A stretch of 64,000 nt of DNA, from positions 31,175 to 95,174 of IMG/VR virus record IMGVR_UViG_3300033145_000668. One strand, given 5' to 3'. Both the position numbers and the translations under genes were made by a program. Of the stretch, positions 1 to 64,000 are shown piece by piece. This DNA is from a virus. The notes under the pieces were generated by a model. It worked only from the letters and a program-made list of their open reading frames with translations. It did not search any database and was not told where the DNA came from. Position 1 is the first letter of the stretch. Every line of letters starts with the position of its first letter.

Positions 1-2
1 GT

Positions 3-689
3 GTTGAAATGCCAACTAGTGATTCAATTGCTTATTGGAGATTTAATAAAAGTGGAACTATATTTAACGACGAAACTGGAAACTTTCCAGCAACTACTTT
101 TAGTGGAGTAGAACTTCAAGCTGGTGTATATGGAAATGGAAGTGCTTTAGCATTTGGAAGTCCTGCATATTGCACATATCCTTCATTAGGATTTGGTCCT
201 GGAAGTCCATTAAGTTTAACTGGCTGGTTACAATTAGGTTCTGATGGATTTAATGCATATAATTCTCAACCTGTTATACTTTCTAATTATTTAATATTAA
301 CAGTAAGAAATGATACAAATCAAATAAACTTTAGATATGATAATGCAGGAGCAAGAATCGTGGCATATCAATTAGGAACTGGAGATAGAGATTGGCATCA
401 TTTTGCTGGAATATTTGATGGTGGTAGTAGTACCTCGCTTTATGTAGATGGAATATTAAGAGATAGTGATGTTCATACAGCTGTACCAGCAGTAGATTAT
501 AATAACTATATTGGAAGATTTGGTGCTGAATTTTTTAGTGGATTAACCGATGGATTGAGAATTTACGATAGAGCTATATCATCATCAGAAGTAGGAAGCC
601 TCTACGAAGGAAAAACAATCCAACCACTTCTCGGAGATAGAAGAACAGGTTCAATATTAGAATATTCCGGAGGTTATCCAAATGTTTAA
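3..689 (+). CDS. LamG/concanavalin-like virion adhesin (5' end probably outside window)
   Basis: The protein has the pattern of a laminin-G/concanavalin A-like jelly roll: 'AYWRF' near the start, a central 'WHHFAGIFDG' and 'LYVDG' strand pair, and 'DGLRIYDRAIS' near the end, which is typical of LamG_3 domains. Such domains sit in receptor-binding or tail-fibre proteins of viruses. The frame stays open to the window edge, so the ATG at 9 may be internal. It is followed, with an 8-base overlap, by a very small gene. LamG fold is fairly sure; the role in host attachment is inferred from the neighbouring structural-type genes. Confidence 0.7.
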   Translation, partial: VEMPTSDSIAYWRFNKSGTIFNDETGNFPATTFSGVELQAGVYGNGSALAFGSPAYCTYPSLGFGPGSPLSLTGWLQLGSDGFNAYNSQPVILSNYLILTVRNDTNQINFRYDNAGARIVAYQLGTGDRDWHHFAGIFDGGSSTSLYVDGILRDSDVHTAVPAVDYNNYIGRFGAEFFSGLTDGLRIYDRAISSSEVGSLYEGKTIQPLLGDRRTGSILEYSGGYPNV

Positions 690-771
690 TCGTAGTGAAT
701 GGACTAAATTGCAACATAAAAATAATCCTAATTTTGGAATGAAATTTATAAATAAAAGGGGGTCAAAATGA
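682..771 (+). CDS. very small protein (29 aa) between two virion genes
   Basis: A 29-residue frame starts 8 bases inside the preceding gene behind a good ribosome binding site (GGAGGT, 6 bases before ATG) and ends in an ATGA overlap with the next gene. It is basic and Asn/Lys-rich and has no recognisable domain. The spacing and coupling are the main support. Confidence 0.5.
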   Translation: MFNRSEWTKLQHKNNPNFGMKFINKRGSK

Positions 772-1127
772 TAAACAATTATGCAAAAAATAGAGCAATT
801 TTATTAATGGGAGGAAGTATTGCTGAAAATATTGATTATTTTATGATAGGTACTGGAAGTGCTACTGCAGTAGCCACACAAGATGCTCTAATAACACCAG
901 TAGATAGACAATTAGTAACAGCAACTACATATCCATCTCTTCAAAAAATAAAATTACAAGGTGATTGGAATAGTGTTGAAATGTCTGGAATTCAATTAAC
1001 TGAATTTGGTGTTGCAACAAGTGGAACGGGAACAACTGGTAGTATTTGGTCTAGAACTAATATTCCATCTTTAACATTCGATGGAACTAATGAACTTAGA
1101 TGCGAAGAGACGATATCTATATTTTAA
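768..1127 (+). CDS. tail-fibre-like structural protein
   Basis: The 119-residue protein contains 'YFMIGTGSATAVATQDALITPVDRQ', cited here only in part: the pattern IGTG followed by a short Ala-rich stretch, 'T.D..L..P' and a beta-rich second half is common in phage tail-fibre or baseplate-associated proteins. It is preceded by GGGGGTC and coupled to the 29-residue gene. No enzyme motif is present. The assignment as a virion part rests on this pattern and the neighbours. Confidence 0.5.
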   Translation: MINNYAKNRAILLMGGSIAENIDYFMIGTGSATAVATQDALITPVDRQLVTATTYPSLQKIKLQGDWNSVEMSGIQLTEFGVATSGTGTTGSIWSRTNIPSLTFDGTNELRCEETISIF

Positions 1128-1239
1128 TAAATAAAAATAAAAAAGATAATTCTATAAATAATTTGATAAGTCTATGTATATCTTGCCATATGAGATTACA
1201 TAGATTAACGGATAAAACTATATAGATTTAAAATTAAAC

Positions 1240-1250
1240 TTTATAAATGA
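1240..1250 (+). promoter_or_regulatory. TATA box for the 343-aa virion protein
   Basis: CTTTATAAATG lies 30 bases before the ATG at 1270, leaving no room for a leader, as in archaeal leaderless transcripts. The gap after the previous gene (1128-1269) contains no other gene. Confidence 0.55.
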
Positions 1251-1269
1251 TAGATAATTTAATTTAAAA

Positions 1270-2301
1270 ATGGTAAACGAAGGAGATTTAAATAAAATAA
1301 ACGGTAATATTTGGTATGCCGGAGATGTAACTGCAGTAGTTAATGCTTTTGGTTTTATGTTAAAAGATTACTCACAAGTAATTTTTAATGCAGCTTATGA
1401 AACTTGGGACTCCAGACTAAATGGAGGAACACCAGATTTTATTAATGTAGATTATGATATTTTTATTGCTGATACAGCAGATACTAAAACTAATATTTCT
1501 TATAATTCAACTAAGGATTATTATTATACAAATTATCCCGACGCAAGTTTTACAACTTTAGATGAATTTAATGATTCCAGTGTTGATACAGGAATATGGG
1601 ATGTTGCTGTTACTGGAACCGGTAGTATTGTAGAAGGTGTAGCAAATTTAACCATAAGAGTTTCTGGAGGAGCAGGAACAGCAACTTTAACAACCGACGA
1701 TGATATTTTTGGAAATTATGCGAATAATATTAGAATACAACTTGCAAACACAGTTGACGGTCCAGCTACAGGAAGTCAAAATATTGAATTATATGATGGT
1801 ACTGATACTGTTATTTTATTATCTAAATCTCAATTTACTGATAATGATTTAATTGATATATCTAAAATTGATGCAAATAATGTTAAAATTAGAATAAATG
1901 GTGGTGCTTGGACTAATAAAGATATTAGTTCGTTATCAGGAACAATTAAATTAAGATTTAATTTATCTGATTCTAGTACTTTTGATTGGAATATTAATTG
2001 GATAAGATATTCTTCTGATACAATCACATCAACTTTAATTACAAATGTTGCTACAACTGCAAGTGCAACAATAACAAATGCCATGTTGTGTATTAATAGC
2101 GAAGATAATACAGATGCTGGAATAACTTACTATCTTTCTGCTGATAATGGTGCAAATTATGAAGAAGTTACGCCAAATAAAATTCATACATTTACTGATA
2201 CAGGAACTGAATTAAAATTAAAAGTGGAAGAAACTGGAATTGAAATTTATGCAAAAGATTTTACGGTTTATGAATATCTAGTTAAATATAATTTATATTA
2301 A
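1270..2301 (+). CDS. beta-rich virion protein, possible tail fibre
   Basis: A 343-residue Thr/Asn/Asp-rich protein with no enzyme motif. A segment around residues 93-230 (starting 'LDEFNDSSVDTGIWDV', with later 'IELYDG' and 'KIRINGGAW') looks like another carbohydrate-binding or LamG-like sandwich, and the N-terminal 60 residues look like a separate domain. It lies between fibre-type genes and a phospholipase A2-like gene whose ATG follows its stop directly. Function in adsorption is inferred. Confidence 0.55.
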   Translation: MVNEGDLNKINGNIWYAGDVTAVVNAFGFMLKDYSQVIFNAAYETWDSRLNGGTPDFINVDYDIFIADTADTKTNISYNSTKDYYYTNYPDASFTTLDEFNDSSVDTGIWDVAVTGTGSIVEGVANLTIRVSGGAGTATLTTDDDIFGNYANNIRIQLANTVDGPATGSQNIELYDGTDTVILLSKSQFTDNDLIDISKIDANNVKIRINGGAWTNKDISSLSGTIKLRFNLSDSSTFDWNINWIRYSSDTITSTLITNVATTASATITNAMLCINSEDNTDAGITYYLSADNGANYEEVTPNKIHTFTDTGTELKLKVEETGIEIYAKDFTVYEYLVKYNLY

Positions 2302-2568
2302 ATGACATACAAAAAAGAAGAAAACTACTGCACACTAAGTCCAGATGAATTATTCGGAGTAAGATTTAACCACGGATGTTATTTACACGATAGACAATAT
2401 CGAAATGAAGTTAAAAAAAGAAAAACAAGAGCGCAAGCAGATAAAGATTTAAGAGATAATATTTACAAAACATATTCTAAGAAAAATAAAAAAGTAACTG
2501 GATATATAGTAAGTAGAATTTACTATTATGCGGTAAAGGTATTTGCTGGTAGTGCTTGGGTTAAATGA
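2302..2568 (+). CDS. phospholipase A2-like protein
   Basis: The 88-residue protein carries 'NHGCYLHDRQY' at about residues 23-33, which matches the C-x(2)-H-D catalytic centre of phospholipase A2 families. It is followed about 20 residues later by 'ADKDLRDNI', which could supply the second Asp. It resembles the short PLA2-type domains of prokaryotes and of parvovirus capsids. The gene begins right after the stop of a virion protein, so a role in crossing the host membrane is plausible. The fold is a motif-based call only; no secretion signal is seen. Confidence 0.5.
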   Translation: MTYKKEENYCTLSPDELFGVRFNHGCYLHDRQYRNEVKKRKTRAQADKDLRDNIYKTYSKKNKKVTGYIVSRIYYYAVKVFAGSAWVK

Positions 2569-2604
2569 TGATGACATACAAATTAAATTTAAATATAATT
2601 ATCA

Positions 2605-2859
2605 ATGGTTAAACAAAATTGTGATTTATCTAAAGAAAATCGTATTATAATAAATACTGTAAAAGAAAATATCAATAGTATAAAAACTTCAGTCGAAAAA
2701 ATTGAAAAATCTAATGGTGAAATGTTTAATCATTTTACGGAAAGATACGAGTCTATGTTTGAGAGGTTACGAAGCAGAGTTCCTGTTTGGGTAACAATAA
2801 TAACAACTACTATGAGTTCTGCTTTAGCTGGATTAATAGTATTATTAATTACTCTTTAA
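2605..2859 (+). CDS. XhlA/holin-like coiled-coil membrane protein
   Basis: 84 residues: an N-terminal helical, coiled-coil-like part (residues 10-55, 'ENINSIKTSVEKIEKSNGEM') and one C-terminal membrane helix (about 61-84, 'VWVTIITTTMSSALAGLIVL'). This layout is that of XhlA-type holin-associated proteins and of small phage membrane proteins next to tail genes. There is no sequence signature that proves lysis function. Confidence 0.5.
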   Translation: MVKQNCDLSKENRIIINTVKENINSIKTSVEKIEKSNGEMFNHFTERYESMFERLRSRVPVWVTIITTTMSSALAGLIVLLITL

Positions 2860-3062
2860 TAAACATGAATATACATATTACAATATAAATAATTTAGTGT
2901 AAATATGTTTAAAAGCAAACAAATTGGTATATATATGTTAAAACAAAGCGAATTAATATAAAAATACAAAAAAGTATTAAAAAGTACTACTATAAAACTT
3001 TTTAGTTCTCAAAACGTATTTAAAAATAAATCTAATAGTCAAATATGACAATATATAATTAC

Positions 3063-3071
3063 AAGGAGGAA
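3063..3071 (+). promoter_or_regulatory. strong Shine-Dalgarno with unusually long spacing
   Basis: AAGGAGGA ends about 15 bases before the ATG at 3086. In-frame ATT or ATA codons lie between, so either an unusual start codon is used or the spacing is long. The 2860-3085 gap otherwise shows only AT-rich sequence. Confidence 0.4.
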
Positions 3072-3085
3072 TATAAATAATTAAA

Positions 3086-3718
3086 ATGACACAAAAAAAT
3101 AACACTGGATTGAAATTAGCAGCAGCAGTAACTGTAGGTTTATTAGTTGGTGGTTTTGCAACAGCAGGATATGTTAGTGACGATAGTAAAATTGACGACC
3201 TTAACATGAAAATTGCTGAATTAGAAAATATGCCAGCATCAGTAGCAGAGATTATTGAAGTTGAAGTAGATAACGGAAACTTAGATTTAGTTCTAAACAA
3301 TTTATATGATAACGCGGAAGATAATGAATATTTAGAATTATTAACAGACGATTTAGATGATGATGAAGTTAGTAAAATTACAGATAGAATTGTATTCATT
3401 AATGAAATTAAATCATTAGCAGTTAAAGCAGTAAAAGCCGAATTATACGACGAAGTTGATATGATGGATGTAGTTGAAAATTCTAGTGGTACAATTACAC
3501 CAATTCAATTAGATGAAGATGAATTATCAAGATTAAGAATTAACGACGATGATGATGAATTATCAGTTACAGTTGATGATTGGTCAGATAAAGAAGCTAC
3601 TGTTGAAGTAACTGGAACTTTTAGACAAAAGGACGATAACTTCGATTTTACTGCAAACGCAGTATTTGAAAACGGAGAATTTGATGAACTTAACATCGTT
3701 AGTATTACTCAACAATAA
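3086..3718 (+). CDS. acidic membrane-anchored or secreted protein, unknown
   Basis: 210 residues with an N-terminal hydrophobic helix (about 9-28, 'LKLAAAVTVGLLVGGFATAG'), that is a signal peptide or anchor, then a strongly Asp/Glu-rich exterior part with runs such as 'DDLDDDEVS' and 'RINDDDDELS'. The last 50 residues are beta-rich ('TVEVTGTFRQKDDNFDFTANAVF'). Not recognised. The acidity is unlike the neighbours and suggests an exposed or cation-binding protein. A hairpin terminator follows directly. Confidence 0.65.
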   Translation: MTQKNNTGLKLAAAVTVGLLVGGFATAGYVSDDSKIDDLNMKIAELENMPASVAEIIEVEVDNGNLDLVLNNLYDNAEDNEYLELLTDDLDDDEVSKITDRIVFINEIKSLAVKAVKAELYDEVDMMDVVENSSGTITPIQLDEDELSRLRINDDDDELSVTVDDWSDKEATVEVTGTFRQKDDNFDFTANAVFENGEFDELNIVSITQQ

Positions 3719-3750
3719 ATAAACTATTAATTTAGTTTATTATTTTTTTT
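3718..3750 (+). terminator. hairpin terminator
   Basis: A 9-bp perfect stem (AATAAACTA / TAGTTTATT, loop TTAATT) begins in the stop codon of the acidic protein gene and is followed by an eight-T run. A TATA box for the next gene comes 28 bases later. Confidence 0.7.
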
Positions 3751-3777
3751 AAATTTTTAAACTTTTTTCTAAATAGA

Positions 3778-3791
3778 AACATTTATAAACC
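3778..3791 (+). promoter_or_regulatory. TATA box, leaderless start at 3811
   Basis: AACATTTATAAACC starts 33 bases before the ATG at 3811; the consensus matches the other boxes in this window. Confidence 0.6.
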
Positions 3792-3810
3792 ATAATATTG
3801 TATCAGTATT

Positions 3811-4383
3811 ATGGTAAATAATTCAAACGATTCAAAATTAGTAAGAAATTTCTTAATAGCCGGAGGTATCATATTCTTTTTTATAATGATTTCGATTATA
3901 TCTAATATATCAGATGCATCAAATATAGTTAAAAATGAATCGAATAAAATAAAAATAGAAACAGAAGAACATAAAATAAAAGAAGTTTCAAGCGATAAAA
4001 TTTCAAATGATGAAATTGAATATGCTGAATTAATATTAAAATTTAATTCATATATAATAAGTATAGACCAAGCTGCGGCTGATGTTTCTACTGCTGCATC
4101 GACTGGTAAAATTACTGCATATCAAGCCGGAGATTTATTTATTAAAGCCGAAAATACTTATAACATCGCGTTGATTACTTTAGATGAATTCAACGTTCCG
4201 ACTAAATACAAAATAGTTCACCAACATTATAGACAAGCTATAATTTATAAAATTGAAGCTATGTATTTAATTGCTGATGGTTTTTATATGAACGACGTTG
4301 ATAAAATAGATGCAGCTACAAATTATATTTATTTAGCTACAACAGAAATTGAAAAAGCTATATCTATTATAGAAAACTTTTAA
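3811..4383 (+). CDS. membrane-anchored helical protein, unknown
   Basis: 190 residues: one N-terminal membrane helix (about 12-32, 'NFLIAGGIIFFFIMISIISN') and then an all-helical exterior part rich in Ala, Ile and Glu. No catalytic motif or cysteine pattern was found. It has its own TATA box and probably a monocistronic transcript. Function unknown. Confidence 0.6.
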   Translation: MVNNSNDSKLVRNFLIAGGIIFFFIMISIISNISDASNIVKNESNKIKIETEEHKIKEVSSDKISNDEIEYAELILKFNSYIISIDQAAADVSTAASTGKITAYQAGDLFIKAENTYNIALITLDEFNVPTKYKIVHQHYRQAIIYKIEAMYLIADGFYMNDVDKIDAATNYIYLATTEIEKAISIIENF

Positions 4384-4410
4384 ACTTCTTATGTACTCTA
4401 TAGAACGATA

Positions 4411-4422
4411 AAATATATAAAC
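4411..4422 (+). promoter_or_regulatory. TATA box for the SprT-like gene
   Basis: AAATATATAAAC lies about 32 bases before the ATG at 4448. Confidence 0.5.
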
Positions 4423-4447
4423 ATGCGTTGTTTTATATGTATATAAA

Positions 4448-4951
4448 ATGGCAACTCAAACAAAAAAATGGTATAAAGAACAATTAAAACTTATAGATAA
4501 ATATTTACCAAAATTAAAAAAATTATTAAACACAGAAAATATTATATTAAATCCAGTTACTATAATAATTAATAAGAGAAAACATATGAGAAGTTTATGT
4601 GGTAGATGGGATGGTGAAAAAATAATTTTATATAAATACCATTATTCTGGTTTAACAAAAGAAACTTTATTACATGAATTATTACATTGTTTTATATCAC
4701 AAAATAAACTATGGAAATATGATAAAAAATCTAAATTATTTAATAAATTAGTATTAAACTTAAATACTAAAAAATTGAGAATTGGTAGTTGTCATGGTGC
4801 TTATTTATGGAAATATAAATGTAATTGTGGAGCTTGGTTAAAGACAAATGATAAACGTATAAATGGATGGAGATGTAGTCAATGTGGAGAACATATTAAA
4901 AAACCAATAATTAATATGACAAAGAAAATAGATTTTTTAATTAATCTTTAA
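4448..4951 (+). CDS. SprT-like zinc metalloprotease
   Basis: 167 residues with 'LLHELLHCF' (the HExxH zinc-protease motif) near residue 78 and a C-terminal zinc ribbon (CNC ... CSQC, about residues 119-142). This is the layout of SprT/Spartan-like proteins, which in other systems cut protein-DNA crosslinks. Role here is inferred. The gene ends convergent to the long minus-strand operon, and the two stop regions overlap by 15 bases. Confidence 0.8.
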   Translation: MATQTKKWYKEQLKLIDKYLPKLKKLLNTENIILNPVTIIINKRKHMRSLCGRWDGEKIILYKYHYSGLTKETLLHELLHCFISQNKLWKYDKKSKLFNKLVLNLNTKKLRIGSCHGAYLWKYKCNCGAWLKTNDKRINGWRCSQCGEHIKKPIINMTKKIDFLINL

Positions 4952-6079
4952 TTCTAATAAACATTCTTTTGCTTTAATTGCTGAATTGTTCCAAGTCCAT
5001 CTTTTAGAATCTTCTATAGCTATTTTACTTTTTTCAATAACTTCATTTTTATTATCATAAATATATCTCATTTGTTTTCTAATTTCTTTTATAGATGGAT
5101 ATTTCCACGATATATCTTCATACATTATATCCCACTTAACTTCTTTCATTTCTCCCTCCTTTAATAACCAACCATTTTCTTCGGTTACGAAATCAGATTG
5201 CCCACCATACTCCGTTGCCAAGACCGGTTTACCACAAGCCATTGCCTCCAACGGCGGAAGATTAAACGACTCTGCTAACGATGTAGTAACAAATACATCG
5301 CTTTTATTGTATAATGTGCTTAATTGGCTTAGAGTAATATTATCTGTAACAATGTTCAGTTTAGGTTTATTTGTATTTTGAATATCTAAATCTTTTATAT
5401 TTTTATCCAAGTCAACGCCATAACAAGCATTAATTTTTACTAACATCTCTGCATTATCTTCTTTAGTAAACTCTTCCATAAATGCTTTTATTCCATAACT
5501 TATTCCGCCTCTATCCTTCCACGAACTCGGCCAACCTTTGTTCATCATAAAAGTAAACTTATCACTAGCTTCTTTAGGTTGTTCTTCAAAAATAGATAAA
5601 TCAACTCCATGAGGAACTATTTTAATTTTATCTGCTATGTCAGGATGAAAACAAAAACTTTCTCCCTTATGTTCTACTCCCTTTATTGTTTGATTTAAAG
5701 TATTTAAAATAGCATTTTTTGTATGCATAGATGGAACCCAAATTTGAGTTACTCTTTCATCTTCTAAAATATTTAACCAACCTTTCGGTATTCGGTCGCC
5801 TTCGTGCACTACCATTCCTATGAATTTTTTGTCTTCGCATAGATAATATTCCCAACTCGGCGGAGTGCTTATTAATAAATTCACGTCAGCATCTAATCTG
5901 TTTCTTTGTATCATTTTTAATTCTTCGTCATTAACTCGTCTTAACCAATCTTCGGGTAGGTTAGTTGTAATACTAACGTCTATATTATCTAATTTATTCA
6001 GATGATTAGAAAATTGTCTAGCGTTATTTGAATATCCGTCGGTTCCAAAAAAAGACGAAATTATATTAACGTTTAACAT
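4937..6079 (-). CDS. GT4-family glycosyltransferase
   Basis: 380 residues with the GT-B layout of family 4: N-terminal 'GTDGYSNNARQFS' nucleoside-side loop, 'PHGVDLSIF' mid-protein, and the C-terminal donor-site segment 'ESFNLPPLEAMACGKPVLA' with its E-x7-E pattern. The start is put at 6079 (MLNVN...), because an earlier ATG would overlap the upstream gene by 44 bases while this one overlaps by 14. It is the last gene of a long minus-strand glycan cluster and resembles the other GT4 at 19766-21001 in its 'GYSNxA' start. Confidence 0.85.
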   Translation of the reverse strand: MLNVNIISSFFGTDGYSNNARQFSNHLNKLDNIDVSITTNLPEDWLRRVNDEELKMIQRNRLDADVNLLISTPPSWEYYLCEDKKFIGMVVHEGDRIPKGWLNILEDERVTQIWVPSMHTKNAILNTLNQTIKGVEHKGESFCFHPDIADKIKIVPHGVDLSIFEEQPKEASDKFTFMMNKGWPSSWKDRGGISYGIKAFMEEFTKEDNAEMLVKINACYGVDLDKNIKDLDIQNTNKPKLNIVTDNITLSQLSTLYNKSDVFVTTSLAESFNLPPLEAMACGKPVLATEYGGQSDFVTEENGWLLKEGEMKEVKWDIMYEDISWKYPSIKEIRKQMRYIYDNKNEVIEKSKIAIEDSKRWTWNNSAIKAKECLLELKIN

Positions 6080-6683
6080 TTGAGTTCCCAAACAATTTAT
6101 TATCTGCACCGTGAAATAAATTCATAAATACTTGCAATTGCCAAATCCAATATTCTTTTCTTTTTTCCGCGTGTAACGTTCGATGACAACACCTACATAA
6201 TGAAATTAAATTATTATCGACGCAATTTAATTTATTATAATCTATATGATGAACAGATAGTGTTTCTTTTAATTTTTTATTTTTATTATTACATACTTGA
6301 CAAATAAGTTTATCTCTTCTTCTAATCTTTTGTCTTAATTCCTCAGTCCACTTTTCGGAATATCTTAATAATCCTCTATCTGCTATCCATAGATGATGTT
6401 CTTTACCTCTTTTCATTACTTGTAATTTTCGTTTTTCTCTTATAAGTTTTTTTGTTTTTTCGGTGTGAGGATGTCCTTTATGCGGAGGATTTATTTTGTT
6501 TAATCTACTTCTATTAGGATTCGGTCTTCCTCTTAACTTTTCAGCTTGTCTTTTAACACCTTCATTATTTTCTTTTGTAAACCCTTTTTTACTCGGATAA
6601 TCGTATTTTGTCCAAATATAAGATTTTGGATTTTTTGTTCCACCCTTTACAAATCTTCCCTTTTTATCTCTTTCTATTGTCAT
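6066..6683 (-). CDS. HNH homing-type endonuclease
   Basis: 205 residues. The C-terminal half has an HNH/zinc-type nuclease: 'CQVCNNK', 'LSVHHIDYNK', 'NLISLCRCCHRTLH'. The N-terminal half is very basic and repeats G/K/R-rich segments ('KRGKEHH', 'RGRPNPNRSRLNK') as in DNA-binding modules of free-standing homing endonucleases. It sits between an exonuclease gene (4-base overlap) and a glycosyltransferase, typical for an inserted selfish gene. Confidence 0.8.
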   Translation of the reverse strand: MTIERDKKGRFVKGGTKNPKSYIWTKYDYPSKKGFTKENNEGVKRQAEKLRGRPNPNRSRLNKINPPHKGHPHTEKTKKLIREKRKLQVMKRGKEHHLWIADRGLLRYSEKWTEELRQKIRRRDKLICQVCNNKNKKLKETLSVHHIDYNKLNCVDNNLISLCRCCHRTLHAEKRKEYWIWQLQVFMNLFHGADNKLFGNSNVKR

Positions 6684-7450
6684 TTTATATCCGGTTTACC
6701 TCCTTTCTCGCTAAACCTCGACGAACTACTTGCTCCGCATTCCATACATCTATACCTTTGAAATTTAGAAATTCTTGTCATATAAAAACCATTCTTCTGT
6801 AATTTATTTTCTCCACAATTTGGACAAGCAAACTGTTTGTTTAAATATAATCCGTAATTAGGATGGTTTTTAATATAAGGTAAGAATCTCATATATAATT
6901 TCTCAGTTAATCTTACATCGCCTTTATTATATTTCATCATTAAGTTCCAAGCTTTTTTATCACCGCTCATACATTGTTTCCATAGTTTAAAACCAGTATG
7001 TGGTATCTTTTCTCCTAATTTTAAATGTTGTCCTAATGCATTTAATCCATTTTCATTAAACTTAAAATATTGTTTAGCAATTCTATATGTGTCGATATTT
7101 TTTACATCCGAAAAAGGTTTAAAACTATGATATAAGAATCTTGCATTTAATTTTCTAATATCAAAAGAAATACTATTATGTCCAATAACTATATCTGCCG
7201 AATCCAATAATTCCCACAACTTATTACATAACTCTAAATCATTAGTTTTATCTTTTTTATACAAACTAAAATCATTTAATTTGAATCCGTGAACTTTCTT
7301 TTCTCCTAACCATTTATATGCGAATGATAACATATACCATTCTTCTTTAAACTCTATTACATTCTGGTCGTACTTTCCCCATGTGTAAGATAAGTTTGGA
7401 GACGTTTCTATATCAAATATTAGTATCTTAGGTTTATTGTTTTCTTTCAT
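6680..7450 (-). CDS. DnaQ/RNase H-like 3'-5' exonuclease with zinc ribbon
   Basis: 256 residues. 'ILIFDIETSP' (exo I, residues 9-18), 'IVIGHNSISFDIRKLNARF' (exo II) and 'YNKGDVRLTEKLY' (exo III) give the DEDD nuclease core of the YprB/PolB-exonuclease-like group. Residues about 207-240 form a CPNC ... CMEC zinc ribbon ahead of a basic tail. It may process DNA or RNA ends; why it is inside a glycan cluster is unclear. The stop overlaps the endonuclease start. Confidence 0.75.
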   Translation of the reverse strand: MKENNKPKILIFDIETSPNLSYTWGKYDQNVIEFKEEWYMLSFAYKWLGEKKVHGFKLNDFSLYKKDKTNDLELCNKLWELLDSADIVIGHNSISFDIRKLNARFLYHSFKPFSDVKNIDTYRIAKQYFKFNENGLNALGQHLKLGEKIPHTGFKLWKQCMSGDKKAWNLMMKYNKGDVRLTEKLYMRFLPYIKNHPNYGLYLNKQFACPNCGENKLQKNGFYMTRISKFQRYRCMECGASSSSRFSEKGGKPDIK

Positions 7451-7622
7451 TTTTCATTTGTAGCGTCATTTTAATATTTCTGATATCTTCTTCCATTTGT
7501 TTCATTCTTCTAACTAATTGTAAAATTGAAAATTCACCGTTCACCGTATAACTTTTTAAATATTTTAATACTTCGCTTCGTTGCGATGAATTCAGTTGTA
7601 TTCTATTTTGAAATGTGTTCAT
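7434..7622 (-). CDS. small helical protein, unknown
   Basis: 62 residues, mostly helical with a C-terminal coiled-coil-like stretch ('LVRRMKQMEEDIRNIKMTLQ'). It touches the preceding glycosyltransferase start region and overlaps the exonuclease gene by 17 bases, so it is translationally coupled. Confidence 0.5.
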   Translation of the reverse strand: MNTFQNRIQLNSSQRSEVLKYLKSYTVNGEFSILQLVRRMKQMEEDIRNIKMTLQMKNERKQ

Positions 7623-8527
7623 TATATAACACCTCTCATCAAATTAGTAGATTTAATATATTCGTCTGCATCTAACTTTCTTGGAATGGTGTCATTGCTC
7701 TCATAATATGTTTTTAAGAAATCACCGTGGCTTTCATGCATTCTTTTAACCGTGTCTTTAAATACTTGCATATTAAAACCAGCTTTATCTACAGTATCTC
7801 TTTCTCCTCCAGAAGGAGTCATCAGGTGGTAATTAACTGCCCCAGTATTTACCCCTAATTTAAATCCTTTTATAATAGCTTTAAAACTAAATATAGCTTC
7901 TTCTAAAAATCCGTGTTTACTTAATCTACTTTTATAATCAACGCCCGCTTTATGTAATTCTCTACGATACAAACACGAGCTTCTAAAATGAGGAGTTAAT
8001 AATATTTTTTCTTCAGTATAATGTTGTCCGCAATCATCACCCATATAAATAAGTTCTCCTTTTTCATTTAATTCACAGTATCCAATTACAGGCTCAACAA
8101 ACTTCACGTCTCTAACAACATTAGGTCCAGCAAACGCAGGAACGACTCCAGACATTAAATCATAACCTTGTTCTATCCCATATAATAACTTCTCAATATA
8201 ATCTGGTTCAACCGCAGAATCATCATCAATTCTACAAATCAATTCTTCTTTACCATTCTCCATAGTATAATCAACAAGTTGCTGTCTCGCTCCACTAACT
8301 CCAGCACTAATTTGATTTGTCAACATAGTTACATTATGTCCTTCTAATTTTAATCTATTAACAAGATAATTTACAAAATAAAAATTTGTAAGTGGAACTA
8401 ATGATGCGTCATCTAAGATTAAAATATTAAAATCTTGAAATGTTTGAGTTCTAAGACTTTGTAATAGTAAAGCTAATTCTGTTGCTCTGTTCTTTGATGC
8501 TATATGTATACTTATTTTTTTATTCAT
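7622..8527 (-). CDS. GT2-family glycosyltransferase
   Basis: 301 residues. N-terminal GT-A pattern 'ISIHIASKNRATELALLLQS', 'ILILDDAS' and the metal-binding 'RIDDDS' (DxD-type) near residue 99, then an acceptor domain with 'SSCLYRRELHKAGVD' and 'FLEEAIFSFK'. Family 2 enzymes add sugars to polysaccharide or lipid acceptors. The ATGA junctions with its neighbours show one operon with the radical SAM and dehydrogenase genes. Confidence 0.8.
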   Translation of the reverse strand: MNKKISIHIASKNRATELALLLQSLRTQTFQDFNILILDDASLVPLTNFYFVNYLVNRLKLEGHNVTMLTNQISAGVSGARQQLVDYTMENGKEELICRIDDDSAVEPDYIEKLLYGIEQGYDLMSGVVPAFAGPNVVRDVKFVEPVIGYCELNEKGELIYMGDDCGQHYTEEKILLTPHFRSSCLYRRELHKAGVDYKSRLSKHGFLEEAIFSFKAIIKGFKLGVNTGAVNYHLMTPSGGERDTVDKAGFNMQVFKDTVKRMHESHGDFLKTYYESNDTIPRKLDADEYIKSTNLMRGVI

Positions 8528-9357
8528 TTTTTAATATCTACCTGACAGTCGAGACCATCAAGGAAGTGATTCATTTTTAACTTAATATCACAATAATTGC
8601 AATCTCCAAAATTAGAGCATTTTCTATACTGAGGTTTAGGTAAATTATGTTTTAACATTCCCGTAGCAAATTCGTCTTTGTATAAGTCTCGATGACATTT
8701 ATATATTAATCCGTCAGGAGCAATTAATAATTCTTTAGATTTACAAACTACATTTTCTAATTTCCCACTTAAACCTTCTGGATATTTATAGGTTCCATAT
8801 AATTGTCCATCTTGTTCTCCCATAAATTCTTTAGGATAAAAAAACAATTTTTTTAATCTAGTAATTTCTTCCATTTGATTGTTTTGTGCTCCTAATTCAG
8901 GACTAGTTAATCCAAATATACCTATTCTATATCCAGCATTTTGTAATTTTTCTGCTTTAGCTGCTAATTCATTTGGTTCCATTTGTGACGGATGATAACT
9001 TACTCTAATTGATTTATATGCCGGATTATCTTTATCGGTAAACCTTTCAGGAGTAGTATTTTTAATAAATTCATCGACATCAAATTGTAAATTAGTCAAT
9101 AAATCTACTTTAATATCATCTTTCAATCCATTTAATATTTTATAAAAATCCTTATGAATTGTCGGTTCTCCTCCTCCAAGAGTTAACGAAATATCTCTAA
9201 AATCAACTTTATTTAATTGTGCTATCCATTCATCACCCGACATTTCATTTCTTTTTCTTTTTACTGTTTTATTGTCATTAATACAATATGAACAATTAAG
9301 ATTGCATCGAAGAGTGAGGTAAGCTTCTACATAATTTATAGTTTCATCTATTTTCAT
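8524..9357 (-). CDS. radical SAM enzyme with C-terminal cysteine cluster
   Basis: 277 residues. 'LRCNLNCSYC' at about 17-26 is the CxxxCxxC site for the SAM-binding 4Fe-4S cluster and 'LGGGEPT' is the SAM-contact motif. The C-terminal cysteines (CKSKELL..., KCHRDLY, CSNFGDCNYC) suggest an auxiliary SPASM/twitch-like cluster. These enzymes modify peptides, sugars or alcohols; the substrate cannot be read here. It is coupled to GT2 and dehydrogenase genes, so a glycan or nucleotide-sugar substrate is inferred. Confidence 0.8.
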   Translation of the reverse strand: MKIDETINYVEAYLTLRCNLNCSYCINDNKTVKRKRNEMSGDEWIAQLNKVDFRDISLTLGGGEPTIHKDFYKILNGLKDDIKVDLLTNLQFDVDEFIKNTTPERFTDKDNPAYKSIRVSYHPSQMEPNELAAKAEKLQNAGYRIGIFGLTSPELGAQNNQMEEITRLKKLFFYPKEFMGEQDGQLYGTYKYPEGLSGKLENVVCKSKELLIAPDGLIYKCHRDLYKDEFATGMLKHNLPKPQYRKCSNFGDCNYCDIKLKMNHFLDGLDCQVDIKK

Positions 9358-10028
9358 GGGCGACGCTTCTCCATTTTAGGATAAATAAACATATCAATAA
9401 TAGCATTATCTCCTCTCGTAGCAGTAAAATAAATTGCATCAACAACTTCTTTTACATCCATTTGTTCTGGATTAGGTTCATTAAAAGGTGTATTTGTTGC
9501 TCCTGGATAAATAGTACTAACAGAAATATTAGTATCTTGTTTAATTAATTCATCTCTAACCGAATGAGACATCCCAACGAGCGCATGCTTACTAGCTGAA
9601 TAAGGACTTAAAAATGCACACTCTCTAGTTCCAACAGTAGATGCAATATTTATTATTTTTCCATAACCTTGTTCTTTCATTATTGGTATTATATATTTCA
9701 TCATATTAAACGCACCTTTAACATTTACATCCATTACTTTATCAAATTCTTCTTCTGTAATATCTTCTAATTTTCCAGACGTTTTTGTTCCTGCATTATT
9801 AACGAGACATCCTATATTTTTAATATTTTTATATATTGCTTTTTTAACTTCTTCTGAATTACTTACGTCACATTTAAAAAAATAATTTTTAGTAAATTCT
9901 TTACTCAATCGTTCTACTCCTTCATCTGTAGTAGACGTTCCATAAACTCTCCAATCTTCTCTAACAAACTTTTTAGTTAATTCATATCCAATTCCGCTAC
10001 TTGCTCCTGTTATTAATATCGATTTCAT
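9354..10028 (-). CDS. short-chain dehydrogenase/reductase
   Basis: 224 residues with the full SDR signature: 'ITGASSGIGYE' nucleotide-binding loop (residues 5-15), 'NNAGTKTSG', the Ser ... 'YSASKHALVG' catalytic Tyr-xxx-Lys and 'IYPGATNTPF'. It would reduce or oxidise a sugar or other hydroxyl using NAD(P)H. It sits between two radical SAM genes with 4-base overlaps, which supports one pathway. Confidence 0.9.
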   Translation of the reverse strand: MKSILITGASSGIGYELTKKFVREDWRVYGTSTTDEGVERLSKEFTKNYFFKCDVSNSEEVKKAIYKNIKNIGCLVNNAGTKTSGKLEDITEEEFDKVMDVNVKGAFNMMKYIIPIMKEQGYGKIINIASTVGTRECAFLSPYSASKHALVGMSHSVRDELIKQDTNISVSTIYPGATNTPFNEPNPEQMDVKEVVDAIYFTATRGDNAIIDMFIYPKMEKRRP

Positions 10029-11431
10029 CTTTTAGTTGGTTCTAATTTATTTGTTTTCTTTACTAATGCTTTTTGCTCGTCATCTGAATGTTGATAATCA
10101 TAAACATTTTTAGCAAAGAAATCCGTTTTAACATGAAAGTATGCTTTGAAAAATGCTTCACTATATTCTGCATTTAATGCTTGCTCTACAATCATATCTT
10201 TTAACTCTGGATAATAACAAGCAACAGTTCCGAGCGTAGCAAGATTTTTTAATATTCTTTTTCTATCTTCACTAAAATTCATAACCGAGTGATGCCCAAA
10301 AGACATATGCATATCACTGAAGTCACCATTGAAATAATTATTTTTTATACAGTAGTCACCCAATTCTGTTTTAGGATACGGTTGATAAATTGGGAAGTCA
10401 CAATAACCAACTTTATTTTTTATAATAAAATCAATACCAGCTAAATCATCTTCTAATGTAGAAGTTGGTAATCCTAACATAATATTTGGAACAACTGTTA
10501 TTCCATTATCTTGACATAATTTAATTCCATCTTCCATTGTTTCATTAGACATATTTCTTTTTAGTATATCATTTCTTATTCTATCATTTGTAGATTCAAT
10601 CGAACATTGTAGCGCTCTACAACCGGCATCTTTTAATAACCCAACATTTTCTTCATTTAACATATCGTATCTCATCATAGTAAAAAATGGAACTCCTACT
10701 TCTTTTGGAAACTTATCTGCAAATTCTTTTAACCATTTAGTATTTTTAGTAGTAAAAACATCATCATAAAATTTAATAGATTCTAAACCATATTTTTCTT
10801 TAATTTGTTTTACTTCTTCTATTACATAATCAACCGAATGCTTTCTAATTCTTTTTTGTCCTTTATACATTTTTTTAGCACTACTATTAAAACAATATGT
10901 ACATTGATACGGACAACCTCTTCCTACCATAAAATGTTTAGAACCTGATTTGCCTGTTTCATTACATTCTTCATTATTAAAAAATAATTCTCTATCTGGA
11001 AAAGGTAAATCATCTAAATTTTCTACTAATGGTCCTGGCTGTATAACTCTATCTACTGGTCTTTCGTAAATAAAATCTTTAAAAGTATTTTCAGCTTCTC
11101 CTCTAATTAAATAATCAAACTTCCCTTCTTCTAATACTTCTGGAAAGTATGTAGCGTGCGGTCCACCAATAACAGTTAATTGATTGGGAAATAGTTTTTT
11201 TAAACTTCTATTAAAATTAGTATAAAATACATGTTCTCCAGTTCCTCCTCCGTAAGCAACTAAATCCGGTTTATTTTCTCTTATTTTTTGTAATACATTT
11301 CCTTTTTCTATTATACCTAATGAAGTAGTACATCCTTCTTGTTTAGCATTTGCTGATAGTTGCATTATTCCTAATGGAGGATAGTAATCAACTTCTTTCA
11401 TTACAAACATTATTTTTTCTAATTTTTTCAT
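10025..11431 (-). CDS. B12-binding-domain radical SAM enzyme
   Basis: 468 residues. Residues about 1-140 form a B12-binding Rossmann-type domain ('YPPLGIMQLSANAKQEG', 'DLVAYGGGTGEH', 'TVIGGPHATYFPE', 'FDYLIRGEAE'). Next is a radical SAM core with 'GRGCPYQCTYCFNS' and 'LPTSTLEDD'. The family includes C-methylases and ring-forming enzymes. The start at 11431 gives an ATGA overlap with the transketolase half upstream; an in-frame ATG 27 bases earlier is less likely. The substrate is unknown; context suggests a sugar or lipid. Confidence 0.85.
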   Translation of the reverse strand: MKKLEKIMFVMKEVDYYPPLGIMQLSANAKQEGCTTSLGIIEKGNVLQKIRENKPDLVAYGGGTGEHVFYTNFNRSLKKLFPNQLTVIGGPHATYFPEVLEEGKFDYLIRGEAENTFKDFIYERPVDRVIQPGPLVENLDDLPFPDRELFFNNEECNETGKSGSKHFMVGRGCPYQCTYCFNSSAKKMYKGQKRIRKHSVDYVIEEVKQIKEKYGLESIKFYDDVFTTKNTKWLKEFADKFPKEVGVPFFTMMRYDMLNEENVGLLKDAGCRALQCSIESTNDRIRNDILKRNMSNETMEDGIKLCQDNGITVVPNIMLGLPTSTLEDDLAGIDFIIKNKVGYCDFPIYQPYPKTELGDYCIKNNYFNGDFSDMHMSFGHHSVMNFSEDRKRILKNLATLGTVACYYPELKDMIVEQALNAEYSEAFFKAYFHVKTDFFAKNVYDYQHSDDEQKALVKKTNKLEPTKR

Positions 11432-11898
11432 TTTAACTTCTTTAAACTCATAAAACACGGTTCATCAGTTTCAAATATTTTTTTAATACTACAATCTAAA
11501 GCTCGTTCATCAATAGGATAAAATTGCTCAATGTTATCAAATACTAACATTATCGATTCATCAATACACCTATGCGTAATTCCCTGGTCAGGATAATCAC
11601 AATATCCTATAAGTTTAACATTAGTTTTCATTGCATCAATATCTACTTTTATCATTTCAAACGCGCGTTCAATTAAAAATGGAGTAATTGTATAGACTAA
11701 TGGTTTTAATCCTTGTAGAGCCATTCCTGCAGCCATTGCAACCATCGTTTGTTCACATATACCGACATTAATAACTCTTTCTGGAAAATCTTTTTCACAA
11801 TCTGTGAAGACGCCATAGCCGATGTCTCCGAGTAGTAAAACTATTCGCTCGTCTTTTTTCATTTGCTTGTATAGTTCTTTTCCGAATTTATAACGCAT
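11428..11898 (-). CDS. transketolase pyrimidine-binding half (minimal)
   Basis: 156 residues matching the PYR domain of transketolase: 'LLGDIGYGVF', then 'VGICEQTMVAMAAGMALQG', where the Glu is the residue that activates thiamine diphosphate, and 'GYCDYPDQGITH'. The usual C-terminal transketolase domain is missing, so it is about half the size of ordinary split subunits. It should pair with the PP half at 12055-12663 to move two-carbon ketol units. The 43-residue basic peptide gene lies between the two halves. Confidence 0.85.
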   Translation of the reverse strand: MRYKFGKELYKQMKKDERIVLLLGDIGYGVFTDCEKDFPERVINVGICEQTMVAMAAGMALQGLKPLVYTITPFLIERAFEMIKVDIDAMKTNVKLIGYCDYPDQGITHRCIDESIMLVFDNIEQFYPIDERALDCSIKKIFETDEPCFMSLKKLK

Positions 11899-11921
11899 TT
11901 TAAATTTAAAGGAAATCGCTA

Positions 11922-12053
11922 TTAGCGACTTCCTTTTAATCCACCTGTCTTTTTTCCGACTCCCTTTCCATCAGCTCTTCCCTTACCTTCTCCTCGTCCG
12001 TCTCTTGGTCCTTTAGCTCCACTTCTCGGTCCTGTTTTATCTCTTTTTGGCAT
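11922..12053 (-). CDS. 43-aa Gly/Lys/Arg-rich peptide
   Basis: The peptide begins MPKRDKTGPRSGAKG and continues with repeated G-(K/R/E)-G units to the end. It starts 2 bases after the transketolase PP half stops and ends 23 bases before the PYR half starts, so it belongs to the operon. A 'D.TGPR.G' start is also seen in small Gly-rich proteins of archaea and bacteria. It could bind nucleic acid or be a substrate of the nearby radical SAM enzymes; neither is shown. Confidence 0.6.
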   Translation of the reverse strand: MPKRDKTGPRSGAKGPRDGRGEGKGRADGKGVGKKTGGLKGSR

Positions 12054-12054
12054 T

Positions 12055-12663
12055 TTATTTTTCCTCCTTTATATTTTTAAAATCATTTATTATCTCCTCA
12101 TATTTTTCATCTGTAATTTCCATAACGTGCGGATATTCTTTTTTTCTACCGTAAAAATCTATGTCTGTAGTTTCCATTAAATTTTCAATCATTTTTACAT
12201 TAACATCTCTCATTGCTTGTTTACCATTATAATCAACGTGAATATGTAAATTAGTTAATTCTAATTCATTTGCTAATATTAAACTTTCCCAGGTAGTTCC
12301 TTCAGCGCATTCTCCATCTCCTAATAAAACATGAATAGTTCCTTCTTCTCCTTTTATAAATTTAGCAACGGCCATTCCAACAGCAAGTGGTAATCCATGT
12401 CCTAAGCTACCGGTTGTACAACTTACTCCATTTTCAATATCAATATCTGGATGTTGTTGTTTAAAATCTGGATTATAACCATAATATTCTAATACAGTAA
12501 ATAATGCTTTACACGCGTGACCTTTTGATAAAATAAAAACGTCATTATCAAAATCAAACTCTTCATAAATTTGTTCTATGATAGGAAGTGCGGATAGACA
12601 ACTAGCAAAGTGATGGTCACCATATTCTTTACATACATCTAATAATCTTTGTTTTAGTTCCAT
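12055..12663 (-). CDS. transketolase thiamine-diphosphate-binding half (minimal)
   Basis: 202 residues of the PP domain: 'LSKGHACKALF' (substrate loop), 'TTGSLGHGLPLAVGMA' and 'VLLGDGECAEGTTWE', the GDG...N-type ThDP/Mg motif with Glu in the usual place. It is shorter than ordinary N-terminal transketolase subunits. It pairs with 11428-11898. In an operon with a dehydrogenase and glycosyltransferases it may build an unusual branched or deoxy sugar; that is inference. Confidence 0.85.
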   Translation of the reverse strand: MELKQRLLDVCKEYGDHHFASCLSALPIIEQIYEEFDFDNDVFILSKGHACKALFTVLEYYGYNPDFKQQHPDIDIENGVSCTTGSLGHGLPLAVGMAVAKFIKGEEGTIHVLLGDGECAEGTTWESLILANELELTNLHIHVDYNGKQAMRDVNVKMIENLMETTDIDFYGRKKEYPHVMEITDEKYEEIINDFKNIKEEK

Positions 12664-12664
12664 T

Positions 12665-13756
12665 TTAAATAAAATTAATCCCCCTTGGTGGATTTACGTA
12701 ATTATAAATAAATTCGTTAATTTTATCTTGTCTGCACGCTCCCTTACAATCATTATGAACATCAAAATTCTTCATTGTTTTAATTACTTCCCAATACTTC
12801 TCGCTTTCAATTATTTCTTTAATATTATTATCATGTATATTACCCATTAAAAATTCCTTTTTTCCGAATAGATGCCCACAAGGAAAAACATCTCCATTAC
12901 CTGATATTTGTACTAGTAAAGGAATTCCCAAACATCCATCATAAGGTCTTTTTCCTTCTTGTTCCATTAAAACTCTTTTAGCAATTATTTTAGTATTATC
13001 AGTTGACGTCGCTTCACAAATATCTAATACTTCTTTTACTCTCGGTGAGTTATAATCTTTTATATCAAACTTTATATCATTAACACTTTCATTTCCTTCT
13101 GGTAAACTACATTGTTTAATTAAAAAATAATCTACTCCTAACTCTACTGCCAGTTTAGCTTCTACAATCATTTCTTCATCCATCATTCCTGGAACATAAA
13201 CAGACTGTAAACCAATTTCACATTTATATCCTTTTTCTTTTTTTAGTTCAATCATTCTTCTAATATTTTTTAATAGTATATCGAATCCATCTACTCTATG
13301 TATTTTTAAATATCCTTCTTTAGTTCCTGCGCTTAAATTAAATCTCATCCAAGTACAATTTCTTAAAATATTTTCTATTTTTTTATCATCCGTTAATAAT
13401 AAACCATTAGTAGAAATAGCAATATCCAATCCATTTTTCTTTCCAACATCCATTGCTTCGTAAATATGAGGATTACAAGTCGGTTCTCCATCTCCAATCA
13501 ATCCAATTCCTTTAATTCCAATTTTAGGAGCAGTTTCAAATAAACTAATTAATGCATCTTTTTTGATATGTTCTCCTGACATGTTTTGATAAGCTCCATA
13601 ACAATAAACACAATTAATATTACAAGTTTTAGTTGCACCCATATCAATATATAGAGGAGCTATTCTTTTACCATCTCTAAAATGTTCATGAACTCTATCC
13701 ATATGCCAAAGCAATTTAGTTCCATTCATTCTGTGTGTTTTGTCTACTTTATTCAT
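12665..13756 (-). CDS. radical SAM/SPASM enzyme
   Basis: 363 residues. 'TCNINCVYCYGAY' (about 44-56) binds the SAM cluster and 'LIGDGEPTCNP' is the SAM motif. The C-terminal cysteines (CLGIPLLV, FPCGHLFG, DCKGACRQ) with 'GDVFPCGHL' and 'MGNIHDNNIKEI' are a good SPASM match. Family members modify peptides or sugars. It overlaps the next upstream gene by 8 bases. Confidence 0.85.
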   Translation of the reverse strand: MNKVDKTHRMNGTKLLWHMDRVHEHFRDGKRIAPLYIDMGATKTCNINCVYCYGAYQNMSGEHIKKDALISLFETAPKIGIKGIGLIGDGEPTCNPHIYEAMDVGKKNGLDIAISTNGLLLTDDKKIENILRNCTWMRFNLSAGTKEGYLKIHRVDGFDILLKNIRRMIELKKEKGYKCEIGLQSVYVPGMMDEEMIVEAKLAVELGVDYFLIKQCSLPEGNESVNDIKFDIKDYNSPRVKEVLDICEATSTDNTKIIAKRVLMEQEGKRPYDGCLGIPLLVQISGNGDVFPCGHLFGKKEFLMGNIHDNNIKEIIESEKYWEVIKTMKNFDVHNDCKGACRQDKINEFIYNYVNPPRGINFI

Positions 13757-15470
13757 CTTTTTTCATTAACCTCCAATCTGGTACTTTAGCCATTACTATT
13801 AAATTATTTTTTTGTGCAAATTCATCAACAGCAATTTTAACTCCAGGATGATTTGGTTTAATATCATAATCGTGTCCGCATATAATTCCACCATCTTTCA
13901 ACATAGGATAATAATTTTCTATATCTTCCTTTACACTTTTATATGCATGATTTCCATCTAAATAAATAAAATCAATGTTATTAGGAATATCTTCAAGTGC
14001 GTCGGTAGCTGATTTTTTAATTCTAATTATTTTATCTTCACTCCCCTTCAATAATATATTAGATATTTTTTCAGCATCTTCAAAAGACGAGACCTTTAAA
14101 CTTGTATCCATAGTAGATATGCCATCTTTAAAATCATCAAACTCGCAATAAGGGTCTATTAGATATAATTTGTCTATATTCAAGTTTTGTAAAATAGATA
14201 ATGCATTTTCGCCTTTCCAGGTTCCAACTTCAACTGCAACTATTTTTTTATCTTCAAACTCTTTCATTGCTATTTCTGTTGAGGGTCTTAATTTTATTTC
14301 TTTTATAACCGGACTTGGACATTTTTTAAAATACATTATATTTCTATACGGTCTACTACTTTTTTCATCATAAATTAATTCAAAATTATGTTTTAATGAT
14401 AGTTCAAGTAATTTTTCTCTATCGCAACCTTTAATATTTTCTTGCATTCTTTTATATCCTTCCTGAACTCCAGAACTAAAACCTTCAAACTGGACTTCCA
14501 TAATTACTTCATTTGAATTACTAAATGCATCATTTAAAAATCTTTCTGTATTAGGAACATGATGTAGCATATTTAATATTAAAATAATATCGTGTCTTTC
14601 TGGTAATTTATCTTTACCTGCTTCGTATTTCTTAAAATCCATATTAGTAAAACATTTTACTTTTGCTATCTCTCCTGCTGTGTCACAAGCTTGTTGAAAT
14701 AAATCGTAACCAACTATTCTATTTGCTCTCATATCTCCAACCTTAAAACAATAATAACCGTTTAAACAACCTATATCTGCAACTGATTTATTTTTCCAAT
14801 TAACTAAATCCTTTATTTGATTCCAAGTTTCTATTTCATATCCAGCATATCCTCCTATTTGATAACCATAAGGCAATGATATAGTTTGATAAAATTTATC
14901 ATAATTAGTTCCATTTAGCGATTCTGCTGGTAATTTTTTCAAATCTTCAATTATTTTAATTACTTTATTTTCATCAACACCAATTATTATTTTCATCATT
15001 TTAGCATATTCTGTAATATTTTTAAATTTACCATTTATTGCATGATAACACTCTGCATTAGATAAATTGAAATTTTTATAAATTTTTTCATATGCATTAA
15101 TAACAAATCTTTTATCTACTCTATCTGGATTAATTCCTGAATCTCTTGATTGTATTCTATTCACTATTGTCTCTGCGTCTGTAAAAATTATAATTGGTTT
15201 AATAATATGAGTTTTTAATTTAGATTTTAAATACATAAAATTTTTACCATGCATCTTTCCATTTATAATTGATAAATATCCATCTAAAAATATATCGTCG
15301 TTTGGTTTGTCTTCGCATTCTTCTACAACTTTATCCATTGATAAATTGAACTCTTCTTCCGTTCCATAAATTGGTAATATATCGGCTGGTATTACAAATC
15401 CGCCTATTGACTTCGCAAATGTTGTTTTTCCACTTTCTCCCATTCCTAATAATATTTTTAGTTCAGCCAT
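13749..15470 (-). CDS. kinase-like P-loop plus two methyltransferase domains (fusion)
   Basis: 573 residues with three parts. Residues 1-150 have a P-loop (GMGESGKTTFAKS, 9-21), an 'IFLDGYLS' Walker B-like strand and 'RIQSRDSG', as in small-molecule kinases. Residues about 205-380 are a Rossmann methyltransferase ('VADIGCLNGYYCFKVG', 'VGYDLF', 'ILILNMLHHVPN') close to CmoB/DUF1698 proteins. Residues about 395-573 are a second methyltransferase ('AVEVGTWKGENALSI', 'DFIYLDGNHAYKSV', 'DYDIKPNHPGV'), as in Methyltransf_24. The combination is unusual. Probably it phosphorylates and methylates a glycan or lipid part. Confidence 0.8.
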   Translation of the reverse strand: MAELKILLGMGESGKTTFAKSIGGFVIPADILPIYGTEEEFNLSMDKVVEECEDKPNDDIFLDGYLSIINGKMHGKNFMYLKSKLKTHIIKPIIIFTDAETIVNRIQSRDSGINPDRVDKRFVINAYEKIYKNFNLSNAECYHAINGKFKNITEYAKMMKIIIGVDENKVIKIIEDLKKLPAESLNGTNYDKFYQTISLPYGYQIGGYAGYEIETWNQIKDLVNWKNKSVADIGCLNGYYCFKVGDMRANRIVGYDLFQQACDTAGEIAKVKCFTNMDFKKYEAGKDKLPERHDIILILNMLHHVPNTERFLNDAFSNSNEVIMEVQFEGFSSGVQEGYKRMQENIKGCDREKLLELSLKHNFELIYDEKSSRPYRNIMYFKKCPSPVIKEIKLRPSTEIAMKEFEDKKIVAVEVGTWKGENALSILQNLNIDKLYLIDPYCEFDDFKDGISTMDTSLKVSSFEDAEKISNILLKGSEDKIIRIKKSATDALEDIPNNIDFIYLDGNHAYKSVKEDIENYYPMLKDGGIICGHDYDIKPNHPGVKIAVDEFAQKNNLIVMAKVPDWRLMKKDE

Positions 15471-16354
15471 TCATCCACCTGTTCTTTTATTTTATTATAA
15501 CAATCACTATCTGCATTTACAAATAAATAATTTTTATTTTCTAAATATTCTTTTCTCATTACTATTTCCGCCGGTCCTGCTCCCGTACTATCTGGAGTTG
15601 CTATAATTGTTGGTTTATTAGAATGAAATCTATGGTAAGTAAACATTGAACTACTTCCAAACATATAATCAATTGTTCTGATATAATAAAATAATTCACT
15701 TATAGTTAACTTACTTCTTAAATCAATAATAAGTCTATTACTAATATCTAAATTAATTTCTTCTAAATTTCCAATCAAAATACATCTTATATTATTACCG
15801 GTGCAATATTCAATAAATTTTTTATAAAATGTTTCATTAATAAAGATTCCTTTTTTTCTTACATGTATCAAAAGAATTTTAGGACTATTATTTGCTGACT
15901 CTAATGGTTTTCTTTCTAAATCTAATAAAATATTTTCACCATTTTTCCATTCATAAATTTCCTTTCCCATTACAGCAGAAATAAAAATATCATTATCGTT
16001 AATTTTATCTTTCATATATTCTTTTGTTTCTGATAATCTATAAAATAGAAAATCATTTTTAATATTTTCATAAATAATTCCTTTTTGTCTATCAACACCG
16101 TCTGGAAAATAAATATTTTTATAAGAACCACATTCTTTTGGGACAATAATCCAATCATCAGAATATCTATTTAATAATTCTTCAGCTGTAAATCTTTCAT
16201 TAATAAAAGTATTATCATGAAAATAAATACAATCTATATATATTTTTATATCTTCTTTTTTAAGATTTTTTTCTTTTAATATTGCTGGTAACATAGCTAA
16301 AAGGTCATACCAATCGCCCAACCCACACTGCAGATATAATATTAATTTTGTCAT
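15458..16354 (-). CDS. GT9/heptosyltransferase-like glycosyltransferase
   Basis: 298 residues. 'LYLQCGLGDWYDLLAMLPAI' at the N terminus, a central 'PKILLIHVRKKG' and C-terminal 'TISELFYYIRTIDYMFGSSS' with 'HSNKPTIIATPDSTGAGP' follow the GT-B pattern of heptosyltransferase-like (GT9) proteins. It overlaps the three-domain fusion gene by 13 bases. Sugar donor unknown. Confidence 0.65.
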   Translation of the reverse strand: MTKLILYLQCGLGDWYDLLAMLPAILKEKNLKKEDIKIYIDCIYFHDNTFINERFTAEELLNRYSDDWIIVPKECGSYKNIYFPDGVDRQKGIIYENIKNDFLFYRLSETKEYMKDKINDNDIFISAVMGKEIYEWKNGENILLDLERKPLESANNSPKILLIHVRKKGIFINETFYKKFIEYCTGNNIRCILIGNLEEINLDISNRLIIDLRSKLTISELFYYIRTIDYMFGSSSMFTYHRFHSNKPTIIATPDSTGAGPAEIVMRKEYLENKNYLFVNADSDCYNKIKEQVDEWLN

Positions 16355-16355
16355 T

Positions 16356-16517
16356 TTATTGTTCCCCTCTCATTGCTTTTACCCAACCACTGTAGCCACC
16401 AGATGGATATTTCTTTCCATTTTCATCTTTACAAAATACATCTTCAAACCATAATTTTTCTTGTGCCACTTCTTTTAATATTCTAATTTCTTCTTGTGTA
16501 AATTCTTCTTTACTCAT
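16356..16517 (-). CDS. small protein (53 aa), unknown
   Basis: The peptide begins MSKEEFTQEEIRILKEVAQE and ends with a Gly-rich 'PSGGYSGWVKAMRG'. It is joined to the radical SAM gene upstream by an ATGA overlap and ends 1 base before the GT9-like gene starts. No family recognised. Confidence 0.55.
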   Translation of the reverse strand: MSKEEFTQEEIRILKEVAQEKLWFEDVFCKDENGKKYPSGGYSGWVKAMRGEQ

Positions 16518-17458
16518 ACAAACTTCACATGTTCAGGAATATTTTTAATTTTTTTGAGAGCATCATTATATTGTGAATAATAACAAACGTCACATACCGA
16601 ACCATCGAAATGTTTTTGTTCTTTAAATATGCATTCCAAATCTTCTAGTTCTCCCATTTTCATATTATCTACATAATCCCTATTTTGTCCTATAATAGCA
16701 TATTGCGCTCCGCAGCATGGAAATATTCCTTCTGGAGCAATTACTGGTTTTAATAAACTGATATAACAATCTTTTGTACCAAATGTACTATCTTTTCTTC
16801 CTTGATAAATAACCTTCGAATCATCAAAATTATTTTGAAAATATACCTGCAATAAACTTAAATCTGGAACATTTTTTAAATTTAAAAGGTCAGAAACTAA
16901 TCTTACATGAGTCATATTCACATCATTAGCAAACTTTATTACTTCTCCTATTATTTCATAATTAGGATTATTAGTAACAACGTGACTAAATGCCCAACCT
17001 GTGTTTGGATTTTTTTGAATAGCATTATATATTTTTGAAAAATTAGGAACTCTATCATCTGAACTTGATATTCTACACCAAGTTAAATTATCATGAAATT
17101 TTAATTTATCAATATTATTACCATTAGAAACTAAACCAACTTCCATTCCTTTTTCTAATGCATAATCTATTGTTTCATTAATTTGTTTATATAACATTGG
17201 TTCTCCTCCTCCAGTAATAGTCACAGCTTTAGTACCATATTCTTTACTAACATCTAATATTCTTTTTATTTCTTCAAATGGTATCTTTTTCTTTTTATCT
17301 CTATCTGAACAAGAACAAAATTCACAATTTAAATCACAAGCATTTGTTGGAATTAACTGGATGTGATATGGTTTAATTTTATCATTATCGTGTATATTAT
17401 TATGCATTAATTTAACCGGAAATGAACTTGCTGATGTGTATGATTCTACTGATTTCAT
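16514..17458 (-). CDS. radical SAM enzyme with C-terminal cysteines
   Basis: 314 residues. 'TNACDLNCEFCSC' (about 37-49) and 'ITGGGEPMLY' define the radical SAM core. Later cysteines (KDCYISLL, FPCCGAQ, VCDVCYYSQ) suggest an auxiliary cluster. It is linked by 4-base overlaps to a GT2-like gene upstream and the 53-residue gene downstream. It is the third SPASM-like enzyme of the cluster and differs clearly from the other two. Confidence 0.8.
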   Translation of the reverse strand: MKSVESYTSASSFPVKLMHNNIHDNDKIKPYHIQLIPTNACDLNCEFCSCSDRDKKKKIPFEEIKRILDVSKEYGTKAVTITGGGEPMLYKQINETIDYALEKGMEVGLVSNGNNIDKLKFHDNLTWCRISSSDDRVPNFSKIYNAIQKNPNTGWAFSHVVTNNPNYEIIGEVIKFANDVNMTHVRLVSDLLNLKNVPDLSLLQVYFQNNFDDSKVIYQGRKDSTFGTKDCYISLLKPVIAPEGIFPCCGAQYAIIGQNRDYVDNMKMGELEDLECIFKEQKHFDGSVCDVCYYSQYNDALKKIKNIPEHVKFV

Positions 17459-18204
17459 TGTGCAAATAATTTCTCCATATCTTTAAATTCTCTAATGTCT
17501 AATTTACTTTCATCTTCTTCCATCCAAATTGCTTTTAATTCACCTTTATCATCATATCCAAATTTTTCTTTATCGTTGATGTATTTTTGTCGTTTCTCTT
17601 CTCTTAATTTTTTTGTCATGTGTCCAAAATGTTTTATCATTACATTAACATTTTGTTCGCTCGGTGTACAATTTTGAGGAATTACGCCACTATGTTCATC
17701 TTGAATATCATAAGCAAAATGTGATTGTACTTTATACATTTCATGTGACATTCTCGCATGTTTATCATTTTCTCCTTTTTTAGGTAGCATAACGTAATGG
17801 TCTTCGTCATTTCTCATTTCAAATAATGGAAACCCTATACTTTTATCGAATGTATTTAATAAATAAGTTCTAAACGAATTTAAATTAAATTCAGGAACAT
17901 ATTTGTCATGGTCTAAAAGCCAAACCCATTGACATTTTTCTTCTCTTGCCATATCTAATATTTTTTGATAATCTCTACTCATGTTTCTATTTTTAAAATG
18001 TTGTTTATGATATTGAACTACTTTTGGATGATTAATTAATTTTTCTCTAACCTCATCGTCAGCATCGTTATCAACTACTAAAATTACATCTCCACTTCTT
18101 TCAGCGCTTTCAATCCATTCGTTAATAAATTCCTTTCCTCCGCGAACTACTAAACCGATGGCGATTTTTGGATTCAATACTATTTCTATTTTTTCTTTAT
18201 TCAT
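17455..18204 (-). CDS. GT2-like glycosyltransferase
   Basis: 249 residues with 'KIAIGLVVRGGKEFINEWI', 'ILVVDNDADD' and 'WVWLLDHDKYVPEF', the GT-A nucleotide and DxD-type segments, but a short, atypical acceptor part. It overlaps the 54-residue gene upstream by 8 bases. Likely a sugar transferase acting with the neighbouring glycan genes. Confidence 0.65.
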   Translation of the reverse strand: MNKEKIEIVLNPKIAIGLVVRGGKEFINEWIESAERSGDVILVVDNDADDEVREKLINHPKVVQYHKQHFKNRNMSRDYQKILDMAREEKCQWVWLLDHDKYVPEFNLNSFRTYLLNTFDKSIGFPLFEMRNDEDHYVMLPKKGENDKHARMSHEMYKVQSHFAYDIQDEHSGVIPQNCTPSEQNVNVMIKHFGHMTKKLREEKRQKYINDKEKFGYDDKGELKAIWMEEDESKLDIREFKDMEKLFAQ

Positions 18205-18361
18205 TTTTTATTCCATTATTTAATTTATTTATATATAATTGAAAAGCAAAAAATACTTCTTCTTCAAATGGTTTATCATTTATTCTTCCTTCTTCATTCA
18301 TAATTCCAGTTAATAATGCTTTTGCTTCTTTTACGCATTTATCAAATATTTTTTTCGTCAT
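18197..18361 (-). CDS. small helical protein (54 aa), unknown
   Basis: Starts MTKKIFDKCVKEAKALLTG, Lys/Glu-rich and helical. It starts 20 bases inside the gene upstream and ends 8 bases inside the next one, so it fits the packed operon. No family recognised. Confidence 0.5.
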   Translation of the reverse strand: MTKKIFDKCVKEAKALLTGIMNEEGRINDKPFEEEVFFAFQLYINKLNNGIKNE

Positions 18362-19637
18362 TTTTTCTCCCAATTAAAATCTGTTCATAAAACGACCAAT
18401 CTTTCGGTGTTTCTTTTATCTCTATTCCATATGATTCAATTAACTTAATCCATTCTTCTTTTGTTTTTTTCTGTATATGTGTTGAGTCTGCTTCTAAATT
18501 TGGGTCTCCTATGAATGGAATTGAAAATAAAAATTTCTTTCCATATTTAGATATATTTGTTAATGTTTTATCTAAATCTTCATCTGATAAATGTTCTAAA
18601 ACATCTATTGCTGTTATTAAATCTGCTTCGCATCCAATATATTTTTTTTCATTACTAATATCTCCTATTATCATTCCGGAAGTAAATGCATTTTTTATTG
18701 CCCACTCACTTATTTCTATTCCTAAACTTTTGTTAACATACCACTTCCAAAAGTATAAATAACATCCTCTTCCGCAACCTAAATCTAAAACACTCTCGGG
18801 GTTAAAATAGTCATTCCATTGCTTAACCATTAAACTATGTTTAACTTCTAATCCTCTATTAGCGAAATAAATCTCATCTTTATCAATACTAAATTTATTT
18901 AAAATAATCTCCGGTAACTCAATAGGATTTAATTTTGTAACAGGATACATTCCAAATAAATGCGCTCTACTCCAATTATTCAAAAAATCTTTTTCGTGAC
19001 TAACATCTTTTAGATGTCTCAACATTTGACCATCATATCTTTTTTTAACATCCCATACACCTCCAACATAGCCCATGTGCCAAATAACACCATTATGAAA
19101 ATTATAATTTTTTAATTCTTTAGCAGATAAAATACAATGTTCTGCATCTGGAAAAAATTTATCATTTGTAATTTTAAATACTCTAATAGGAACAAAATGA
19201 ATTGGCTTAGTAGAATCTTCATGACATAAATTTCCAATTAAGTGTCTCATTCTTGGATTAAACGTATCATTATCTTCCCAATCATGTTCATCTAATAATT
19301 TTCTATAAGCAGAAAAATCATCTACTATCTCATCAGAGTCCAAATATAAACACCAATAATCTTTATAATTTTCTTTTAAATAATTTAACCAATAATTTTT
19401 TTGTTTTGATATTGCTAATTTATCTTTTTGAATAAATTTATTTTTAATTATATCTATTTTATCGTCTGGTTTTTGATTTCTGCAAAATTCTAGTACCATA
19501 TCTAATGTATTATCTGTACTCCCACCATCGCAAAAAACAATCGCATCTGCGGTTTTAACCGATTCTAAGCACATATCAATTGTATTTTCACAATCTTGCC
19601 CCATGATAACACACACTATGCGATTTTTATTTTTCAT
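18342..19637 (-). CDS. GT2 glycosyltransferase fused to a methyltransferase
   Basis: 431 residues. The N-terminal 270 residues are GT-A type ('CVIMGQDCENTIDMCLESV', 'VFCDGGSTDNTLD', 'LYLDSDEIVDDF'). The C-terminal part is a class I methyltransferase ('VLDLGCGRGCYLY', 'GIEISEWAI', 'ITAIDVLEHLSDEDLD'). A single protein that adds and methylates a sugar is seen in surface-polysaccharide pathways, where methylation can cap the chain; that role is inferred. Confidence 0.8.
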   Translation of the reverse strand: MKNKNRIVCVIMGQDCENTIDMCLESVKTADAIVFCDGGSTDNTLDMVLEFCRNQKPDDKIDIIKNKFIQKDKLAISKQKNYWLNYLKENYKDYWCLYLDSDEIVDDFSAYRKLLDEHDWEDNDTFNPRMRHLIGNLCHEDSTKPIHFVPIRVFKITNDKFFPDAEHCILSAKELKNYNFHNGVIWHMGYVGGVWDVKKRYDGQMLRHLKDVSHEKDFLNNWSRAHLFGMYPVTKLNPIELPEIILNKFSIDKDEIYFANRGLEVKHSLMVKQWNDYFNPESVLDLGCGRGCYLYFWKWYVNKSLGIEISEWAIKNAFTSGMIIGDISNEKKYIGCEADLITAIDVLEHLSDEDLDKTLTNISKYGKKFLFSIPFIGDPNLEADSTHIQKKTKEEWIKLIESYGIEIKETPKDWSFYEQILIGRKNDEKNI

Positions 19638-19764
19638 TTTGAGTATATATCATTTTTATTTTTCCGCAATTATTACAAATTACTTCTGTTCGTTTTTTTA
19701 AATCATTAATCATAATTCTGAATAATTTCTTTTTACAATCATCGCATCGTTGTCTTTGTTCCAT
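19627..19764 (-). CDS. 45-aa zinc-ribbon protein
   Basis: Begins MEQRQRCDDCKKK and has a second pair CNNC near residue 30, spaced as a four-cysteine zinc ribbon. It lies between a GT4 gene and the GT2-methyltransferase gene, overlapping the latter by 11 bases. Confidence 0.6.
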   Translation of the reverse strand: MEQRQRCDDCKKKLFRIMINDLKKRTEVICNNCGKIKMIYTQNEK

Positions 19765-19765
19765 C

Positions 19766-21001
19766 TTAATAACTACCCCCCAATTCTTCTATAACTTTTT
19801 TCCACTCTTCTTTTAATACATTCCAGTCGTAGAATTTCATGACAGCATCTCTTCCATTTATTCCCATTTCTTTTCTTTTATCTGGATTATTAAATAAATA
19901 ATCTAATTTTTTAACACCATCTTTAATACTACAAATTCCTCGTTCTACTGCCCACGAACCTGTTATTGTTCCATCTATTATTTCTGTTCCATGAACGTCT
20001 GGATTTTCTTCTTCTGTTGTTCCAACCAAATTTATTCCTAAACCTGCATTATTATCAATCACAAGTTCTTTAGTAGTAGTATAATTCGTAGCTAATACCG
20101 GAACCTGACAAGCCATTGCTTCGATTATAGGAATACCAAATCCTTCTCCGGATGTAGTTAATAAAAAACAATCCATTACATTATAAACTTCATTCATATC
20201 TTTTTCATCAAATCCTTTATAATATTTAGTACCAGTAAAAAATACTCTATTTTGAATTCCATATTTATTTATTAAAGAATTAATTGGAAAAACTTGTGCA
20301 TTATCATCGGGGTCACAATGTAACATTAAAACAGCATTAGGATTTAGTTTAGCATATTCTCCCATTATTTTTAATGTTCTATCTAACATTTTTCTTCCTT
20401 GATTTCTTGCCACTACTCCAATAACAAACTTATCATTTACTCCCCACTTTTGTCTTAATCTATTTCTTTCTTCTATAGAAACTGGAAAATAATTTGAAAT
20501 ATCTATTCCGTGAGGTATATGGCGGGTTTCTAAATTATGAACTTTTTTACATTGTTCTTTACCAAATTTAGCCATCGCTATCGGTACATCTACTTTCCTT
20601 AGAATATTTTCACAACCAAGCGGCATCCCTCCTCCACCATCTGAGGGAAACCAAAAGATTGTTTTAGCTGGAGATAAATCTAATTCAAGTAAAAATGGAT
20701 AAAGCATGAAGGTGTCTAAAAGTATTATAAGAACATCTATTTTAAACTCCTTAACATAAGTCGATAATAAATCTTTAAAATAAGCTTCTCTACCTTGTCC
20801 CATAATTGTGAAGTTTAATTTTCTACCATCTTCAAATGTTACTGGAGGAACTATCGTTTGTCCTACATAAGTGTGAGCAAAATATCTAACATTATGTCCT
20901 TCTTCTACTAATATGTTTCCTAAACTTTTTGCCTGATTCGAGTACCCTGTTGTTATAAATGGAGAATCACTTAGTATTCCTATATTAAAACTTGTTTTCA
21001 T
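19766..21001 (-). CDS. GT4-family glycosyltransferase
   Basis: 411 residues of GT-B type: 'SPFITTGYSNQAKSLG' at the N terminus, 'RHIPHGIDISNYFPV', 'IGVVARNQGRKMLD', and the donor-site 'GEGFGIPIIEAMACQVPVLA' with the E-x7-E pattern. Lys/Arg-Gln pairs before this fit nucleotide-sugar binding. It is the first gene of the glycan cluster and is related in layout to the GT4 at the other end. Confidence 0.9.
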   Translation of the reverse strand: MKTSFNIGILSDSPFITTGYSNQAKSLGNILVEEGHNVRYFAHTYVGQTIVPPVTFEDGRKLNFTIMGQGREAYFKDLLSTYVKEFKIDVLIILLDTFMLYPFLLELDLSPAKTIFWFPSDGGGGMPLGCENILRKVDVPIAMAKFGKEQCKKVHNLETRHIPHGIDISNYFPVSIEERNRLRQKWGVNDKFVIGVVARNQGRKMLDRTLKIMGEYAKLNPNAVLMLHCDPDDNAQVFPINSLINKYGIQNRVFFTGTKYYKGFDEKDMNEVYNVMDCFLLTTSGEGFGIPIIEAMACQVPVLATNYTTTKELVIDNNAGLGINLVGTTEEENPDVHGTEIIDGTITGSWAVERGICSIKDGVKKLDYLFNNPDKRKEMGINGRDAVMKFYDWNVLKEEWKKVIEELGGSY

Positions 21002-21004
21002 TTT

Positions 21005-21244
21005 TTATAAGTCAATAACATTTATTTTTTTTGAATGTATATTAATTTGTTTTTTTGAAAATGGCATTGGTATTGCACCAGACTCTAATATTAGGGAGGT
21101 TCCAGATTCATGAACTTTTACATAAATATTTTTCCACTTGTTCATAAATTGCACAGGAAGTACAACACCGTAAGTAGGTTGTAGGTTAGCGGGTTTCATT
21201 ATCACCCTTATTTTTCGAAGCCTGTTATTAGTTTTGAATATCAT
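21005..21244 (-). CDS. AbrB-like small protein
   Basis: Two starts are possible. ATG 21199 gives 64 residues (MKPANLQP...) and has GGGTGAT just in front; ATG 21244 gives 79 residues and fits a leaderless start from the TATA box at about 21280. 'YGVVLPVQFMNKW' followed by 'ILESG' looks like a SpoVT/AbrB-type swapped-hairpin DNA-binding element, but the match is short. Possible regulator or small DNA-binding protein at the boundary between the glycan and replication blocks. Confidence 0.45.
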   Translation of the reverse strand: MIFKTNNRLRKIRVIMKPANLQPTYGVVLPVQFMNKWKNIYVKVHESGTSLILESGAIPMPFSKKQINIHSKKINVIDL

Positions 21245-21276
21245 CTATATAGAATATAATAAACAATACATTTGTG

Positions 21277-21290
21277 CATTTATAAACATA
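21277..21290 (-). promoter_or_regulatory. TATA box on the minus strand
   Basis: GTTTATAAATGC on the minus strand is about 35 bases before ATG 21244. It probably drives the AbrB-like gene and the glycan cluster behind it. Confidence 0.45.
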
Positions 21291-21317
21291 TTTACAATAA
21301 AGTATATATGTTGTGAT

Positions 21318-22010
21318 TTAAAATATCTTAATTTTTTCTCCAGTTTCTATACAAATGTCATAAACATGTAATTTTAATACATCGCCTTCTTTTACTTTTT
21401 CGGAAACTCTTCTATATGTATAGTCTGGAATTTTATCTCCTTCTGTTGGTTTTTTTCTGCATCCTTCTCCTTCGTAATGCCACATACCAAATTCGTTAGG
21501 TACGAAATTATAACCTTCTTCTAACAATTGTTCTCTAATTTTTAGATTATGTAAACCCTGATGATAAAGTTCTTCACTTTCGCTCAGTACACAATTGCTA
21601 CAACGAAACGCATATGCAATATTAACATTATTTTCTGAATCTATTATATAACCATTACCTATTCTTTTAAATTTAGTGTCTAAAGGAAATTTAAACATTT
21701 TACTGCCGCACAATCTACAAATAATAAATTCATTTTCTGATAATAAATCTTTTATTTGTTCTTTCATATTCAAATTAATTTTTCTTATCATAACTAATTT
21801 TTCTATTTTTTCATTTATTATTTTATCTTCATGAGATGGTTGTATTAAATTAACTCCATCTATCTTAAGTAAATCTGCTCGTATATTTTCGAGTTCTATT
21901 TCAATATTTTTTAATAAATTAGAAAAAAAGTTTCTACTAGTATCAATAGTTTTAACTAATCTCAACTCATATCTATTTTCTTTCGACTTTATATAAAATT
22001 CAAATTCCAT
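21318..22010 (-). CDS. zinc-finger protein, unknown (230 aa)
   Basis: The N-terminal half (residues 20-100) is helical and charged. The middle has CRLCGSK and CSNC pairs (about 107 and 145) that can bind one zinc, with an insert between. The end ('DVLKLHVYDICIETGEKIKIF') is beta-rich. Not recognised. It has its own TATA box. Confidence 0.6.
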   Translation of the reverse strand: MEFEFYIKSKENRYELRLVKTIDTSRNFFSNLLKNIEIELENIRADLLKIDGVNLIQPSHEDKIINEKIEKLVMIRKINLNMKEQIKDLLSENEFIICRLCGSKMFKFPLDTKFKRIGNGYIIDSENNVNIAYAFRCSNCVLSESEELYHQGLHNLKIREQLLEEGYNFVPNEFGMWHYEGEGCRKKPTEGDKIPDYTYRRVSEKVKEGDVLKLHVYDICIETGEKIKIF

Positions 22011-22041
22011 TTTTTTATAATATAATTAACAAATTAGCATT

Positions 22042-22054
22042 TATAAACAAGTTT
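22042..22054 (-). promoter_or_regulatory. TATA box on the minus strand
   Basis: TGTTTATAAATGC on the minus strand lies about 34 bases before the ATG at 22010; near-leaderless start. Confidence 0.55.
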
Positions 22055-22076
22055 ATAATTTATTGTTTATATTTTA

Positions 22077-22736
22077 TTATTTATATTCCAGTTCATCCAC
22101 AGATAACTTTTCTTGTTCGGGTTCAATGTCGTTATCTATCATTTCTTTTAATTCTGTTAACTCTTTTAATTTACTTTCGACTAATGGTTTGTCTAACTTC
22201 ACTGGAAATATTTTATTTATTTGTGTATTTTTATTCTCATAAAGTATCATTCCATTTTCTAAATTTGAAAAATATAAATAGAATTGTAATTGAAATATGT
22301 GAGAATTCAGAGGTTCTGTTAATTTTTGAAATGACCATAGGTTCATGGATTTAATTTCAACGATATAGTTTTTTTCACCATCTGTTATTATACAATCTAA
22401 TCTCCCCTTAACTATGTCATTGGCATTAATATCTATTTCACTGGCTACAAGAACTCCCATTTCTGCAAAATACCGTGCATATCTTTCATGCACCGAATCT
22501 CCATTATCAAAAACCTTTCTTAGATTTGCATTTATTTTAAACTGACTTCCTTTCTTTAATGTATCGAACAATTCCTTTTTAGATTTAGTTACCTCAGTAA
22601 CATAGAAATAATCTCGTATTCTCGGAGTAGTTTGCTTACTATCTAAGTGAAAGTCTATTGCTTTCTGCAAATCAAACTTATCTTCTTTTTCAAAACCGAG
22701 TCTAGATTTTATTGTCATATTATATGCTATCAACAA
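22077..22736 (-). CDS. PD-(D/E)XK nuclease, Cas4/RecB-like
   Basis: 219 residues. 'VKGRLDCIITDGEKNYIVEIKSMN' contains the catalytic D ... E-x-K triad, cited around residues 115-138, followed by 'HIFQLQFYLYF', the Q-x-x-x-Y helix of RecB/Cas4-like nucleases. No iron-sulphur cysteines are seen, so it is not a typical Cas4. It is next to the DNA polymerase; likely a recombination or end-processing nuclease. Confidence 0.75.
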   Translation of the reverse strand: MLIAYNMTIKSRLGFEKEDKFDLQKAIDFHLDSKQTTPRIRDYFYVTEVTKSKKELFDTLKKGSQFKINANLRKVFDNGDSVHERYARYFAEMGVLVASEIDINANDIVKGRLDCIITDGEKNYIVEIKSMNLWSFQKLTEPLNSHIFQLQFYLYFSNLENGMILYENKNTQINKIFPVKLDKPLVESKLKELTELKEMIDNDIEPEQEKLSVDELEYK

Positions 22737-22768
22737 TTTAAATAAAAATAAAATCTAGAATCTCAGTT

Positions 22769-22951
22769 TTATTTTTTCTTTGTTTTGTTGTTTTTAACAG
22801 CTTGTTTCATTGCCTTTTCTTGACATTTTCTACAAACGTGCTTATTTAGAGTTCCAGCTTCTTCCTTTATCTTGTATTGCTGGTAGTTAGTTTTCTTAAC
22901 CGCTCCACATTTTTTACATTTTACAGTGTACATTTTTCCTTGTGTCTCCAT
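22769..22951 (-). CDS. 60-aa zinc-ribbon protein
   Basis: 'VKCKKCGAVKKT' and 'HVCRKCQEK' form a four-cysteine zinc site, with a very basic C terminus. The ATG at 22951 has its own TATA box and no leader. Possible nucleic-acid binding protein. Confidence 0.6.
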   Translation of the reverse strand: METQGKMYTVKCKKCGAVKKTNYQQYKIKEEAGTLNKHVCRKCQEKAMKQAVKNNKTKKK

Positions 22952-22977
22952 TTTAATTGGTTATGGCAAGATTATGT

Positions 22978-22992
22978 CACTTATAAATGTTT
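22978..22992 (-). promoter_or_regulatory. TATA box on the minus strand
   Basis: AACATTTATAAGTGA on the minus strand is about 33 bases before ATG 22951. It overlaps the end of the DNA polymerase operon region. Confidence 0.55.
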
Positions 22993-23000
22993 GCTTTTTG

Positions 23001-25439
23001 TTAAAATAGCGTCTTCTGACCGCTTAATTTTAATTTTGCGATTGCTACAATTTTATCCAATTCTTTCATTCTACCCAATACTTCATAAATTGGTTTTGCT
23101 TTTTGATATATATTTTTTATTACCATTGCCGACCAATCTATTTTAATATTTTTATCTTTAAACTGTGTTTCATCTTCGAAGCACATAACATCGGACACTT
23201 GTCCTGTAATATATAATAACTTAAATTTATTTCCTTCTCTTAATCTTAAACCTAAATTTTCATTGCTCCACTTCACTCCTCTAATAACCGGACGATTCGC
23301 TGGTTTAGTTGTTGTATGTCCTTCTTTATCTGTTCGTGTAATAGTATATTTTTCAATTGCTTTATTTAACTTAGAAGGAATAGCAATATCATTTAACTCT
23401 ATTTTTCTCATAATCATATCATCGATAGTTTTACAAACATAATCATTTAATAAATTAAAATCATCTTGCATTAATAACAATCTAAATAACTCCTTTTGAA
23501 AAACTTTTGACATTGGAGCAGTGTCGCTTCTCCTAACTTGCATTCCGCACGCTTTAATTTTATCACATTCTTCTCCATCATCCCAAGTTGTTCTTAAAAC
23601 ATATCTTTTCTTAGTTTGAATAAAAGCTTTTTTAGCAAACTTTTCGAATTCCATATTAATAGTACTCTTCGGCATACCTAAATCTTCTATTACAAACTTT
23701 TCAATTTGGTCGTTAATTAATTTTTGTAATCTTTTTCCTTCTACAATTGGGTCTTTATCTTTAGGAATTACAAATCCAATAGAATCAGTATCAGACATAA
23801 CATGAGTATATCCTGTATCTTCTACAACTATATCTCTAGCTTTACAAATTAATTGTCGAGCATTAGCTGTTACTGCATTTGCTAATCGCAAATCATTCAT
23901 TCTAAATCCATTAGATGCGAATACACCCCAAATACTATTGATAACGATTTTAATAGCAAACATTTTATCTCGTAAATCCTGTCCTCCAGTTCCTTGCATT
24001 TGTTCTTTTAATTCTTTTTTTAGTTGTAGCAAATCATCAATTACGCTTGGCATAATTCCTTGTCCTTGTTGGTCGACTTTTAAACCGGTTTCAATATTAA
24101 CAATTATTCCATCGTCGCTAATTTTTTCTTTACTTAAATTAAAAGTTTTAATAATATTTGGATACAATCCACTATAATCAAAAAATACTACATTATCATA
24201 TAATCCAGGATTAGTAAAAACATAAGCTCCTTGAAGATGTTCGTCTTCTCCTCGTTCTCTAAAAATAGGTTTAGTAGGAAATGATTTTTGAGTATTATAT
24301 TTTTTTAATATCTTAGTATCGTGAATTCTCGACATATAAAAACAATCAGTAATATTTCTTACTCCAGCAAAGTTTCTAATTTGTTCAAACAAATCTAATA
24401 ATTTACACTTCTCATTAATTCTAACTACTAATTCAACATCTTTTATATTATAATAAATCAGTTCTTCTAGGTTTTCCCTCCACGATTTGCTCATATCATG
24501 CACTGGTAACTTCTGGTCACCGAGCTCAGTATCAGCAACGCTATTTAAAGAATAACTCGCTAATTCTCCAAAGTGTAACTGTCTGTACATTTTTAAAGAA
24601 TCTGCTAATACTAATCCTAATATTTTTATTTCTCCCTTCATCATCTTTGCTACTCTTGCATTAAAATCAATTCCGTGCCACATTACTGTGTCGAGCGGAT
24701 TAGTAAAAGAACATAACTTTTCTACATCAATCTCTAAATGTTCCAGACGAGCATATAAATATCCTATATCGAATCCAATGTTCCATGCCGTTAATATGTC
24801 ACCGTCTTCACAATTAAGATAAAAAAGAAATTGTCTTAACATTTGGTCTTCATTATTAAAATAGTAAATAGTTTTATCGCCGTCTTTTTTAATTACACTT
24901 TCAATATCTTCTCTCCAAACATATGTAACATATTTATTACTAAAACTATCGTGCGCCGTAATGCAAGTTATTTTTTCAACAGGATTATCATTATCAGGAA
25001 ATCCTTTATCGCAAGTTGTTTCAATATCAAATGTTATTGTTTTATATTTTGTCGACTCAACCTTCTCAACTTTATCTATCATATATCGCATATCAATAGA
25101 TAAATCTAATTCGTATGTATTATCTAAATTACCTCGTAAGTCTGTAATATATTTTTTAAAAAATAATTGTTCTTTAGGATGATTAAATATAATCTTATAA
25201 ACCGGTTCTCCGTAAATATCATTAGGACCAAATCCAGACATTTGAGCATAAGTTGGAAGTATAAAGTTTTTACTTTTTAGGAGAGTATCGTTAACATAAC
25301 AATATGGCTTAAAATCAGTTACTCGTCTAACTTCTTTTGTTCCGTCTTTATTTCTAATAAATAAAAGTATAGTTGGCACACCATTAATAATCTTAGAACT
25401 AATATCATATAATCCAATATACGTGTCTCGTTGCGTCAT
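23001..25439 (-). CDS. polB: family B DNA polymerase with 3'-5' exonuclease
   Basis: 812 residues. Exonuclease motifs: FDIET (137-141), 'NIGFDIGYLY' (220-229), 'YYNIKDV' (329-335). Polymerase motifs: 'DYSGLYPN' (motif A, 421-428), 'KIVINSIWG' (motif B, 497-505) and 'SDTDSIGF' (motif C, 549-556). All catalytic Asp/Glu are present. The last residues 'GQKTLF' look like a C-terminal PCNA-binding peptide as in archaeal polymerases. This is the replicative enzyme. It follows the DpdA-like gene by 1 base in the same operon. Confidence 0.95.
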   Translation of the reverse strand: MTQRDTYIGLYDISSKIINGVPTILLFIRNKDGTKEVRRVTDFKPYCYVNDTLLKSKNFILPTYAQMSGFGPNDIYGEPVYKIIFNHPKEQLFFKKYITDLRGNLDNTYELDLSIDMRYMIDKVEKVESTKYKTITFDIETTCDKGFPDNDNPVEKITCITAHDSFSNKYVTYVWREDIESVIKKDGDKTIYYFNNEDQMLRQFLFYLNCEDGDILTAWNIGFDIGYLYARLEHLEIDVEKLCSFTNPLDTVMWHGIDFNARVAKMMKGEIKILGLVLADSLKMYRQLHFGELASYSLNSVADTELGDQKLPVHDMSKSWRENLEELIYYNIKDVELVVRINEKCKLLDLFEQIRNFAGVRNITDCFYMSRIHDTKILKKYNTQKSFPTKPIFRERGEDEHLQGAYVFTNPGLYDNVVFFDYSGLYPNIIKTFNLSKEKISDDGIIVNIETGLKVDQQGQGIMPSVIDDLLQLKKELKEQMQGTGGQDLRDKMFAIKIVINSIWGVFASNGFRMNDLRLANAVTANARQLICKARDIVVEDTGYTHVMSDTDSIGFVIPKDKDPIVEGKRLQKLINDQIEKFVIEDLGMPKSTINMEFEKFAKKAFIQTKKRYVLRTTWDDGEECDKIKACGMQVRRSDTAPMSKVFQKELFRLLLMQDDFNLLNDYVCKTIDDMIMRKIELNDIAIPSKLNKAIEKYTITRTDKEGHTTTKPANRPVIRGVKWSNENLGLRLREGNKFKLLYITGQVSDVMCFEDETQFKDKNIKIDWSAMVIKNIYQKAKPIYEVLGRMKELDKIVAIAKLKLSGQKTLF

Positions 25440-25440
25440 A

Positions 25441-26202
25441 TTATAACACCCGCTTTACCATATCTATATTATATTGTATTGTGTTTAACTGGTCTTGTGT
25501 TAATTCAGAAATATTATGGTCTAATCTTTCTAATGGTTCCGTAATACATTCATCTAACTTAATTCCCATCGAACCTAACTTAAAACAAATATTCGAATCC
25601 ATACTTCTTACCAACGGATATTTTTTATATGTTTCGATTTCGTGAATTAAATAATGATTAGCTCCAGCACAATGAATTGGCTTCCTAACTAAATCTTGTT
25701 CGTGTAAAAACTCTAAACATTTAATTCTACAAATTGCAAAATCTTTTGTTCCTGCCATTTCTGCAAACGCTTCCACAGAATATTTACTAATAGCAATTAC
25801 ATCTATGCTTGGATGATTTAGCATCCATTTGTAGCAAGATATCCATTCGCTTGCGTTTTTACCTTGCGGAAGACCAACAATTCTAAAATTAATTTTATCG
25901 TTTGTTGTTAAGTGTGAAATAAACTCTTCTGTTAATCTTACAGTTTCTTCATAATCGTATAACTTATCACTTGCCCAAATTTCATTACTATTAACATCTC
26001 TAGCAGATTGTATTACTTGTTCGACTGGAGAACTAACTCCATTTTCTGCAGCCATATTATCTGTGATTTTATAATTTTTATGGTCCCTATAATAAGCAGT
26101 ATATTCAGGATTGTTATTTATCCAATCACAAAGAGTGAATGCTATTTCTCCTTGCTCTGAGAATTCTGGATAGTTTATTCCTGCTATAAATCCGAATTTC
26201 AT
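25441..26202 (-). CDS. dpdA: DpdA-like transglycosylase for 7-deazaguanine in DNA
   Basis: 253 residues resembling phage DpdA, a tRNA-guanine transglycosylase relative that swaps guanine in DNA for a 7-deazaguanine base. Seen: 'IWASDKLYDYEETVRLTEEF' (the DpdA 'PDxxxDxxxT' region), 'VGLPQGKNASEWISCYKWM' (PQG at 112-114), 'IHCAGANHYLI' and 'VRSMDSN', in which Asp202 fits the nucleophile position. The TGT zinc site is absent, as in many DpdA. The neighbours make the base precursor (QueD, QueE, FolE2), which strongly supports this role. Confidence 0.75.
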   Translation of the reverse strand: MKFGFIAGINYPEFSEQGEIAFTLCDWINNNPEYTAYYRDHKNYKITDNMAAENGVSSPVEQVIQSARDVNSNEIWASDKLYDYEETVRLTEEFISHLTTNDKINFRIVGLPQGKNASEWISCYKWMLNHPSIDVIAISKYSVEAFAEMAGTKDFAICRIKCLEFLHEQDLVRKPIHCAGANHYLIHEIETYKKYPLVRSMDSNICFKLGSMGIKLDECITEPLERLDHNISELTQDQLNTIQYNIDMVKRVL

Positions 26203-26990
26203 TTCGAACCTCGCTCATTAAGAATCTTTATTTTACTATAAATGTTAACATCTTCTTTAGTATAAGAATTATTTGCATTATTTTTTATTTTCCTATTATG
26301 TTTTTGTCTATTTAATAAATATTTTTTTAATAATATAGCTTGTTCTTTTTTAACGTATAAATGCGGTATAATTAAATCGCATAATTTAATTAAATCAACT
26401 TGTTTCGAAAACTTTACATTATAAGTTCTTTTCCACCTATTATTAGGATGTTTATAATCTGATATATTAATAATAGTAGACGATACATATTTATTAAAAA
26501 TATTTACACAACGTTCTATTGATTTTTTATGTGTTCCGCCTATAGAGATACCATAAGCATATGCAATACCATTTTTTCGCTTTGTCTGCCATATTCCAAT
26601 ATATCCCTCACCGTCTATAAAACCACACAACCACAACAAATCTGGGTCATAATTATTTTCAATATATGCTCCGTAATAACCATCTTCATTTATTTCAACT
26701 TTAACCTCTCGATTTTTATATTTTTTTTCAATTCTTTGTTTTAATGCTGACGCCATCATTTCACAACTTTTATTTTCAGTTAGTTTTATTTTTTTAATTA
26801 AACTATCTATATATCGCTGAAAACATATATATTCTATGTCGCGGTTATCGTGAAATTGTTCTATCCAAACGATAACTTTAAACTCATGATGGTGTTCATT
26901 TTTTAAAAAATCAACTTGTTTAATATTACAATCTACCCATTTATGCGTGTCTCTAAAGGATGTAGTTACTTTTGCAAATATTTTAATCAT
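26199..26990 (-). CDS. QueD-like T-fold domain fused to a LAGLIDADG endonuclease
   Basis: 263 residues. Residues 1-112 ('FRDTHKWVD', 'FLKNEHHHEFKVIVWIEQFH', 'RDIEYICFQRYI', 'SCEMMASAL', 'VEINEDGYYGAYIE') resemble a QueD/6-pyruvoyl-tetrahydropterin synthase-like T-fold. Residues about 116-263 start with 'LLWLCGFIDGEGYIGIW', a LAGLIDADG homing endonuclease motif, with a single copy. The second part seems added behind the natural end of the first. It overlaps dpdA by 4 bases. The T-fold call is tentative; the LAGLIDADG call is good. Confidence 0.65.
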   Translation of the reverse strand: MIKIFAKVTTSFRDTHKWVDCNIKQVDFLKNEHHHEFKVIVWIEQFHDNRDIEYICFQRYIDSLIKKIKLTENKSCEMMASALKQRIEKKYKNREVKVEINEDGYYGAYIENNYDPDLLWLCGFIDGEGYIGIWQTKRKNGIAYAYGISIGGTHKKSIERCVNIFNKYVSSTIINISDYKHPNNRWKRTYNVKFSKQVDLIKLCDLIIPHLYVKKEQAILLKKYLLNRQKHNRKIKNNANNSYTKEDVNIYSKIKILNERGSK

Positions 26991-27132
26991 TTATTATTTC
27001 TCCTATACTTTTTAGTTTTATTTTACATAACGTACATCTTCTACCACCAATTTTATCAACATACACGCCTCGTCTGTTACAGCGTTCACATCTTAAAATT
27101 TCTAATACTTTTTTAACTTCATAATTAGTCAT
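26983..27132 (-). CDS. 49-aa zinc-ribbon protein
   Basis: 'LRCERCNRRGV' and 'RRCTLCKIK' give a four-cysteine zinc site. It overlaps both neighbours (FolE2 stop and the T-fold start) by 4 to 8 bases. Confidence 0.6.
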   Translation of the reverse strand: MTNYEVKKVLEILRCERCNRRGVYVDKIGGRRCTLCKIKLKSIGEIIND

Positions 27133-27956
27133 TTTAAATCTCTACCGCAATTTAATACTGCAACAGCTTTATGCTGGTGAATTGATTCATTATGATTTAT
27201 TACAATTACATAATCATTAATTACATCATCTAAAATTTTATCTAATTCAATGGAAATATCTCTACTCATATCTTCAACAAATTTAGGATTATTATAAGCT
27301 GTTTCTGTTACATATTTTTCATCCGGTCTTTTTAATACTGACCATATAGGACAACTAGCACAATTTTCTACTATATTTATTATTTCTTCAATTAAAACAT
27401 CTTCTTTTAATTCAACAGTAACCGAAGCATTAGATAATTGATTATGAGCAGAATATTCTGAAATTTCTTTACTGCAAGGACATAAACTTGTATAAGGAAC
27501 GTTTACAGTTAAATATATTTTATCTTCACCATTAATACTTTTACCTTCTATCGTACAAAGATAATGTACATAACCTTTTATTTTACTAACCGGTGCTTCT
27601 TTTTTAAGAAAATAATTAAAATGAACTTTTATATAACTATCATTTGAATTTAATTTTTCCTTTAAATCTATTAATAATTGTCTAATAATATCTGTACTAA
27701 CGTAATCTTCTTCTAAAACATCATGTATTAAAATCGGTAACCTACTCATAGAAATTCCTTTTTCTTCTTCACTTAATGAAACATAAATACTCACATCTCC
27801 AACAGTAGACCTTATCTTTTTATTATGGTCTAATATTTTAATAGGAACGATTAAATCTCTTATACCAACTTTATTTATTTTTTTATGCCTCGCGTCTTTT
27901 TGTTCTTGAACATCTGGTAACGCATTTTTTAATTTTTCTAATTCAATTGAGTTCAT
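27129..27956 (-). CDS. folE2: GTP cyclohydrolase IB (FolE2/MptA type)
   Basis: 275 residues from ATG 27956, chosen because GGGAGGGT stands just before it; an upstream in-frame ATG lies inside the previous gene. 'SLCPCSKEISEYSAHNQ' contains the metal-binding Cys and the hallmark of GCYH-IB, and 'NCASCPIWSVLKRPDEKYVTE' is the C-terminal conserved part. It converts GTP to dihydroneopterin triphosphate (or the archaeal cyclic form), the first step to 7-deazaguanines. It is in one operon with QueD and QueE. Confidence 0.9.
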   Translation of the reverse strand: MNSIELEKLKNALPDVQEQKDARHKKINKVGIRDLIVPIKILDHNKKIRSTVGDVSIYVSLSEEEKGISMSRLPILIHDVLEEDYVSTDIIRQLLIDLKEKLNSNDSYIKVHFNYFLKKEAPVSKIKGYVHYLCTIEGKSINGEDKIYLTVNVPYTSLCPCSKEISEYSAHNQLSNASVTVELKEDVLIEEIINIVENCASCPIWSVLKRPDEKYVTETAYNNPKFVEDMSRDISIELDKILDDVINDYVIVINHNESIHQHKAVAVLNCGRDLK

Positions 27957-28314
27957 CTTCACCCTCCCAGGGGAAGACCAACCATTCGTTCTTCTTACCT
28001 TTTGTTTCAATAAAAAAATCAGGTTTAACCTTAGTCCACTTTGAATTATAAATACAAGCTATCTTTTTATTTTTTACATTTTGTAATGTTGTTCCTGTAT
28101 CTGAAATATCATCGCACACCAAAGTATTTTTAGTAGGATGTATTAAAATAGGTAATCTTAAAACGTGACTCATTTTAACTGCAACTGGTAATCCGCCTCT
28201 CGGCACTCCATAAACACCATCAAATTTTATTTTAGAATCTACTACCATGTCAGCTAACTCATCTATCATAGCTCCTACTCCTTCCCATTTAATATAAATA
28301 TATTTTTTTGTCAT
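27943..28314 (-). CDS. purine-type phosphoribosyltransferase
   Basis: 123 residues with 'FDGVYGVPRGGLPVAVKMS' and the PRPP motif 'TLVCDDISDTGTTL' (about 65-78), as in xanthine/guanine phosphoribosyltransferases. It may salvage guanine or handle a deazaguanine base next to the QueD/QueE/FolE2 genes. It is short for the family but the core is intact. Confidence 0.8.
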   Translation of the reverse strand: MTKKYIYIKWEGVGAMIDELADMVVDSKIKFDGVYGVPRGGLPVAVKMSHVLRLPILIHPTKNTLVCDDISDTGTTLQNVKNKKIACIYNSKWTKVKPDFFIETKGKKNEWLVFPWEGEDELN

Positions 28315-28484
28315 TTTGAATCTCCCATTATTATATCTGTTAATCCTCGTTCATATAAAAAAGTATCTTCTGGTTCAATTCCCAAGTCATTGCATGATTT
28401 ATAATATGCAACTGCATTTTGAATTTGTTGATATTCTATTCTTTTATCATTTAATTCTTTTAGCTTTACTTCATAAGGTTTCAT
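28311..28484 (-). CDS. 57-aa protein, unknown
   Basis: Starts MKPYEVKLKELNDKRIEY, helical, one Cys. ATGA overlap with the phosphoribosyltransferase and 0-base gap to QueE upstream. Not recognised. Confidence 0.55.
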   Translation of the reverse strand: MKPYEVKLKELNDKRIEYQQIQNAVAYYKSCNDLGIEPEDTFLYERGLTDIIMGDSK

Positions 28485-29111
28485 TTAAACTCCTTTCTCA
28501 TTGCCCCATACATCAATATGTATTCTCTGGCAATATTTTTTATTATTTTTAACACAATAATTCCAAACATCTTGTTGAATTTTTTTATCTTTTTCTTTAT
28601 CATTTGTTGTTAAAGGCATAAGCATTGTTGCATCTGATATCATATCTTTATTCATTTTTAAATCTGTAACTATTTTTATATCACATTTTGTTGACTCATC
28701 TAATCTTTCAGAAAACGCTATAACATTTTGTTGAGCTCGCTTATGCTTTGGACTAAATGCAATATAAGAAAATAAATCAGCATACAATGGAAGAATGTCA
28801 CCATTTGTTTCTAGATGATGGTATATATATTCTTCTATGTTATAGATTCCAAATCCACATTCTTGTATTACTTCATATATTTCATCTTGTTGTAACATTG
28901 GCTCTCCTCCTGTCCAGACAACAATATTACATTTACTTTTTTTAATTTCTTTTGTAATTTGTGCAACTGACATTTTTTTTCCTTTAATATGATACTTTGT
29001 GTCACAGAAGTCGCAATTTCTATTACATCCAGATGTTCTTATAAATAATACTGGGTGACCAGAATATTTACCTTCCCCTTGAATTGATTTAAAAATTTCT
29101 GAGATTATCAT
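28485..29111 (-). CDS. queE: 7-carboxy-7-deazaguanine synthase
   Basis: 208 residues. 'SIQGEGKYSGHPVLFIR', 'SGCNRNCDFCDTKY' (CxxxCxxC-type SAM cluster site), 'VVWTGGEPMLQQ', 'HHLETNG' and 'YIAFSPKHKRAQQ' are the QueE set. It rearranges carboxytetrahydropterin to 7-carboxy-7-deazaguanine (CDG) by radical SAM chemistry. It is coupled to the 90-residue gene upstream, which follows QueD. Confidence 0.92.
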   Translation of the reverse strand: MIISEIFKSIQGEGKYSGHPVLFIRTSGCNRNCDFCDTKYHIKGKKMSVAQITKEIKKSKCNIVVWTGGEPMLQQDEIYEVIQECGFGIYNIEEYIYHHLETNGDILPLYADLFSYIAFSPKHKRAQQNVIAFSERLDESTKCDIKIVTDLKMNKDMISDATMLMPLTTNDKEKDKKIQQDVWNYCVKNNKKYCQRIHIDVWGNEKGV

Positions 29112-29380
29112 TCTTTATTATCTCCAACTTTAATTTCATCTAAACTTATTTCTCTTACTGAGCCATCTGGATAACTACAACAATCAAAATATGCAATAGT
29201 ACCATCTTTGAACGTTATCTTAATATTTCCAATTTCACTATCTTCTATTTTTAAAAATTCTTTTCCTATTAGTGCTTCTGCTTCGTCATAAATATGCCTT
29301 AAAGTTTTATCGCAACACTTTCCGGGCATGCCTACATCATCATAAATCTTACCACAACCGTGACAAATATATTTAGTCAT
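29108..29380 (-). CDS. 90-aa protein with rubredoxin-like zinc start
   Basis: 'KYICHGCGKIYDDVGMPGKCC' contains a CxxC and a CC pair in the style of rubredoxin/zinc ribbons. The rest is a small beta-rich domain ('IGNIKITFKDGTIAYFDCCSYPDG'). Between queD and queE with 4-base overlaps on both sides; role in the pathway unknown. Confidence 0.55.
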   Translation of the reverse strand: MTKYICHGCGKIYDDVGMPGKCCDKTLRHIYDEAEALIGKEFLKIEDSEIGNIKITFKDGTIAYFDCCSYPDGSVREISLDEIKVGDNKE

Positions 29381-29796
29381 TCTAAATCCTCCGAATCAAT
29401 TTCACAATAAGAATTTGGACTCTCATAAACTTTAATTTTATAAGATAATCTATCATCCATTTGTTTTAGAAGTTTTAATATTTCATAACATAAATTCTCT
29501 GCTGTTGAATTTTCATCCATCCAATAAATTGCACCATCTCCGCAAATAAATGTAATCATTCCACCTAACTCTCTATTTTCCTCACAATCTTTTAATATAG
29601 TTTTATGGTCAAAATATTCCTTTAATTTTTTACGATTAGTAAAGTCCCAAAGAATTCCTACATCATCAAAATGCTTATCGTCACCATTTATTTCGAGATG
29701 AACCTCCCACCTATGACCGTGTAAAAAATTACATTTACCATCATATCCAACCAGTCTATGTGCTGCATCAAAATCGAATCTTGTGTTTAATTTCAT
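29377..29796 (-). CDS. queD: 6-carboxytetrahydropterin synthase
   Basis: 139 residues. 'FDAAHRLVGYDGKCNFLHGHRWEVH' supplies the zinc histidines and catalytic Cys region, 'WDFTNRKKLKEYFDHKTI' the DF...DH motif, 'NSTAENLCYEIL' and 'IKVYESPNSY' the C-terminal substrate Glu. It makes carboxytetrahydropterin from dihydroneopterin triphosphate. First gene of the deazaguanine operon; leader of about 70 bases upstream. Confidence 0.9.
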   Translation of the reverse strand: MKLNTRFDFDAAHRLVGYDGKCNFLHGHRWEVHLEINGDDKHFDDVGILWDFTNRKKLKEYFDHKTILKDCEENRELGGMITFICGDGAIYWMDENSTAENLCYEILKLLKQMDDRLSYKIKVYESPNSYCEIDSEDLE

Positions 29797-29874
29797 TTAT
29801 TGTTTTGTTTATGTTTACTTGTGTTTTAATTTAAAAAAAATAAAAAATAATATATCCAAACTAGTATTAAACAC

Positions 29875-30300
29875 TTAAATACTAATTCTTAATCTTCCGT
29901 TGTTAGTTTTTGGATTAACTTTCTTAATAATTACGACTTCAGTTCCGATTACATTTTTAAATGCATCAACTTTGTACTTAGCAAGGAATTGTGCTGTTTT
30001 TGACTTTTCATGCATACCAACAATCCACTTCCCATCCATCTCTTTAAGATTATAAGTTTCTACATGAGTAATTGCTCTTCCAATTTGCTCAGCTCCAAAT
30101 TCTTCAGTTATTAATTTAATTACTTGTACATCTCGCAACTGTCCTTCTGGTAACGGTTGTCCATCAAGTCCAAATTTTGATGTGCTTTCATCAACATCAC
30201 ATTCTTTAATCTTTACTCTTGTACCGTCCAATTTATCCATTTCTTCTTCCGATGGACCTCCAAATTTAACATACTCTAGGTTATCTACTTTTTCTGACAT
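29875..30300 (-). CDS. unknown protein (141 aa)
   Basis: Starts MSEKVDNLEYVKFGGPSEEE; a strong AAAGGAGG site stands before the ATG. The end ('IGTEVVIIKKVNPKTNNGRL') is beta-rich and resembles a small OB-like or beta-barrel protein, but no known single-strand-binding motif is clear. Abundant translation is suggested by the strong site. Function unknown. Confidence 0.6.
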   Translation of the reverse strand: MSEKVDNLEYVKFGGPSEEEMDKLDGTRVKIKECDVDESTSKFGLDGQPLPEGQLRDVQVIKLITEEFGAEQIGRAITHVETYNLKEMDGKWIVGMHEKSKTAQFLAKYKVDAFKNVIGTEVVIIKKVNPKTNNGRLRISI

Positions 30301-30401
30301 TCTACTATACCTCCTTTCATTACGCCTTCTTCGTTTTTTCGGTTACTTATGCAACCTTCTTTTATTCGAAAACTATTATTAATTTTATTTTGTTTTTTCA
30401 T
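30285..30401 (-). CDS. 38-aa leaderless upstream ORF
   Basis: ATG 30401 lies about 25 bases after a minus-strand TATA box, so it would be the first codon of the transcript. The frame runs through the ribosome binding site of the 141-residue gene and stops 16 bases inside it. It could be a real peptide or a leader that couples translation. Confidence 0.35.
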   Translation of the reverse strand: MKKQNKINNSFRIKEGCISNRKNEEGVMKGGIVECQKK

Positions 30402-30419
30402 ATTTTATTAAATTGTTAT

Positions 30420-30432
30420 TTACTTATAAACA
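30420..30432 (-). promoter_or_regulatory. TATA box on the minus strand
   Basis: GTTTATAAGTAAA on the minus strand, followed about 25 bases later by ATG 30401. It lies in the gap behind the PrimPol gene. Confidence 0.5.
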
Positions 30433-30468
30433 CATTTATAGAGTTTTATTTATAATCTATTATATATT

Positions 30469-32700
30469 TTACATTTCATTTGAATCTAGGTAACTATTTC
30501 CTGCCTCGTTTATCATTATCATTGTATTTCTTCCAGATTCAAAAGTTCCTATTAATTCTAAATCTATTAATTGTTTTATCATTTTTGACCTCATATTCGA
30601 TGTCTTTATTTTGAATCTATTTTCTAGTTCATAATGCATTTGCATTTTTGGCATGCTGCCCTTTAATGATAATAATTTTAAGATAGAAAACTTTATTTTT
30701 TTATCTTTATTTTGACTAGTAACTAAAATCTTAATACTATCAATACACTCCATAATAATATTATAACAACTTTTAATCATTTTTTTCTCTATTAGTGTTT
30801 GTTTTCTCCAAACAGCATCCAGCACACATAATTTATATAAATGAACACTTTCTCTTCTAACCATTGAATTTAAAATTTCTTTATCTATTGCCATAAATTC
30901 ACTATAATTTGCTTCAGCTATTTCCCACAAGTCATCAACAAAATTATCACTACCAGCTTCAAATTTAAAATCTTTTTTATTTTCTTCATACCATTTTTTC
31001 ATATCTCTTAATTTTTCTAATAATTTCATAATGTATTTTTCTTTATTAAAACTTTTTTCCGTCTTAGTATTAAATTTAGATTTAACAATATGCTTTCTAA
31101 TTACTTTATGGTCAACGTCTGTTAAATCTTTTAAGTAAAAAATAGCTCTTTGAAACAATCCATTATGTAAAATAGCATTTACAATATTATCCATTTTATA
31201 AGTTGTTAAAACTATTGAAGTATTTGTTGTAACAGGAATACTATAACCGGCAACTCCTTTTTCAATTCTTCTCGACTTATCCATAGCTTGTCTTAAAATA
31301 ATTTGAACGTGTTTATTATGCGCTCCTGGTCTAAAAATACTTTCTGATTCTGACAACGCTAACCAATGAGTATTTTCTAACCAACCTTTTTCAATTGGAT
31401 TTTTATAAGTCTTACTACCATTAATTTGATTTTCTTCTGTTAATCCGTTTTTGGTATTAAATTCTACAGCTACTTGATTTACCGCACCTAATAATGTTCT
31501 ATCTGTAACTTCGGCTGGTCTTTTTGTAATATATTTTAATCGCTCTAATATTTCATTAATTAAATTAACACCCTCATCTTTTCCAGAAGTAGAATATGAA
31601 GAAAAAATTAAATGAACTCTTAAGTCGTCTTGTTTTTCATCTAATATGGTTCCTAATAAATTATAAAAGCAAAGTTCTTTCCAAACAGGTTGTTGAGCAA
31701 TACTATTATCCCAAATCTTATCCCATAATTGTTTAATAGTATAAAAATCAATAATTTCTTCACCGTTATTTAGTTCATACATAACAGGATAATCGTGTTC
31801 AATAGACCACTGAACCATTTCTGATTTATTATATTCTGTTATTTGACCGTCCATTGCTTTATCAACCCAACCCATAAACTCACCTACATTTTTCCCAGGA
31901 CAATTTTCTACTATTTTTTGAGCATAATTTGTAGCTATTTCATCTTTTGTTAAACCGCTTAATACTAATCCAACAGCTAGATTTTTGAACAGCGTGTTGT
32001 TTCTATCTCCGTTTTCTATCATATTATTCATCGCGTATTTTAAATAAGGGTCGTTTAAATGAAAGTCGACTATTATCTTCTTATTTTCTATTTGCTGTAC
32101 TTTTTTATTTTCAATATCTTTTTTACAATATTCAATTATTTCTTCATCAATTAAATTTTTTTCATTTGTGTTTACTGTATCATATAAATATTTTTCTTTT
32201 CCTGTTTTTAAGTGTTTAGAATATTCAAGAGCTAACCATTGATTTTCTTTCGCTAGTTTTTCATCTGTTCTAAAATATGTAATTATATATTTTCTTATTC
32301 TGTTTCTTAAATCTAAATCCAATTTTGCAAAATTGTCAAATAATATAGATATATGATAACCTCTCGAGCCAGTGTCCCAAATTACATAACTCCAATTTTT
32401 TTCAGTTAACTTTGTTTGAATATCATGTATTTTATATTTTTCCTCGACATCTAAAATTATTTCGTTTTTAAAACTTTTTCTTAAATTTATTTCAATTTTT
32501 TCATCTTCTGATAATTCAGAAATAATCTTTTCAGAAATCCATCTATTTTTATGTTTGCATTTTTTACAAACACCATAGGTATCTAAATCGGCTGACTTAC
32601 AACCATTACATACTTTACTATTATACATAACTTTCATTTCAGAATTCTCTTTAAGTATTTTCCTTAAAAAATTCTCTTTAAGTTTTTTATAATTAGTCAT
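30469..32700 (-). CDS. PrimPol-like primase with helicase-like domain
   Basis: 743 residues. An N-terminal zinc cluster (CNGC ... CKKC, residues 32-48) is followed by an archaeo-eukaryotic primase-like core ('EIILDVEEKYK', 'GSRGYHISILFDNF' with the sxH motif). A middle helical part then precedes an ATPase-like region with 'FSSYSTSGKDEGVNLINEI', in which the P-loop has Lys-Asp instead of Lys-Ser/Thr, and 'HWLALSESESIF'. The last 80 residues look like a winged helix. It probably starts DNA synthesis for PolB. The helicase activity is uncertain because of the altered P-loop. Confidence 0.7.
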   Translation of the reverse strand: MTNYKKLKENFLRKILKENSEMKVMYNSKVCNGCKSADLDTYGVCKKCKHKNRWISEKIISELSEDEKIEINLRKSFKNEIILDVEEKYKIHDIQTKLTEKNWSYVIWDTGSRGYHISILFDNFAKLDLDLRNRIRKYIITYFRTDEKLAKENQWLALEYSKHLKTGKEKYLYDTVNTNEKNLIDEEIIEYCKKDIENKKVQQIENKKIIVDFHLNDPYLKYAMNNMIENGDRNNTLFKNLAVGLVLSGLTKDEIATNYAQKIVENCPGKNVGEFMGWVDKAMDGQITEYNKSEMVQWSIEHDYPVMYELNNGEEIIDFYTIKQLWDKIWDNSIAQQPVWKELCFYNLLGTILDEKQDDLRVHLIFSSYSTSGKDEGVNLINEILERLKYITKRPAEVTDRTLLGAVNQVAVEFNTKNGLTEENQINGSKTYKNPIEKGWLENTHWLALSESESIFRPGAHNKHVQIILRQAMDKSRRIEKGVAGYSIPVTTNTSIVLTTYKMDNIVNAILHNGLFQRAIFYLKDLTDVDHKVIRKHIVKSKFNTKTEKSFNKEKYIMKLLEKLRDMKKWYEENKKDFKFEAGSDNFVDDLWEIAEANYSEFMAIDKEILNSMVRRESVHLYKLCVLDAVWRKQTLIEKKMIKSCYNIIMECIDSIKILVTSQNKDKKIKFSILKLLSLKGSMPKMQMHYELENRFKIKTSNMRSKMIKQLIDLELIGTFESGRNTMIMINEAGNSYLDSNEM

Positions 32701-32893
32701 CCTCTTTTATTTCTAATCGTTTAATTGAACTCCTAAGAAATGGAGTTGGAATTGAGTCCGATAATATTGTTAGAAATACATGCGTTTCATCATAATCAAT
32801 AAAAATTCCATCTCGTGGTCGAATTTTATTACCGTCTATTACATATAACCTTACTTTTTTATTTTTATATAAATCCCAAATTTTTTCCTTCAT
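32693..32893 (-). CDS. Sm-like small beta-barrel protein
   Basis: 66 residues: 'KKVRLYVIDGNKIRPRDGIFIDYDE' then 'VFLTILSDS' and 'SSIKRLEIKE' have the strand pattern of an Sm/LSm or small SH3-like barrel. It overlaps the primase gene by 8 bases and has AAGGAG upstream. RNA- or DNA-binding is likely but not shown. Confidence 0.5.
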   Translation of the reverse strand: MKEKIWDLYKNKKVRLYVIDGNKIRPRDGIFIDYDETHVFLTILSDSIPTPFLRSSIKRLEIKEDD

Positions 32894-32949
32894 TTAATCC
32901 TTTTACTCCTTTTAAAATGATATAAATTAGAAACAATAATTAGTTTTAA

Positions 32950-32962
32950 ACATATTTATAAA
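32950..32962 (-). promoter_or_regulatory. TATA box on the minus strand
   Basis: CTTTATAAATATG on the minus strand precedes the Sm-like and primase genes by about 60 bases, leaving a short leader that holds AAGGAGTAAAAGGA. Confidence 0.5.
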
Positions 32963-32992
32963 GAATTATATATAATTTATTGTATTTATCTA

Positions 32993-33145
32993 CTACTTTC
33001 GCTTTTTTTGTATAATATCGCACTCACAAAATTTACAAAGCTCTATTGATAGATATTTTTTATAATTAACTCCTTTCGGAATTTTATAATATTTCTCTTT
33101 ATCGCAGTTTTCGCATCTAACTTTTTTACTATAGAATTCTGTCAT
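32993..33145 (-). CDS. 50-aa zinc-ribbon protein
   Basis: 'RCENCDKEKYY' and 'LCKFCECD' give a four-cysteine site, with a basic tail. It starts 1 base after the thioredoxin gene ends. Confidence 0.6.
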   Translation of the reverse strand: MTEFYSKKVRCENCDKEKYYKIPKGVNYKKYLSIELCKFCECDIIQKKRK

Positions 33146-33146
33146 T

Positions 33147-33428
33147 TTATAAATATCTTATTAAAATGTCATTAAAACTTTCTTTAGATATTGAACCACT
33201 AAATCGTTCGAGTTCCACGCCATCATCTAAAAGAAGAAACGTTGGAAGAGACATAACATTATATTTTTTAGCTATAGATTCTTCTTTTTCAACATTAATT
33301 TTAACAAATTTTATTTTATTTTTAAATTTTCTACTTAAACTATCAACAATTGGAGACATTAATTTACAAGGTGCACACCAATCAGCATAGAAATCGATTA
33401 CAACAAGTATGTTATCTAAATTTTTCAT
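33147..33428 (-). CDS. thioredoxin
   Basis: 93 residues with 'VIDFYADWCAPCKLMSPIV' (active-site CAPC, residues 18-21), 'FVKINVEKEESIAKKYNV' and the cis-Pro 'MSLPTFLLLDDG'. A complete, short thioredoxin. It could serve ribonucleotide reduction, the polymerase, or the redox state of iron-sulphur enzymes. Confidence 0.9.
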   Translation of the reverse strand: MKNLDNILVVIDFYADWCAPCKLMSPIVDSLSRKFKNKIKFVKINVEKEESIAKKYNVMSLPTFLLLDDGVELERFSGSISKESFNDILIRYL

Positions 33429-34249
33429 TATTGTAAAGCAACATTAATTTTATGTTTACTACCATCTAAAGTTAATAATGGAGAACCTTGTCTTGCAGGT
33501 TCCATAGATTTTATATGAGCATAAGAATTCCAATATTTTAAATAAGCTCCAGTTAATATAAAGTGTTTTGACTTTCTATCAATAGTTTTACTTCTTTTAT
33601 TTATTCCGTAACATTCTCGTACATGATGACTTAATTGATGTAAGTGTCCCATTGCATAAATTTCAACGTCGTCGATAATTTTTTCTAAATCTAATACACC
33701 TTTAATTTTAGTATGAGCCATTCTCGCTCCACTTGCACCATGAGTAGTATAAAGCGAATACGATTCTTTTCCTACTCTAAAAGAAATAGGTTTTGCAACG
33801 CCTAAATATTTACCTTTAATTTGTCTGCACATGTGTCTCATAATATTTACTCCATCATCTTTAAATACTCTCGCTTCGTGATTTCCAACATGTGCTCCAA
33901 GAAATAATCCTTCTTTAACAAACGGTTCATAAATAGCCATCCAATCTGACATTTGTTTATCTAAAATATCTTCTTGTTCATAAACACCAGAACCAACAGA
34001 CCCTCTAGTTGCGCTTTCAACACCGTCACCCATATGTAAAATATGTATTTTATTATTATAAGCCCATTCAAGATTATTCATTAATTTTTCTCTATTATGT
34101 TGAGCGTTTCCAATATGCTCATCACCAACCAGAAAAATTTGTAATTGGTCTAAATCAAATTTTTTGTAAAAAAGAGTTGGATTTTCTTCTTCATATCGTA
34201 AGTTTTTTTCTGTTTCTAATTTATTTCTTACATTATCTTTATAACTCAT
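33428..34249 (-). CDS. calcineurin-like metallophosphoesterase
   Basis: 273 residues. 'IFLVGDEHIGN' (a variant of the D-x-H motif), 'ILHMGDGVE' (GD), 'LGAHVGNHEARV' (GNHE), 'SLYTTHGASG' and 'YAMGHLHQLSH' (GHxH) make the complete metal site. It may be a nuclease of Mre11 type or a phosphatase. The stop overlaps the thioredoxin start. Confidence 0.85.
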   Translation of the reverse strand: MSYKDNVRNKLETEKNLRYEEENPTLFYKKFDLDQLQIFLVGDEHIGNAQHNREKLMNNLEWAYNNKIHILHMGDGVESATRGSVGSGVYEQEDILDKQMSDWMAIYEPFVKEGLFLGAHVGNHEARVFKDDGVNIMRHMCRQIKGKYLGVAKPISFRVGKESYSLYTTHGASGARMAHTKIKGVLDLEKIIDDVEIYAMGHLHQLSHHVRECYGINKRSKTIDRKSKHFILTGAYLKYWNSYAHIKSMEPARQGSPLLTLDGSKHKINVALQ

Positions 34250-34312
34250 TTTGATGTATTATACTTAAGTTATTTCTGTTTAAAAATGTTTAAATAACAC
34301 CTATATAGATAA

Positions 34313-34651
34313 TCAATAATTATTATTTTTAAGATGTTCGTGAAGATAACCCATGCAATTAAACATCAATCCACAAATGGCTTCTTCGATTCCTTCTCTT
34401 GATTTTATTCCTCTATGCTCTTCCCACCAATCAAAAAAGTGTCTAAATCCAGATTTCATATATTCTTCTTTCGGCATTCCCTTTTGCCAATTATCCGAGC
34501 TTCTTATTGTCCCGTCCTTTTGAAATCTATTTTTGTGCATATATTCAGCAAATCGTTTTAGAACTATTGGACTCAGGAAACCCTCGAAGTCTAATTTATC
34601 TTCATCGGTGTCTCGAGTTGCTCCGCTGGCGAACTTTCTTACTTTTGTCAT
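34313..34651 (-). CDS. DUF5664-like (dATP/dGTP diphosphohydrolase-type) protein
   Basis: 112 residues. The start 'FASGATRDTDEDKLDFEGF' and 'RFAEYMHKNRFQKDG' with 'SSDNWQKGMP' match a phage family (DUF5664) annotated as the N-terminal part of dATP/dGTP diphosphohydrolases. It may act on dNTPs together with DNA base modification. Hydrolytic residues were not verified. Confidence 0.65.
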   Translation of the reverse strand: MTKVRKFASGATRDTDEDKLDFEGFLSPIVLKRFAEYMHKNRFQKDGTIRSSDNWQKGMPKEEYMKSGFRHFFDWWEEHRGIKSREGIEEAICGLMFNCMGYLHEHLKNNNY

Positions 34652-35280
34652 TGTTTGTGCCTAGGTCCTTCAGAGAACCAATCGAACATATCTCTTCGAA
34701 GTTTAGCCATTCGTCCATCTGGATGGGTAAATACTATTCCTTCAACAAAATGTTCTGTTTCGTTTTCTTCTGTTTTTCCGTGTATTCTTAAATTATATAA
34801 TGGCATTAATTCTCTAAACCATTCTCTTATAGATTCAAATGTTTTTGGATACTTACCCCAACATTTATACATAAGATGGTTTTGTCCATAAGTTTCAAAT
34901 GGTATCCATATATGTTCATCTAAGTTATAAGGATTACCATTAATTTTTGGGCCAATACACTCGCCAAAATGTTGGCCATCTCCTAAAAATTCAGTATAAC
35001 CTTTTGAATAAGAATTCATAATTCCTATAATTATATGTTGTTTACCTTTATTAAAAAACGGTATTCTTTCTGTTCTGTTCCACACAGCTGTGATTACTCC
35101 ATCTGTTATATTTATAGAAACATTAGTACCATGTAATTTTTCAACTGCCATTACCGACTCGTCTTCAAACACCCACTCCATATCTTCTGCTATTTCATCT
35201 GTAACTATGTAGTGTCCATCTATTTCTTTTCTCACAAATGGTGAATATAATTTTGGCATGTCTTTTATTTTATCTATCAT
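34648..35280 (-). CDS. RNA ligase (T4 Rnl2/DRAM-like nucleotidyltransferase)
   Basis: 210 residues. 'VMAVEKLHGTNVSI' is motif I with the adenylated Lys (KxHG), 'VWNRTERIPF' motif Ia-like, 'EGIVFTHPDGRMAKLRRDMFDW' motifs IV and V. Compact size as in viral RNA ligases. It could seal nicked RNA such as cleaved tRNA and thus links to the tRNA module at 57-64 kb. ATGA overlap with the following gene. Confidence 0.8.
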   Translation of the reverse strand: MIDKIKDMPKLYSPFVRKEIDGHYIVTDEIAEDMEWVFEDESVMAVEKLHGTNVSINITDGVITAVWNRTERIPFFNKGKQHIIIGIMNSYSKGYTEFLGDGQHFGECIGPKINGNPYNLDEHIWIPFETYGQNHLMYKCWGKYPKTFESIREWFRELMPLYNLRIHGKTEENETEHFVEGIVFTHPDGRMAKLRRDMFDWFSEGPRHKQ

Positions 35281-35300
35281 TTTATTTTATAGCATTTATG

Positions 35301-35313
35301 GTTTATAAATGTA
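35301..35313 (-). promoter_or_regulatory. TATA box on the minus strand
   Basis: CATTTATAAACCA on the minus strand is about 30 bases before ATG 35280 of the RNA ligase. Confidence 0.55.
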
Positions 35314-35320
35314 TTTATAA

Positions 35321-35818
35321 TTAATTATATATAAATTCTTTATATTTAACAATAATTTTCCTACCTTGCCTTTCTTTTGATGCAATTAGTATTTTTGAAA
35401 ATACTCGGTTGTCTAAATACCACTTACATTTCTTTCGCTCAGTTTTATTTAGGTAGCTGTTGATTTTTGATTCTACTCCGATTACTTCGCACACTTCGAC
35501 ATAAATACCATCTTCATTTTTCATAGATTTATATGGTTTATATGTTCGTTTAAATGCAATAAAATCAGGAAAGCCAGTTCCTATCGCCATTACTTTATTA
35601 AAAGGATTAAACTTTCTTTTTGCTGGGATTATTTTTATTTCTCCAGAAAAGTTTCCTTCGTCGTTATCAAATTTAACACATTCTAAATTATTACTCCACT
35701 TATCCACAATCCACCCATTCGCCTCGAGGTCTTTCCTCACCTTTAACTCAAATACAGCGCCTGCTGCTTTATTCTTTTTACCTTGCTTTACTTTTTTTGG
35801 GTCTTTTATTTTTTCCAT
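35321..35818 (-). CDS. Hjc/PD-(D/E)XK-like nuclease
   Basis: 165 residues: 'GKKNKAAGAVFELKVRKDLEANG', 'GTGFPDFIAFKR', 'VCEVIGVESKINSYLNKTE' and 'SKILIASKER' follow the E ... PD ... E-x-K layout of archaeal Holliday-junction resolvases and related nucleases. Probably works in recombination or packaging. Confidence 0.7.
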   Translation of the reverse strand: MEKIKDPKKVKQGKKNKAAGAVFELKVRKDLEANGWIVDKWSNNLECVKFDNDEGNFSGEIKIIPAKRKFNPFNKVMAIGTGFPDFIAFKRTYKPYKSMKNEDGIYVEVCEVIGVESKINSYLNKTERKKCKWYLDNRVFSKILIASKERQGRKIIVKYKEFIYN

Positions 35819-35918
35819 TTTCTGACATTAATTTTAAAAATTTTGGTCCTAACCAAATCAAACCTAATATTAATCCTATTTTTATGAATTTATCAAACAT
35901 AGTTTCTTTCTTTTTCAT
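35778..35918 (-). CDS. 46-aa single-span membrane protein
   Basis: One membrane helix ('FIKIGLILGLIWLGPKF') and a basic tail. ATGA overlap with the next upstream gene and a 41-base overlap into the nuclease gene. Confidence 0.5.
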   Translation of the reverse strand: MKKKETMFDKFIKIGLILGLIWLGPKFLKLMSENGKNKRPKKSKAR

Positions 35919-36169
35919 TTTACTTTATCAGATACACAAACTTTAATTCCAAATATTTCCATAATTTCTTTATTTTCTATTTTATTATTAGTTTCTACAA
36001 TGAAATCATTCATCCATCTCATACCTTTTTCTTTGAGTTTAATTTCTTGGGCTCCTAAATCATTTCCTGTTATTATTTGATAATCGTCCTCATATAAAAT
36101 TCTAAGTGGCTCTAATCTTAGATAAGCCATTGCTTGTTGTACATCGGCAATGGTTAAAATGTTATTCAT
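35915..36169 (-). CDS. 84-aa protein, unknown
   Basis: Starts MNNILTIADVQQAMAYLRL; mixed helix and strand, with 'ITGNDLGAQEIKLKEKG'. No motif. Overlaps both neighbours slightly. Confidence 0.55.
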   Translation of the reverse strand: MNNILTIADVQQAMAYLRLEPLRILYEDDYQIITGNDLGAQEIKLKEKGMRWMNDFIVETNNKIENKEIMEIFGIKVCVSDKVK

Positions 36170-36293
36170 TTTCTATATCTGTACCGTGTTCTTCTTTTAG
36201 ATGTTTAATTAAATCTACCCAAGTTTTTCCATAATCATGACTTACGCAAAGAACTCTATTTATATGTTTATATATTCTTCTTGAATATGCCAT
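36162..36293 (-). CDS. 43-aa basic protein, unknown
   Basis: Starts MAYSRRIYKHINRVLCVSHD. It joins its neighbours with 1- to 8-base overlaps. Not recognised. Confidence 0.5.
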   Translation of the reverse strand: MAYSRRIYKHINRVLCVSHDYGKTWVDLIKHLKEEHGTDIENE

Positions 36294-36454
36294 TACTCTT
36301 TCTTCGCTTTCTTTATTTTATCTTCAAACATTTCATCTATTACTTTAACCATTTCAGTTAAGTCTGTTCCGTCTGGAGCGTTTCTTGCAATCATTCCTAT
36401 TGACATCCAAAATGTTTTTTGTAAGTTTTTTATTTCTTCTTTTGTTTCATCCAT
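36293..36454 (-). CDS. 53-aa helical protein, unknown
   Basis: The start at 36454 (MDETKEEIKNLQ) is chosen because GGGAGG stands 10 bases before it; a longer frame to 36532 has no such site and overlaps the next gene widely. Helical, acidic then basic. Confidence 0.55.
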   Translation of the reverse strand: MDETKEEIKNLQKTFWMSIGMIARNAPDGTDLTEMVKVIDEMFEDKIKKAKKE

Positions 36455-36737
36455 TGGTTTTATCCTCCCTTTCAATCTTTTCACATGAACCCCATTGTAA
36501 TTCTTTAAAAATAGCAATGTTTTCTTTTCCAAATTCTTGAATTATAGTGTCTTCGATTATTACTGTATTATATTCGCCACAATGTTCACAAGGGTCTTTC
36601 ATTAATATTTTACCATCGTGTAAAAATTCACAACCTATTGTTAATGCACTCATTGCACATTCTCCTAATTTGGTTTGTGAAATAGTATCTTTTCCACAAT
36701 TTGGACATTTGTAAATAAAGTTGTCATACATTCCCAT
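36447..36737 (-). CDS. 96-aa zinc-ribbon protein
   Basis: 'YKCPNCGKDTI' (residues 9-19) and 'DPCEHCGEYN' (about 49) form a zinc ribbon. Typical small accessory protein; function unknown. Confidence 0.6.
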   Translation of the reverse strand: MGMYDNFIYKCPNCGKDTISQTKLGECAMSALTIGCEFLHDGKILMKDPCEHCGEYNTVIIEDTIIQEFGKENIAIFKELQWGSCEKIEREDKTNG

Positions 36738-36961
36738 TATTCTTTTACCTCATTTTGTAACCAATATAATACATCATAATCTGCACTAATATTTGTCATT
36801 ATTTCAGTTTTTTCTTCAACATCATACGTTGGAACATTTAGATGTTTAAACATTTCATAATCTTTTGGTTCTAAATCATTGCATATTATATCTGTTGCAT
36901 TGCTTGCTAATTTACAAACAAATTTAAATGCATTTCGTTCGTCTTCAGATTCTAAAATCAT
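36737..36961 (-). CDS. 74-aa acidic protein, unknown
   Basis: Starts MILESEDERNAFKFVCKL; three Cys without a clear metal pattern. 4-base overlap with the upstream gene. Confidence 0.5.
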   Translation of the reverse strand: MILESEDERNAFKFVCKLASNATDIICNDLEPKDYEMFKHLNVPTYDVEEKTEIMTNISADYDVLYWLQNEVKE

Positions 36962-37134
36962 TCTTCTTTCACCTCTGTTAATTTATTAGAACAATAAGGA
37001 CAATAACTAAATGATTTTTTTAATCCTTTTGAATAACCTCTAACAACTTGCATTGTTAATGTTGATGATAATATAGGAATATTTTCTTGCCAATCTTGGC
37101 ATTTGCATTCTCTTTGTGTCATTTTATTTTTCAT
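36958..37134 (-). CDS. 58-aa zinc-ribbon protein
   Basis: Start at 37134 (MKNKMTQRE), which shares bases with the stop of the upstream membrane protein. 'ECKCQDW' and 'YCPYCSNKL' are probable zinc ligands. Confidence 0.55.
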   Translation of the reverse strand: MKNKMTQRECKCQDWQENIPILSSTLTMQVVRGYSKGLKKSFSYCPYCSNKLTEVKEE

Positions 37135-37301
37135 TACCAAAACACCCACCCTAGCGACCACCATATCAAAATGAATTGTATTATATAAGCAAATATAGCA
37201 GTAAAAATATTATGTTTACCAGCATCTTCGCCATGTTTATTTGCTATAAATAATAAACTAACGAATGATACTATATATAAAATTATTAATCCCCAAATCA
37301 T
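37134..37301 (-). CDS. 55-aa membrane protein with two helices
   Basis: Two hydrophobic segments (about 2-20 and 31-54) joined by a polar loop 'NKHGEDAGKH'. No family recognised; possibly holin-like or a membrane scaffold. Confidence 0.55.
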   Translation of the reverse strand: MIWGLIILYIVSFVSLLFIANKHGEDAGKHNIFTAIFAYIIQFILIWWSLGWVFW

Positions 37302-37669
37302 TTTATAAAACTCAAAAGGACTTCTTTTTCTATTTGCTTAATTACTTTAAAATTATCTTTATTTTTAAGACTTATTTGAGGTCGTGGTTTTACTACTCCA
37401 AACATACTATAAACTATATCTTCGAATTCAACAAACTCTTGTTCAACGCAACAAATAGTTAATTCTTTCCAAACATAATAATCATCGTGTTCAATTCTTT
37501 TTAATTCAATTATATCTTCAGGAGAATTTTTAAATGAACCTCTACTATATCCATCTTCTAAATCAAGACCAGTGCAATCACATTTACAAAAATCCATTTG
37601 GTGAGTTAGTTTGCTATTTGATATTTGGATGCTATTACAAAGTGCGCATTTCCATATTATTATTGTCAT
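37298..37669 (-). CDS. 123-aa zinc-finger protein
   Basis: 'WKCALCNSI' and 'FCKCDCTG' at the N terminus can bind zinc. The rest has 'NSPEDIIELKRIEHDDYYVW'. Not recognised. Confidence 0.55.
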   Translation of the reverse strand: MTIIIWKCALCNSIQISNSKLTHQMDFCKCDCTGLDLEDGYSRGSFKNSPEDIIELKRIEHDDYYVWKELTICCVEQEFVEFEDIVYSMFGVVKPRPQISLKNKDNFKVIKQIEKEVLLSFIK

Positions 37670-37670
37670 T

Positions 37671-37811
37671 TTATATTACTATGTATTCTATATCAATTTC
37701 TGGTAATTCAGAAACTTCTAAGTTTAAATTTATTTGTTTTATTCCTTCTATTTTATATCCGTGTTTTTTCAATACTTCTAAGATATCTTGTTCGAATTTA
37801 GTTTTATCCAT
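37671..37811 (-). CDS. 46-aa protein, unknown
   Basis: Starts MDKTKFEQDILEVLKKHGY; helix followed by a strand-rich acidic end. Starts 1 base after its upstream neighbour ends. Confidence 0.5.
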   Translation of the reverse strand: MDKTKFEQDILEVLKKHGYKIEGIKQINLNLEVSELPEIDIEYIVI

Positions 37812-37812
37812 T

Positions 37813-37947
37813 TTATATTACTCCAAAATACATCATTACTTTAATTACTACCCAACCTGAGAATAATAGTATTGATGTACTTATTACTATTCCAAAAGCC
37901 CACATTGCTTTAAATTGCCAAGGTAATTCTTTAAAAAAGTTATCCAT
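37813..37947 (-). CDS. 44-aa single-span membrane protein
   Basis: Amphipathic start 'MDNFFKELPWQFKAMW' and one membrane helix up to the C terminus. Not recognised. Confidence 0.5.
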   Translation of the reverse strand: MDNFFKELPWQFKAMWAFGIVISTSILLFSGWVVIKVMMYFGVI

Positions 37948-37948
37948 T

Positions 37949-38125
37949 TTAAACTACGAATGCCAACCCCTTTACTATCAAATGAAATATAACATATAAC
38001 CACGACAATAAACCATGTAAAATAACCCATAAAATATTATTACCATTTACATAAGAAATAATTACAGCTATTAAGCTACCTAAACCAAGTCCACCTGTTC
38101 CTATATTTACTTTTGTATCACTCAT
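37949..38125 (-). CDS. 58-aa membrane protein with two helices
   Basis: A Gly-rich start ('NIGTGGLGLGSLIAVIISY') and a second helix ('ILHGLLSWLYVIFHLIV'). It is one of three tiny membrane protein genes in this stretch. Confidence 0.5.
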   Translation of the reverse strand: MSDTKVNIGTGGLGLGSLIAVIISYVNGNNILWVILHGLLSWLYVIFHLIVKGLAFVV

Positions 38126-38489
38126 TTTTTTCCTCCAATAATTCTGGACTATCGAAAGTATAACTCACATTTGTTGTAATTTCATATTCACAATCACATT
38201 CGTCGCAATAAATTGAATGTTGCCCATCGCAATAAATATCTCCGCTTTCTCCATCGTAAGGGTTTTGAGTATGTCCACACTTTGGACATCTAACTAAATT
38301 CTCGTGATTTATTTCTTCTTTATCTGTTAATCTGGTACATGAATAACATAATCTTTTTTCTCCTTTACCTAATCCAATAAATTGTTTACAGTTATCATTA
38401 CTGCATCTTTCTCCTATATCTATTTCTGCTTGATTGTATGCATCCCAATCTGTTCTTCCATCTTTTTTAAAATCGTTTATATTTGTCAT
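38118..38489 (-). CDS. 123-aa double zinc-ribbon protein
   Basis: Cysteine pairs CSNDNC/CYSC (about residues 29-51) and CPKC ... CDECDC (about 71-102) give two zinc sites. Function unknown; nucleic-acid binding possible. Confidence 0.6.
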   Translation of the reverse strand: MTNINDFKKDGRTDWDAYNQAEIDIGERCSNDNCKQFIGLGKGEKRLCYSCTRLTDKEEINHENLVRCPKCGHTQNPYDGESGDIYCDGQHSIYCDECDCEYEITTNVSYTFDSPELLEEKNE

Positions 38490-38493
38490 TTTA

Positions 38494-38661
38494 TTATCTC
38501 TTACTGAAAATTAGTTCCATTCCATCTTCATCAGCATTAACCATTAGTTTACAATCGATGTCTAATGTTTCGAATGCTTCATTTAATTTTTCTATTTCAT
38601 CTAAATTGAATTCTTCACCTCTTCCTTGATACAATGATACTGTTTGTTTTATTTCTACCAT
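38494..38661 (-). CDS. 55-aa acidic protein, unknown
   Basis: Starts MVEIKQTVSLYQGRGEEF; small alpha/beta pattern. Follows the terminase-like gene by 1 base. Confidence 0.5.
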   Translation of the reverse strand: MVEIKQTVSLYQGRGEEFNLDEIEKLNEAFETLDIDCKLMVNADEDGMELIFSKR

Positions 38662-38662
38662 T

Positions 38663-39142
38663 TTAATTATTATTAAATTCTATTTTAAATTGTTCTTCAG
38701 ACATAAATTTTTTATGTAATTTAATATATTTTTGTGTTTCTTCTTCCATATCTTGATAATTAAAATATAATGTTTTATGTAATTTTGTTCTTAAACAAAT
38801 TATTTTTTCCGGACAATGAATATTATCATTATTTAGTAAATCAAAATAAATTTCGTCATATAAAATTACATCTGGAACATTTCTAATTAATTCATCTTTT
38901 AATATATATTTTAATAAATGAATTGATTCATTTTCTAATTCTTTTATTAATCTTTCATAAAAAAGTTTTTTCATACCTTCAGTTGGAGCCTTATATAATA
39001 TCCTGTTATGATTTTTTAATTCTTCTATGGCTATATAGACAAGTAATTCTGTTTTACCACACTGTCTTGGACAATCAGCCCAGACTTTATTATTAATTTT
39101 ATATTCTATATATATTTGTGTTTGTATATTATTTAGTTTCAT
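38663..39142 (-). CDS. terminase-like ATPase domain (no nuclease part)
   Basis: 159 residues from ATG 39142 (MKLNNIQTQ). 'VWADCPRQCGKTELLVYIA' is a Walker A in the style of large terminases (RQxGKT), 'PDVILYDEIYF' a Walker B, and 'HKKFMSEEQFKIEF' is like the end of the terminase ATPase part. Only about a third of a normal large terminase is present and there is no nuclease domain. Could be a remnant, a split subunit, or a different ATPase. Confidence 0.55.
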   Translation of the reverse strand: MKLNNIQTQIYIEYKINNKVWADCPRQCGKTELLVYIAIEELKNHNRILYKAPTEGMKKLFYERLIKELENESIHLLKYILKDELIRNVPDVILYDEIYFDLLNNDNIHCPEKIICLRTKLHKTLYFNYQDMEEETQKYIKLHKKFMSEEQFKIEFNNN

Positions 39143-39143
39143 T

Positions 39144-39500
39144 TTATTGAATATTATAATTATCAATACCATTTTGTATGTTGATAATATTCATACTATT
39201 TTTAATATGATATTCCCTTAATATAAATCTTAAATCTATTTTATCTATTAAAATTTCTTTATCTTTTTCTATAATAGTTTTTTCATAATCATTAATAGAA
39301 TTTACTTTTTCTACAGAAAGAGTTCTTCTTTTTTCAATATTAGATAATTCAAGTTCTTTGGATTTTTTATATTCCAATTCTAATAGAAATGTTTCTATAG
39401 CAATTAATTTTTCATATTCTTTTTTTAATTCTTCTATTTTAAATTCTTTTTCCAAAATTTCAAGTTCTTTTTCTTTTATTTTTATATTTAGTTTTTTCAT
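39144..39500 (-). CDS. 118-aa coiled-coil protein
   Basis: Almost wholly charged coiled coil ('EKELEILEKEFKIEELKKEY', residues 9-70 and beyond). It starts 1 base after its neighbour. Structural or scaffold role possible. Confidence 0.5.
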   Translation of the reverse strand: MKKLNIKIKEKELEILEKEFKIEELKKEYEKLIAIETFLLELEYKKSKELELSNIEKRRTLSVEKVNSINDYEKTIIEKDKEILIDKIDLRFILREYHIKNSMNIINIQNGIDNYNIQ

Positions 39501-39532
39501 TTTGTTTGAGTAGGCCCCAGGAACGAGTATTG

Positions 39533-40123
39533 CTACTGATTACCCGTTCTGCCCTTCCGGTGAGAGCTCGACGGCATTTCCTGAATATGATTAGTGAATA
39601 CGTGTACTAAATCTTGAATCGACGTGCCACACGACTTAAACCTTTGCTCCAAGTTTGAAAGGTCCAAGCCGAACGGGACGTCGGGATTTGGTTGAATATT
39701 TGGTTGAATATTTGGTTTTTTATTATCTGGTACGTTAAATATCTGACATATTTCGTCCACCATTTTAACAAAATCTATTGGTATATCTGACATTAAATCT
39801 TTTAATCGATGAGCATTATCAGCGTGATTATCCACATCCACAGGTATATGCTCTTCTTTATTTTCTTCCCCTGTTTTGCTTCGGGTCTCCAGATAATTAC
39901 TAGTTTGAGCCTCGCAATTATCCTTTTTTCGCTGATTATTAATTTCAATTCTTTCTAATGGCTTTCCATCTAATGTTACCATTTTAGAGTTTATTATTAT
40001 ATCCATTTTTAACATTTCTAATATATTAATCATTTGACCATAATTTAATTTAGAGTCTTTTAATGTGTTTGATATTTTATCTGATACTATGTTTAGTTCT
40101 TTAATTGATTCTTGTTTATTCAT
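39533..40123 (-). CDS. 196-aa protein, unknown, with PNIQ repeats
   Basis: Helical N-terminal half, a hydrophilic linker, and a C-terminal part with a short repeat ('KPNIQPNIQPNPDVP'). The last 60 codons (39533-39710) are far richer in G+C than the surroundings and contain hairpin-forming sequence, so the DNA there may carry a second function. Not recognised. Confidence 0.55.
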   Translation of the reverse strand: MNKQESIKELNIVSDKISNTLKDSKLNYGQMINILEMLKMDIIINSKMVTLDGKPLERIEINNQRKKDNCEAQTSNYLETRSKTGEENKEEHIPVDVDNHADNAHRLKDLMSDIPIDFVKMVDEICQIFNVPDNKKPNIQPNIQPNPDVPFGLDLSNLEQRFKSCGTSIQDLVHVFTNHIQEMPSSSHRKGRTGNQ

Positions 40124-40674
40124 TTTATCTTTTTTAATTTGGTCTTATTTAATTTGGTCTTGTTTAATTTAGCTGCTTCATCGAGAGCTTTGTATAGTTT
40201 ATCATTTTTATTAAATTGTTCTAACCATAAGTTTCTTTGTTCTATTGAGTCTATAATTATTTTCTTTTTTAAGTCCTCGTTAAGATGTTCTAGTTCGTGT
40301 TTAGCTCCGCTTAGTAACCGCTCATGGTATTTTAAATTATATTCTATTTTTTCTTTTTCAGTTGCGCTTGGGTTACCAATCATTATATCTGCAAACCATT
40401 TGTTTTCTATTTTATCTTTTTGCTCTTTAGGTAAGTCTGATTCTCTTACTTTATTATAAGCATGTTTCATTAGTTTTAGAAACATCTCGTTGAAGTAAGG
40501 TCCACCTGTGCAAGATTCTATGAATGAATGTCGTAATATTGTTTCAACATATCTATCAAATCCTGTTTTTGCTTGCTCTATCTTTTGTTTAAGAATTTTA
40601 ATTTCCCATTCTTCTTTTGTTTTTGGTTCTTTGTCTAACATCTTTTTTATTGTTGATTTTTTTGTTTTTGCCAT
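40120..40674 (-). CDS. 184-aa helical basic protein, unknown
   Basis: Start at 40674 (MAKTKKSTIKK), directly behind the next gene's stop; the earlier in-frame ATG overlaps that gene. Highly helical; the end repeats 'LNKTKLNKTKLKK', coded by a short tandem repeat. May bind nucleic acid; could be a small-terminase-like partner of the ATPase nearby, but this is only context. Confidence 0.5.
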   Translation of the reverse strand: MAKTKKSTIKKMLDKEPKTKEEWEIKILKQKIEQAKTGFDRYVETILRHSFIESCTGGPYFNEMFLKLMKHAYNKVRESDLPKEQKDKIENKWFADIMIGNPSATEKEKIEYNLKYHERLLSGAKHELEHLNEDLKKKIIIDSIEQRNLWLEQFNKNDKLYKALDEAAKLNKTKLNKTKLKKIK

Positions 40675-40675
40675 T

Positions 40676-40894
40676 TTAAAATTCACCTGCGTCATGTATA
40701 TGACTTCCTTCTTTATTATAAGCATACATCTTTAGCATTTGTCCTCGTTTGGAGTTTGAATGGTCTATTGCTTCTTCATCTGTTTCGCAGTAGCCTTCCA
40801 ACCAATCGGTTCCGTCGAAAGTGTCTACTCCAATTACGAACGGTTTGCCACATAATTCAACCGATGTATCGCCTATTTGTATTTTATTTGTCAT
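40676..40894 (-). CDS. 72-aa protein, unknown
   Basis: Starts MTNKIQIGDTSVELCGK; beta-rich with 'GVDTFDGTDWLEGYCETDEEA'. Overlaps its upstream neighbour by 11 bases. Confidence 0.5.
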   Translation of the reverse strand: MTNKIQIGDTSVELCGKPFVIGVDTFDGTDWLEGYCETDEEAIDHSNSKRGQMLKMYAYNKEGSHIHDAGEF

Positions 40895-41096
40895 CTTTTA
40901 CTTTTGTCCATTTACTTGTATATTCTTCATTTTCATATAATCCTAATTCAAACGATTGAGTTGATAATATGATTTGTAATACTGTTTCAGTTTCTTTATG
41001 TAGATTAGTCATATAATCATATATTTCTTCAGGTATTTCAAAATCTTCTATATCTATTTTGTATTCTTTTCCATTTATTTTCCATTTATTTTCCAT
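40884..41096 (-). CDS. 70-aa acidic protein, unknown
   Basis: Starts MENKWKINGKEYK. The start codon lies in an 11-bp tandem repeat (ATTTATTTTCC on the plus strand) that offers several in-phase and out-of-phase ATGs, so the true start is uncertain by one repeat. Confidence 0.5.
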   Translation of the reverse strand: MENKWKINGKEYKIDIEDFEIPEEIYDYMTNLHKETETVLQIILSTQSFELGLYENEEYTSKWTKVKDDK

Positions 41097-41126
41097 TTAT
41101 TTTCCATTTATTTTCCATTTATTTTC
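41067..41126. repeat. 11-bp tandem repeat over a gene junction
   Basis: Five to six copies of ATTTTCCATTT span the end of one small gene (stop 41108) and the start of the next (41096). On the minus strand each copy brings an ATGGAAAAT, so repeat number changes can move starts and stops. Confidence 0.8.
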
Positions 41127-41305
41127 ATAACTGTTTCTGGTTTACCATATAATATTTCAAACATGTCTTCAAGCACTCCTGAATTACCATAAGGTCTCTT
41201 TGGGTTTATTTCTGGTGCTCCAAATTCACAATCTTGCCATCCTACATTTGCTTTTTTTAAAAGAGTTAAATGTTCTTGTTTTAATTCGAATTGTTTATTT
41301 GTCAT
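41108..41305 (-). CDS. 65-aa protein, unknown
   Basis: Starts MTNKQFELKQEHLTLLKKANVG and ends 'VMKINGK' inside the 11-bp repeat; the next gene's start codes a similar 'WKINGK'. Not recognised. Confidence 0.5.
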   Translation of the reverse strand: MTNKQFELKQEHLTLLKKANVGWQDCEFGAPEINPKRPYGNSGVLEDMFEILYGKPETVMKINGK

Positions 41306-41404
41306 TTTAATTAATATATCCTTGTTCTTTCAAACATTCCTGCTATTGATAACACTTTGAATTGGATTACTCGATTACTCCTATTACTCCTATTATATTT
41401 GCCA

Positions 41405-41911
41405 TTATTTCTTTACCTTTCTCTTTTTCGTTTTAGTTTCTTTCTTTATTGGATGTTCTTTAATATATTTGTCTAGCTTTTCTTTTAACTCTCTTGTTTC
41501 TGATAATTGGTAAGAGGGTTTGAAATCGTGATTTTGATTGTATTGATTAAGACAATGATTTATTTCAATTCCTTCAACATCGTTTAAGTCTTCGAATGTC
41601 ATTATTACTTTATCTTCTGGATAGAAATATTTGTAGTATCCTTCGTTGTAACAACCGCACTCGGCGCAATATGTTGATAGTCCTATTTCCGTTAAACGGA
41701 ATTGCCGGTCTTCTTTATAATACATCACGCCGAAACCATCAAACTCTTCTACTATTATTCCATACCTTGGTTCGATGTAGAATAGGTTTGAGTGACAGTT
41801 ATTGCACATTGTTAATTGTTCTTGAGTTGAAAGTCGCCAGCCACTGTCTTGAAGCTCGATGCTATCCGGCGTAAGGATTAGCTTTGGTATCCGCTCTTTT
41901 TCTTTTATCAT
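41405..41911 (-). CDS. zinc-finger protein, first gene of the minus-strand block
   Basis: 168 residues from ATG 41911 (MIKEKERIPKL), which lies about 28 bases behind a TATA box; a longer frame to 42082 is unlikely. 'TMCNNCHSNLF' and 'YCAECGCYN' bind zinc. The C-terminal tail is basic ('KKETKTKKRKVKK'). It could be an early regulator because it is the first gene at the divergent hub. Confidence 0.6.
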   Translation of the reverse strand: MIKEKERIPKLILTPDSIELQDSGWRLSTQEQLTMCNNCHSNLFYIEPRYGIIVEEFDGFGVMYYKEDRQFRLTEIGLSTYCAECGCYNEGYYKYFYPEDKVIMTFEDLNDVEGIEINHCLNQYNQNHDFKPSYQLSETRELKEKLDKYIKEHPIKKETKTKKRKVKK

Positions 41912-41929
41912 AATTAATATAGAATTATT

Positions 41930-41942
41930 AGTTTTATAAATG
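41930..41942 (-). promoter_or_regulatory. TATA box on the minus strand
   Basis: CATTTATAAAACT on the minus strand, about 28 bases before ATG 41911; leaderless promoter that may start the whole minus-strand block. Confidence 0.6.
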
Positions 41943-42080
41943 TATTTATTGTGGATTATATATAATTTATTGTATTTTGATTGTGATTTTCGGGTGTTTG
42001 ATTGTCCTATATTTGTCATGAAAAATTTGCTTCTATTGTGTCCATTTTTCGAGATGCGATTTTGATTTGATTTATCCTTC

Positions 42081-42424
42081 ATTTATTCCAATTTATCCTT
42101 GATTTACCGAATCATGGTCTCAATTTATTATTTATCGCGGGCTTATACTTTTTTTTCTTAGTTTTAGATTTGTTTTTTAAATAAATTGGAATTAAAAAGA
42201 GTATAATACTAATAGAGCTCATATTAGCGCGAGATATCGCAATTCCTATTTATTATTTGAAATAAATTGGAGATAAATTGAACCCCCGGGTTACATGCTT
42301 AGTATATAAAGGCTTGCTTTTTTAATTCCAATTTATCTCCAATTTATCAAAACGATGGAAAGCTTTATAAATAGGCCACAGTTTCATTTATCGTTCATTT
42401 ATCGCCGAAAAATAAATTGGAATA
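42081..42424. repeat. iteron-like inverted repeats; candidate origin
   Basis: At least six copies of AATAAATTGGA or its complement lie at 42081, 42180, 42261, 42326, 42334 and 42411, in both directions. Two long inverted pairs are seen: ATAAATTGGAATTAAAAA (42181) with its complement at 42319, and a 20-base arm at 42261 with its complement at 42326. A CCCCCGGG block and TATA-like ATATAAAGG lie between the arms. No gene is supported here. Divergent gene blocks and iterons fit a replication origin or a shared operator. Confidence 0.55.
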
Positions 42425-42778
42425 AAATTATTAATTTTAAAATAATCATCAATAATATAATTAATACTTTTATCATGGCCGTCATTTTCGTCTCTCAACT
42501 GTGGCCGCGATTTCGCGTAATTTTACCACATTTTGATTGGCCTTTATTTGTTATCGCGAATCAGTAAGAGAATATCAATAGAATTGGTAAACTTTATTGA
42601 TAATCTGCTACTGATTCGTATTAAATATAAAACCAGCAGGGATATGTTTACGTGTGCAAGTGGTTTCCCCCAGAAAGATTTTCCTATCCTTCTGTTGCTG
42701 GTTGAGTATGATTAGTGAATAGTACCGGGAACGCAATTAATAGTCGCACGCGCGTTAAACACATCAACGACGTTCCCC

Positions 42779-42847
42779 GTAACGAATCGGATTTGAACCG
42801 ATGTATCGGGTATCTCCCGCGCACTTACCAGGCTGTGCTATCGCTAC
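42779..42847 (-). ncRNA. tRNA-like element with shortened anticodon arm
   Basis: On the minus strand: 7-bp acceptor stem GTAGCGA / TCGTTAC (one G-T pair), D stem GCAC / GTGC with loop AGCCTGGTAA, and T arm ATCGG-TTCAAAT-CCGAT. Between D and T stems only 18 bases remain (23 are usual); they fold as CGGG-AGATA-CCCG, so the anticodon arm is about five bases short. No CCA is encoded. It is a tRNA relic, decoy or tRNA-like RNA rather than a standard tRNA. Confidence 0.5.
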
Positions 42848-42917
42848 CTATATTATACATAGGAAAAGTGAGTATTTAAATGCTTGCCCTCTCTACTAAT
42901 GGCCACTCTATTACGGA

Positions 42918-42931
42918 AATCTTTATAAGTG
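42918..42931 (+). promoter_or_regulatory. TATA box before the repeat ORF
   Basis: ATCTTTATAAGTGG lies about 33 bases before ATG 42956 and is followed by a TTATAAT start-site-like block, as at other promoters of the plus-strand block. Confidence 0.4.
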
Positions 42932-42955
42932 GCTTTGTCCTTATAATATTGATTT

Positions 42956-43105
42956 ATGAAATCCCAATTTTGGAATTTGGATTTTGGATTTTGGAATTTG
43001 GATTTTGGAATTTGGAATTTGGATTTTGGATTTTGGATTTTGGATTTTGGATTTTGGATTTTGCAAATGTGTTTATTGAATTTAACATCGTCAGCGCTTA
43101 TATAG
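42956..43105 (+). CDS. 49-aa peptide with WNLDFG repeats (doubtful)
   Basis: A leaderless-type ATG opens a frame made of seven-residue units such as FWNLDFG, coded by the GGATTTT/GGAATTT repeat. Position behind a TATA box supports it; the repeat nature and lack of relatives known to me speak against it. Confidence 0.25.
   Translation: MKSQFWNLDFGFWNLDFGIWNLDFGFWILDFGFWILQMCLLNLTSSALI
42968..43063. repeat. (GGATTTT/GGAATTT)n tandem repeat
   Basis: About thirteen 7-base units, mixed GGATTTT and GGAATTT, with strong strand bias (G and T on the plus strand). The tract resembles a short telomere- or Chi-like array but is internal and next to the candidate origin. The remaining 43106-43580 shows no gene. 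Confidence 0.8.
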
Positions 43106-43584
43106 TATAATCATTGAGCGTATAGTATAATTTATAGGAAGAGCGATAGTATGCTGATGAGTGTTGTTCACTATGCATCCTCACAAAGAGATACAATTTT
43201 TTGCATCGTAAACATAGTTATTTGACGTTTTTTTATATAATATGATAATTATATCGATTGTTTTAAAATAATCTTTAAACAATTTAAAAATAATTTTTTC
43301 AATTTTTTTGGTTGTGAGGGTTTGAGAGGATTTTAACATAAAAATACATATAAATTTTGGTGAGGGTTTTGGACGATTTATACATATAAACACATATACC
43401 TATTGTTTACTTGGATATGTGATGTTCCAGTATACATGTTCGGTTCATCATATATGTTCCACTAAGTGACCACATCATAAGGATATTTCTATACTTACTC
43501 ATTTAGAGGTTATACTCCAAAGGAGAAAGGAAAACAATGTTTATAAACACCTGTATATTCTAACATACGCTTCCTATGGCCATA
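43106..43584. other. gene-free stretch before the plus-strand block
   Basis: About 480 bases, AT-rich. I see scattered TATA-like sequences (for example ATGTTTATAAACACC near 43538) and no supported gene; small minus-strand frames here lack a ribosome site and family features. Confidence 0.4.
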
Positions 43585-43595
43585 ACATTTATAAC
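43585..43595 (+). promoter_or_regulatory. TATA box, leaderless start at 43618
   Basis: ACATTTATAAC stands 33 bases before ATG 43618 and is followed by the 'CTATGGTCTTAT' type start region shared with other promoters of this block. Confidence 0.6.
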
Positions 43596-43617
43596 TAACT
43601 ATGGTCTTATTCTTATT

Positions 43618-43758
43618 ATGGAAACAAAAATATTTGAAGAAATGGAAGAAGAAATTTGGAAGTTGACAAAAAAATTAAATAAGTTATTATTTGATTTTGA
43701 AGACGAACCTAAACTTAGTTTAGAAGTTGTAGACTATTTAAATGAGGGAGGTAAATAA
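43618..43758 (+). CDS. 46-aa acidic protein, unknown
   Basis: Starts METKIFEEMEEEIWKL; helical. The start is set by the TATA box; an ATG at 43576 would be upstream of it. Followed directly by the next gene, with GGGAGGT at the end of this one. Confidence 0.55.
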   Translation: METKIFEEMEEEIWKLTKKLNKLLFDFEDEPKLSLEVVDYLNEGGK

Positions 43759-44064
43759 ATGGATGAATATGAATTTGAGTATAGTGTTGAAGGTTTAGAT
43801 GAGCATATACAACTTTTGAAAGATTGTGTTAAGAATAAAGTTGATATACTTATTCACAACGAAGAAGAAGAGTGGTTTGTGTTGGGAGAACAAAAAGTTG
43901 TTATTTATAGTATGTTTGAAAGATATGGAGATGTGGATAGAGAAAAAATAACAATTGATGAGTTGATTGAAAAATGGGAAGAAGAAAAGAAAGAATTGGA
44001 AGAAGAAGAGAGATTGGAAAATATAAGAGAAGTGAGTGTAGATGAACATAAACAAATGCATTAA
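43759..44064 (+). CDS. 101-aa acidic helical protein, unknown
   Basis: Starts MDEYEFEYSVEGLDEHIQLL; the end is a Glu/Lys-rich coiled coil ('WEEEKKELEEEERLENI'). Good ribosome site (GGGAGGT). Not recognised. Confidence 0.6.
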   Translation: MDEYEFEYSVEGLDEHIQLLKDCVKNKVDILIHNEEEEWFVLGEQKVVIYSMFERYGDVDREKITIDELIEKWEEEKKELEEEERLENIREVSVDEHKQMH

Positions 44065-44076
44065 TTAAATCACAAT

Positions 44077-44090
44077 AGATTTTTTTTACT
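44077..44090 (+). terminator. T-tract terminator
   Basis: AGATTTTTTTTACTC behind the 101-residue gene; nearly the same sequence recurs after the genes ending at 46056 and 46726. Poly-T tracts are the usual archaeal termination signal. Confidence 0.6.
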
Positions 44091-44163
44091 CGAATTCTCA
44101 AGTATATAAACCTTTTGGTATCCCTCTCCAATGATACTTTTTCTTTGTCATTCTATAATGAAT

Positions 44164-44270
44164 ACAAACATTTATAAACAAAAGGATGATAGTGTTTCTT
44201 TATAAAGATATGGAAAGATTTATAAATAAAAAACATGTCTGTTTGAGGACACATACCTTTATAAAGGACT
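44164..44270 (+). promoter_or_regulatory. promoter region with three TATA-like boxes
   Basis: ACATTTATAAACA (about 44167), AGATTTATAAATA (about 44217) and CCTTTATAAAGGAC (44257-44270). The last one is followed by CTATGGCCTTTTA, the start-site-like block shared by several promoters here, giving a leader of about 30 bases with GGAG before ATG 44314. Confidence 0.5.
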
Positions 44271-44313
44271 ATGGCCTTTTATTTTTAATTAAATATGGAG
44301 AATAAAATTTAAA

Positions 44314-44550
44314 ATGAAACTAAATGACTTAATGAATGCGATTGCTGACTATAAGAGATATGTGGCAATGAACAGAAGACAAGTTGTTATATTTAAAAAA
44401 GCAATAGCTGATTTTGAATATAATGTTGACTTTCCTATGTTTGGTTTATTAGAAGAAGATATTTTGAATATGAAGAAGAAGTTAAATGCTTTTTTGGAAA
44501 AACCAGAAGATTTTTGTAGAGAATTTATTTTGGAAGACTTTGTTGATTAA
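44314..44550 (+). CDS. 78-aa helical protein, unknown
   Basis: Starts MKLNDLMNAIADYKRYVAM; helical, mixed charge. Has its own promoter and a hairpin terminator, so it is a single-gene unit. Not recognised. Confidence 0.6.
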   Translation: MKLNDLMNAIADYKRYVAMNRRQVVIFKKAIADFEYNVDFPMFGLLEEDILNMKKKLNAFLEKPEDFCREFILEDFVD

Positions 44551-44559
44551 TTATTATTC

Positions 44560-44594
44560 AGAGAGTTGGAGAAATCTGACTCTCTATTTTTTTT
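44560..44594 (+). terminator. hairpin terminator, copy 1
   Basis: AGAGAGT ... ACTCTCT stem with loop TGGAGAAATCTG, followed by eight T. Nearly identical to the terminator at 45633. Confidence 0.75.
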
Positions 44595-44711
44595 CTTAAA
44601 TTATTTCCTTTAAAAAGCTTTTGGTATTACTCAAGAATGCTAACAAAAAGTTGTCATTATATAATGATGCTAAGTTAGAAAATAAATCAGTTGATGGTGA
44701 TTAGGGAAAAA

Positions 44712-44764
44712 GACTTTATAAATGTTTGCGAGGCCAATTGAGTATACAAAGCTTTATAAAGGCC
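44712..44764 (+). promoter_or_regulatory. promoter region, two TATA boxes
   Basis: GACTTTATAAATG (44712) and GCTTTATAAAGGCC (44751-44764), the second followed by ATTGGCCTTATAT. The leader carries 'TATGGAGAACAAAATTTA', almost the same as before 44314. Confidence 0.55.
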
Positions 44765-44806
44765 ATTGGCCTTATATAATTAATTAAATATGGAGAACAA
44801 AATTTA

Positions 44807-45616
44807 ATGGAAAAAACAACTTACGAAGGAAATGAGCTTGAAGTAGAGATGAACAGCGGTGCTTGGATTTATGATGGTGTTGAGCATGAAAAAGTTTTGA
44901 AGATGAATCCAGAATTGCATGCTGCAATATGCATTTTTGTAGAAGATTATGTGGCTAATTTCGAAGCGATTAAGAAGAAAGAGCGAGAAGAAGCTCGAGT
45001 GAAGCGAGTTGCTGAGCGAGCAGCTGAGATTGCAGAATTTAAGAAATCGTTTGAAGCCGAGCACGGAGATAAGTTTAAAGAAGTTGAGTTGAGTTATGCA
45101 AATCCAGAAGGAATTGGTTATAATGCCAAATTTGTGAAATTTGGAAATACTGGATTTCGGATAGAGTATAATGAGAATGTGTATGGCACTGGATATTATA
45201 GTTCGAAAACTAAGTTGTCTTGGGCTGTGCAAGATAGTGACTACAAAACTCGAAGATATGCAAAACTCGAAACTGCAGTGAATAAGATTGTTGAAAGAAT
45301 TGTCGAGCAAGAAGAAGAACGAGAGCAAAAAATTGTTGCGTCAAATGAGACCGAGCGAAAAGAAAATCTTATGAAAGAATTTGCTGAAAAGCTTGGACTT
45401 GTTTACAAGAAAGAGACAAAATATCATTCCGGGAATTACGGTCGGAGCGGATATGACACAACTCACTACCGAGCGATAAAAGGAAATGTGAGAGTAGTGC
45501 TTGAATGGGATTATTCGAACAAGTGTGTTAAATCGGGCACGTGCACGTTGACTAAGGAAGATGCATCGCAAACTTTAATTGCTGAGATGGTTCGGTTAGA
45601 CGAAAAGCTTAATTAA
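44807..45616 (+). CDS. 269-aa coiled-coil-containing protein, unknown
   Basis: Starts MEKTTYEGNELEVEMNSGAW. Residues 48-90 and 155-190 are Glu/Lys/Arg-rich coiled coil; between them is a beta-rich part ('KFVKFGNTGFRIEYNENVYG'). Codon use is less AT-biased than in the neighbours. Largest protein of the early-type plus block, with its own promoter and terminator. Not recognised. Confidence 0.65.
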   Translation: MEKTTYEGNELEVEMNSGAWIYDGVEHEKVLKMNPELHAAICIFVEDYVANFEAIKKKEREEARVKRVAERAAEIAEFKKSFEAEHGDKFKEVELSYANPEGIGYNAKFVKFGNTGFRIEYNENVYGTGYYSSKTKLSWAVQDSDYKTRRYAKLETAVNKIVERIVEQEEEREQKIVASNETERKENLMKEFAEKLGLVYKKETKYHSGNYGRSGYDTTHYRAIKGNVRVVLEWDYSNKCVKSGTCTLTKEDASQTLIAEMVRLDEKLN

Positions 45617-45632
45617 TATTTTTTTATTATTC

Positions 45633-45667
45633 AGAGAGTCGGAGAAATCTGACTCTCTATTTTTTTT
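45633..45667 (+). terminator. hairpin terminator, copy 2
   Basis: AGAGAGTC ... GACTCTCT, 8-bp stem, followed by eight T; a near copy of the terminator at 44560. Confidence 0.75.
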
Positions 45668-45726
45668 CTTGAAAATTGCCATTTATAAACTTATGTGTCC
45701 TTTAACAACATTGTCTTATGTCCATA

Positions 45727-45740
45727 AGATTTATAAAGAA
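45727..45740 (+). promoter_or_regulatory. TATA box
   Basis: AGATTTATAAAGAA, with a leader of about 20 bases holding TGGAG before ATG 45780. Confidence 0.55.
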
Positions 45741-45779
45741 TCGTGTTCTTAAATTATTAATTAAAATGGAGAATTTAAA

Positions 45780-45926
45780 ATGACTGAAATAAACGATACG
45801 AAGGAAAATTGGATTGTGAATTGCGAGGATGTTCCGGAGAGCTTAATTGGTTTAACATTAGATGAAGCTAGACAAGCAGTAATGGATAACGTTTGCATTT
45901 CCTTGGATGAAGGGGAGGAGGAATAA
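45780..45926 (+). CDS. 48-aa acidic protein, unknown
   Basis: Starts MTEINDTKENWIVNCEDVP; 'LIGLTLDEARQAVMDN' looks like a small helical domain. The end codes GEEEE-like residues through GGGGAGGAGG, which is also the ribosome site of the next gene. Confidence 0.55.
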   Translation: MTEINDTKENWIVNCEDVPESLIGLTLDEARQAVMDNVCISLDEGEEE

Positions 45927-45927
45927 A

Positions 45928-46056
45928 ATGTTAAACGATAACTCGGTTGTATTCTGTGCTGAATGTCCTATCGAAAACGGTGACCAAGTTTATTGCGATA
46001 AGTGTGCAAAAAAACAAATCGATAAGTTAGACAAATTTAATGACGAACTTTTATAA
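45928..46056 (+). CDS. 42-aa zinc-binding protein
   Basis: 'FCAECPIENG' and 'YCDKCAKKQ' supply four cysteines. Starts 1 base after the preceding stop, with GGGGAGGAGG in front. Confidence 0.55.
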   Translation: MLNDNSVVFCAECPIENGDQVYCDKCAKKQIDKLDKFNDELL

Positions 46057-46061
46057 GAATA

Positions 46062-46074
46062 GATTTTTTTTTAC
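46062..46074 (+). terminator. T-tract terminator
   Basis: AGATTTTTTTTTACTC, a copy of the signal at 44077. Confidence 0.55.
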
Positions 46075-46132
46075 TCTGTTTCGATAGTACTTAAACTTAT
46101 GTATTCTCTAACGAATGTGTCTAAAGGCCACA

Positions 46133-46146
46133 AGATTTATAAAGGA
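46133..46146 (+). promoter_or_regulatory. TATA box for a structured RNA
   Basis: AGATTTATAAAGGA followed by CTATGGCCTTGG. About 25-30 bases downstream begins a non-coding structured segment, with the first ATG of a supported gene only at 46305. Confidence 0.5.
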
Positions 46147-46162
46147 CTATGGCCTTGGTATA

Positions 46163-46298
46163 TTATAATAATCGCGAAAGTGTTATTATGGGTTGAGGAA
46201 GAGGTAGCTGACGGACTTCATAATGCAACTTGGAAATGCTGAGCCTCAACAATACGGCCTTTGAAAGACAGGGAAGAGGGAAAGACCCTCACTTTATA
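46163..46298 (+). ncRNA. structured RNA candidate / long structured leader
   Basis: Starts with ATAATAA ... TTATTAT around GCGAAAG, then a 7-bp stem GTTGAGG / CCTCAAC with about 45 bases inside, and ends with GAGGG-AAAGA-CCCTC followed by TTTATAATCAAAATG. The final hairpin plus TAATCA(A/T)AATG recurs at three other places. Either a stable RNA or a leader controlling the small membrane protein gene. Confidence 0.45.
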
Positions 46299-46304
46299 AT
46301 CAAA

Positions 46305-46448
46305 ATGAAAAACAAAATTAAATTTGTTATTGCTATTGTGATTGTTGTTTCAATAATCGTTTTTAGTATTATGAATTCAGGATGTCCGAATGGCTATGTT
46401 ATGGCTGAGGATTATTCTTGTGTGATTGATACTTTTTGGAATAATTAA
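46305..46448 (+). CDS. 47-aa single-span membrane protein
   Basis: Starts MKNKIKFVIAIVIVVSIIVF, one membrane helix, then an external Cys-containing tail ('CPNGYVMAEDYSC'). An earlier in-frame ATG at 46230 lies inside the structured RNA and is not used in this reading. Confidence 0.55.
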   Translation: MKNKIKFVIAIVIVVSIIVFSIMNSGCPNGYVMAEDYSCVIDTFWNN

Positions 46449-46465
46449 ATAAAAGGAGGTATAAA

Positions 46466-46726
46466 GTGAAGAACTATAAAGATTTGAAAGTGTTGGAGAA
46501 ATACATACAGGAGAATGGATTTGAAGATTATTTTAAGGTCGGTGGAATAATTTATACACAACAAGAATATGATGAAGAGGGTAAGCAAGTTAGTTACGGG
46601 AATAAGAAAAACGAAACGGGGTTTATCGTTAATACAGAAAATAGGTATGAATTAGGAACTAAAGACGCAGAAATAGAAGAATTTGATGAGTGGTATTTGA
46701 GAAATGATATCAGTTATTTAGAATAA
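46466..46726 (+). CDS. 86-aa acidic protein, unknown (GTG start)
   Basis: GTG start behind AAAGGAGGT, 6 bases before. 'KVGGIIYTQQEYDEEGKQVSYG' suggests a small beta-rich fold. Not recognised. Confidence 0.6.
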   Translation: MKNYKDLKVLEKYIQENGFEDYFKVGGIIYTQQEYDEEGKQVSYGNKKNETGFIVNTENRYELGTKDAEIEEFDEWYLRNDISYLE

Positions 46727-46736
46727 GTAGAAATTA

Positions 46737-46750
46737 GATTTTTTTTTATT
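46737..46750 (+). terminator. T-tract terminator
   Basis: AGATTTTTTTTTATTCG, third copy of this signal. Confidence 0.55.
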
Positions 46751-46807
46751 CGAAAAAGCCGTTTATAAGTATTTGCATTGTCCATTGTCCTATGTCCGAA
46801 GACCATA

Positions 46808-46820
46808 ACACTTATAAAGG
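46808..46820 (+). promoter_or_regulatory. TATA box, leaderless start at 46840
   Basis: ACACTTATAAAGG, 32 bases before ATG 46840, followed by CCTTTTGTCTTAT. Confidence 0.55.
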
Positions 46821-46839
46821 CCTTTTGTCTTATTATATT

Positions 46840-47106
46840 ATGGAAATAACAAATACTGAGAGAGAGGAGAAAGAAGTTTTAAAAGTGCTAAAGCACAAGT
46901 TAAAGCTTTTAGCTACTGCACCAAACTTAGACTATAAGATGGTGTTAGAAGTTAAGCAAAAAGTTTTATTTTGTGAAGAGAGCAAATTAATGATGGTAGA
47001 TGATAAATTCGGATATGGTTGGATAAGTTTTGAAGATATGGCTGATTTCGCAAGAAAAAGAGATTTTGAATTTATTCAGATTGTGGAGGTTGTACGAAAT
47101 GAATAA
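46840..47106 (+). CDS. 88-aa protein, unknown
   Basis: Starts MEITNTEREEKEVLKVLKHK; helical, then 'FGYGWISFEDMADFARKRDF'. Start set by the TATA box. Two hairpins follow the stop. Confidence 0.55.
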   Translation: MEITNTEREEKEVLKVLKHKLKLLATAPNLDYKMVLEVKQKVLFCEESKLMMVDDKFGYGWISFEDMADFARKRDFEFIQIVEVVRNE

Positions 47107-47122
47107 TACTCTAAAATTAAAT

Positions 47123-47171
47123 TTCAGTTATTTTTTAACTGAAACGGCGAGTGAGAAATCACTCGCTTCAT
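47123..47171 (+). ncRNA. double hairpin before TAATCATAATG
   Basis: TTTCAGTTA / TAACTGAAA and GCGAGTGA / TCACTCGC follow each other; the second is followed by TTCATAATCATAATG, the motif shared with 46290, 48978 and 53090. Could be a terminator plus start signal of the next gene. Confidence 0.45.
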
Positions 47172-47178
47172 AATCATA

Positions 47179-47289
47179 ATGGAAAATCAAGAAATGGCAG
47201 AACAAGTAATCGGCGCTGAAATGCTGGACTCAATTAAAGATGATTTAGAGCGATTTGGATTAGATGAGGAGTTATTGGATTTAAAATGA
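47179..47289 (+). CDS. 36-aa acidic peptide
   Basis: Starts MENQEMAEQVIGAEML; helical. ATGA overlap with the next gene. Weak support beyond coupling. Confidence 0.45.
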   Translation: MENQEMAEQVIGAEMLDSIKDDLERFGLDEELLDLK

Positions 47290-47519
47290 AAACCTATTGC
47301 AGACAAAACAAAGTGCAGAAATCAATAAGTGATATAATAAAGCCGTTTATGAAAGATGGAGATAGAATCGCGGAGTTGAAGAATGCTGGCATCGATACTT
47401 ATACCCCTCTTATATACCGGATAAAACTAGGCGCTTATTTAATAGCACTCGGTATATCGCTATTCATCCCGTTTACTACAAGCGGGTTAATTATAATTGG
47501 AAGGAGGTTATTGAAATGA
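47286..47519 (+). CDS. 77-aa membrane protein
   Basis: A basic N-terminal part, then 'KLGAYLIALGISLFIPFTTS', a membrane helix near the C terminus. Ends in an ATGA overlap with a zinc-ribbon gene preceded by AAGGAGG. Confidence 0.5.
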   Translation: MKTYCRQNKVQKSISDIIKPFMKDGDRIAELKNAGIDTYTPLIYRIKLGAYLIALGISLFIPFTTSGLIIIGRRLLK

Positions 47520-47668
47520 GTTATGAAGATTTGAAATGTCCAGCGTGTGGATGTGTGGGTAAGAATACTATCGACCCTTATATAGTATCAGAGCATCCGA
47601 ATGTGGAGGAGGATTGGGTAGTATGTCAGTGCGGTGAGTATATAAGAGCAGTAAGCGAGCTCGAGTAA
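47516..47668 (+). CDS. 50-aa zinc-ribbon protein
   Basis: 'LKCPACGCVGKN' and 'VVCQCGEYI' bind zinc. AAGGAGG stands 8 bases before the ATG. Confidence 0.6.
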   Translation: MSYEDLKCPACGCVGKNTIDPYIVSEHPNVEEDWVVCQCGEYIRAVSELE

Positions 47669-47963
47669 GCGAGCTTGAGTAATGAGCTTTGTATATATGT
47701 AGCGACAGCGAGGGGCGCGGCAAGCATATATGTATAGGTGTAGACAACACATGTCGGAAGCGTATGATAAAGTAGCGTGTATAGCATTGCTACATAATAG
47801 GGCGCATGGTTTAAAAGCGACAGTGAAAAAAAAGTTGTTTCTACATACGAAAATTTTGCGCAACGTATTTTTGGGGAGGTTTTTTATATAATTAATAATT
47901 CTACGCACACCCGCTGCATACTTGTCGCATACCCACACCAGATTATATATAATCCTCAGTCAA
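47669..47963. other. gene-free stretch of higher G+C
   Basis: Direct repeat GAGTAAGCGAGCT (47640s-47680s), several short inverted repeats, no supported gene. Frames on the minus strand here have unusual composition and no ribosome site. Confidence 0.4.
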
Positions 47964-47978
47964 TACATTTATAAATTT
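47964..47978 (+). promoter_or_regulatory. TATA box for a structured RNA
   Basis: TACATTTATAAATTT; predicted start about 48000, where no gene begins but folded sequence does. Confidence 0.5.
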
Positions 47979-47999
47979 AATAATTTTATTATTCACAGG

Positions 48000-48213
48000 T
48001 TCATAACCCATAAGCTCCTAAGAGGCGAAAATATCTTTGCTTAGCGGCGAGGAGGAGCAATCTCTACAATCGTTATGAAATCCCTAATTAAGCGCTGATG
48101 CGTGGGTAACGATGCTGCGATGTCACATTCCAATAAATTTAGAGTCTGATGATATCGCAAGCAACTTTCCCGAACTCGACGTGACAGCTAGCACCGTCGG
48201 GTCGGGGTGCATG
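48000..48213 (+). ncRNA. structured RNA candidate (about 210 nt)
   Basis: From its own TATA box: stem GCTCCT / AGGAGC with an inner GCGAAA arm, then a perfect 7-bp stem ATCGTTA / TAACGAT enclosing CCC/GGG and GCGC-TGAT-GCGT. Last is a GC-rich hairpin CTCGACG / CGTCGGG extended by CCC/GGG. No frame of interest. A stable non-coding RNA is likely; no known RNA family was recognised. Confidence 0.5.
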
Positions 48214-48231
48214 TTCAAAAAATAATAAATA

Positions 48232-48306
48232 ATAAAAAATGATAAAAAATGATAAAAAATGATAAAAAATGATAAAAAATGATAAAAAATGATAAAAAAT
48301 GATAAT
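48232..48306. repeat. 10-bp tandem repeat GATAAAAAAT
   Basis: About seven perfect copies between the GC-rich hairpin and the next small gene. Low-complexity, contains many stop codons. Confidence 0.9.
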
Positions 48307-48415
48307 AAAAATAATAAATAAACTACCGTGGGATATCTTATACTCTATAGGAATTGTAATTATCTTATACATACTAATAACAAAATGATAAAAATGAAAA
48401 TGGAGGAAATAAGCA

Positions 48416-48571
48416 ATGAAAATTAGTAGAAGTTTTAACAAGATGATTAAGTTATCAGAAAAGATTAGCAAAGCAAAAGAAGAAGCTAAAGGAATGATTG
48501 TAGATATTGGTGTAGAACGAGAAGAACTTGACACATTAGAAACACAAATCAAGTCAGTTATTAAATTATAA
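48416..48571 (+). CDS. 51-aa helical protein, unknown
   Basis: Starts MKISRSFNKMIKLSEKISK, with a good ribosome site (TGGAGGA). Coiled-coil-like. A TATA box follows 10 bases after the stop. Confidence 0.55.
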   Translation: MKISRSFNKMIKLSEKISKAKEEAKGMIVDIGVEREELDTLETQIKSVIKL

Positions 48572-48580
48572 TAAATAGTA

Positions 48581-48593
48581 ACATTTATAAACC
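48581..48593 (+). promoter_or_regulatory. TATA box for the tRNA-like RNA unit
   Basis: ACATTTATAAACC; predicted start about 48610, 75 bases before the first tRNA-like element and 380 bases before the next gene. Confidence 0.55.
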
Positions 48594-48685
48594 AGTAGTG
48601 TTTAGTATTATAGTCTTTAATGACGCGAAAGAGGACGGAGATGGAAAGCCGTTAATCAGATGAAGGAGGACTCGGCGGGCTATAG

Positions 48686-48755
48686 GGATGCATAGTGCAG
48701 TGCTAGCATTTCTGCGATGCCGCAGAAGACCCAGGTTAAATTCCTGGTGCATCTT
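48686..48755 (+). ncRNA. tRNA-like element, anticodon loop of unusual size
   Basis: Acceptor GGATGCA / TGCATCT, D arm GTGC / GCAT, T arm CCAGG-TTAAATT-CCTGG. The anticodon arm is TTCTGC-GATGCC-GCAGAA, that is a 6-base loop on six pairs or an 8-base loop on five, not the standard seven on five; the variable part is only about three bases. GCC (Gly) would be the nearest reading but does not sit correctly. Not a standard tRNA. Confidence 0.5.
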
Positions 48756-48758
48756 ACT

Positions 48759-48850
48759 TTCGAGAAGAATCTGGAAACAGATTAGAAGTAAAACGAGGCG
48801 TTAGTGCACGCCTATCCTCATTGTTGCAGGTTCGAATCCTGCCTCTCGCA
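48759..48850 (+). ncRNA. second tRNA-like element with canonical T arm
   Basis: T arm GCAGG-TTCGAAT-CCTGC is perfect, and CTCTCGC-A follows as acceptor 3' side. The 5' side is weak: CGAGA at 48760 gives five pairs. In between, AATCTG-GAAA-CAGATT replaces a D arm and GGCGT-TAGTGC-ACGCC stands at the anticodon arm position with a 6-base loop. Could be a tRNA fragment, an intron-containing or split tRNA, or a tRNA mimic. Confidence 0.45.
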
Positions 48851-48854
48851 TAAG

Positions 48855-48985
48855 GCGTGTAGTTGGTGGCGTCGTAAAAAAAAGCACTACTTGATACCGA
48901 TAATTCGGTACTTGGGGATGGCAAAACTAACCTCTTATGAAAATAAAGCAGGAGAACACATCCCCAGCCCTTAAGGGCAATTATA
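48855..48985 (+). ncRNA. structured 3' part of the tRNA-like unit / leader
   Basis: TACCGA-TAAT-TCGGTA hairpin, GGGGATG ... CATCCCC long-range stem, then GCCCTTAAGGGC followed by AATTATAATCAAAATG (start of the next gene). The last hairpin plus TAATCAAAATG matches the end of the RNA at 46163. Confidence 0.45.
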
Positions 48986-48991
48986 ATCAAA

Positions 48992-49129
48992 ATGACAGAA
49001 TACAAATGCCCAAGTGAAATAGAATTAGAAGAAAAGATACATTTTCAAGAAACAATGAAGAGAAATAGAGAAATAGATAAAGATTTTTATATGTTTGAAG
49101 AAATTTCAAAAGGAATTATGAATTTATAA
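48992..49129 (+). CDS. 45-aa acidic peptide
   Basis: Starts MTEYKCPSEIELEEKIHF; helical. It follows the structured leader. No family. Confidence 0.45.
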   Translation: MTEYKCPSEIELEEKIHFQETMKRNREIDKDFYMFEEISKGIMNL

Positions 49130-49133
49130 TAAA

Positions 49134-49304
49134 ATGAAAAACAAAAATAAAATTGTATGTGAATTAAATTGTTATTTAGATGGAGATAGTTTATGTATTA
49201 TAAAAAATAATTTTATTAATTTACAAGAAAGTGAAGCAGTTTTTATAAAACCCACAAAAAAACAATTAAGAGAAATAATTAAATTAAAAAGGAGAAAAAG
49301 ATGA
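49134..49304 (+). CDS. 56-aa basic protein, unknown
   Basis: Starts MKNKNKIVCELNCYLDGD; 'KPTKKQLREIIKLKRRKR' forms a basic end, which contains AAAAGGAG for the next start. ATGA overlap. Confidence 0.5.
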   Translation: MKNKNKIVCELNCYLDGDSLCIIKNNFINLQESEAVFIKPTKKQLREIIKLKRRKR

Positions 49305-49438
49305 AAATACAAAGAAAAATAATTGAAGATATTACTAAGATTGTTTTAAGACAATTAAATTTAGATGGGGTAATTGATGGTAATAAATATCAAGGAAAAG
49401 ATTTTGATAAATTAATTAACAAAATAATTTTACTATGA
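49301..49438 (+). CDS. 45-aa helical protein, unknown
   Basis: Starts MKIQRKIIEDITKIVLRQLN. Ribosome site AAAAGGAG and ATGA coupling. Not recognised. Confidence 0.5.
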   Translation: MKIQRKIIEDITKIVLRQLNLDGVIDGNKYQGKDFDKLINKIILL

Positions 49439-49463
49439 GAAATATAGGAGAAAAAACTTTAAA

Positions 49464-49952
49464 ATGAAAAAAGAAAATAAAATCGGATGTGGGAAAGGAT
49501 TAGAAGAATATGGGAATGAAATTGATTGTGGATATAAAGATATTAAAGGAATTTATTTATGCCCAGAATGTCAAAGTCAGCAGGAACTCAATTCTAAAAA
49601 GAACTGTGTAAAATGTAAACCTGTTGACACCTCAAAATCGCAGTTTAATTTGAAAGAGAAAAGGATATTAAATAATGGAGCATATGGAGAATTAGACATT
49701 GAAAAAGTATACATGGAAGAAGATATCAAAGAGTTTATTCGGCTGGAAGATGAATTAATTAATAATTTCAGATTTAAAATAGATTCAAATGGATGTGTCT
49801 GTAATTTAGATGAATTAAAAGAAGAAAGAGAAAAACTCTCGGGGTTTTCGTCTGATTCCTCGAACACACACCAAAATAAAAAAGGATTTGGTAGAAGTTA
49901 TGGTTATCCTATACAATCACCATCAAAAGTAAATCAGGAGGAGAAAAGATGA
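49464..49952 (+). CDS. 162-aa zinc-finger protein, unknown
   Basis: 'IGCGKGLEEYG' and 'YLCPECQSQ' with a further 'NCVKCKP' give several possible zinc ligands in the first 55 residues. The middle is helical and the end is hydrophilic. ATGA overlap with the next gene. Not recognised. Confidence 0.6.
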   Translation: MKKENKIGCGKGLEEYGNEIDCGYKDIKGIYLCPECQSQQELNSKKNCVKCKPVDTSKSQFNLKEKRILNNGAYGELDIEKVYMEEDIKEFIRLEDELINNFRFKIDSNGCVCNLDELKEEREKLSGFSSDSSNTHQNKKGFGRSYGYPIQSPSKVNQEEKR

Positions 49953-50059
49953 TAATAGAAATATCAACAAAAGATAAACAAGATGAATATCTTTTTTCAG
50001 ATGATCAATACGAAAATATAAAGAAAGTAATTGAGGCACTTAGGGAAATTACATATTAA
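49949..50059 (+). CDS. 36-aa acidic peptide
   Basis: Starts MIIEISTKDKQDEYLFSDD. Coupled to the previous gene with CAGGAGGAG in front of the ATG. Confidence 0.45.
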   Translation: MIIEISTKDKQDEYLFSDDQYENIKKVIEALREITY

Positions 50060-50066
50060 CAAAAGA

Positions 50067-50246
50067 ATGAAACAAAGAAAAGAAACAAGAATTGAAATAA
50101 TAGATATGGATGATGAAACTAAAAGAAAATTTGTTAGACGGAATTGTAAAATTGAAGAATCAATTCAAGATAATGGAAGAACATTAAAATTATTTATATC
50201 GTCAAAATTACCTATCACTAAATTAAATAAAATGGAGGAAAAATAA
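50067..50246 (+). CDS. 59-aa basic protein, unknown
   Basis: Starts MKQRKETRIEIIDMDDETK; the start at 50067 is chosen because an ATG at 50031 lies inside the previous gene. Small alpha/beta pattern. Confidence 0.5.
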   Translation: MKQRKETRIEIIDMDDETKRKFVRRNCKIEESIQDNGRTLKLFISSKLPITKLNKMEEK

Positions 50247-50257
50247 AATTAAATACG

Positions 50258-50281
50258 GGTTCGTCTTAGTCATAAATTAAA
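50258..50281. repeat. direct repeat GTTCGTCTTAGTCATAAATT, copy 1
   Basis: The same 20 bases return at about 50423-50442, where they contain the stop codon of the 45-residue zinc protein. Suggests a local duplication. Confidence 0.7.
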
Positions 50282-50295
50282 ATGATACAAAACTC

Positions 50296-50433
50296 ATGAT
50301 AACTGAAACAATGGAAAAAGAAAAGAAATGTATATTTTGTGAATGGGAAAAAGCAACACAAAAAGAAAGAGATGATTGCGAATGGTATAATTGTCCTAAA
50401 TGTAAAATTAAATGTGGGTTAAGTTCGTCTTAG
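50296..50433 (+). CDS. 45-aa zinc-binding protein
   Basis: 'KCIFCEWEK' and 'YNCPKCKIKCG' bind zinc. Its last codons lie in a 20-base direct repeat also present at 50258. Confidence 0.5.
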   Translation: MITETMEKEKKCIFCEWEKATQKERDDCEWYNCPKCKIKCGLSSS

Positions 50434-50475
50434 TCATAAATTCCGTCGATAAAACTAAATATTACTAAAAACAAT

Positions 50476-50488
50476 ACATTTATATACT
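50476..50488 (+). promoter_or_regulatory. TATA box, leaderless start at 50511
   Basis: TACATTTATATAC, 35 bases before ATG 50511. Confidence 0.55.
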
Positions 50489-50510
50489 ACTTATTCTTAT
50501 ACTTATTATA

Positions 50511-50633
50511 ATGGAAACAATAAAAGCAAAATGTCAAAAATGTTCTTACGAATGGGAAACAAACTCTAAGATGATTATGGTTAGTTGTCCATCGTGTTGT
50601 GCAAAAGTAAAAATTAGAGAGATTAAAAAATGA
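50511..50633 (+). CDS. 40-aa zinc-ribbon protein
   Basis: 'AKCQKCSYEW' and 'VSCPSCCAKV' with a basic end, as in zinc_ribbon-type small proteins. First gene of the next small-gene operon; ATGA overlap with the following gene. Confidence 0.6.
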   Translation: METIKAKCQKCSYEWETNSKMIMVSCPSCCAKVKIREIKK

Positions 50634-50818
50634 ATAAAGAAACAAGATTAATTATAGAAAATCAAAAAGAAATAATGGAATTTTTATTATATCCAAATTA
50701 TCCTGAAAGTTTGATTAAACAAAAGAATAAAATTATAGAATTACTAATTCCAAAAGAATCAGATAATGAACAAAAAATAAAAAAATCACTTACGTCAAAA
50801 GGGGAGAAACGGAATTAA
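50630..50818 (+). CDS. 62-aa helical protein, unknown
   Basis: Starts MNKETRLIIENQKEIMEF; 'LYPNYPESLIKQKNKIIEL'. Ends in AAAGGGGAG for the next start. Confidence 0.5.
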   Translation: MNKETRLIIENQKEIMEFLLYPNYPESLIKQKNKIIELLIPKESDNEQKIKKSLTSKGEKRN

Positions 50819-50819
50819 A

Positions 50820-50975
50820 ATGGTAAAATTAATAATAGAAGCTGCTGCAATATTGAACGAGGATAATAAAGAGTTTTTTTCGGAACTTATGAGTAAAGGA
50901 GTTGATGCAGTTGAACCAGAGATGAAAAAACAATTAAATAGGGGAAAAGAAGAATGGATGATACAAATTACTTAG
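50820..50975 (+). CDS. 51-aa protein, unknown
   Basis: Starts MVKLIIEAAAILNEDNKEFF; helical. Overlaps the next gene by 22 bases. Confidence 0.5.
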   Translation: MVKLIIEAAAILNEDNKEFFSELMSKGVDAVEPEMKKQLNRGKEEWMIQIT

Positions 50976-51139
50976 TATTTTTATTGAATAATAGATTAAA
51001 TGAAAATTATAGTATTAGAGAGTTGAAAAATGAAATAAAAGAAAGATTAAAAGAAATAGGAGTTATGAACGAATATGAAGATATTGATGAAGAAAAGCTT
51101 TCGTCAAAGAACACGGAGGAGAATCAGAATGAAAATTAA
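50954..51139 (+). CDS. 61-aa acidic protein, unknown
   Basis: Starts MDDTNYLVFLLNNRLNEN; helical. Its end holds GGAGGAG for the next gene. Confidence 0.5.
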   Translation: MDDTNYLVFLLNNRLNENYSIRELKNEIKERLKEIGVMNEYEDIDEEKLSSKNTEENQNEN

Positions 51140-51359
51140 ATATAATAAAGAATTAAAAGCTAAAATGTGTGTTCCTGAAACACCATTAGAAGCAGTTGAG
51201 CAATTAGAAATATTTTTTGAATCAGATATATGGTATTCTAAAGAAAATGAATGGAAAACAAAAGAAGATATGATTAAATATTTAAGAGGATATTTTAATA
51301 TTTGTAAAAAAGCAATTAAAAAATGTTCCAAGAAGAACACAGGAGTGAAACAAGAATGA
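51129..51359 (+). CDS. 76-aa protein, unknown
   Basis: Start 51129 (MKIKYNKELKAKMCVPETPL) follows GGAGGAG at the correct distance; an earlier ATG would overlap more. 'PLEAVEQLEIFFESDIW' then a basic helix. Not recognised. Confidence 0.55.
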   Translation: MKIKYNKELKAKMCVPETPLEAVEQLEIFFESDIWYSKENEWKTKEDMIKYLRGYFNICKKAIKKCSKKNTGVKQE

Positions 51360-51529
51360 AAGATAGATATTTATGGGGTTCATTAATATTTGGACTTTTA
51401 ACAACGTGGACAGGAACATTAGTTTATAATTCTCATTGGGGAAAGTTAGGATTAATCCCATGGTTAATAATTGCTATTCTATATTGGATTGATATGTGTT
51501 CTAAAAAGAACATGGAGGAGAATAAATGA
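51356..51529 (+). CDS. 57-aa membrane protein with two helices
   Basis: 'LWGSLIFGLLTTWTGTLVY' and 'LGLIPWLIIAILYWIDM' span the membrane. ATGA overlaps at both ends. Pairs with the similar next gene. Confidence 0.55.
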   Translation: MKDRYLWGSLIFGLLTTWTGTLVYNSHWGKLGLIPWLIIAILYWIDMCSKKNMEENK

Positions 51530-51756
51530 CTAATTTAAAGTATCACGAAAGTTTATTAGTATTTGGTTCAATAGGTTCTACACTAACAGGAATTGTATTT
51601 TATTTTATAATGAGAATTAAAGGAATCTTTGGTTCATTAATTACTATTTTACTTTTGATATTTGTCTATGTTGGAGTTGAAGTTTATACTAATATGAAAA
51701 AGGATTTAATAAAATATGAGCTTTCACTTTTGAAAGGAAATAAGAACGATGGATAA
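51526..51756 (+). CDS. 76-aa membrane protein with two helices
   Basis: 'LLVFGSIGSTLTGIVFYFI' and 'GSLITILLLIFVYVGVEVY'. Same layout as its neighbour; perhaps a two-part membrane protein or duplication. Function unknown. Confidence 0.55.
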   Translation: MTNLKYHESLLVFGSIGSTLTGIVFYFIMRIKGIFGSLITILLLIFVYVGVEVYTNMKKDLIKYELSLLKGNKNDG

Positions 51757-51898
51757 AAAAGAGATTCAATCAGAAGCAAAAGATTATTGTGGAGATATAC
51801 TTCATTGGATAAATAAAGGAGATTATTCTTCAGCACAAAGAATGCTAACTTCTTTTAGAAAAGCAATAGGTATGTGGAAAAAGGAAGGTGCACAATAA
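51749..51898 (+). CDS. 49-aa helical protein, unknown
   Basis: Starts MDKKEIQSEAKDYCGDIL; overlaps its neighbours by 8 and 1 bases. Confidence 0.5.
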   Translation: MDKKEIQSEAKDYCGDILHWINKGDYSSAQRMLTSFRKAIGMWKKEGAQ

Positions 51899-52251
51899 TG
51901 ACATTAAGAGAACAACTTTCAGATTTAGAACATAAGCAATGGGCTCACTGGACAGATTATTTATTAAATTTATCTACAACAGAATTTAGTGAAAATATTG
52001 AAAGATGGCATAGACAAATTAATACAGATTATAAAGACCTTTCAGAAAAAGAAAAAGATTCTGATAGAAGTTGGGCAGATAAAGTTTTAGAATTAACAAA
52101 AGTGAGTATAGGAGAGTTGATTGAGAAAGAGATTATACATTTTGAAAAACCAGAGACGGAAGTAAACAAGGCAATGGTGTTTTATTTAAGAGATTTATTG
52201 AGAAAATTAGATACGCTTTGTAGTCCTTTGACGACAGGAGAGAAAGAATAA
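51898..52251 (+). CDS. RyR-domain-like small phage protein
   Basis: 117 residues from 51898 (MTLREQLSDLEHKQWAHWTD). 'LEHKQWAHWTDYL', 'IERWHRQINTDYKDLSEKEKDSDR' and 'SWADKVLEL' follow a pattern common in phage proteins related to the RyR-type domain (W..Y..L.E..K..DR). Function unknown. Confidence 0.55.
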   Translation: MTLREQLSDLEHKQWAHWTDYLLNLSTTEFSENIERWHRQINTDYKDLSEKEKDSDRSWADKVLELTKVSIGELIEKEIIHFEKPETEVNKAMVFYLRDLLRKLDTLCSPLTTGEKE

Positions 52252-52478
52252 TGTGTTTATTTTATAATTGGGTATATAAAGACAAAGAATTAGTTTCAAC
52301 TTCTGATGATATATGTGAAACTGTCATTTATACAAAAAGATTTTGTAGAAAATGTGGAAAACTTCAAGAAGATTATGGTAAGTTTAAAGGGGTTCAAGAG
52401 TGTTATTCTTATAAACATAAGTGGAGAACTATTGGATATTTAAAAAAAGGTTCGCATGATTCAGAGGAGAAGAAATGA
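52251..52478 (+). CDS. 75-aa zinc-binding protein
   Basis: 'RFCRKCGKLQ' plus other Cys/His ('CYSYKHKW') could bind zinc. 1-base overlap with the previous gene. Confidence 0.5.
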   Translation: MCLFYNWVYKDKELVSTSDDICETVIYTKRFCRKCGKLQEDYGKFKGVQECYSYKHKWRTIGYLKKGSHDSEEKK

Positions 52479-52627
52479 CATATGAAAATTGCGAATATTG
52501 CGAACACAGATTTGATGCCAAAGGAGAAGAGCTGTGTCGCTCAGAAGAATATAAGGATTTAAATACAGCGCAAGAAGAATACATGATTGAGAGTGGAATG
52601 GAGTCGATTCGAGGTGATTTAGAATGA
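52475..52627 (+). CDS. 50-aa acidic zinc-binding protein
   Basis: 'ENCEYCEHRFD' and a later Cys. GAGGAG before the ATG; ATGA overlaps. Confidence 0.5.
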   Translation: MTYENCEYCEHRFDAKGEELCRSEEYKDLNTAQEEYMIESGMESIRGDLE

Positions 52628-52752
52628 TAGAATTACCTTTGTGGATAAAACAAATATTTTGTGTGCATGATTGGAAATATGCGCGCTCGTTTAGATTGGT
52701 AACGTCGGCATATGTATGTAACAAATGTAATTTGGTGAGGATAGATAAATGA
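52624..52752 (+). CDS. 42-aa zinc-binding protein
   Basis: 'IFCVHDWKYAR' and 'YVCNKCNLVR' form the C..H...C..C pattern found in many small phage proteins. ATGA overlaps. Confidence 0.55.
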   Translation: MIELPLWIKQIFCVHDWKYARSFRLVTSAYVCNKCNLVRIDK

Positions 52753-52871
52753 TAAGCGAAAAAGGTCTTGAAAGATATAGAGAATTAAAAGAATTCAAGA
52801 AAACGTGTGGTTTAAGTAAAAAAGAACAGCAAGAATTGAAGAAATATACTAAAATATTAGAGGTGAAATAA
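52749..52871 (+). CDS. 40-aa helical peptide
   Basis: Starts MISEKGLERYRELKEFKKT; coupled by ATGA. Not recognised. Confidence 0.45.
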   Translation: MISEKGLERYRELKEFKKTCGLSKKEQQELKKYTKILEVK

Positions 52872-52966
52872 TGAAAACACTACTATATTTAAGCGGATTT
52901 ACCGGAATTGAAGCATATCATAAATTATTTATGAGTGCTTTGAATTTTATAAATAGGTGGAAGTAA
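52871..52966 (+). CDS. 31-aa peptide (weak)
   Basis: Starts MKTLLYLSGFTGIEAYHK; supported only by AGGTG and a 1-base overlap with the gene before. Confidence 0.3.
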   Translation: MKTLLYLSGFTGIEAYHKLFMSALNFINRWK

Positions 52967-53017
52967 TAGGTATGATTTTAGTTAATCATATATTTTATTT
53001 TTATTTTTTTAAATTAC

Positions 53018-53098
53018 AGTCGGGTTGTGACGAAATAGGTAAGCGGTGACAACCTTTTCGACTGAAAGGCAGCTAATATGGTGCGTCTTGTCACATAA
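53018..53098 (+). ncRNA. structured RNA candidate
   Basis: Outer stem TGTGAC / GTCACA, with GACGAAATAGG near the 5' side and a hairpin CCTTT-TCGACTG-AAAGG, which has anticodon-arm size (5-bp stem, 7-base loop) but no matching T arm. It ends with TTGTCACATAATCATAATA, the motif shared with the other structured leaders. The 52967-53169 gap has no gene. Confidence 0.45.
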
Positions 53099-53126
53099 TC
53101 ATAATACTATATAGATAAAAAACGAA

Positions 53127-53141
53127 CCTTAATAAATAGGT
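53127..53141 (+). promoter_or_regulatory. weak TATA box
   Basis: CCTTAATAAATAGGT about 40 bases before ATG 53170. Confidence 0.3.
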
Positions 53142-53169
53142 AGCATTTTGTAAGGTTACTTTTATTACC

Positions 53170-53388
53170 ATGAATGAAAAAACATATATAATAAATAAAG
53201 GAACCCAGAATAATTTTGAAAAAGATTATATTAATTATTTACGTGTGTATGGTGATTTATATTATTCTATTGAAGAAGTTGGTAAGCTAGAACATAAATT
53301 ATTAAAAGATTATGATATAACAATCAGTCAATTAAAAAATAATAAATTTATTTATGTCAGAAAACATTTAAAAGATAATGAATACTAA
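53170..53388 (+). CDS. 72-aa protein, unknown
   Basis: Starts MNEKTYIINKGTQNNFEK; helical with a possible HTH-like 'DYDITISQLKNNKF'. Overlaps the next gene by 11 bases. Confidence 0.55.
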   Translation: MNEKTYIINKGTQNNFEKDYINYLRVYGDLYYSIEEVGKLEHKLLKDYDITISQLKNNKFIYVRKHLKDNEY

Positions 53389-53635
53389 AGATTATATTAA
53401 ATATCAAGTTGATTATCTCAAATTTGAGAGAGGTATAATATTCAAAGACGAATTTTCTGCATATCGTTTCCTTAGAGATTTATATGTCGATGAAAGAATT
53501 GATAAAAAGATGTTCTGGTTAGCTGCTGGAATAACTACTGCTATGTTAACTCATAGTTATGTTGAACATTGGAAAGATAAAAAGAAAGTTTTTGAAGAAA
53601 TTAAAAAAAGTAGTTTGGAGGATAAATTAAAATGA
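53378..53635 (+). CDS. 85-aa protein with a membrane helix
   Basis: 'MFWLAAGITTAMLTHSYVE' is a probable membrane helix between charged parts. GGAGG at its end serves the next gene. Confidence 0.5.
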   Translation: MNTKDYIKYQVDYLKFERGIIFKDEFSAYRFLRDLYVDERIDKKMFWLAAGITTAMLTHSYVEHWKDKKKVFEEIKKSSLEDKLK

Positions 53636-54033
53636 GAAAACTAACAAAAAATATATTAGTTTCAGTAACGTTTGTTGCTATTTGGACAGGTTTGTTTATG
53701 AAGTATTCAAAAGGAGAAACAATTAATCGATTTGATAATTATAGGGAGAAAGCAAAATATTCTTGGCATGAATTTAGTGATATAGAGCAAGGTAAAAAGA
53801 TTGGAGCAGTTTATGATTTAGATGGTGATATGAAACCAGATTGTGCAGAATTTTATGATATAATGATTGGTCCTTTTGGACATATGTATAAATCTGATAA
53901 TCCAAATATGTATTGGTTTGATAATTTTCCTAATAATAAAATCGAAATACACGAATTATATAATGATGCAAGTGCTGATGGTTTAAACGGGAATGAAGTT
54001 CAACAAAAATATAAATTAGAAAATTTAATATGA
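53632..54033 (+). CDS. secreted or anchored protein with EF-hand-like loop
   Basis: 133 residues: N-terminal hydrophobic helix (about 8-25), then 'AVYDLDGDMKPDCAEFYD', a calcium-loop-like D-x-D-x-D pattern seen in secreted phage and bacterial proteins. Possibly binds calcium outside the cell. Function unknown. Confidence 0.55.
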   Translation: MRKLTKNILVSVTFVAIWTGLFMKYSKGETINRFDNYREKAKYSWHEFSDIEQGKKIGAVYDLDGDMKPDCAEFYDIMIGPFGHMYKSDNPNMYWFDNFPNNKIEIHELYNDASADGLNGNEVQQKYKLENLI

Positions 54034-54341
54034 GTCAATCTAAACACGATAAAGCATTAGAAAAAATAGTGAATAATCCAGATATTTTTATTCCAGATAA
54101 ATTATTTTGGAGTGCTAAAGAAACTAATTTTTATAGAACGAACGGACAACTTTTGGCACAGCCGGACTTTATGGGATATACAAGAAAAGGAGATTTGTAT
54201 ATTTTAGAGTATAAAGGAAGTGATAATACAAGTGCAAGAAGTAAAGCAAGACATCAATTAGAAACGGCTAAACGATTTGTTGAAGAAATGGGATTTACTG
54301 GAAGAATTGAGACACTTTATGTTAGCGGTAGAATAAAATGA
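54030..54341 (+). CDS. PD-(D/E)XK nuclease-like protein
   Basis: 103 residues: 'AQPDFMGYTRKGDLYILEYKGS' has the P-D ... E-Y-K arrangement and 'KARHQLETAKRFVEE' the following Gln-containing helix. A VRR-NUC or restriction-like fold is likely; role unknown. Confidence 0.65.
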   Translation: MSQSKHDKALEKIVNNPDIFIPDKLFWSAKETNFYRTNGQLLAQPDFMGYTRKGDLYILEYKGSDNTSARSKARHQLETAKRFVEEMGFTGRIETLYVSGRIK

Positions 54342-54589
54342 AACTCGATTTAGTTAAATATTTATTTGACATAGAAAAGTATTTTGATAGAAGTATGGAT
54401 GAAATAATTATTAATGACGATTGCTTACCTTATGTTGCTGATGGTCTGGTTGGAGCAATTTATGTTTTGGATTATGAAAGAAGAATTCCAGAAACTTTTG
54501 AACAATATATACAAATGATACAACCAGCTTTTAATGAGCTGATAATACGCGGAATGTTTGACCCTAAAAAACAAGTGAAGGCATACTGA
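54338..54589 (+). CDS. 83-aa protein, unknown
   Basis: Starts MKLDLVKYLFDIEKYFDR; helical, acidic. Coupled on both sides. Not recognised. Confidence 0.55.
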   Translation: MKLDLVKYLFDIEKYFDRSMDEIIINDDCLPYVADGLVGAIYVLDYERRIPETFEQYIQMIQPAFNELIIRGMFDPKKQVKAY

Positions 54590-54798
54590 TGAATTTGGAA
54601 TATAAAATTAACCAAGGAGAACTAATTGAATTTGAAACAGAGATTACCAGATACCACTTTAAAAGAATTCAATCAAGAAGAAACCAAGGAACAGAAGCTA
54701 TACATCAAATGAGAAAAAAAATTATAGAAAAATATAATTTAAATGAAGATGAGTTTGCGAATAATTATAAAACACATTATAATAGGATTTGTAACTAA
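54589..54798 (+). CDS. 69-aa helical protein, unknown
   Basis: Starts MNLEYKINQGELIEFETE; 'RIQSRRNQGTEAIHQMRK' basic helix. 1-base overlap with the gene before. Confidence 0.5.
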   Translation: MNLEYKINQGELIEFETEITRYHFKRIQSRRNQGTEAIHQMRKKIIEKYNLNEDEFANNYKTHYNRICN

Positions 54799-54816
54799 TA
54801 TAGAATATAACAAAAA

Positions 54817-55215
54817 ATGGGATTAATAGAATTAATTACAGCTGTAACTTTTATTCTTGGTGGTAATTCTTATCATGTTGATAGGGAAGTTAATTGGAAT
54901 GAAGAAAATAACATTAGAGGAATTGAGTTTCAATTAAAAGATTCTAATTATAGTCCATTCATTAAATTTTTAGATAATTCTTTTAATCAACCATCTAAAA
55001 CAATAGGAATAAATTACCAGAGATGTACAAACGGAGAATTGAAACTTTGTGGAGGATATTCCGCTGGTGTTGTTGATGGATATAAAGATAAAGAATACCC
55101 AACGTTTCCTTATGCTGCACCTTACGGAAGTATAAAATATAAGAATTTTGAATTAGGCGGTGGATGTTTACCAACTGCTTGTATGTATGAATTGAAATTA
55201 AAAGTAGATTTTTAA
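54817..55215 (+). CDS. small beta-barrel-like protein (PagP-like pattern)
   Basis: 132 residues with a hydrophobic start ('LIELITAVTFILGGNSYHVD') and alternating beta segments: 'IGINYQRCTNGELKLCGGYSAG', 'GYKDKEYPTFPYAAPYGSI', 'NFELGGGCLPTAC'. The pattern resembles phage proteins related to lipid A acyltransferase-like barrels. In an archaeal setting the role would differ; the call is tentative. Confidence 0.45.
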   Translation: MGLIELITAVTFILGGNSYHVDREVNWNEENNIRGIEFQLKDSNYSPFIKFLDNSFNQPSKTIGINYQRCTNGELKLCGGYSAGVVDGYKDKEYPTFPYAAPYGSIKYKNFELGGGCLPTACMYELKLKVDF

Positions 55216-55222
55216 AAGAAAA

Positions 55223-55235
55223 GGTTTATAAACTT
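55223..55235 (+). promoter_or_regulatory. TATA box for the SPFH-like gene
   Basis: GGTTTATAAACTT, 50 bases before the GTG start; the short leader holds ATGGAGG. Confidence 0.55.
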
Positions 55236-55273
55236 GTTATTTTTTATTTATTCATAATGGAGGAAAATATAAA

Positions 55274-55660
55274 GTGAATAAAAAAGGACAAAGTGAAGGT
55301 GGAGTAATAATTTTTTTTGTTTGTTTAATAGTTGTAATTATTCTATTAGGTATGTGGGGAATGCCTAAGTATGGAGTTTATTCTAAGGAGTTAAGTGGTA
55401 AGGCGCAGTTGAAGGAAGCCGAATGGAATAGACAAATTGCAATTCAAGAAGCAGAAGCAGAGAAAGCAAGTGCAGGATTAAAGGCGGAAGCTGAAGTAAT
55501 CAGAGCGCGTGGTATTGCCGAAGCAAATGAAATTATTGCTGGAAGTATAACTGAAAGTTATTTAAAATATAGATTTATTGAAGGTTTGAACAATGGTGTC
55601 GGTGAAGTGATTTATGTTCCAACTGAAGCAAATTTACCTATTTTAGAAGCTAGAGGTTAA
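55274..55660 (+). CDS. SPFH/prohibitin-like membrane protein (GTG start)
   Basis: 128 residues: one N-terminal membrane helix (about 9-28), then a long helix 'EAEAEKASAGLKAEAEVIRA', 'GIAEANEIIAGSITESYLKYRFIEGL' and a final 'VIYVPTEANLPILEA', which is the C-terminal pattern of band 7/SPFH proteins, as found in small phage versions. GTG start behind GGAGG-like TGGAGGAAA. Membrane organiser; exact role unknown. Confidence 0.75.
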   Translation: MNKKGQSEGGVIIFFVCLIVVIILLGMWGMPKYGVYSKELSGKAQLKEAEWNRQIAIQEAEAEKASAGLKAEAEVIRARGIAEANEIIAGSITESYLKYRFIEGLNNGVGEVIYVPTEANLPILEARG

Positions 55661-55696
55661 ACAAAGTAATTTATTTTTTTATTTTTTTAAATTTTT

Positions 55697-55876
55697 ATGG
55701 TTCTAATAGGGAAGAAAAGTGGAGTAAAATATTCAGAAACATTTTTTAGGTTTTGTAATGAATGTAATAAACGATATAAGCCGGATGGTAAGGCTCAAAA
55801 AATATGTAATAAGTGTATAAGTGAAAGGAAATTTGGTATGAAGTTAAAGAGCAGCAATATTAGCAAACATTTATAA
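55697..55876 (+). CDS. 59-aa zinc-ribbon protein
   Basis: 'RFCNECNKRYKP' and 'KICNKCISER' are the zinc ligands. The last codons (SKHL-stop) lie inside the TATA box of the next gene. Confidence 0.55.
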   Translation: MVLIGKKSGVKYSETFFRFCNECNKRYKPDGKAQKICNKCISERKFGMKLKSSNISKHL

Positions 55877-55879
55877 ACT
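55867..55879 (+). promoter_or_regulatory. TATA box overlapping a stop codon
   Basis: ACATTTATAAACT; the TAA stop of the zinc-ribbon gene is part of the box. ATG 55907 follows at the leaderless distance. Confidence 0.6.
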
Positions 55880-55945
55880 ATTTGTGCGTGAGTGTTATAT
55901 AGTAAAATGGATAAATTAAAAACACAAAAGCAAAAGGAGGTTATA

Positions 55946-56098
55946 ATGATGGATAAAGTAAAAATAAAAATTTTTAAAAATGATTCTCCTGATAAAGTTG
56001 CTGAAGAAATTAATAGTTTTGGTAATGTTAAAAATGTAATTGCAACACAACCGTTCAGTGTAAATAATAAATGGATTGTGTGGTGTTATTATAAATAA
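55946..56098 (+). CDS. 50-aa protein, unknown
   Basis: AAAAGGAGGTTATA stands directly before ATG 55946 (MMDKVKIKIFKNDSP). An in-frame leaderless ATG at 55907 would add 13 residues; both may be used. Small alpha/beta fold ('IKIFKNDSPDKVAEEI'). Confidence 0.55.
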   Translation: MMDKVKIKIFKNDSPDKVAEEINSFGNVKNVIATQPFSVNNKWIVWCYYK

Positions 56099-56115
56099 TA
56101 TAAATTTAAAAATTG

Positions 56116-56286
56116 GTGATTAAAATAGTAACAAAAATAAATAGTTGGAGAAAAAGAAAGAAAGGAAATATTGGAAATCAGAATAGTGTTGATGTTAAGA
56201 GAAAAGTGAGTAAGATATTAAAAGACAAAGGGGAAATAGAAAACGAATTAAATTGCCAATTTATAAGGATAAAAGATTATAAGTAG
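56116..56286 (+). CDS. 56-aa basic protein (GTG start)
   Basis: GTG at 56116 (MIKIVTKINSWRKRKKG). Lys/Arg-rich; could bind nucleic acid. No clear ribosome site, so the call is moderate. Confidence 0.4.
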   Translation: MIKIVTKINSWRKRKKGNIGNQNSVDVKRKVSKILKDKGEIENELNCQFIRIKDYK

Positions 56287-56318
56287 TGATAGGTAATAGT
56301 ATGCTTTAAAGTATACAA

Positions 56319-56330
56319 ACATTTATAATA
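56319..56330 (+). promoter_or_regulatory. TATA box for the winged-helix gene
   Basis: ACATTTATAATA, with a leader of about 25 bases holding AAAAGGAG before ATG 56374. Confidence 0.55.
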
Positions 56331-56373
56331 TATATTTTATTATAAATATAAAAGGAGTAAAAGAAGTGATAAA

Positions 56374-56661
56374 ATGAATAAAATAATAAATATATTTTGC
56401 AAAGAAAAACCGTCTCTAATTTTACTATCGTTAAATAAAAACAGTGGCACCGAAAAAACCATAAGTAATTTGGCAAAAGATTCTGATTGTGTTTTTGCTC
56501 ATGTTACCAATATACTTAAGGCTTTTCATAAAGAAAATATTACAACATTTAAAAAAGAAGGTAGAACAAAAATAATTAGTTTAACCGAAAAAGGAAAATT
56601 AATAGCTACATCACTTGAACAAATGATAAATGTTGAAAGCACACTTATAAGCAACTCTTAA
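56374..56661 (+). CDS. winged helix-turn-helix regulator
   Basis: 95 residues: 'TISNLAKDSDCVFAHVTNIL' is the HTH and 'ITTFKKEGRTKIISLTEKG' the wing, as in MarR/ArsR-like and archaeal wHTH proteins. It may regulate the neighbouring leaderless promoters. Confidence 0.75.
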   Translation: MNKIINIFCKEKPSLILLSLNKNSGTEKTISNLAKDSDCVFAHVTNILKAFHKENITTFKKEGRTKIISLTEKGKLIATSLEQMINVESTLISNS

Positions 56662-56697
56662 ATATTAGGAGATTAATTAAAATGGAGATAAATTAAA

Positions 56698-56775
56698 ATG
56701 CCTGAAGATGAAGTAGAAACACCGGAAGAAGCAGTTGAAGAAGTAGAAGTAGAAGCTGAAGAAGAAGCTGAATAA
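56698..56775 (+). CDS. 25-aa Glu-rich peptide
   Basis: MPEDEVETPEEAVEEV and more Glu; over half of the residues are acidic. It follows TGGAGA at suitable distance. A DNA-mimic or translation artefact are both possible. Confidence 0.35.
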   Translation: MPEDEVETPEEAVEEVEVEAEEEAE

Positions 56776-56821
56776 GTCTTCTGAAAAATTTATTATTTTT
56801 TTATTTAATATTAAAAACAAA

Positions 56822-57001
56822 ATGACAAAAATCGATTACGAAAATGTAGGAAAAGATGTAAAGGAATGTCTTTATAGTTTTAATGATAAGTTTTCTAAAT
56901 TGGAAAGAAAAAAAGATGAACTGGATAGTCAATTTTTAAAAAGAATTGTTAATAACAGAAAAAGATGTTTAAATAAATTAACAAACGACAAACATTTATA
57001 A
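56822..57001 (+). CDS. 59-aa helical protein, unknown
   Basis: Starts MTKIDYENVGKDVKECLY; coiled-coil-like. Ends DKHL-stop, with the stop inside the TATA box of the CCA-enzyme gene. Confidence 0.5.
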   Translation: MTKIDYENVGKDVKECLYSFNDKFSKLERKKDELDSQFLKRIVNNRKRCLNKLTNDKHL

Positions 57002-57004
57002 AAG
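56992..57004 (+). promoter_or_regulatory. TATA box overlapping a stop codon
   Basis: ACATTTATAAAAG; TAA of the preceding gene is embedded. The ATG at 57032 stands 40 bases after the box start. Confidence 0.6.
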
Positions 57005-57031
57005 ACAGGTTCCTTTATATTATATAATAAA

Positions 57032-58075
57032 ATGATAACTAAAATACTAAAAGAAGTAAATAGAGTAATGAAACCGCATGCTGTATATGCCGTTGGTGGA
57101 TGTGTGCGTGACCATTTATTAGGAATCGAGCCAAAAGATTACGATTTTTGTACTTCTGCTACTCCAGAACAAATTGAAAAATGTATTAAATCTAAATCTA
57201 TGAGAGCATATTTAACTGGAAAGAGATTTGGTACTATTGGGTGTAAAGTAAAAGTTGATGGTAATTACCACATGATTGAGATAACAACTTTTAGGAAAGA
57301 GCAGTATGCAAAAGGAGATAGAAAACCCGACGTTGAGTTTGTTACTTCGTTACATGAGGATTTAAGTAGAAGGGATTTTACTATTAATAGCATGTGTGCA
57401 AGATTGGTAAACGACAAGCTAAAAATAGTAGACCCATTCAACGGTCAGGAAGATTTGAAGAATGGAATAATTAGAGCAGTTGGTAATCCTAAAATAAGAT
57501 TCAAAGAGGACCCATTGAGAATTTTAAGATGTGTAAGGTTTGCTTGTAGATTTAATTATGAAATAGAAGAAAAAACAAGAAAGAAAATGGAAAGTGGAGC
57601 AATCCAAATTTTAAATATTAGTAAGGAACGGTGGGTTATAGAGTTGGATAAGATTTTACAATCTAATAATGTTAGAAAGGGATTAGAATTATTATGGGAT
57701 ACTAAATTGTTTATTTATATGATACCAGAATTGTCTTTACAGCGAGGGTATGAGCAAAACTCTCAATATCATAATTTTACATTAGATGAGCACACTATTA
57801 AAGTTGTAGAAGCGGTTAGAAAGGATACTGATGATTTGAATTTACTTTGGGCTGCGTTACTTCATGATTGTGGAAAGGTTTTTTGTAAAACAGAAAATAA
57901 AAAAGGTTATAATAATTATATATCCCATGAAAATATAAGTTCTGAAATTGTTTTAAAATATGTTAATTATTTAAAATGGAGTAATGAAAGAAAAAATAAA
58001 GTATATGATTTAGTTCTCAATCACTTAGATGATGATTGTGAACTTAGAAAATATGATAACTTAGGTAAAGTGTAA
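57032..58075 (+). CDS. cca: class II CCA-adding enzyme / tRNA nucleotidyltransferase
   Basis: 347 residues. 'AVGGCVRDHLLGIEPKDYDF' (motif A with the metal Asp pair), 'RRDFTINSM' (motif B), 'DPLRILRCVRFACRF' (motif D, ribose/base selection) and an HD-type end with 'LLWAALLHDCGKVF'. This is the bacterial/eukaryotic class II type; archaea normally use class I, so it looks transferred. It restores the CCA end of tRNA. It is a little shorter than usual, and an endonuclease gene follows, so the end may be trimmed. Confidence 0.9.
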   Translation: MITKILKEVNRVMKPHAVYAVGGCVRDHLLGIEPKDYDFCTSATPEQIEKCIKSKSMRAYLTGKRFGTIGCKVKVDGNYHMIEITTFRKEQYAKGDRKPDVEFVTSLHEDLSRRDFTINSMCARLVNDKLKIVDPFNGQEDLKNGIIRAVGNPKIRFKEDPLRILRCVRFACRFNYEIEEKTRKKMESGAIQILNISKERWVIELDKILQSNNVRKGLELLWDTKLFIYMIPELSLQRGYEQNSQYHNFTLDEHTIKVVEAVRKDTDDLNLLWAALLHDCGKVFCKTENKKGYNNYISHENISSEIVLKYVNYLKWSNERKNKVYDLVLNHLDDDCELRKYDNLGKV

Positions 58076-58097
58076 TATATATAATTTATTATAAATA

Positions 58098-58109
58098 CAT
58101 TTAAATACT
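58098..58109 (+). promoter_or_regulatory. TATA-like box, leaderless start at 58129
   Basis: ACATTTAAATAC, 31 bases before the ATG. Confidence 0.45.
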
Positions 58110-58128
58110 CATTATAATATATTATAAT

Positions 58129-58266
58129 ATGAAAATAACAAAAAAACTAGTGAAAATAGGAGATAGTATTGGTATCATTATTGATAAACCAATACTTGAA
58201 AAAATGAAATTGAAAGAAAAAGATTTAGTTGAAATAAATATTAAAATAGTTGAAAATGAAGAATAA
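58129..58266 (+). CDS. AbrB/MazE-like DNA-binding protein
   Basis: 45 residues: 'KKLVKIGDSIGIIIDKPILEKMKL' and 'KDLVEINI' are the standard SpoVT/AbrB swapped-hairpin pattern. Such proteins are antitoxins or regulators; no toxin gene is next to it. Overlaps the endonuclease gene by 11 bases. Confidence 0.75.
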   Translation: MKITKKLVKIGDSIGIIIDKPILEKMKLKEKDLVEINIKIVENEE

Positions 58267-58930
58267 AGGTTCTTGGAAGAAAGGTCATGTCCCTTGGAAT
58301 AAAGGTAAAAAGTATAAATTAGAAGAAATTCATAGTAAAGAAAAAGCTGAAGAAATAAGAATAAAAATGAGAGACTCCATGGTAGGTAAAAAGCACACAG
58401 AAGAAGCAAAAGAAAAAATGAAAAAAACTTATAAAGAAAAATATGAAACCGGATATGAAAATAATAGAAAAGGAAAAGAAACACCAGAATCTACTAAAAT
58501 AAAATTAAGTAAAGCAAATAAAGGTCGCAAACCTTGGATAACTGGCGGTCACCATACGGAAAAAACTAAAGAAAAAATAAGTAAATCTAAAATTGGAAAT
58601 AAACATACAGAAAAAGCAAAAATGAATATGAGAATATCAAGATGTAATTATATAAAAAAGGTTGGTGGACCTACGTTTGGCAAAAACGAAACTCAAATAC
58701 TAAATGAATTTGAATTATCTAATGGTATTAAGTTGATAAGGCAATATAGTATCGTAGGATATTTAATAGATGGATGTTGTAAAGAATTGAATTTAGTGGT
58801 TGAAGTTTATGAAAAGTTTCATGAAAATCAAAAAGAAAAAGATGAAAAAAGAAAACAAAAAATAATAAATAAATTAAATTGTGATTTTGTAATAATAGAA
58901 GATAATTTTGATAACGAGAGGACAAAGTGA
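58256..58930 (+). CDS. homing-type endonuclease with NUMOD3 repeats and Vsr/EDxHD-like core
   Basis: 224 residues from ATG 58256; a TTG two codons earlier is possible. Basic DNA-binding repeats of NUMOD3 type ('SMVGKKHTEEAKEKMKKTY', 'ANKGRKPWITGGHHTEKTKE', 'SKIGNKHTEKAK') are followed by a nuclease-like end ('LIRQYSIVGYLIDGCCKELN', 'VVEVYEKFHENQKEKDEKR') with D ... E pattern. Inserted between the CCA-enzyme and ligase genes. Confidence 0.75.
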   Translation: MKNKGSWKKGHVPWNKGKKYKLEEIHSKEKAEEIRIKMRDSMVGKKHTEEAKEKMKKTYKEKYETGYENNRKGKETPESTKIKLSKANKGRKPWITGGHHTEKTKEKISKSKIGNKHTEKAKMNMRISRCNYIKKVGGPTFGKNETQILNEFELSNGIKLIRQYSIVGYLIDGCCKELNLVVEVYEKFHENQKEKDEKRKQKIINKLNCDFVIIEDNFDNERTK

Positions 58931-59076
58931 CACCCAAAAAATGTTCAGAGTGTACAAGATTTATTCCAGAAGCAAGAATTAAACAATATAAAAACAGAAC
59001 AATATATACATGTTCAAAACCATGTTCAATTAAACGAGAATACAGCAGACCTAGTAGATATAAAAATAAAAAATGA
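58927..59076 (+). CDS. 49-aa zinc-binding protein (GTG start)
   Basis: 'KKCSECTRFIP' and 'YTCSKPCSIKRE' with basic end, like small zinc fingers of phages. GTG overlaps the stop of the endonuclease. Confidence 0.5.
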   Translation: MTPKKCSECTRFIPEARIKQYKNRTIYTCSKPCSIKREYSRPSRYKNKK

Positions 59077-59085
59077 AAAGGACAA

Positions 59086-59099
59086 TGTTTATAAAGACC
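59086..59099 (+). promoter_or_regulatory. TATA box for the ligase gene
   Basis: TGTTTATAAAGACC, about 35 bases before ATG 59125. Confidence 0.6.
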
Positions 59100-59124
59100 G
59101 TTTTCCTATATATTATATAACAAA

Positions 59125-60246
59125 ATGAAACAAGAATTAAAAAAAATATACAAAAGAAACACAAACGGAAGTGTAAATCAATGGCAAATATTTGTTGTTG
59201 ATAATAGTTATTACACGGAAGAAGGAATATTGGATGGTAAAATAACTACATCTAAATCTAAAATAATAGTTGGTAAAAACATAGGAAGAAGCAATGAGAC
59301 AACTGATTATGAGCAAGCTATTAAAGAAGCTGAAGCTAAACAGACGAAAAAATTGGATTCTGGATATTCTGAAGACCTAAATAAAATAGATACAGCAAAA
59401 ACATTTTTCGCTCCGATGTTAGCACATAAGTACGAAAAATATAAAGACAAAATTGAATTTCCATTATTAGTATCTCCGAAGATAGACGGAGCTAGAATGG
59501 TAATTCAAGAAGATGGTTTGTTCACTAGAAACGGAAAAGAATATGTTTCGTGCCCACACATTACTGAATTATTTAAACCACTTTTCGAAAAATATCCTAA
59601 TTGGGTAATTGATGGAGAAGTATATGCTCACGATGTTTCATTTGAGAAAGTTATGAGTTTAGTTAGAAAAAGTAAACCAACTGAGGAAGATATACAAGAA
59701 TCTGAAAAGATGATTAGTATTTATATTTTTGATGGTGTTGTTGACGACACTAATTTAGGATTTGAAAAAAGGTTTGAGTTGATTAGAAAAGAAATAAATA
59801 ATATTATCGGAGAAACAGAAAAAATAAAATATGTTGAAAATAATATAATAACATCAGATGCCGAAGTAGAAAAATATCATAGTGAATTTGTTGCTGATGG
59901 TTATGAAGGACTAATGATAAGAATACCAAATTCTATTTATGAAAACAAAAGAAGTAAGATGTTGTTAAAATACAAACATTTTTTGGATGAGGAATTCAAA
60001 ATTATAGATGTTGTTGAAGGATTGGGTAATCGTTCAGGAATGGCAGGAAATCTTGTGTTAGAGATGGAAGATGGAAAAACATTTTCTTCAGGAATAAAAG
60101 GCGGAGAAGATTATTATAAATATTTATTAGAAAATAAATCTAAGATTATTGGAAAATTTGCTACAATTAGGTATCAAAATTTATCCGATAAAGATAAGTT
60201 ACCGAGGTTTCCGGTTTGTGTAGATATTGGGAGGATTGATTTATGA
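59125..60246 (+). CDS. ATP-dependent DNA ligase with N-terminal WGR-like domain
   Basis: 373 residues. Residues 1-95 ('IYKRNTNGSVNQWQIFVVDN', 'SKIIVGKNIGRSNETT') are a WGR-like DNA-binding part. The ligase core has 'VSPKIDGARMVI' (motif I, KxDG), 'TRNGKEY' (Ia/II), 'WVIDGEVYAH' (III), 'DGYEGLMIRIPN' (IV) and 'MLLKYKHF' (V), then an OB end ('GNRSGMAGNLVLEM'). Seals DNA nicks in replication. Confidence 0.88.
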   Translation: MKQELKKIYKRNTNGSVNQWQIFVVDNSYYTEEGILDGKITTSKSKIIVGKNIGRSNETTDYEQAIKEAEAKQTKKLDSGYSEDLNKIDTAKTFFAPMLAHKYEKYKDKIEFPLLVSPKIDGARMVIQEDGLFTRNGKEYVSCPHITELFKPLFEKYPNWVIDGEVYAHDVSFEKVMSLVRKSKPTEEDIQESEKMISIYIFDGVVDDTNLGFEKRFELIRKEINNIIGETEKIKYVENNIITSDAEVEKYHSEFVADGYEGLMIRIPNSIYENKRSKMLLKYKHFLDEEFKIIDVVEGLGNRSGMAGNLVLEMEDGKTFSSGIKGGEDYYKYLLENKSKIIGKFATIRYQNLSDKDKLPRFPVCVDIGRIDL

Positions 60247-60638
60247 CAAAATATAAATGGAAAGTAAATTATGTAAATGAAGGACAATTTGATATGTTAG
60301 ACTATCCAGAAAAATATATTGGAGAGCATGAAATTATTATAAAATTATCTTCTTCTATTGAATTTTTTAGTAAAGAAGTAAATGATTTTCTTAAAAAAAA
60401 TAAAATAAAAAATGTTTATGCACATAATACAATAAAAAATAGACAAGATTGGACTTATAATATGAAGAAAAGTGTTAATACTATTATGATAAGAGATTTA
60501 AAAAAAGATAGCGATGATAAAAAAGAAGTAGAAAAAATTATGAAGTTAATTCCAAAATTACATAAAGACCCTAAATATAGAGCAAAGAGAAAATTAATAG
60601 AAGAAATTAAAAATAGAAAAGGACAAGGAGTTATATAA
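60243..60638 (+). CDS. 131-aa protein, unknown
   Basis: 'IEFFSKEVNDFLKKNKIKNV' and 'RDLKKDSDDKKEVEKIM'; mixed alpha/beta start and a very basic C terminus. ATGA overlap with ligase and 1-base overlap with thg1. It may belong to the tRNA set by position only. Confidence 0.6.
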   Translation: MTKYKWKVNYVNEGQFDMLDYPEKYIGEHEIIIKLSSSIEFFSKEVNDFLKKNKIKNVYAHNTIKNRQDWTYNMKKSVNTIMIRDLKKDSDDKKEVEKIMKLIPKLHKDPKYRAKRKLIEEIKNRKGQGVI

Positions 60639-61405
60639 TGATAAATACATTAGAAGATATGCAAAAATTTGAAAGATACTCAAATATAAATATATTGAAA
60701 GATTGCTTTTTTGCAATCAGGGTTGATGGTCGGTCATTCCATACAGAAGTTAAAAAAATGAAAATGGAAAGACCTTTTGATAAAAAATTAAGGAATGCTA
60801 TAAATAAGGCTATTAAATCTGTCATGAAAGATTTCGGATGTTTATTCGCATATACCGAAAGCGATGAAGTGACTTTTTTATTCTCTAAAAATTCAGAATT
60901 ATTTGATAGAAGATTGGAAAAATTAATATCATTGGTTGCTTCAAAAATGAGTGTTGAATTTTCAAAAAGTAAAATAGCAAAAGGAACATGTCCAACATTT
61001 GATGCAAGAATTCTAGAACTACCATCTAACGATTTAGTAATTAAATGTTTTCAATGGAGACAAATGGATTCTCATAGAAATGCAATTTCTACTCAATGTT
61101 TTTGGAGATTAGTTAAAGAAGGAGAATCAGAAAGAAAGGCAACAAAAATAATGGAAGGAATGAAAGATGCAGATAAAAATGAATTACTATTTAAAAGATT
61201 TAATTGTAATTATAATAATACTCCAGAATGGACAAGAAAAGGTACTATGTTTTACATAAAAGAATATAATAAGAAAGGTTATAATCCAATTAAAAAACAG
61301 AAAGAGAATGCAATAAGAAAAAAGATAGTTTGTGAAAACATCACGGTTCATTTTAGAAAAGATAATCTTAAAGATTGGTTAAATAAAGGAGTGAAAATCA
61401 TTTAA
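60638..61405 (+). CDS. thg1: Thg1-type 3'-5' polymerase (tRNA-His guanylyltransferase family)
   Basis: 255 residues. 'FFAIRVDGRSFHTEVKKM' (palm metal Asp, DGR), 'LFAYTESDEVTFLFS' (second metal pair), 'GTCPTFDARILEL' and 'CFQWRQMDSHRNAI' are the Thg1 set. The family adds nucleotides to the 5' end of tRNA; archaeal-type members do so template-dependently and can repair 5'-shortened tRNAs. Adjacent to Pth2 and near CCA and RtcB genes. Confidence 0.92.
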   Translation: MINTLEDMQKFERYSNINILKDCFFAIRVDGRSFHTEVKKMKMERPFDKKLRNAINKAIKSVMKDFGCLFAYTESDEVTFLFSKNSELFDRRLEKLISLVASKMSVEFSKSKIAKGTCPTFDARILELPSNDLVIKCFQWRQMDSHRNAISTQCFWRLVKEGESERKATKIMEGMKDADKNELLFKRFNCNYNNTPEWTRKGTMFYIKEYNKKGYNPIKKQKENAIRKKIVCENITVHFRKDNLKDWLNKGVKII

Positions 61406-61406
61406 A

Positions 61407-61772
61407 ATGACAGAAGAGATAAAAATACCATATAAACAGTACATCGTTGTGCCTCGTAAGCCGAAAATGACAAAAGGTAAAATCGGAAGTCAAGTGGCCC
61501 ACGCAACATTCTTAGCACTTGAAAAACAAAAAGATAAAAAACTTATTAATGAATGGAAAGATAAAGGAATGTGTGTAATTGTACTTGAATGTGATAATGA
61601 ACTTCAGTTAAATAATTTAGCTAAATATTTAGAACAATGGAAAGTTCCTCATCATATGTATGTTGACGAGGGGCTGTATGGTTGTAAACCTTTTACGGCT
61701 ACAGCTTTGGCTACTGGTGTTTTGACTGAAGAATATTATTGGATGTTTGAAACAATGAAGTTGTTTAAATGA
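61407..61772 (+). CDS. pth2: peptidyl-tRNA hydrolase, Pth2 type
   Basis: 121 residues: 'QYIVVPRKPKMTKGKIGSQV', 'AHATFLAL', 'KVPHHMYVDEGLYGCKPFTA', 'TALATGV'. This is the archaeal/eukaryotic Pth2 family, which frees tRNA from stalled peptidyl-tRNA. It follows thg1 with a 1-base gap. Confidence 0.9.
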   Translation: MTEEIKIPYKQYIVVPRKPKMTKGKIGSQVAHATFLALEKQKDKKLINEWKDKGMCVIVLECDNELQLNNLAKYLEQWKVPHHMYVDEGLYGCKPFTATALATGVLTEEYYWMFETMKLFK

Positions 61773-61774
61773 AA

Positions 61775-61788
61775 ACATTTATAAACCC
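61775..61788 (+). promoter_or_regulatory. TATA box for the HNH gene
   Basis: ACATTTATAAACCC, 42 bases before ATG 61817. Confidence 0.55.
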
Positions 61789-61816
61789 TAAATTATTAAA
61801 TATAATATAAAAGAAA

Positions 61817-62242
61817 ATGGTGAAAGTAGATATAAAATTAAAAGAGACAAGAATAAAAAACAAAGAGATACTGAAAAGTATTGATGTGCTTGATAAAACT
61901 TATTGTAAAAATTTAAAGACAATTGCAAAATTGCAAGCCGAAAATGTTTTAGCAAAATCAAAACAGAGAAGATTGAGAACTAATATTATAACAATGAGAA
62001 ATATAAAAATAGATAGAAGATTAAGCACTAAAGAAAAACTTAAAATAATAAAAGACAGAGGAAATAAATGTAAAGAGTGTTCAGCCACAACAAGATTAAC
62101 TATTCATCATAAAAAGAGTTTGTCGTTAGGTGGAACTAATCGTGATAATAATTTAGAAGTACTGTGTATAGATTGTCACAGAAAACATCACCCAATAAAT
62201 GAAACTGCAATATTAAATGGAGAGATACCGAAAGTAAAATGA
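61817..62242 (+). CDS. HNH endonuclease
   Basis: 141 residues: a basic coiled N-terminal half and 'CKECSATTRLTIHHKKSLS', 'LGGTNRDNNLEVLCIDCHRK', the standard HNH with zinc cysteines. Homing-type or small virion endonuclease. Has its own promoter, unlike its neighbours. Confidence 0.8.
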   Translation: MVKVDIKLKETRIKNKEILKSIDVLDKTYCKNLKTIAKLQAENVLAKSKQRRLRTNIITMRNIKIDRRLSTKEKLKIIKDRGNKCKECSATTRLTIHHKKSLSLGGTNRDNNLEVLCIDCHRKHHPINETAILNGEIPKVK

Positions 62243-62457
62243 CATTAATTAAATGTAAAAACTGTAATAGAGAACATCCGGAGTCAACTTCTAACTGTTG
62301 TTGGATAAGTTGTGAATGCGGAAAAACAATTTGCGGTCAGTGCGATTATGCTGGAGAAAATTGGACCGACGTTTCCAGCGGTGATGATGAAGACCAGTAT
62401 TGGTGCTGTAAAGGATGTCCAGATTGTGGATTAAGTGGTTGTGCGATGTGTATTTAA
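62239..62457 (+). CDS. 72-aa cysteine-rich zinc protein
   Basis: More than ten cysteines in 72 residues ('CKNCNREHP', 'CCWISCECGK', 'CGQCDYAG', 'CCKGCPDCGLSGC'), so two to three zinc sites are possible. No family recognised. ATGA overlap with the HNH gene. Confidence 0.6.
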   Translation: MTLIKCKNCNREHPESTSNCCWISCECGKTICGQCDYAGENWTDVSSGDDEDQYWCCKGCPDCGLSGCAMCI

Positions 62458-62485
62458 AATGATAGTAAATGGAGAAGTATAAAAG

Positions 62486-63238
62486 ATGAGTAAATATAAA
62501 TTAAATAAAAAATGTATTATATGCAATAAGAATATTTTAGATAAAAATAAAACTGGGTTTTGTAATAAACATAGAGATAGAACAGGAAAGAATAATCCAT
62601 TTTATGGTAAAAAGCATACAATAGAATATAAAGAAAAAGCAAGAATTAGAAGTTCTATATCGACTAAAAAACTTTGGCAAGACCCAGAATATAGAAATAA
62701 AGTTATTAAAGGAACTTCTAAACCTAGACGAGAAAAATTTAAACAGGAGCAAAGTGAAAGAATAACACAGTGGTATATAGATAATCCAGAACAAAGAGAA
62801 ATTAGAAGAGAAAAAATGAAAGAATCTTGGAAGAATGGAAAGATTACTCCAAATAAACGTGTTATTTCAAATAAAAGTAAAAAAGAAAAAAAATTATTTT
62901 TGAAAATAAAAAGATTATTTATCAACGCTGATGATAAATGTACTATACACTCCGAAACTAATTGGTTTCTTCCGGATATTTATATTGAAGATATAAACCT
63001 AATTATAGAATTTAAAGGAAATTATTGGCACGCTAATCCTAAATATTATAATGAAGACGATATTGTTCATCACAATATTATAGCTAAAGATATTTGGGAA
63101 AAAGATAATTTAAGAGAAAAAGAATTAGAAAAATTAGGTTATGAAGTATTTGTAGTTTGGGAAGATGATTATGATAATGATATAAATTATATTATTAAGA
63201 ATATAGATAGTTATAATTGGGAGAGTTGTTCAATATGA
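62486..63238 (+). CDS. homing-type endonuclease with Vsr/EDxHD-like nuclease domain
   Basis: 250 residues. N-terminal CIIC ... zinc-like start and NUMOD3-like repeats ('NPFYGKKHTIEYKEKARI', 'REKMKESWKNGKITP'), then 'WFLPDIYIEDINLIIEFKGN' and 'YWHANPKYYNED' with 'REKELEKLGYEVFVVWEDDY', the E-D-x-H-D type nuclease core of this homing class. It ends 4 bases inside rtcB, so it may be an insertion next to it. Confidence 0.8.
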   Translation: MSKYKLNKKCIICNKNILDKNKTGFCNKHRDRTGKNNPFYGKKHTIEYKEKARIRSSISTKKLWQDPEYRNKVIKGTSKPRREKFKQEQSERITQWYIDNPEQREIRREKMKESWKNGKITPNKRVISNKSKKEKKLFLKIKRLFINADDKCTIHSETNWFLPDIYIEDINLIIEFKGNYWHANPKYYNEDDIVHHNIIAKDIWEKDNLREKELEKLGYEVFVVWEDDYDNDINYIIKNIDSYNWESCSI

Positions 63239-64000
63239 CAATACAAAAAATATATTATAATAAAAAATTACAAAAAGTTCCAATTAAAAGTTGGGTAACA
63301 GATATAGAATCAAGTACAATAGAACAAGCAAAAAATTTATCTCAACTTTCATTTATTTTTAAACATATTGCATTAATGCCTGATGCTCATTGTGGTTATG
63401 GACCACCAATCGGGTCTGTTTTTGCAACAAAAGATGTTGTAATTCCATATGCGGTGGGAAGCGATATCGGGTGTGGAATGATTGCAGTAAGGACTTCGAT
63501 TAAGACAATGGAGTTTAAAACAGAAGAATTAAAAAGCATCATAGGAGAAGTAAGAAAAGAAATTCCAACTGGGTTTAAAAAACACAGTACGTGTCAAGGT
63601 GAAATGCCACAACCGTGTATACTATTAACTTCAAATAAATCTATAGTAATGCAAGAATGGAAAAATGCTCAAATTTCGTTAGGCACGTTGGGTTCGGGCA
63701 ATCATTTTTTGGAATTTCAAAAAGGAGATGATGGTTTTGTTTGGATAATGATTCATTCGGGAAGTCGAAATCTAGGTCAAAAAGTTTGTAAACATTATCA
63801 TGAGTTAGCTAAAGAATTAAATAAAAAGTGGTGCATTACTATTCCAGATGATTGGAGGTTAAATTATTTTCCAATAGATTCAGATGAGGGAAAAATGTAT
63901 TTAGCAGAAATGAATTACTGTTTGGAATTTGCTCAAGCTAATAGAGATGCTATGATGAACAAATGCAAAGAAGTATTCATTAAAATAATAGGAGAAGGAA
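63235..64000 (+). CDS. rtcB: RtcB RNA ligase (3' end outside window)
   Basis: 255 residues are visible and the frame stays open at the window end. 'ALMPDAHCGYGPPIGSVFA' and 'VGSDIGCGMIAV' (metal Cys/Asp site), 'SLGTLGSGNHFLEF', 'MIHSGSRNLGQKV' and 'AQANRDAM' match RtcB. It joins 2',3'-cyclic phosphate to 5'-OH ends after tRNA splicing or cleavage. The frame starts 4 bases before the end of the endonuclease gene. Confidence 0.93.
   Translation, partial: MTIQKIYYNKKLQKVPIKSWVTDIESSTIEQAKNLSQLSFIFKHIALMPDAHCGYGPPIGSVFATKDVVIPYAVGSDIGCGMIAVRTSIKTMEFKTEELKSIIGEVRKEIPTGFKKHSTCQGEMPQPCILLTSNKSIVMQEWKNAQISLGTLGSGNHFLEFQKGDDGFVWIMIHSGSRNLGQKVCKHYHELAKELNKKWCITIPDDWRLNYFPIDSDEGKMYLAEMNYCLEFAQANRDAMMNKCKEVFIKIIGEG

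Follow-up and report, generated by a model that had tools for sequence, protein, structure and literature searches.

The bacterial virus represented by the window (the whole 64,000-nucleotide stretch of DNA analysed here) probably replaces guanine in its DNA with a 7-deazaguanine, as predicted from the contents of one operon. With moderate confidence, we propose that this operon makes a 7-deazaguanine base from GTP and substitutes it for guanine in viral DNA, and that a QueD paralogue, the N-family domain, substitutes for QueC. Genes for QueD, QueE, FolE2, a phosphoribosyltransferase, and a protein with a TGT/DpdA fold lie head to tail on the minus strand, upstream of a family-B DNA polymerase gene. 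A preliminary description of the region had named all five, and Pfam and PHROG matches confirm the first four at the coordinates below. Three ORFs of the operon (26199–26990, 29108–29380, and 26986–27132) were absent from that account.

29377..29796, minus strand: QueD (6-carboxy-5,6,7,8-tetrahydropterin synthase), 139 aa; PF01242 at 3.8e-22, PHROG QueD-like at 2e-19
29108..29380, minus strand: 90-aa (90-codon) ORF with a CxxC-type N-terminus; 4-bp overlaps with QueD and QueE; sub-threshold DUF7448 match only
28485..29111, minus strand: QueE (CDG synthase, radical SAM), 208 aa; PF04055 at 2.8e-15, PHROG QueE-like at 1.1e-33
27943..28314, minus strand: phosphoribosyltransferase, probably of purine type, 123 aa; PF00156 at 2.2e-7
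27129..27956, minus strand: FolE2 (GTP cyclohydrolase IB); PF02649 at 9.9e-78, whole model covered
26986..27132, minus strand: 49-codon ORF with CxxC...CxxC, seen from sequence only; bridges the gap between FolE2 and N with short overlaps
26649..26990, minus strand: N-family domain, a QueD paralogue put forward as the stand-in for QueC; QueD-like model fold, exclusion with QueC
26199..26648, minus strand: LAGLIDADG homing-endonuclease domain; PF00961 at 0.005 (under its cut-off), PHROG 5046 (HNH endonuclease) at 1.8e-13
25441..26202, minus strand: predicted TGT/DpdA-fold insertion enzyme of the 'DPD' branch, 253 aa; AlphaFold pLDDT 94.7, assigned by fold and residues
23001..25439, minus strand: family-B DNA polymerase; PF00136 at 2e-27, downstream of the DpdA-like gene after a 1-bp gap

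Genes of the operon overlap by 4–17 bp, except for gaps of 170 bp between QueE and the phosphoribosyltransferase and of 138 bp between FolE2 and N, the latter crossed by the 49-codon ORF. From strand and spacing we infer that they are co-transcribed. FolE2 has three candidate start codons (ATG 27956, GTG 27962, and TTG 28010). The motifs AAH, C-NFL-HGH, STAEN, and YES are readable in the window QueD, and we take them to have their usual roles in this family.

In the proposed pathway, FolE2 would open GTP, QueD would make CPH4, and QueE would make CDG, as assigned from their families. The N-family domain, in the stead of QueC, most likely strips the carboxylate from CDG to yield 7-deazaguanine. 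The TGT/DpdA-fold protein would then swap guanine for 7-deazaguanine by means of two conserved aspartates, an activity suggested by its fold and residues. Released guanine is probably salvaged to GMP by the phosphoribosyltransferase. A search of 87 sources, 85 of them with the DpdA-like gene, showed this type of gene in 20. The likely benefit is evasion of host restriction; escape of this kind is reported for phage CAjan in a passage of Hutinet 2019 (PMC6884629).

The ORF at 25441–26202 has no Pfam match at E 1. Its structural model nevertheless superimposes on TGT (1r5y; Z 17.8 over 224 residues) and on the DNA preQ0 insertase DpdA (7ui4; Z 17.4, 218 residues, 2.7 Å), in keeping with the preliminary description of it as DpdA-like. 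Six residues (D48, N49, D79, H177, G180, and D202) are invariant in the 73 rows of the DPD branch. D48 and D202 align with D72 and D215 of the DpdA of phage 9g, and H177 aligns with H196; the two aspartates are presumably the general acid/base and the nucleophile. The 73-row profile finds nothing in the genomes of 9g or CAjan, a BLASTP search from 9g DpdA brings up no useful match, and hhalign against 9g-type DpdA gives E 0.0021 at a probability of 13 percent with a two-row target. The Pfam TGT model (PF01702) has no match in 14 records, an uninformative result given that 9g, which has a DpdA, is missed too. The window enzyme appears to belong to a branch of the TGT/DpdA fold distinct from the DpdA of 9g and CAjan, with base exchange as its predicted reaction. 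DpdA2, the type of Vibrio phage nt-1, is described in a passage of Hutinet 2019 (PMC6884629) as having no histidine at position 196; by that description, the one basis of this comparison, the window enzyme with its H177 differs from DpdA2. The DPD branch also occurs in Campylobacter phage CP220 (2.3e-41).

Loci selected by N alone hold, in 71 of 80 cases, a different protein with TGT motifs, so N appears to partner more than one insertion enzyme. KVP40.0122, a relative of these proteins, belongs to a phage with QueC and without an N match. We rejected the view that they form one family, possibly DpdA2, as the proteins at 67 of these 71 loci are of a ~520-amino acid family. This family, which has no Pfam match, was first reached by an iterated profile, the first round of which gave 7 of 68 members (up to 2.3e-7), and a single-sequence search from it does not find X1. 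DSGG, HxLG, and a conserved Asp further on are common to the ~520-amino acid family and the X1 group, and the latter retains the histidine reportedly missing from DpdA2.

The ORF at 26199–26990 encodes the N-family domain in its first ~113 residues, followed in frame by the LAGLIDADG domain. The model of the N domain (pLDDT 90) resembles QueD (4ntk; Z 13.4, 109 residues, 2.3 Å). Across 32 rows of the family, the zinc-site histidines H16, H33, and H35 are invariant, together with certain acidic and cysteine residues. In sequence, the link from N to QueD is weak, with a single QueD-like ORF reached at 1.6e-4 by the family's own profile, and their kinship therefore rests on the structural comparison. 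Only short proteins went into this profile, since N-kinase fusion proteins had caused a first version to merge with kinases. A kinase-like domain is in frame with N at loci L020/L022/L043 (identical coordinates), L063, and L065; L004 was rejected as such a fusion, its extra part having no Pfam match. N is probably not a second CPH4 synthase, because V26 takes the position of the cysteine that precedes the HxH motif in the window QueD and because the middle is shorter, the Asp-His segment of that QueD being missing from the alignment. The attached endonuclease domain could impair the window N, although every invariant residue checked is kept. Relatives of N are encoded on at least 577 stretches of viral contigs. 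In IMG/VR, a search with the single window protein as query yielded no relatives.

The preliminary description had also noted that no QueC is visible. This holds for the full 95,174-bp record, itself possibly a fragment, in which PF06508 has no match, while the same search was positive in 12 of 14 control genomes. Among 43 viral records searched whole, N occurs in 33 and QueC over the cut-off in 10; one (Vibrio D479) has both, its QueC match being partial, and one (L029) has neither. QueC over the cut-off was likewise absent from six further N records searched whole, the window's own included, and from 17 in another set. In total, QueC exceeds the cut-off in 1 of the 56 viral records with N that were searched whole, and that match is partial; four N records give QueC-like matches below the cut-off (16.3, 16.2, 20.9, and 19.5 bits). 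The 80 loci chosen by N alone contain QueC in none, FolE in 55, and QueE in 36. This exclusion is not phylogenetically secure. The distribution of N and QueC needs only 4–5 changes on the tree, an independent-pairs test is not significant (and underpowered), and a Fisher's p of 1e-10, which takes no account of relatedness, carries little weight.

Since N occurs where QueC is missing, it most likely acts on CDG, and decarboxylation to 7-deazaguanine is our best guess at the reaction, as suggested by the place of N in the pathway and by a phage CDG decarboxylase possibly reported in Cui 2023. The preliminary reading of a pathway that, as seen, ends at CDG is thus probably wrong, given a QueD paralogue in the operon that is found in QueC's place in many viruses; the broader idea of a virus-encoded modification pathway without QueC is supported. 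Of the products then listed, 7-deazaguanine is favoured, and the N family makes the others less likely. It is unlikely that CDG itself enters DNA and that N is, for example, a regulatory or scaffold QueD-like subunit: its invariant zinc histidines and acidic and cysteine residues look catalytic, and it occurs instead of QueC, not alongside it, even though the fusions to kinase-like domains fit a nucleotide-linked role equally well. Less likely again is that the virus makes CDG and host QueC carries it on to preQ0. The lack of a QueC match in the virus record fits this, as does a passage of Hutinet 2019 (PMC6884629) in which hosts of many such phages encode the queuosine pathway, but it leaves unexplained the presence of N where QueC is missing (56 N records with the one partial exception). 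Very improbable is an operon that raises host queuosine in tRNA with no modification of viral DNA, a role raised for phages with the pathway and without DpdA in the same source (in a passage of Hutinet 2019, PMC6884629). The operon contains a TGT-fold protein with catalytic residues, in 36 of 65 loci the start of a DNA polymerase gene lies no more than 2.5 kb downstream, and a decarboxylated base would be no queuosine precursor.

A different question is the level at which the base is exchanged. It is possible, if doubtful, that the DPD-branch enzyme acts on free deoxyguanosine nucleotides, such that the base of dGMP would be swapped, a kinase would bring the new nucleotide to the triphosphate level for incorporation by the polymerase, making complete guanine replacement possible. 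A P-loop (kinase-like) ORF of 110–360 amino acids lies within 2.5 kb of the DPD gene in 40 of 70 loci, as against none of 17 loci with 9g-type DpdA and none in 9g, CAjan, or X1, though these 17 loci are interrelated, at 56–100 percent identity to 9g DpdA. The pattern used for P-loops is a strict one that misses phiST, L007, L019, L020, and L063, where a profile found kinase-like ORFs; a background control (2 of 10 ORFs positive) is too small to be informative. In CP220 the DPD enzyme lies between a protein with HD and AAA_33 and one with AAA_28, and in Aeromonas Ahp1 it is followed by a DNMK deoxynucleotide kinase. DPD-branch proteins are acidic (median pI 5.0, n=84, measured for this branch alone). 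On the other side, a P-loop does not by itself make a protein a nucleotide kinase; by that test no P-loop ORF lies near the DPD gene of the window virus, whose record is also free of AAA_18 matches; and Crippen 2019 reportedly had infected cells without dADG phosphates. The P-loop neighbours thus hint at a nucleotide-level route for the branch, though not in the window virus. Modified-dGTP machinery is mentioned in Hutinet 2019 (PMC6884629) as a proposal for Campylobacter phages. Somewhat more tentative still is the combined picture, in which a QueC-free route (a QueD-derived zinc enzyme converting CDG to 7-deazaguanine) would feed a TGT branch, so far unrecognised in Campylobacter-type phages believed to have no DpdA, which would act on deoxynucleotides with a kinase and replace guanine completely before replication.

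The N family is a candidate for the missing enzyme of QueC-free phages, and the DPD branch for the insertion enzyme of Campylobacter phages. Both N and the insertion enzyme are small, directly assayable proteins, which makes guanine replacement in such phages testable. We know of no TGT-fold enzyme that acts on free nucleotides; if true, such an activity would be a new substrate class for the fold.

N shares its fold and zinc histidines with Escherichia coli QueD and differs from the window QueD in having neither the cysteine nor the middle segment. Its proposed step would be that of DpdL, reportedly a phage CDG decarboxylase (Cui 2023), a likeness in function. The step may already be described there; a literature search for DpdL or a CDG decarboxylase gave no match. 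In the DpdA pathway of 9g and CAjan (Hutinet 2019, PMC6884629), a TGT-family insertion enzyme is clustered with FolE, QueD, and QueE beside replication genes, as in the window, but these phages have QueC or Gat-QueC where the window has N. Modified Campylobacter phages are grouped in another passage of that source among those without DpdA, and a DpdA-independent route is considered. CP220 (Firehammervirus) has a DPD-branch insertion enzyme (CPT_0056) like that of the window; unlike the window, it has QueC and no N match, and CPT_0056 and P-loop proteins form a module of their own, with QueC about 46 kb away. Bacillus phage BSP7 likewise has a DPD-branch enzyme (BSP7_057) together with QueC. 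Cellulophaga phage phiST, with no QueC match in its whole record, resembles the window in having QueD, QueE, a GTP cyclohydrolase, an N gene (gp040), and a DPD-branch gene (gp042). Unlike the window, phiST has GTP cyclohydrolase I instead of FolE2, an N protein free of an endonuclease domain, an additional MazG-like gene and P-loop ATPase (gp041), and annotated polymerase III genes downstream.

The virus record is 95,174 bp in length, with the window forming its bases 31175–95174. Matches to families of the tail tube, the capsid, and the terminase in other parts of this record identify the virus as a tailed phage. The operon lies on the minus strand in the order QueD, a 90-amino acid ORF, QueE, phosphoribosyltransferase, FolE2, a 49-codon ORF, gene 26199–26990, the DpdA-like gene, and polymerase B. 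Neighboring genes overlap by a few bases or have 1-bp gaps, except for 170 bp between QueE and the phosphoribosyltransferase. The QueD, QueE, FolE2, and phosphoribosyltransferase genes of the preliminary description were borne out by Pfam and PHROG matches beyond chance, the weakest being that of the phosphoribosyltransferase (2.2e-7). The two genes treated here are as follows.

25441–26202, minus strand: DpdA-like protein
26199–26990, minus strand: N domain (~113 amino acids), then a LAGLIDADG domain

Radical-SAM, glycosyltransferase, and methyltransferase genes occur 3' of the polymerase (16517–21001); their products are candidates for decorating DNA or the surface of the particle. Pfam also identified transketolase domains on this phage (pyrimidine-binding at 11431–11898, TPP-binding in a separate ORF). 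The record has an RNA-processing set as well, which includes an RNA ligase and a CCA-adding-type enzyme with an HD domain (34648–35280 and 57032–58075), along with Thg1 tRNA-His guanylyltransferase and peptidyl-tRNA hydrolase 2 by Pfam. One tRNA-Gln is located at 48685–48757.

The DpdA-like protein has no Pfam match, and its PHROG matches are to unknown-function groups only. Its proposed kinship to TGT and DpdA is upheld by a structure model built from 73 sequences (mean pLDDT 94.7), whose best matches among solved structures are TGT (Z 17.8, 224 residues, 3.0 Å) and the DNA preQ0 insertase DpdA (7ui4; Z 17.4, 218 residues, 2.7 Å). D48, N49, D79, H177, G180, and D202 are invariant across the 73 rows and all kept in the window protein. 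Profile-profile alignment with the known DpdA of phages 9g and CAjan, a two-sequence target, paired D48 with D72, H177 with H196, and D202 with D215 (E 0.0021, probability just 13 percent). The 73-row profile misses 9g, CAjan, KVP40, HVTV-1, phi47:1, BUCT-ZZ01, and Paride, yet matches Campylobacter phage CP220 (2.3e-41) and BSP7 (6.9e-52), and we therefore treat these proteins as a separate branch, DPD. Among isolates fetched for N, the profile also matches Ahp1, RHph_I1_18, and Bakedbeans. In Rhizobium phage RHph_I1_18 (L104:8041–9306), a DUF3310 domain shares a single reading frame with the DPD enzyme. In Bacillus phage BSP7 (L005:6704–8716), the insertion enzyme is directly followed by a family-A DNA polymerase with an N-terminal domain of the uracil-DNA-glycosylase superfamily (PF03167, 4.9e-16).

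Gene 26199–26990, which the preliminary description overlooked, begins with a domain of the N family, and this family adjoins DPD in many viruses (e.g., phiST gp040). A model of N (pLDDT 90) matches E. coli QueD (Z 13.4, 109 residues, 2.3 Å), and ten amino acids (H16, H33, H35, R50, E53, S75, C76, E77, E102, and D103) do not vary across 32 N rows and are kept in the window. Aligned with the window's QueD, the window's N has valine in place of the cysteine before HGH and KSCEM in place of STAEN, and lacks a middle segment. N is thus probably a paralogue of QueD and, given the catalytic roles of the QueD residues, would not be expected to produce CPH4. In the window, the N domain is intact to the family's usual end, with the LAGLIDADG domain (26199–26648) in frame behind it. 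Homing-type genes occur nearby in other loci: a LAGLIDADG-like ORF lies within the cluster of one (L031), and an annotated homing endonuclease adjoins the N gene of Vibrio phage D479. In two loci (L004:6644–7525 and L103:6221–7369), N is the C-terminal end of a longer protein, the remainder of which has no Pfam match.

The absence of QueC noted in the preliminary description holds throughout the 95,174-bp record, and no QueC, QueF, ArcS, or GATase is among the Pfam matches listed for 88 further ORFs; this list takes in 25 of 32 and 25 of 29 families, so QueF and ArcS may yet be encoded. The accompanying claim that the pathway ends at CDG (7-carboxy-7-deazaguanine) gives way, as the operon, through its N domain, likely holds a virus-encoded substitute for QueC. 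Among 84 DPD-bearing loci, counting the window and near-duplicates, 44 have N, 24 QueC, none both, and 16 neither, several of the last being short contigs. With six near-duplicates dropped, the counts are 40, 24, and 14 (N, QueC, and neither; one locus, L061, counted as N from its whole record). We also searched 43 whole records, some of them near-identical pairs (40 DPD records picked mainly by length, plus three named phages fetched for N). N occurs in 33 and QueC above the PF06508 cut-off in 10 (one in two pieces), with both in one and neither in one (the record of L029). The record with both is that of Vibrio phage D479 (153872–154066), whose QueC match is partial (69 positions, 32.8 bits, 278-amino acid frame). 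No QueC exceeded the cut-off in six further N records, the window's own included (X1, 16.2 bits, below), in a search that detects CP220 and 9g, or in 17 N-selected records (two below, at 20.9 and 19.5 bits), with KVP40 positive in the same search. Overall, QueC is above the cut-off in one of 56 N records, partially. The N profile, positive elsewhere, has no match in CP220, 9g, CAjan, KVP40, phi47:1, HVTV-1, or BSP7. Relatedness inflates these counts. Switches between N and QueC number five on a rapidly built tree of 84 rows and four on one of 78 rows, and an independent-pairs test of N versus QueC was not significant.

Searching IMG/VR by N alone yielded at least 577 stretches encoding a relative. 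Of the best 80 loci among these, many of them short contigs, 55 contain FolE, 36 each contain QueE and phosphoribosyltransferase, four contain QueD, one contains DPD, and none contains QueC or 9g-type DpdA. Seventy-one of these 80 hold a protein that iterated profiles connect with KVP40.0122 and with a protein of Xanthomonas phage X1 annotated as queuine tRNA-ribosyltransferase: in 67 it belongs to a ~520-amino acid family (Paride type; 66 by clustering) with no Pfam match, and in four it is another member. Of 68 members, 7 already join the ~520-amino acid and X1/KVP40 groups in round one of the profile search (best 2.3e-7). Both groups have DSGG, HxLG, and, further along, a conserved Asp, motifs expected of TGT-like enzymes. 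KVP40 has its member of this second group with QueC and without N. With DPD in the DPD loci and the TGT-like group in the N-selected loci, N accompanies more than one insertion-type enzyme. The surroundings of N are conserved across the 80 loci (L129–L208), of which 73 also hold a ~363-amino acid family with only a weak glycosyltransferase-61 match.

Complete replacement of dG has reportedly been found in Campylobacter phages, and the DPD branch might instead act at the nucleotide level. Excluding near-duplicates and loci with <1.5 kb upstream, 40 of 70 loci have an ORF of 110–360 amino acids with a P-loop no more than 2.5 kb from DPD (28/39 with N, 8/23 with QueC), as compared with none of 17 mutually related loci (of 20) with 9g-type DpdA, nor 9g, CAjan, or X1. 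In L020/L022/L043, L063, and L065, a single reading frame encodes both N and a kinase-like domain, and a DNMK-type deoxynucleotide kinase follows DPD in Ahp1. CPT_0056 of CP220 (L096:6676–7452), annotated as hypothetical and a candidate insertion enzyme of the TGT branch, is flanked by an HD+AAA_33 protein and an AAA_28 protein, ~46 kb from QueC. In its passages on the modified Campylobacter phages, which do not name CP220, Hutinet 2019 (PMC6884629) places them among those without DpdA and mentions modified-dGTP machinery as a proposal for them. These observations support a nucleotide-level route for the branch. The window virus, however, has no P-loop ORF near DPD by the 2.5-kb test, and its record gives no match to AAA_18; the nucleotide route is thus kept as a rival to insertion on DNA. 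The phosphoribosyltransferase may salvage the guanine set free by base exchange, a role that would fit its settings. Of the 87 sources of the DPD search, 20 have this type of gene; the match in Pseudomonas phage NP1 falls under a gene annotated GTP cyclohydrolase, and the cluster of Synechococcus phage BUCT-ZZ01 includes an annotated xanthine-guanine phosphoribosyltransferase.

The factor common to N loci is CDG made without QueC. Action on CDG would be the economical role for N, and for a zinc enzyme that has no further cofactor, decarboxylation would be the simplest reaction. DpdL, a CDG decarboxylase of phages, has reportedly been described, together with 7-deazaguanine in phage DNA.
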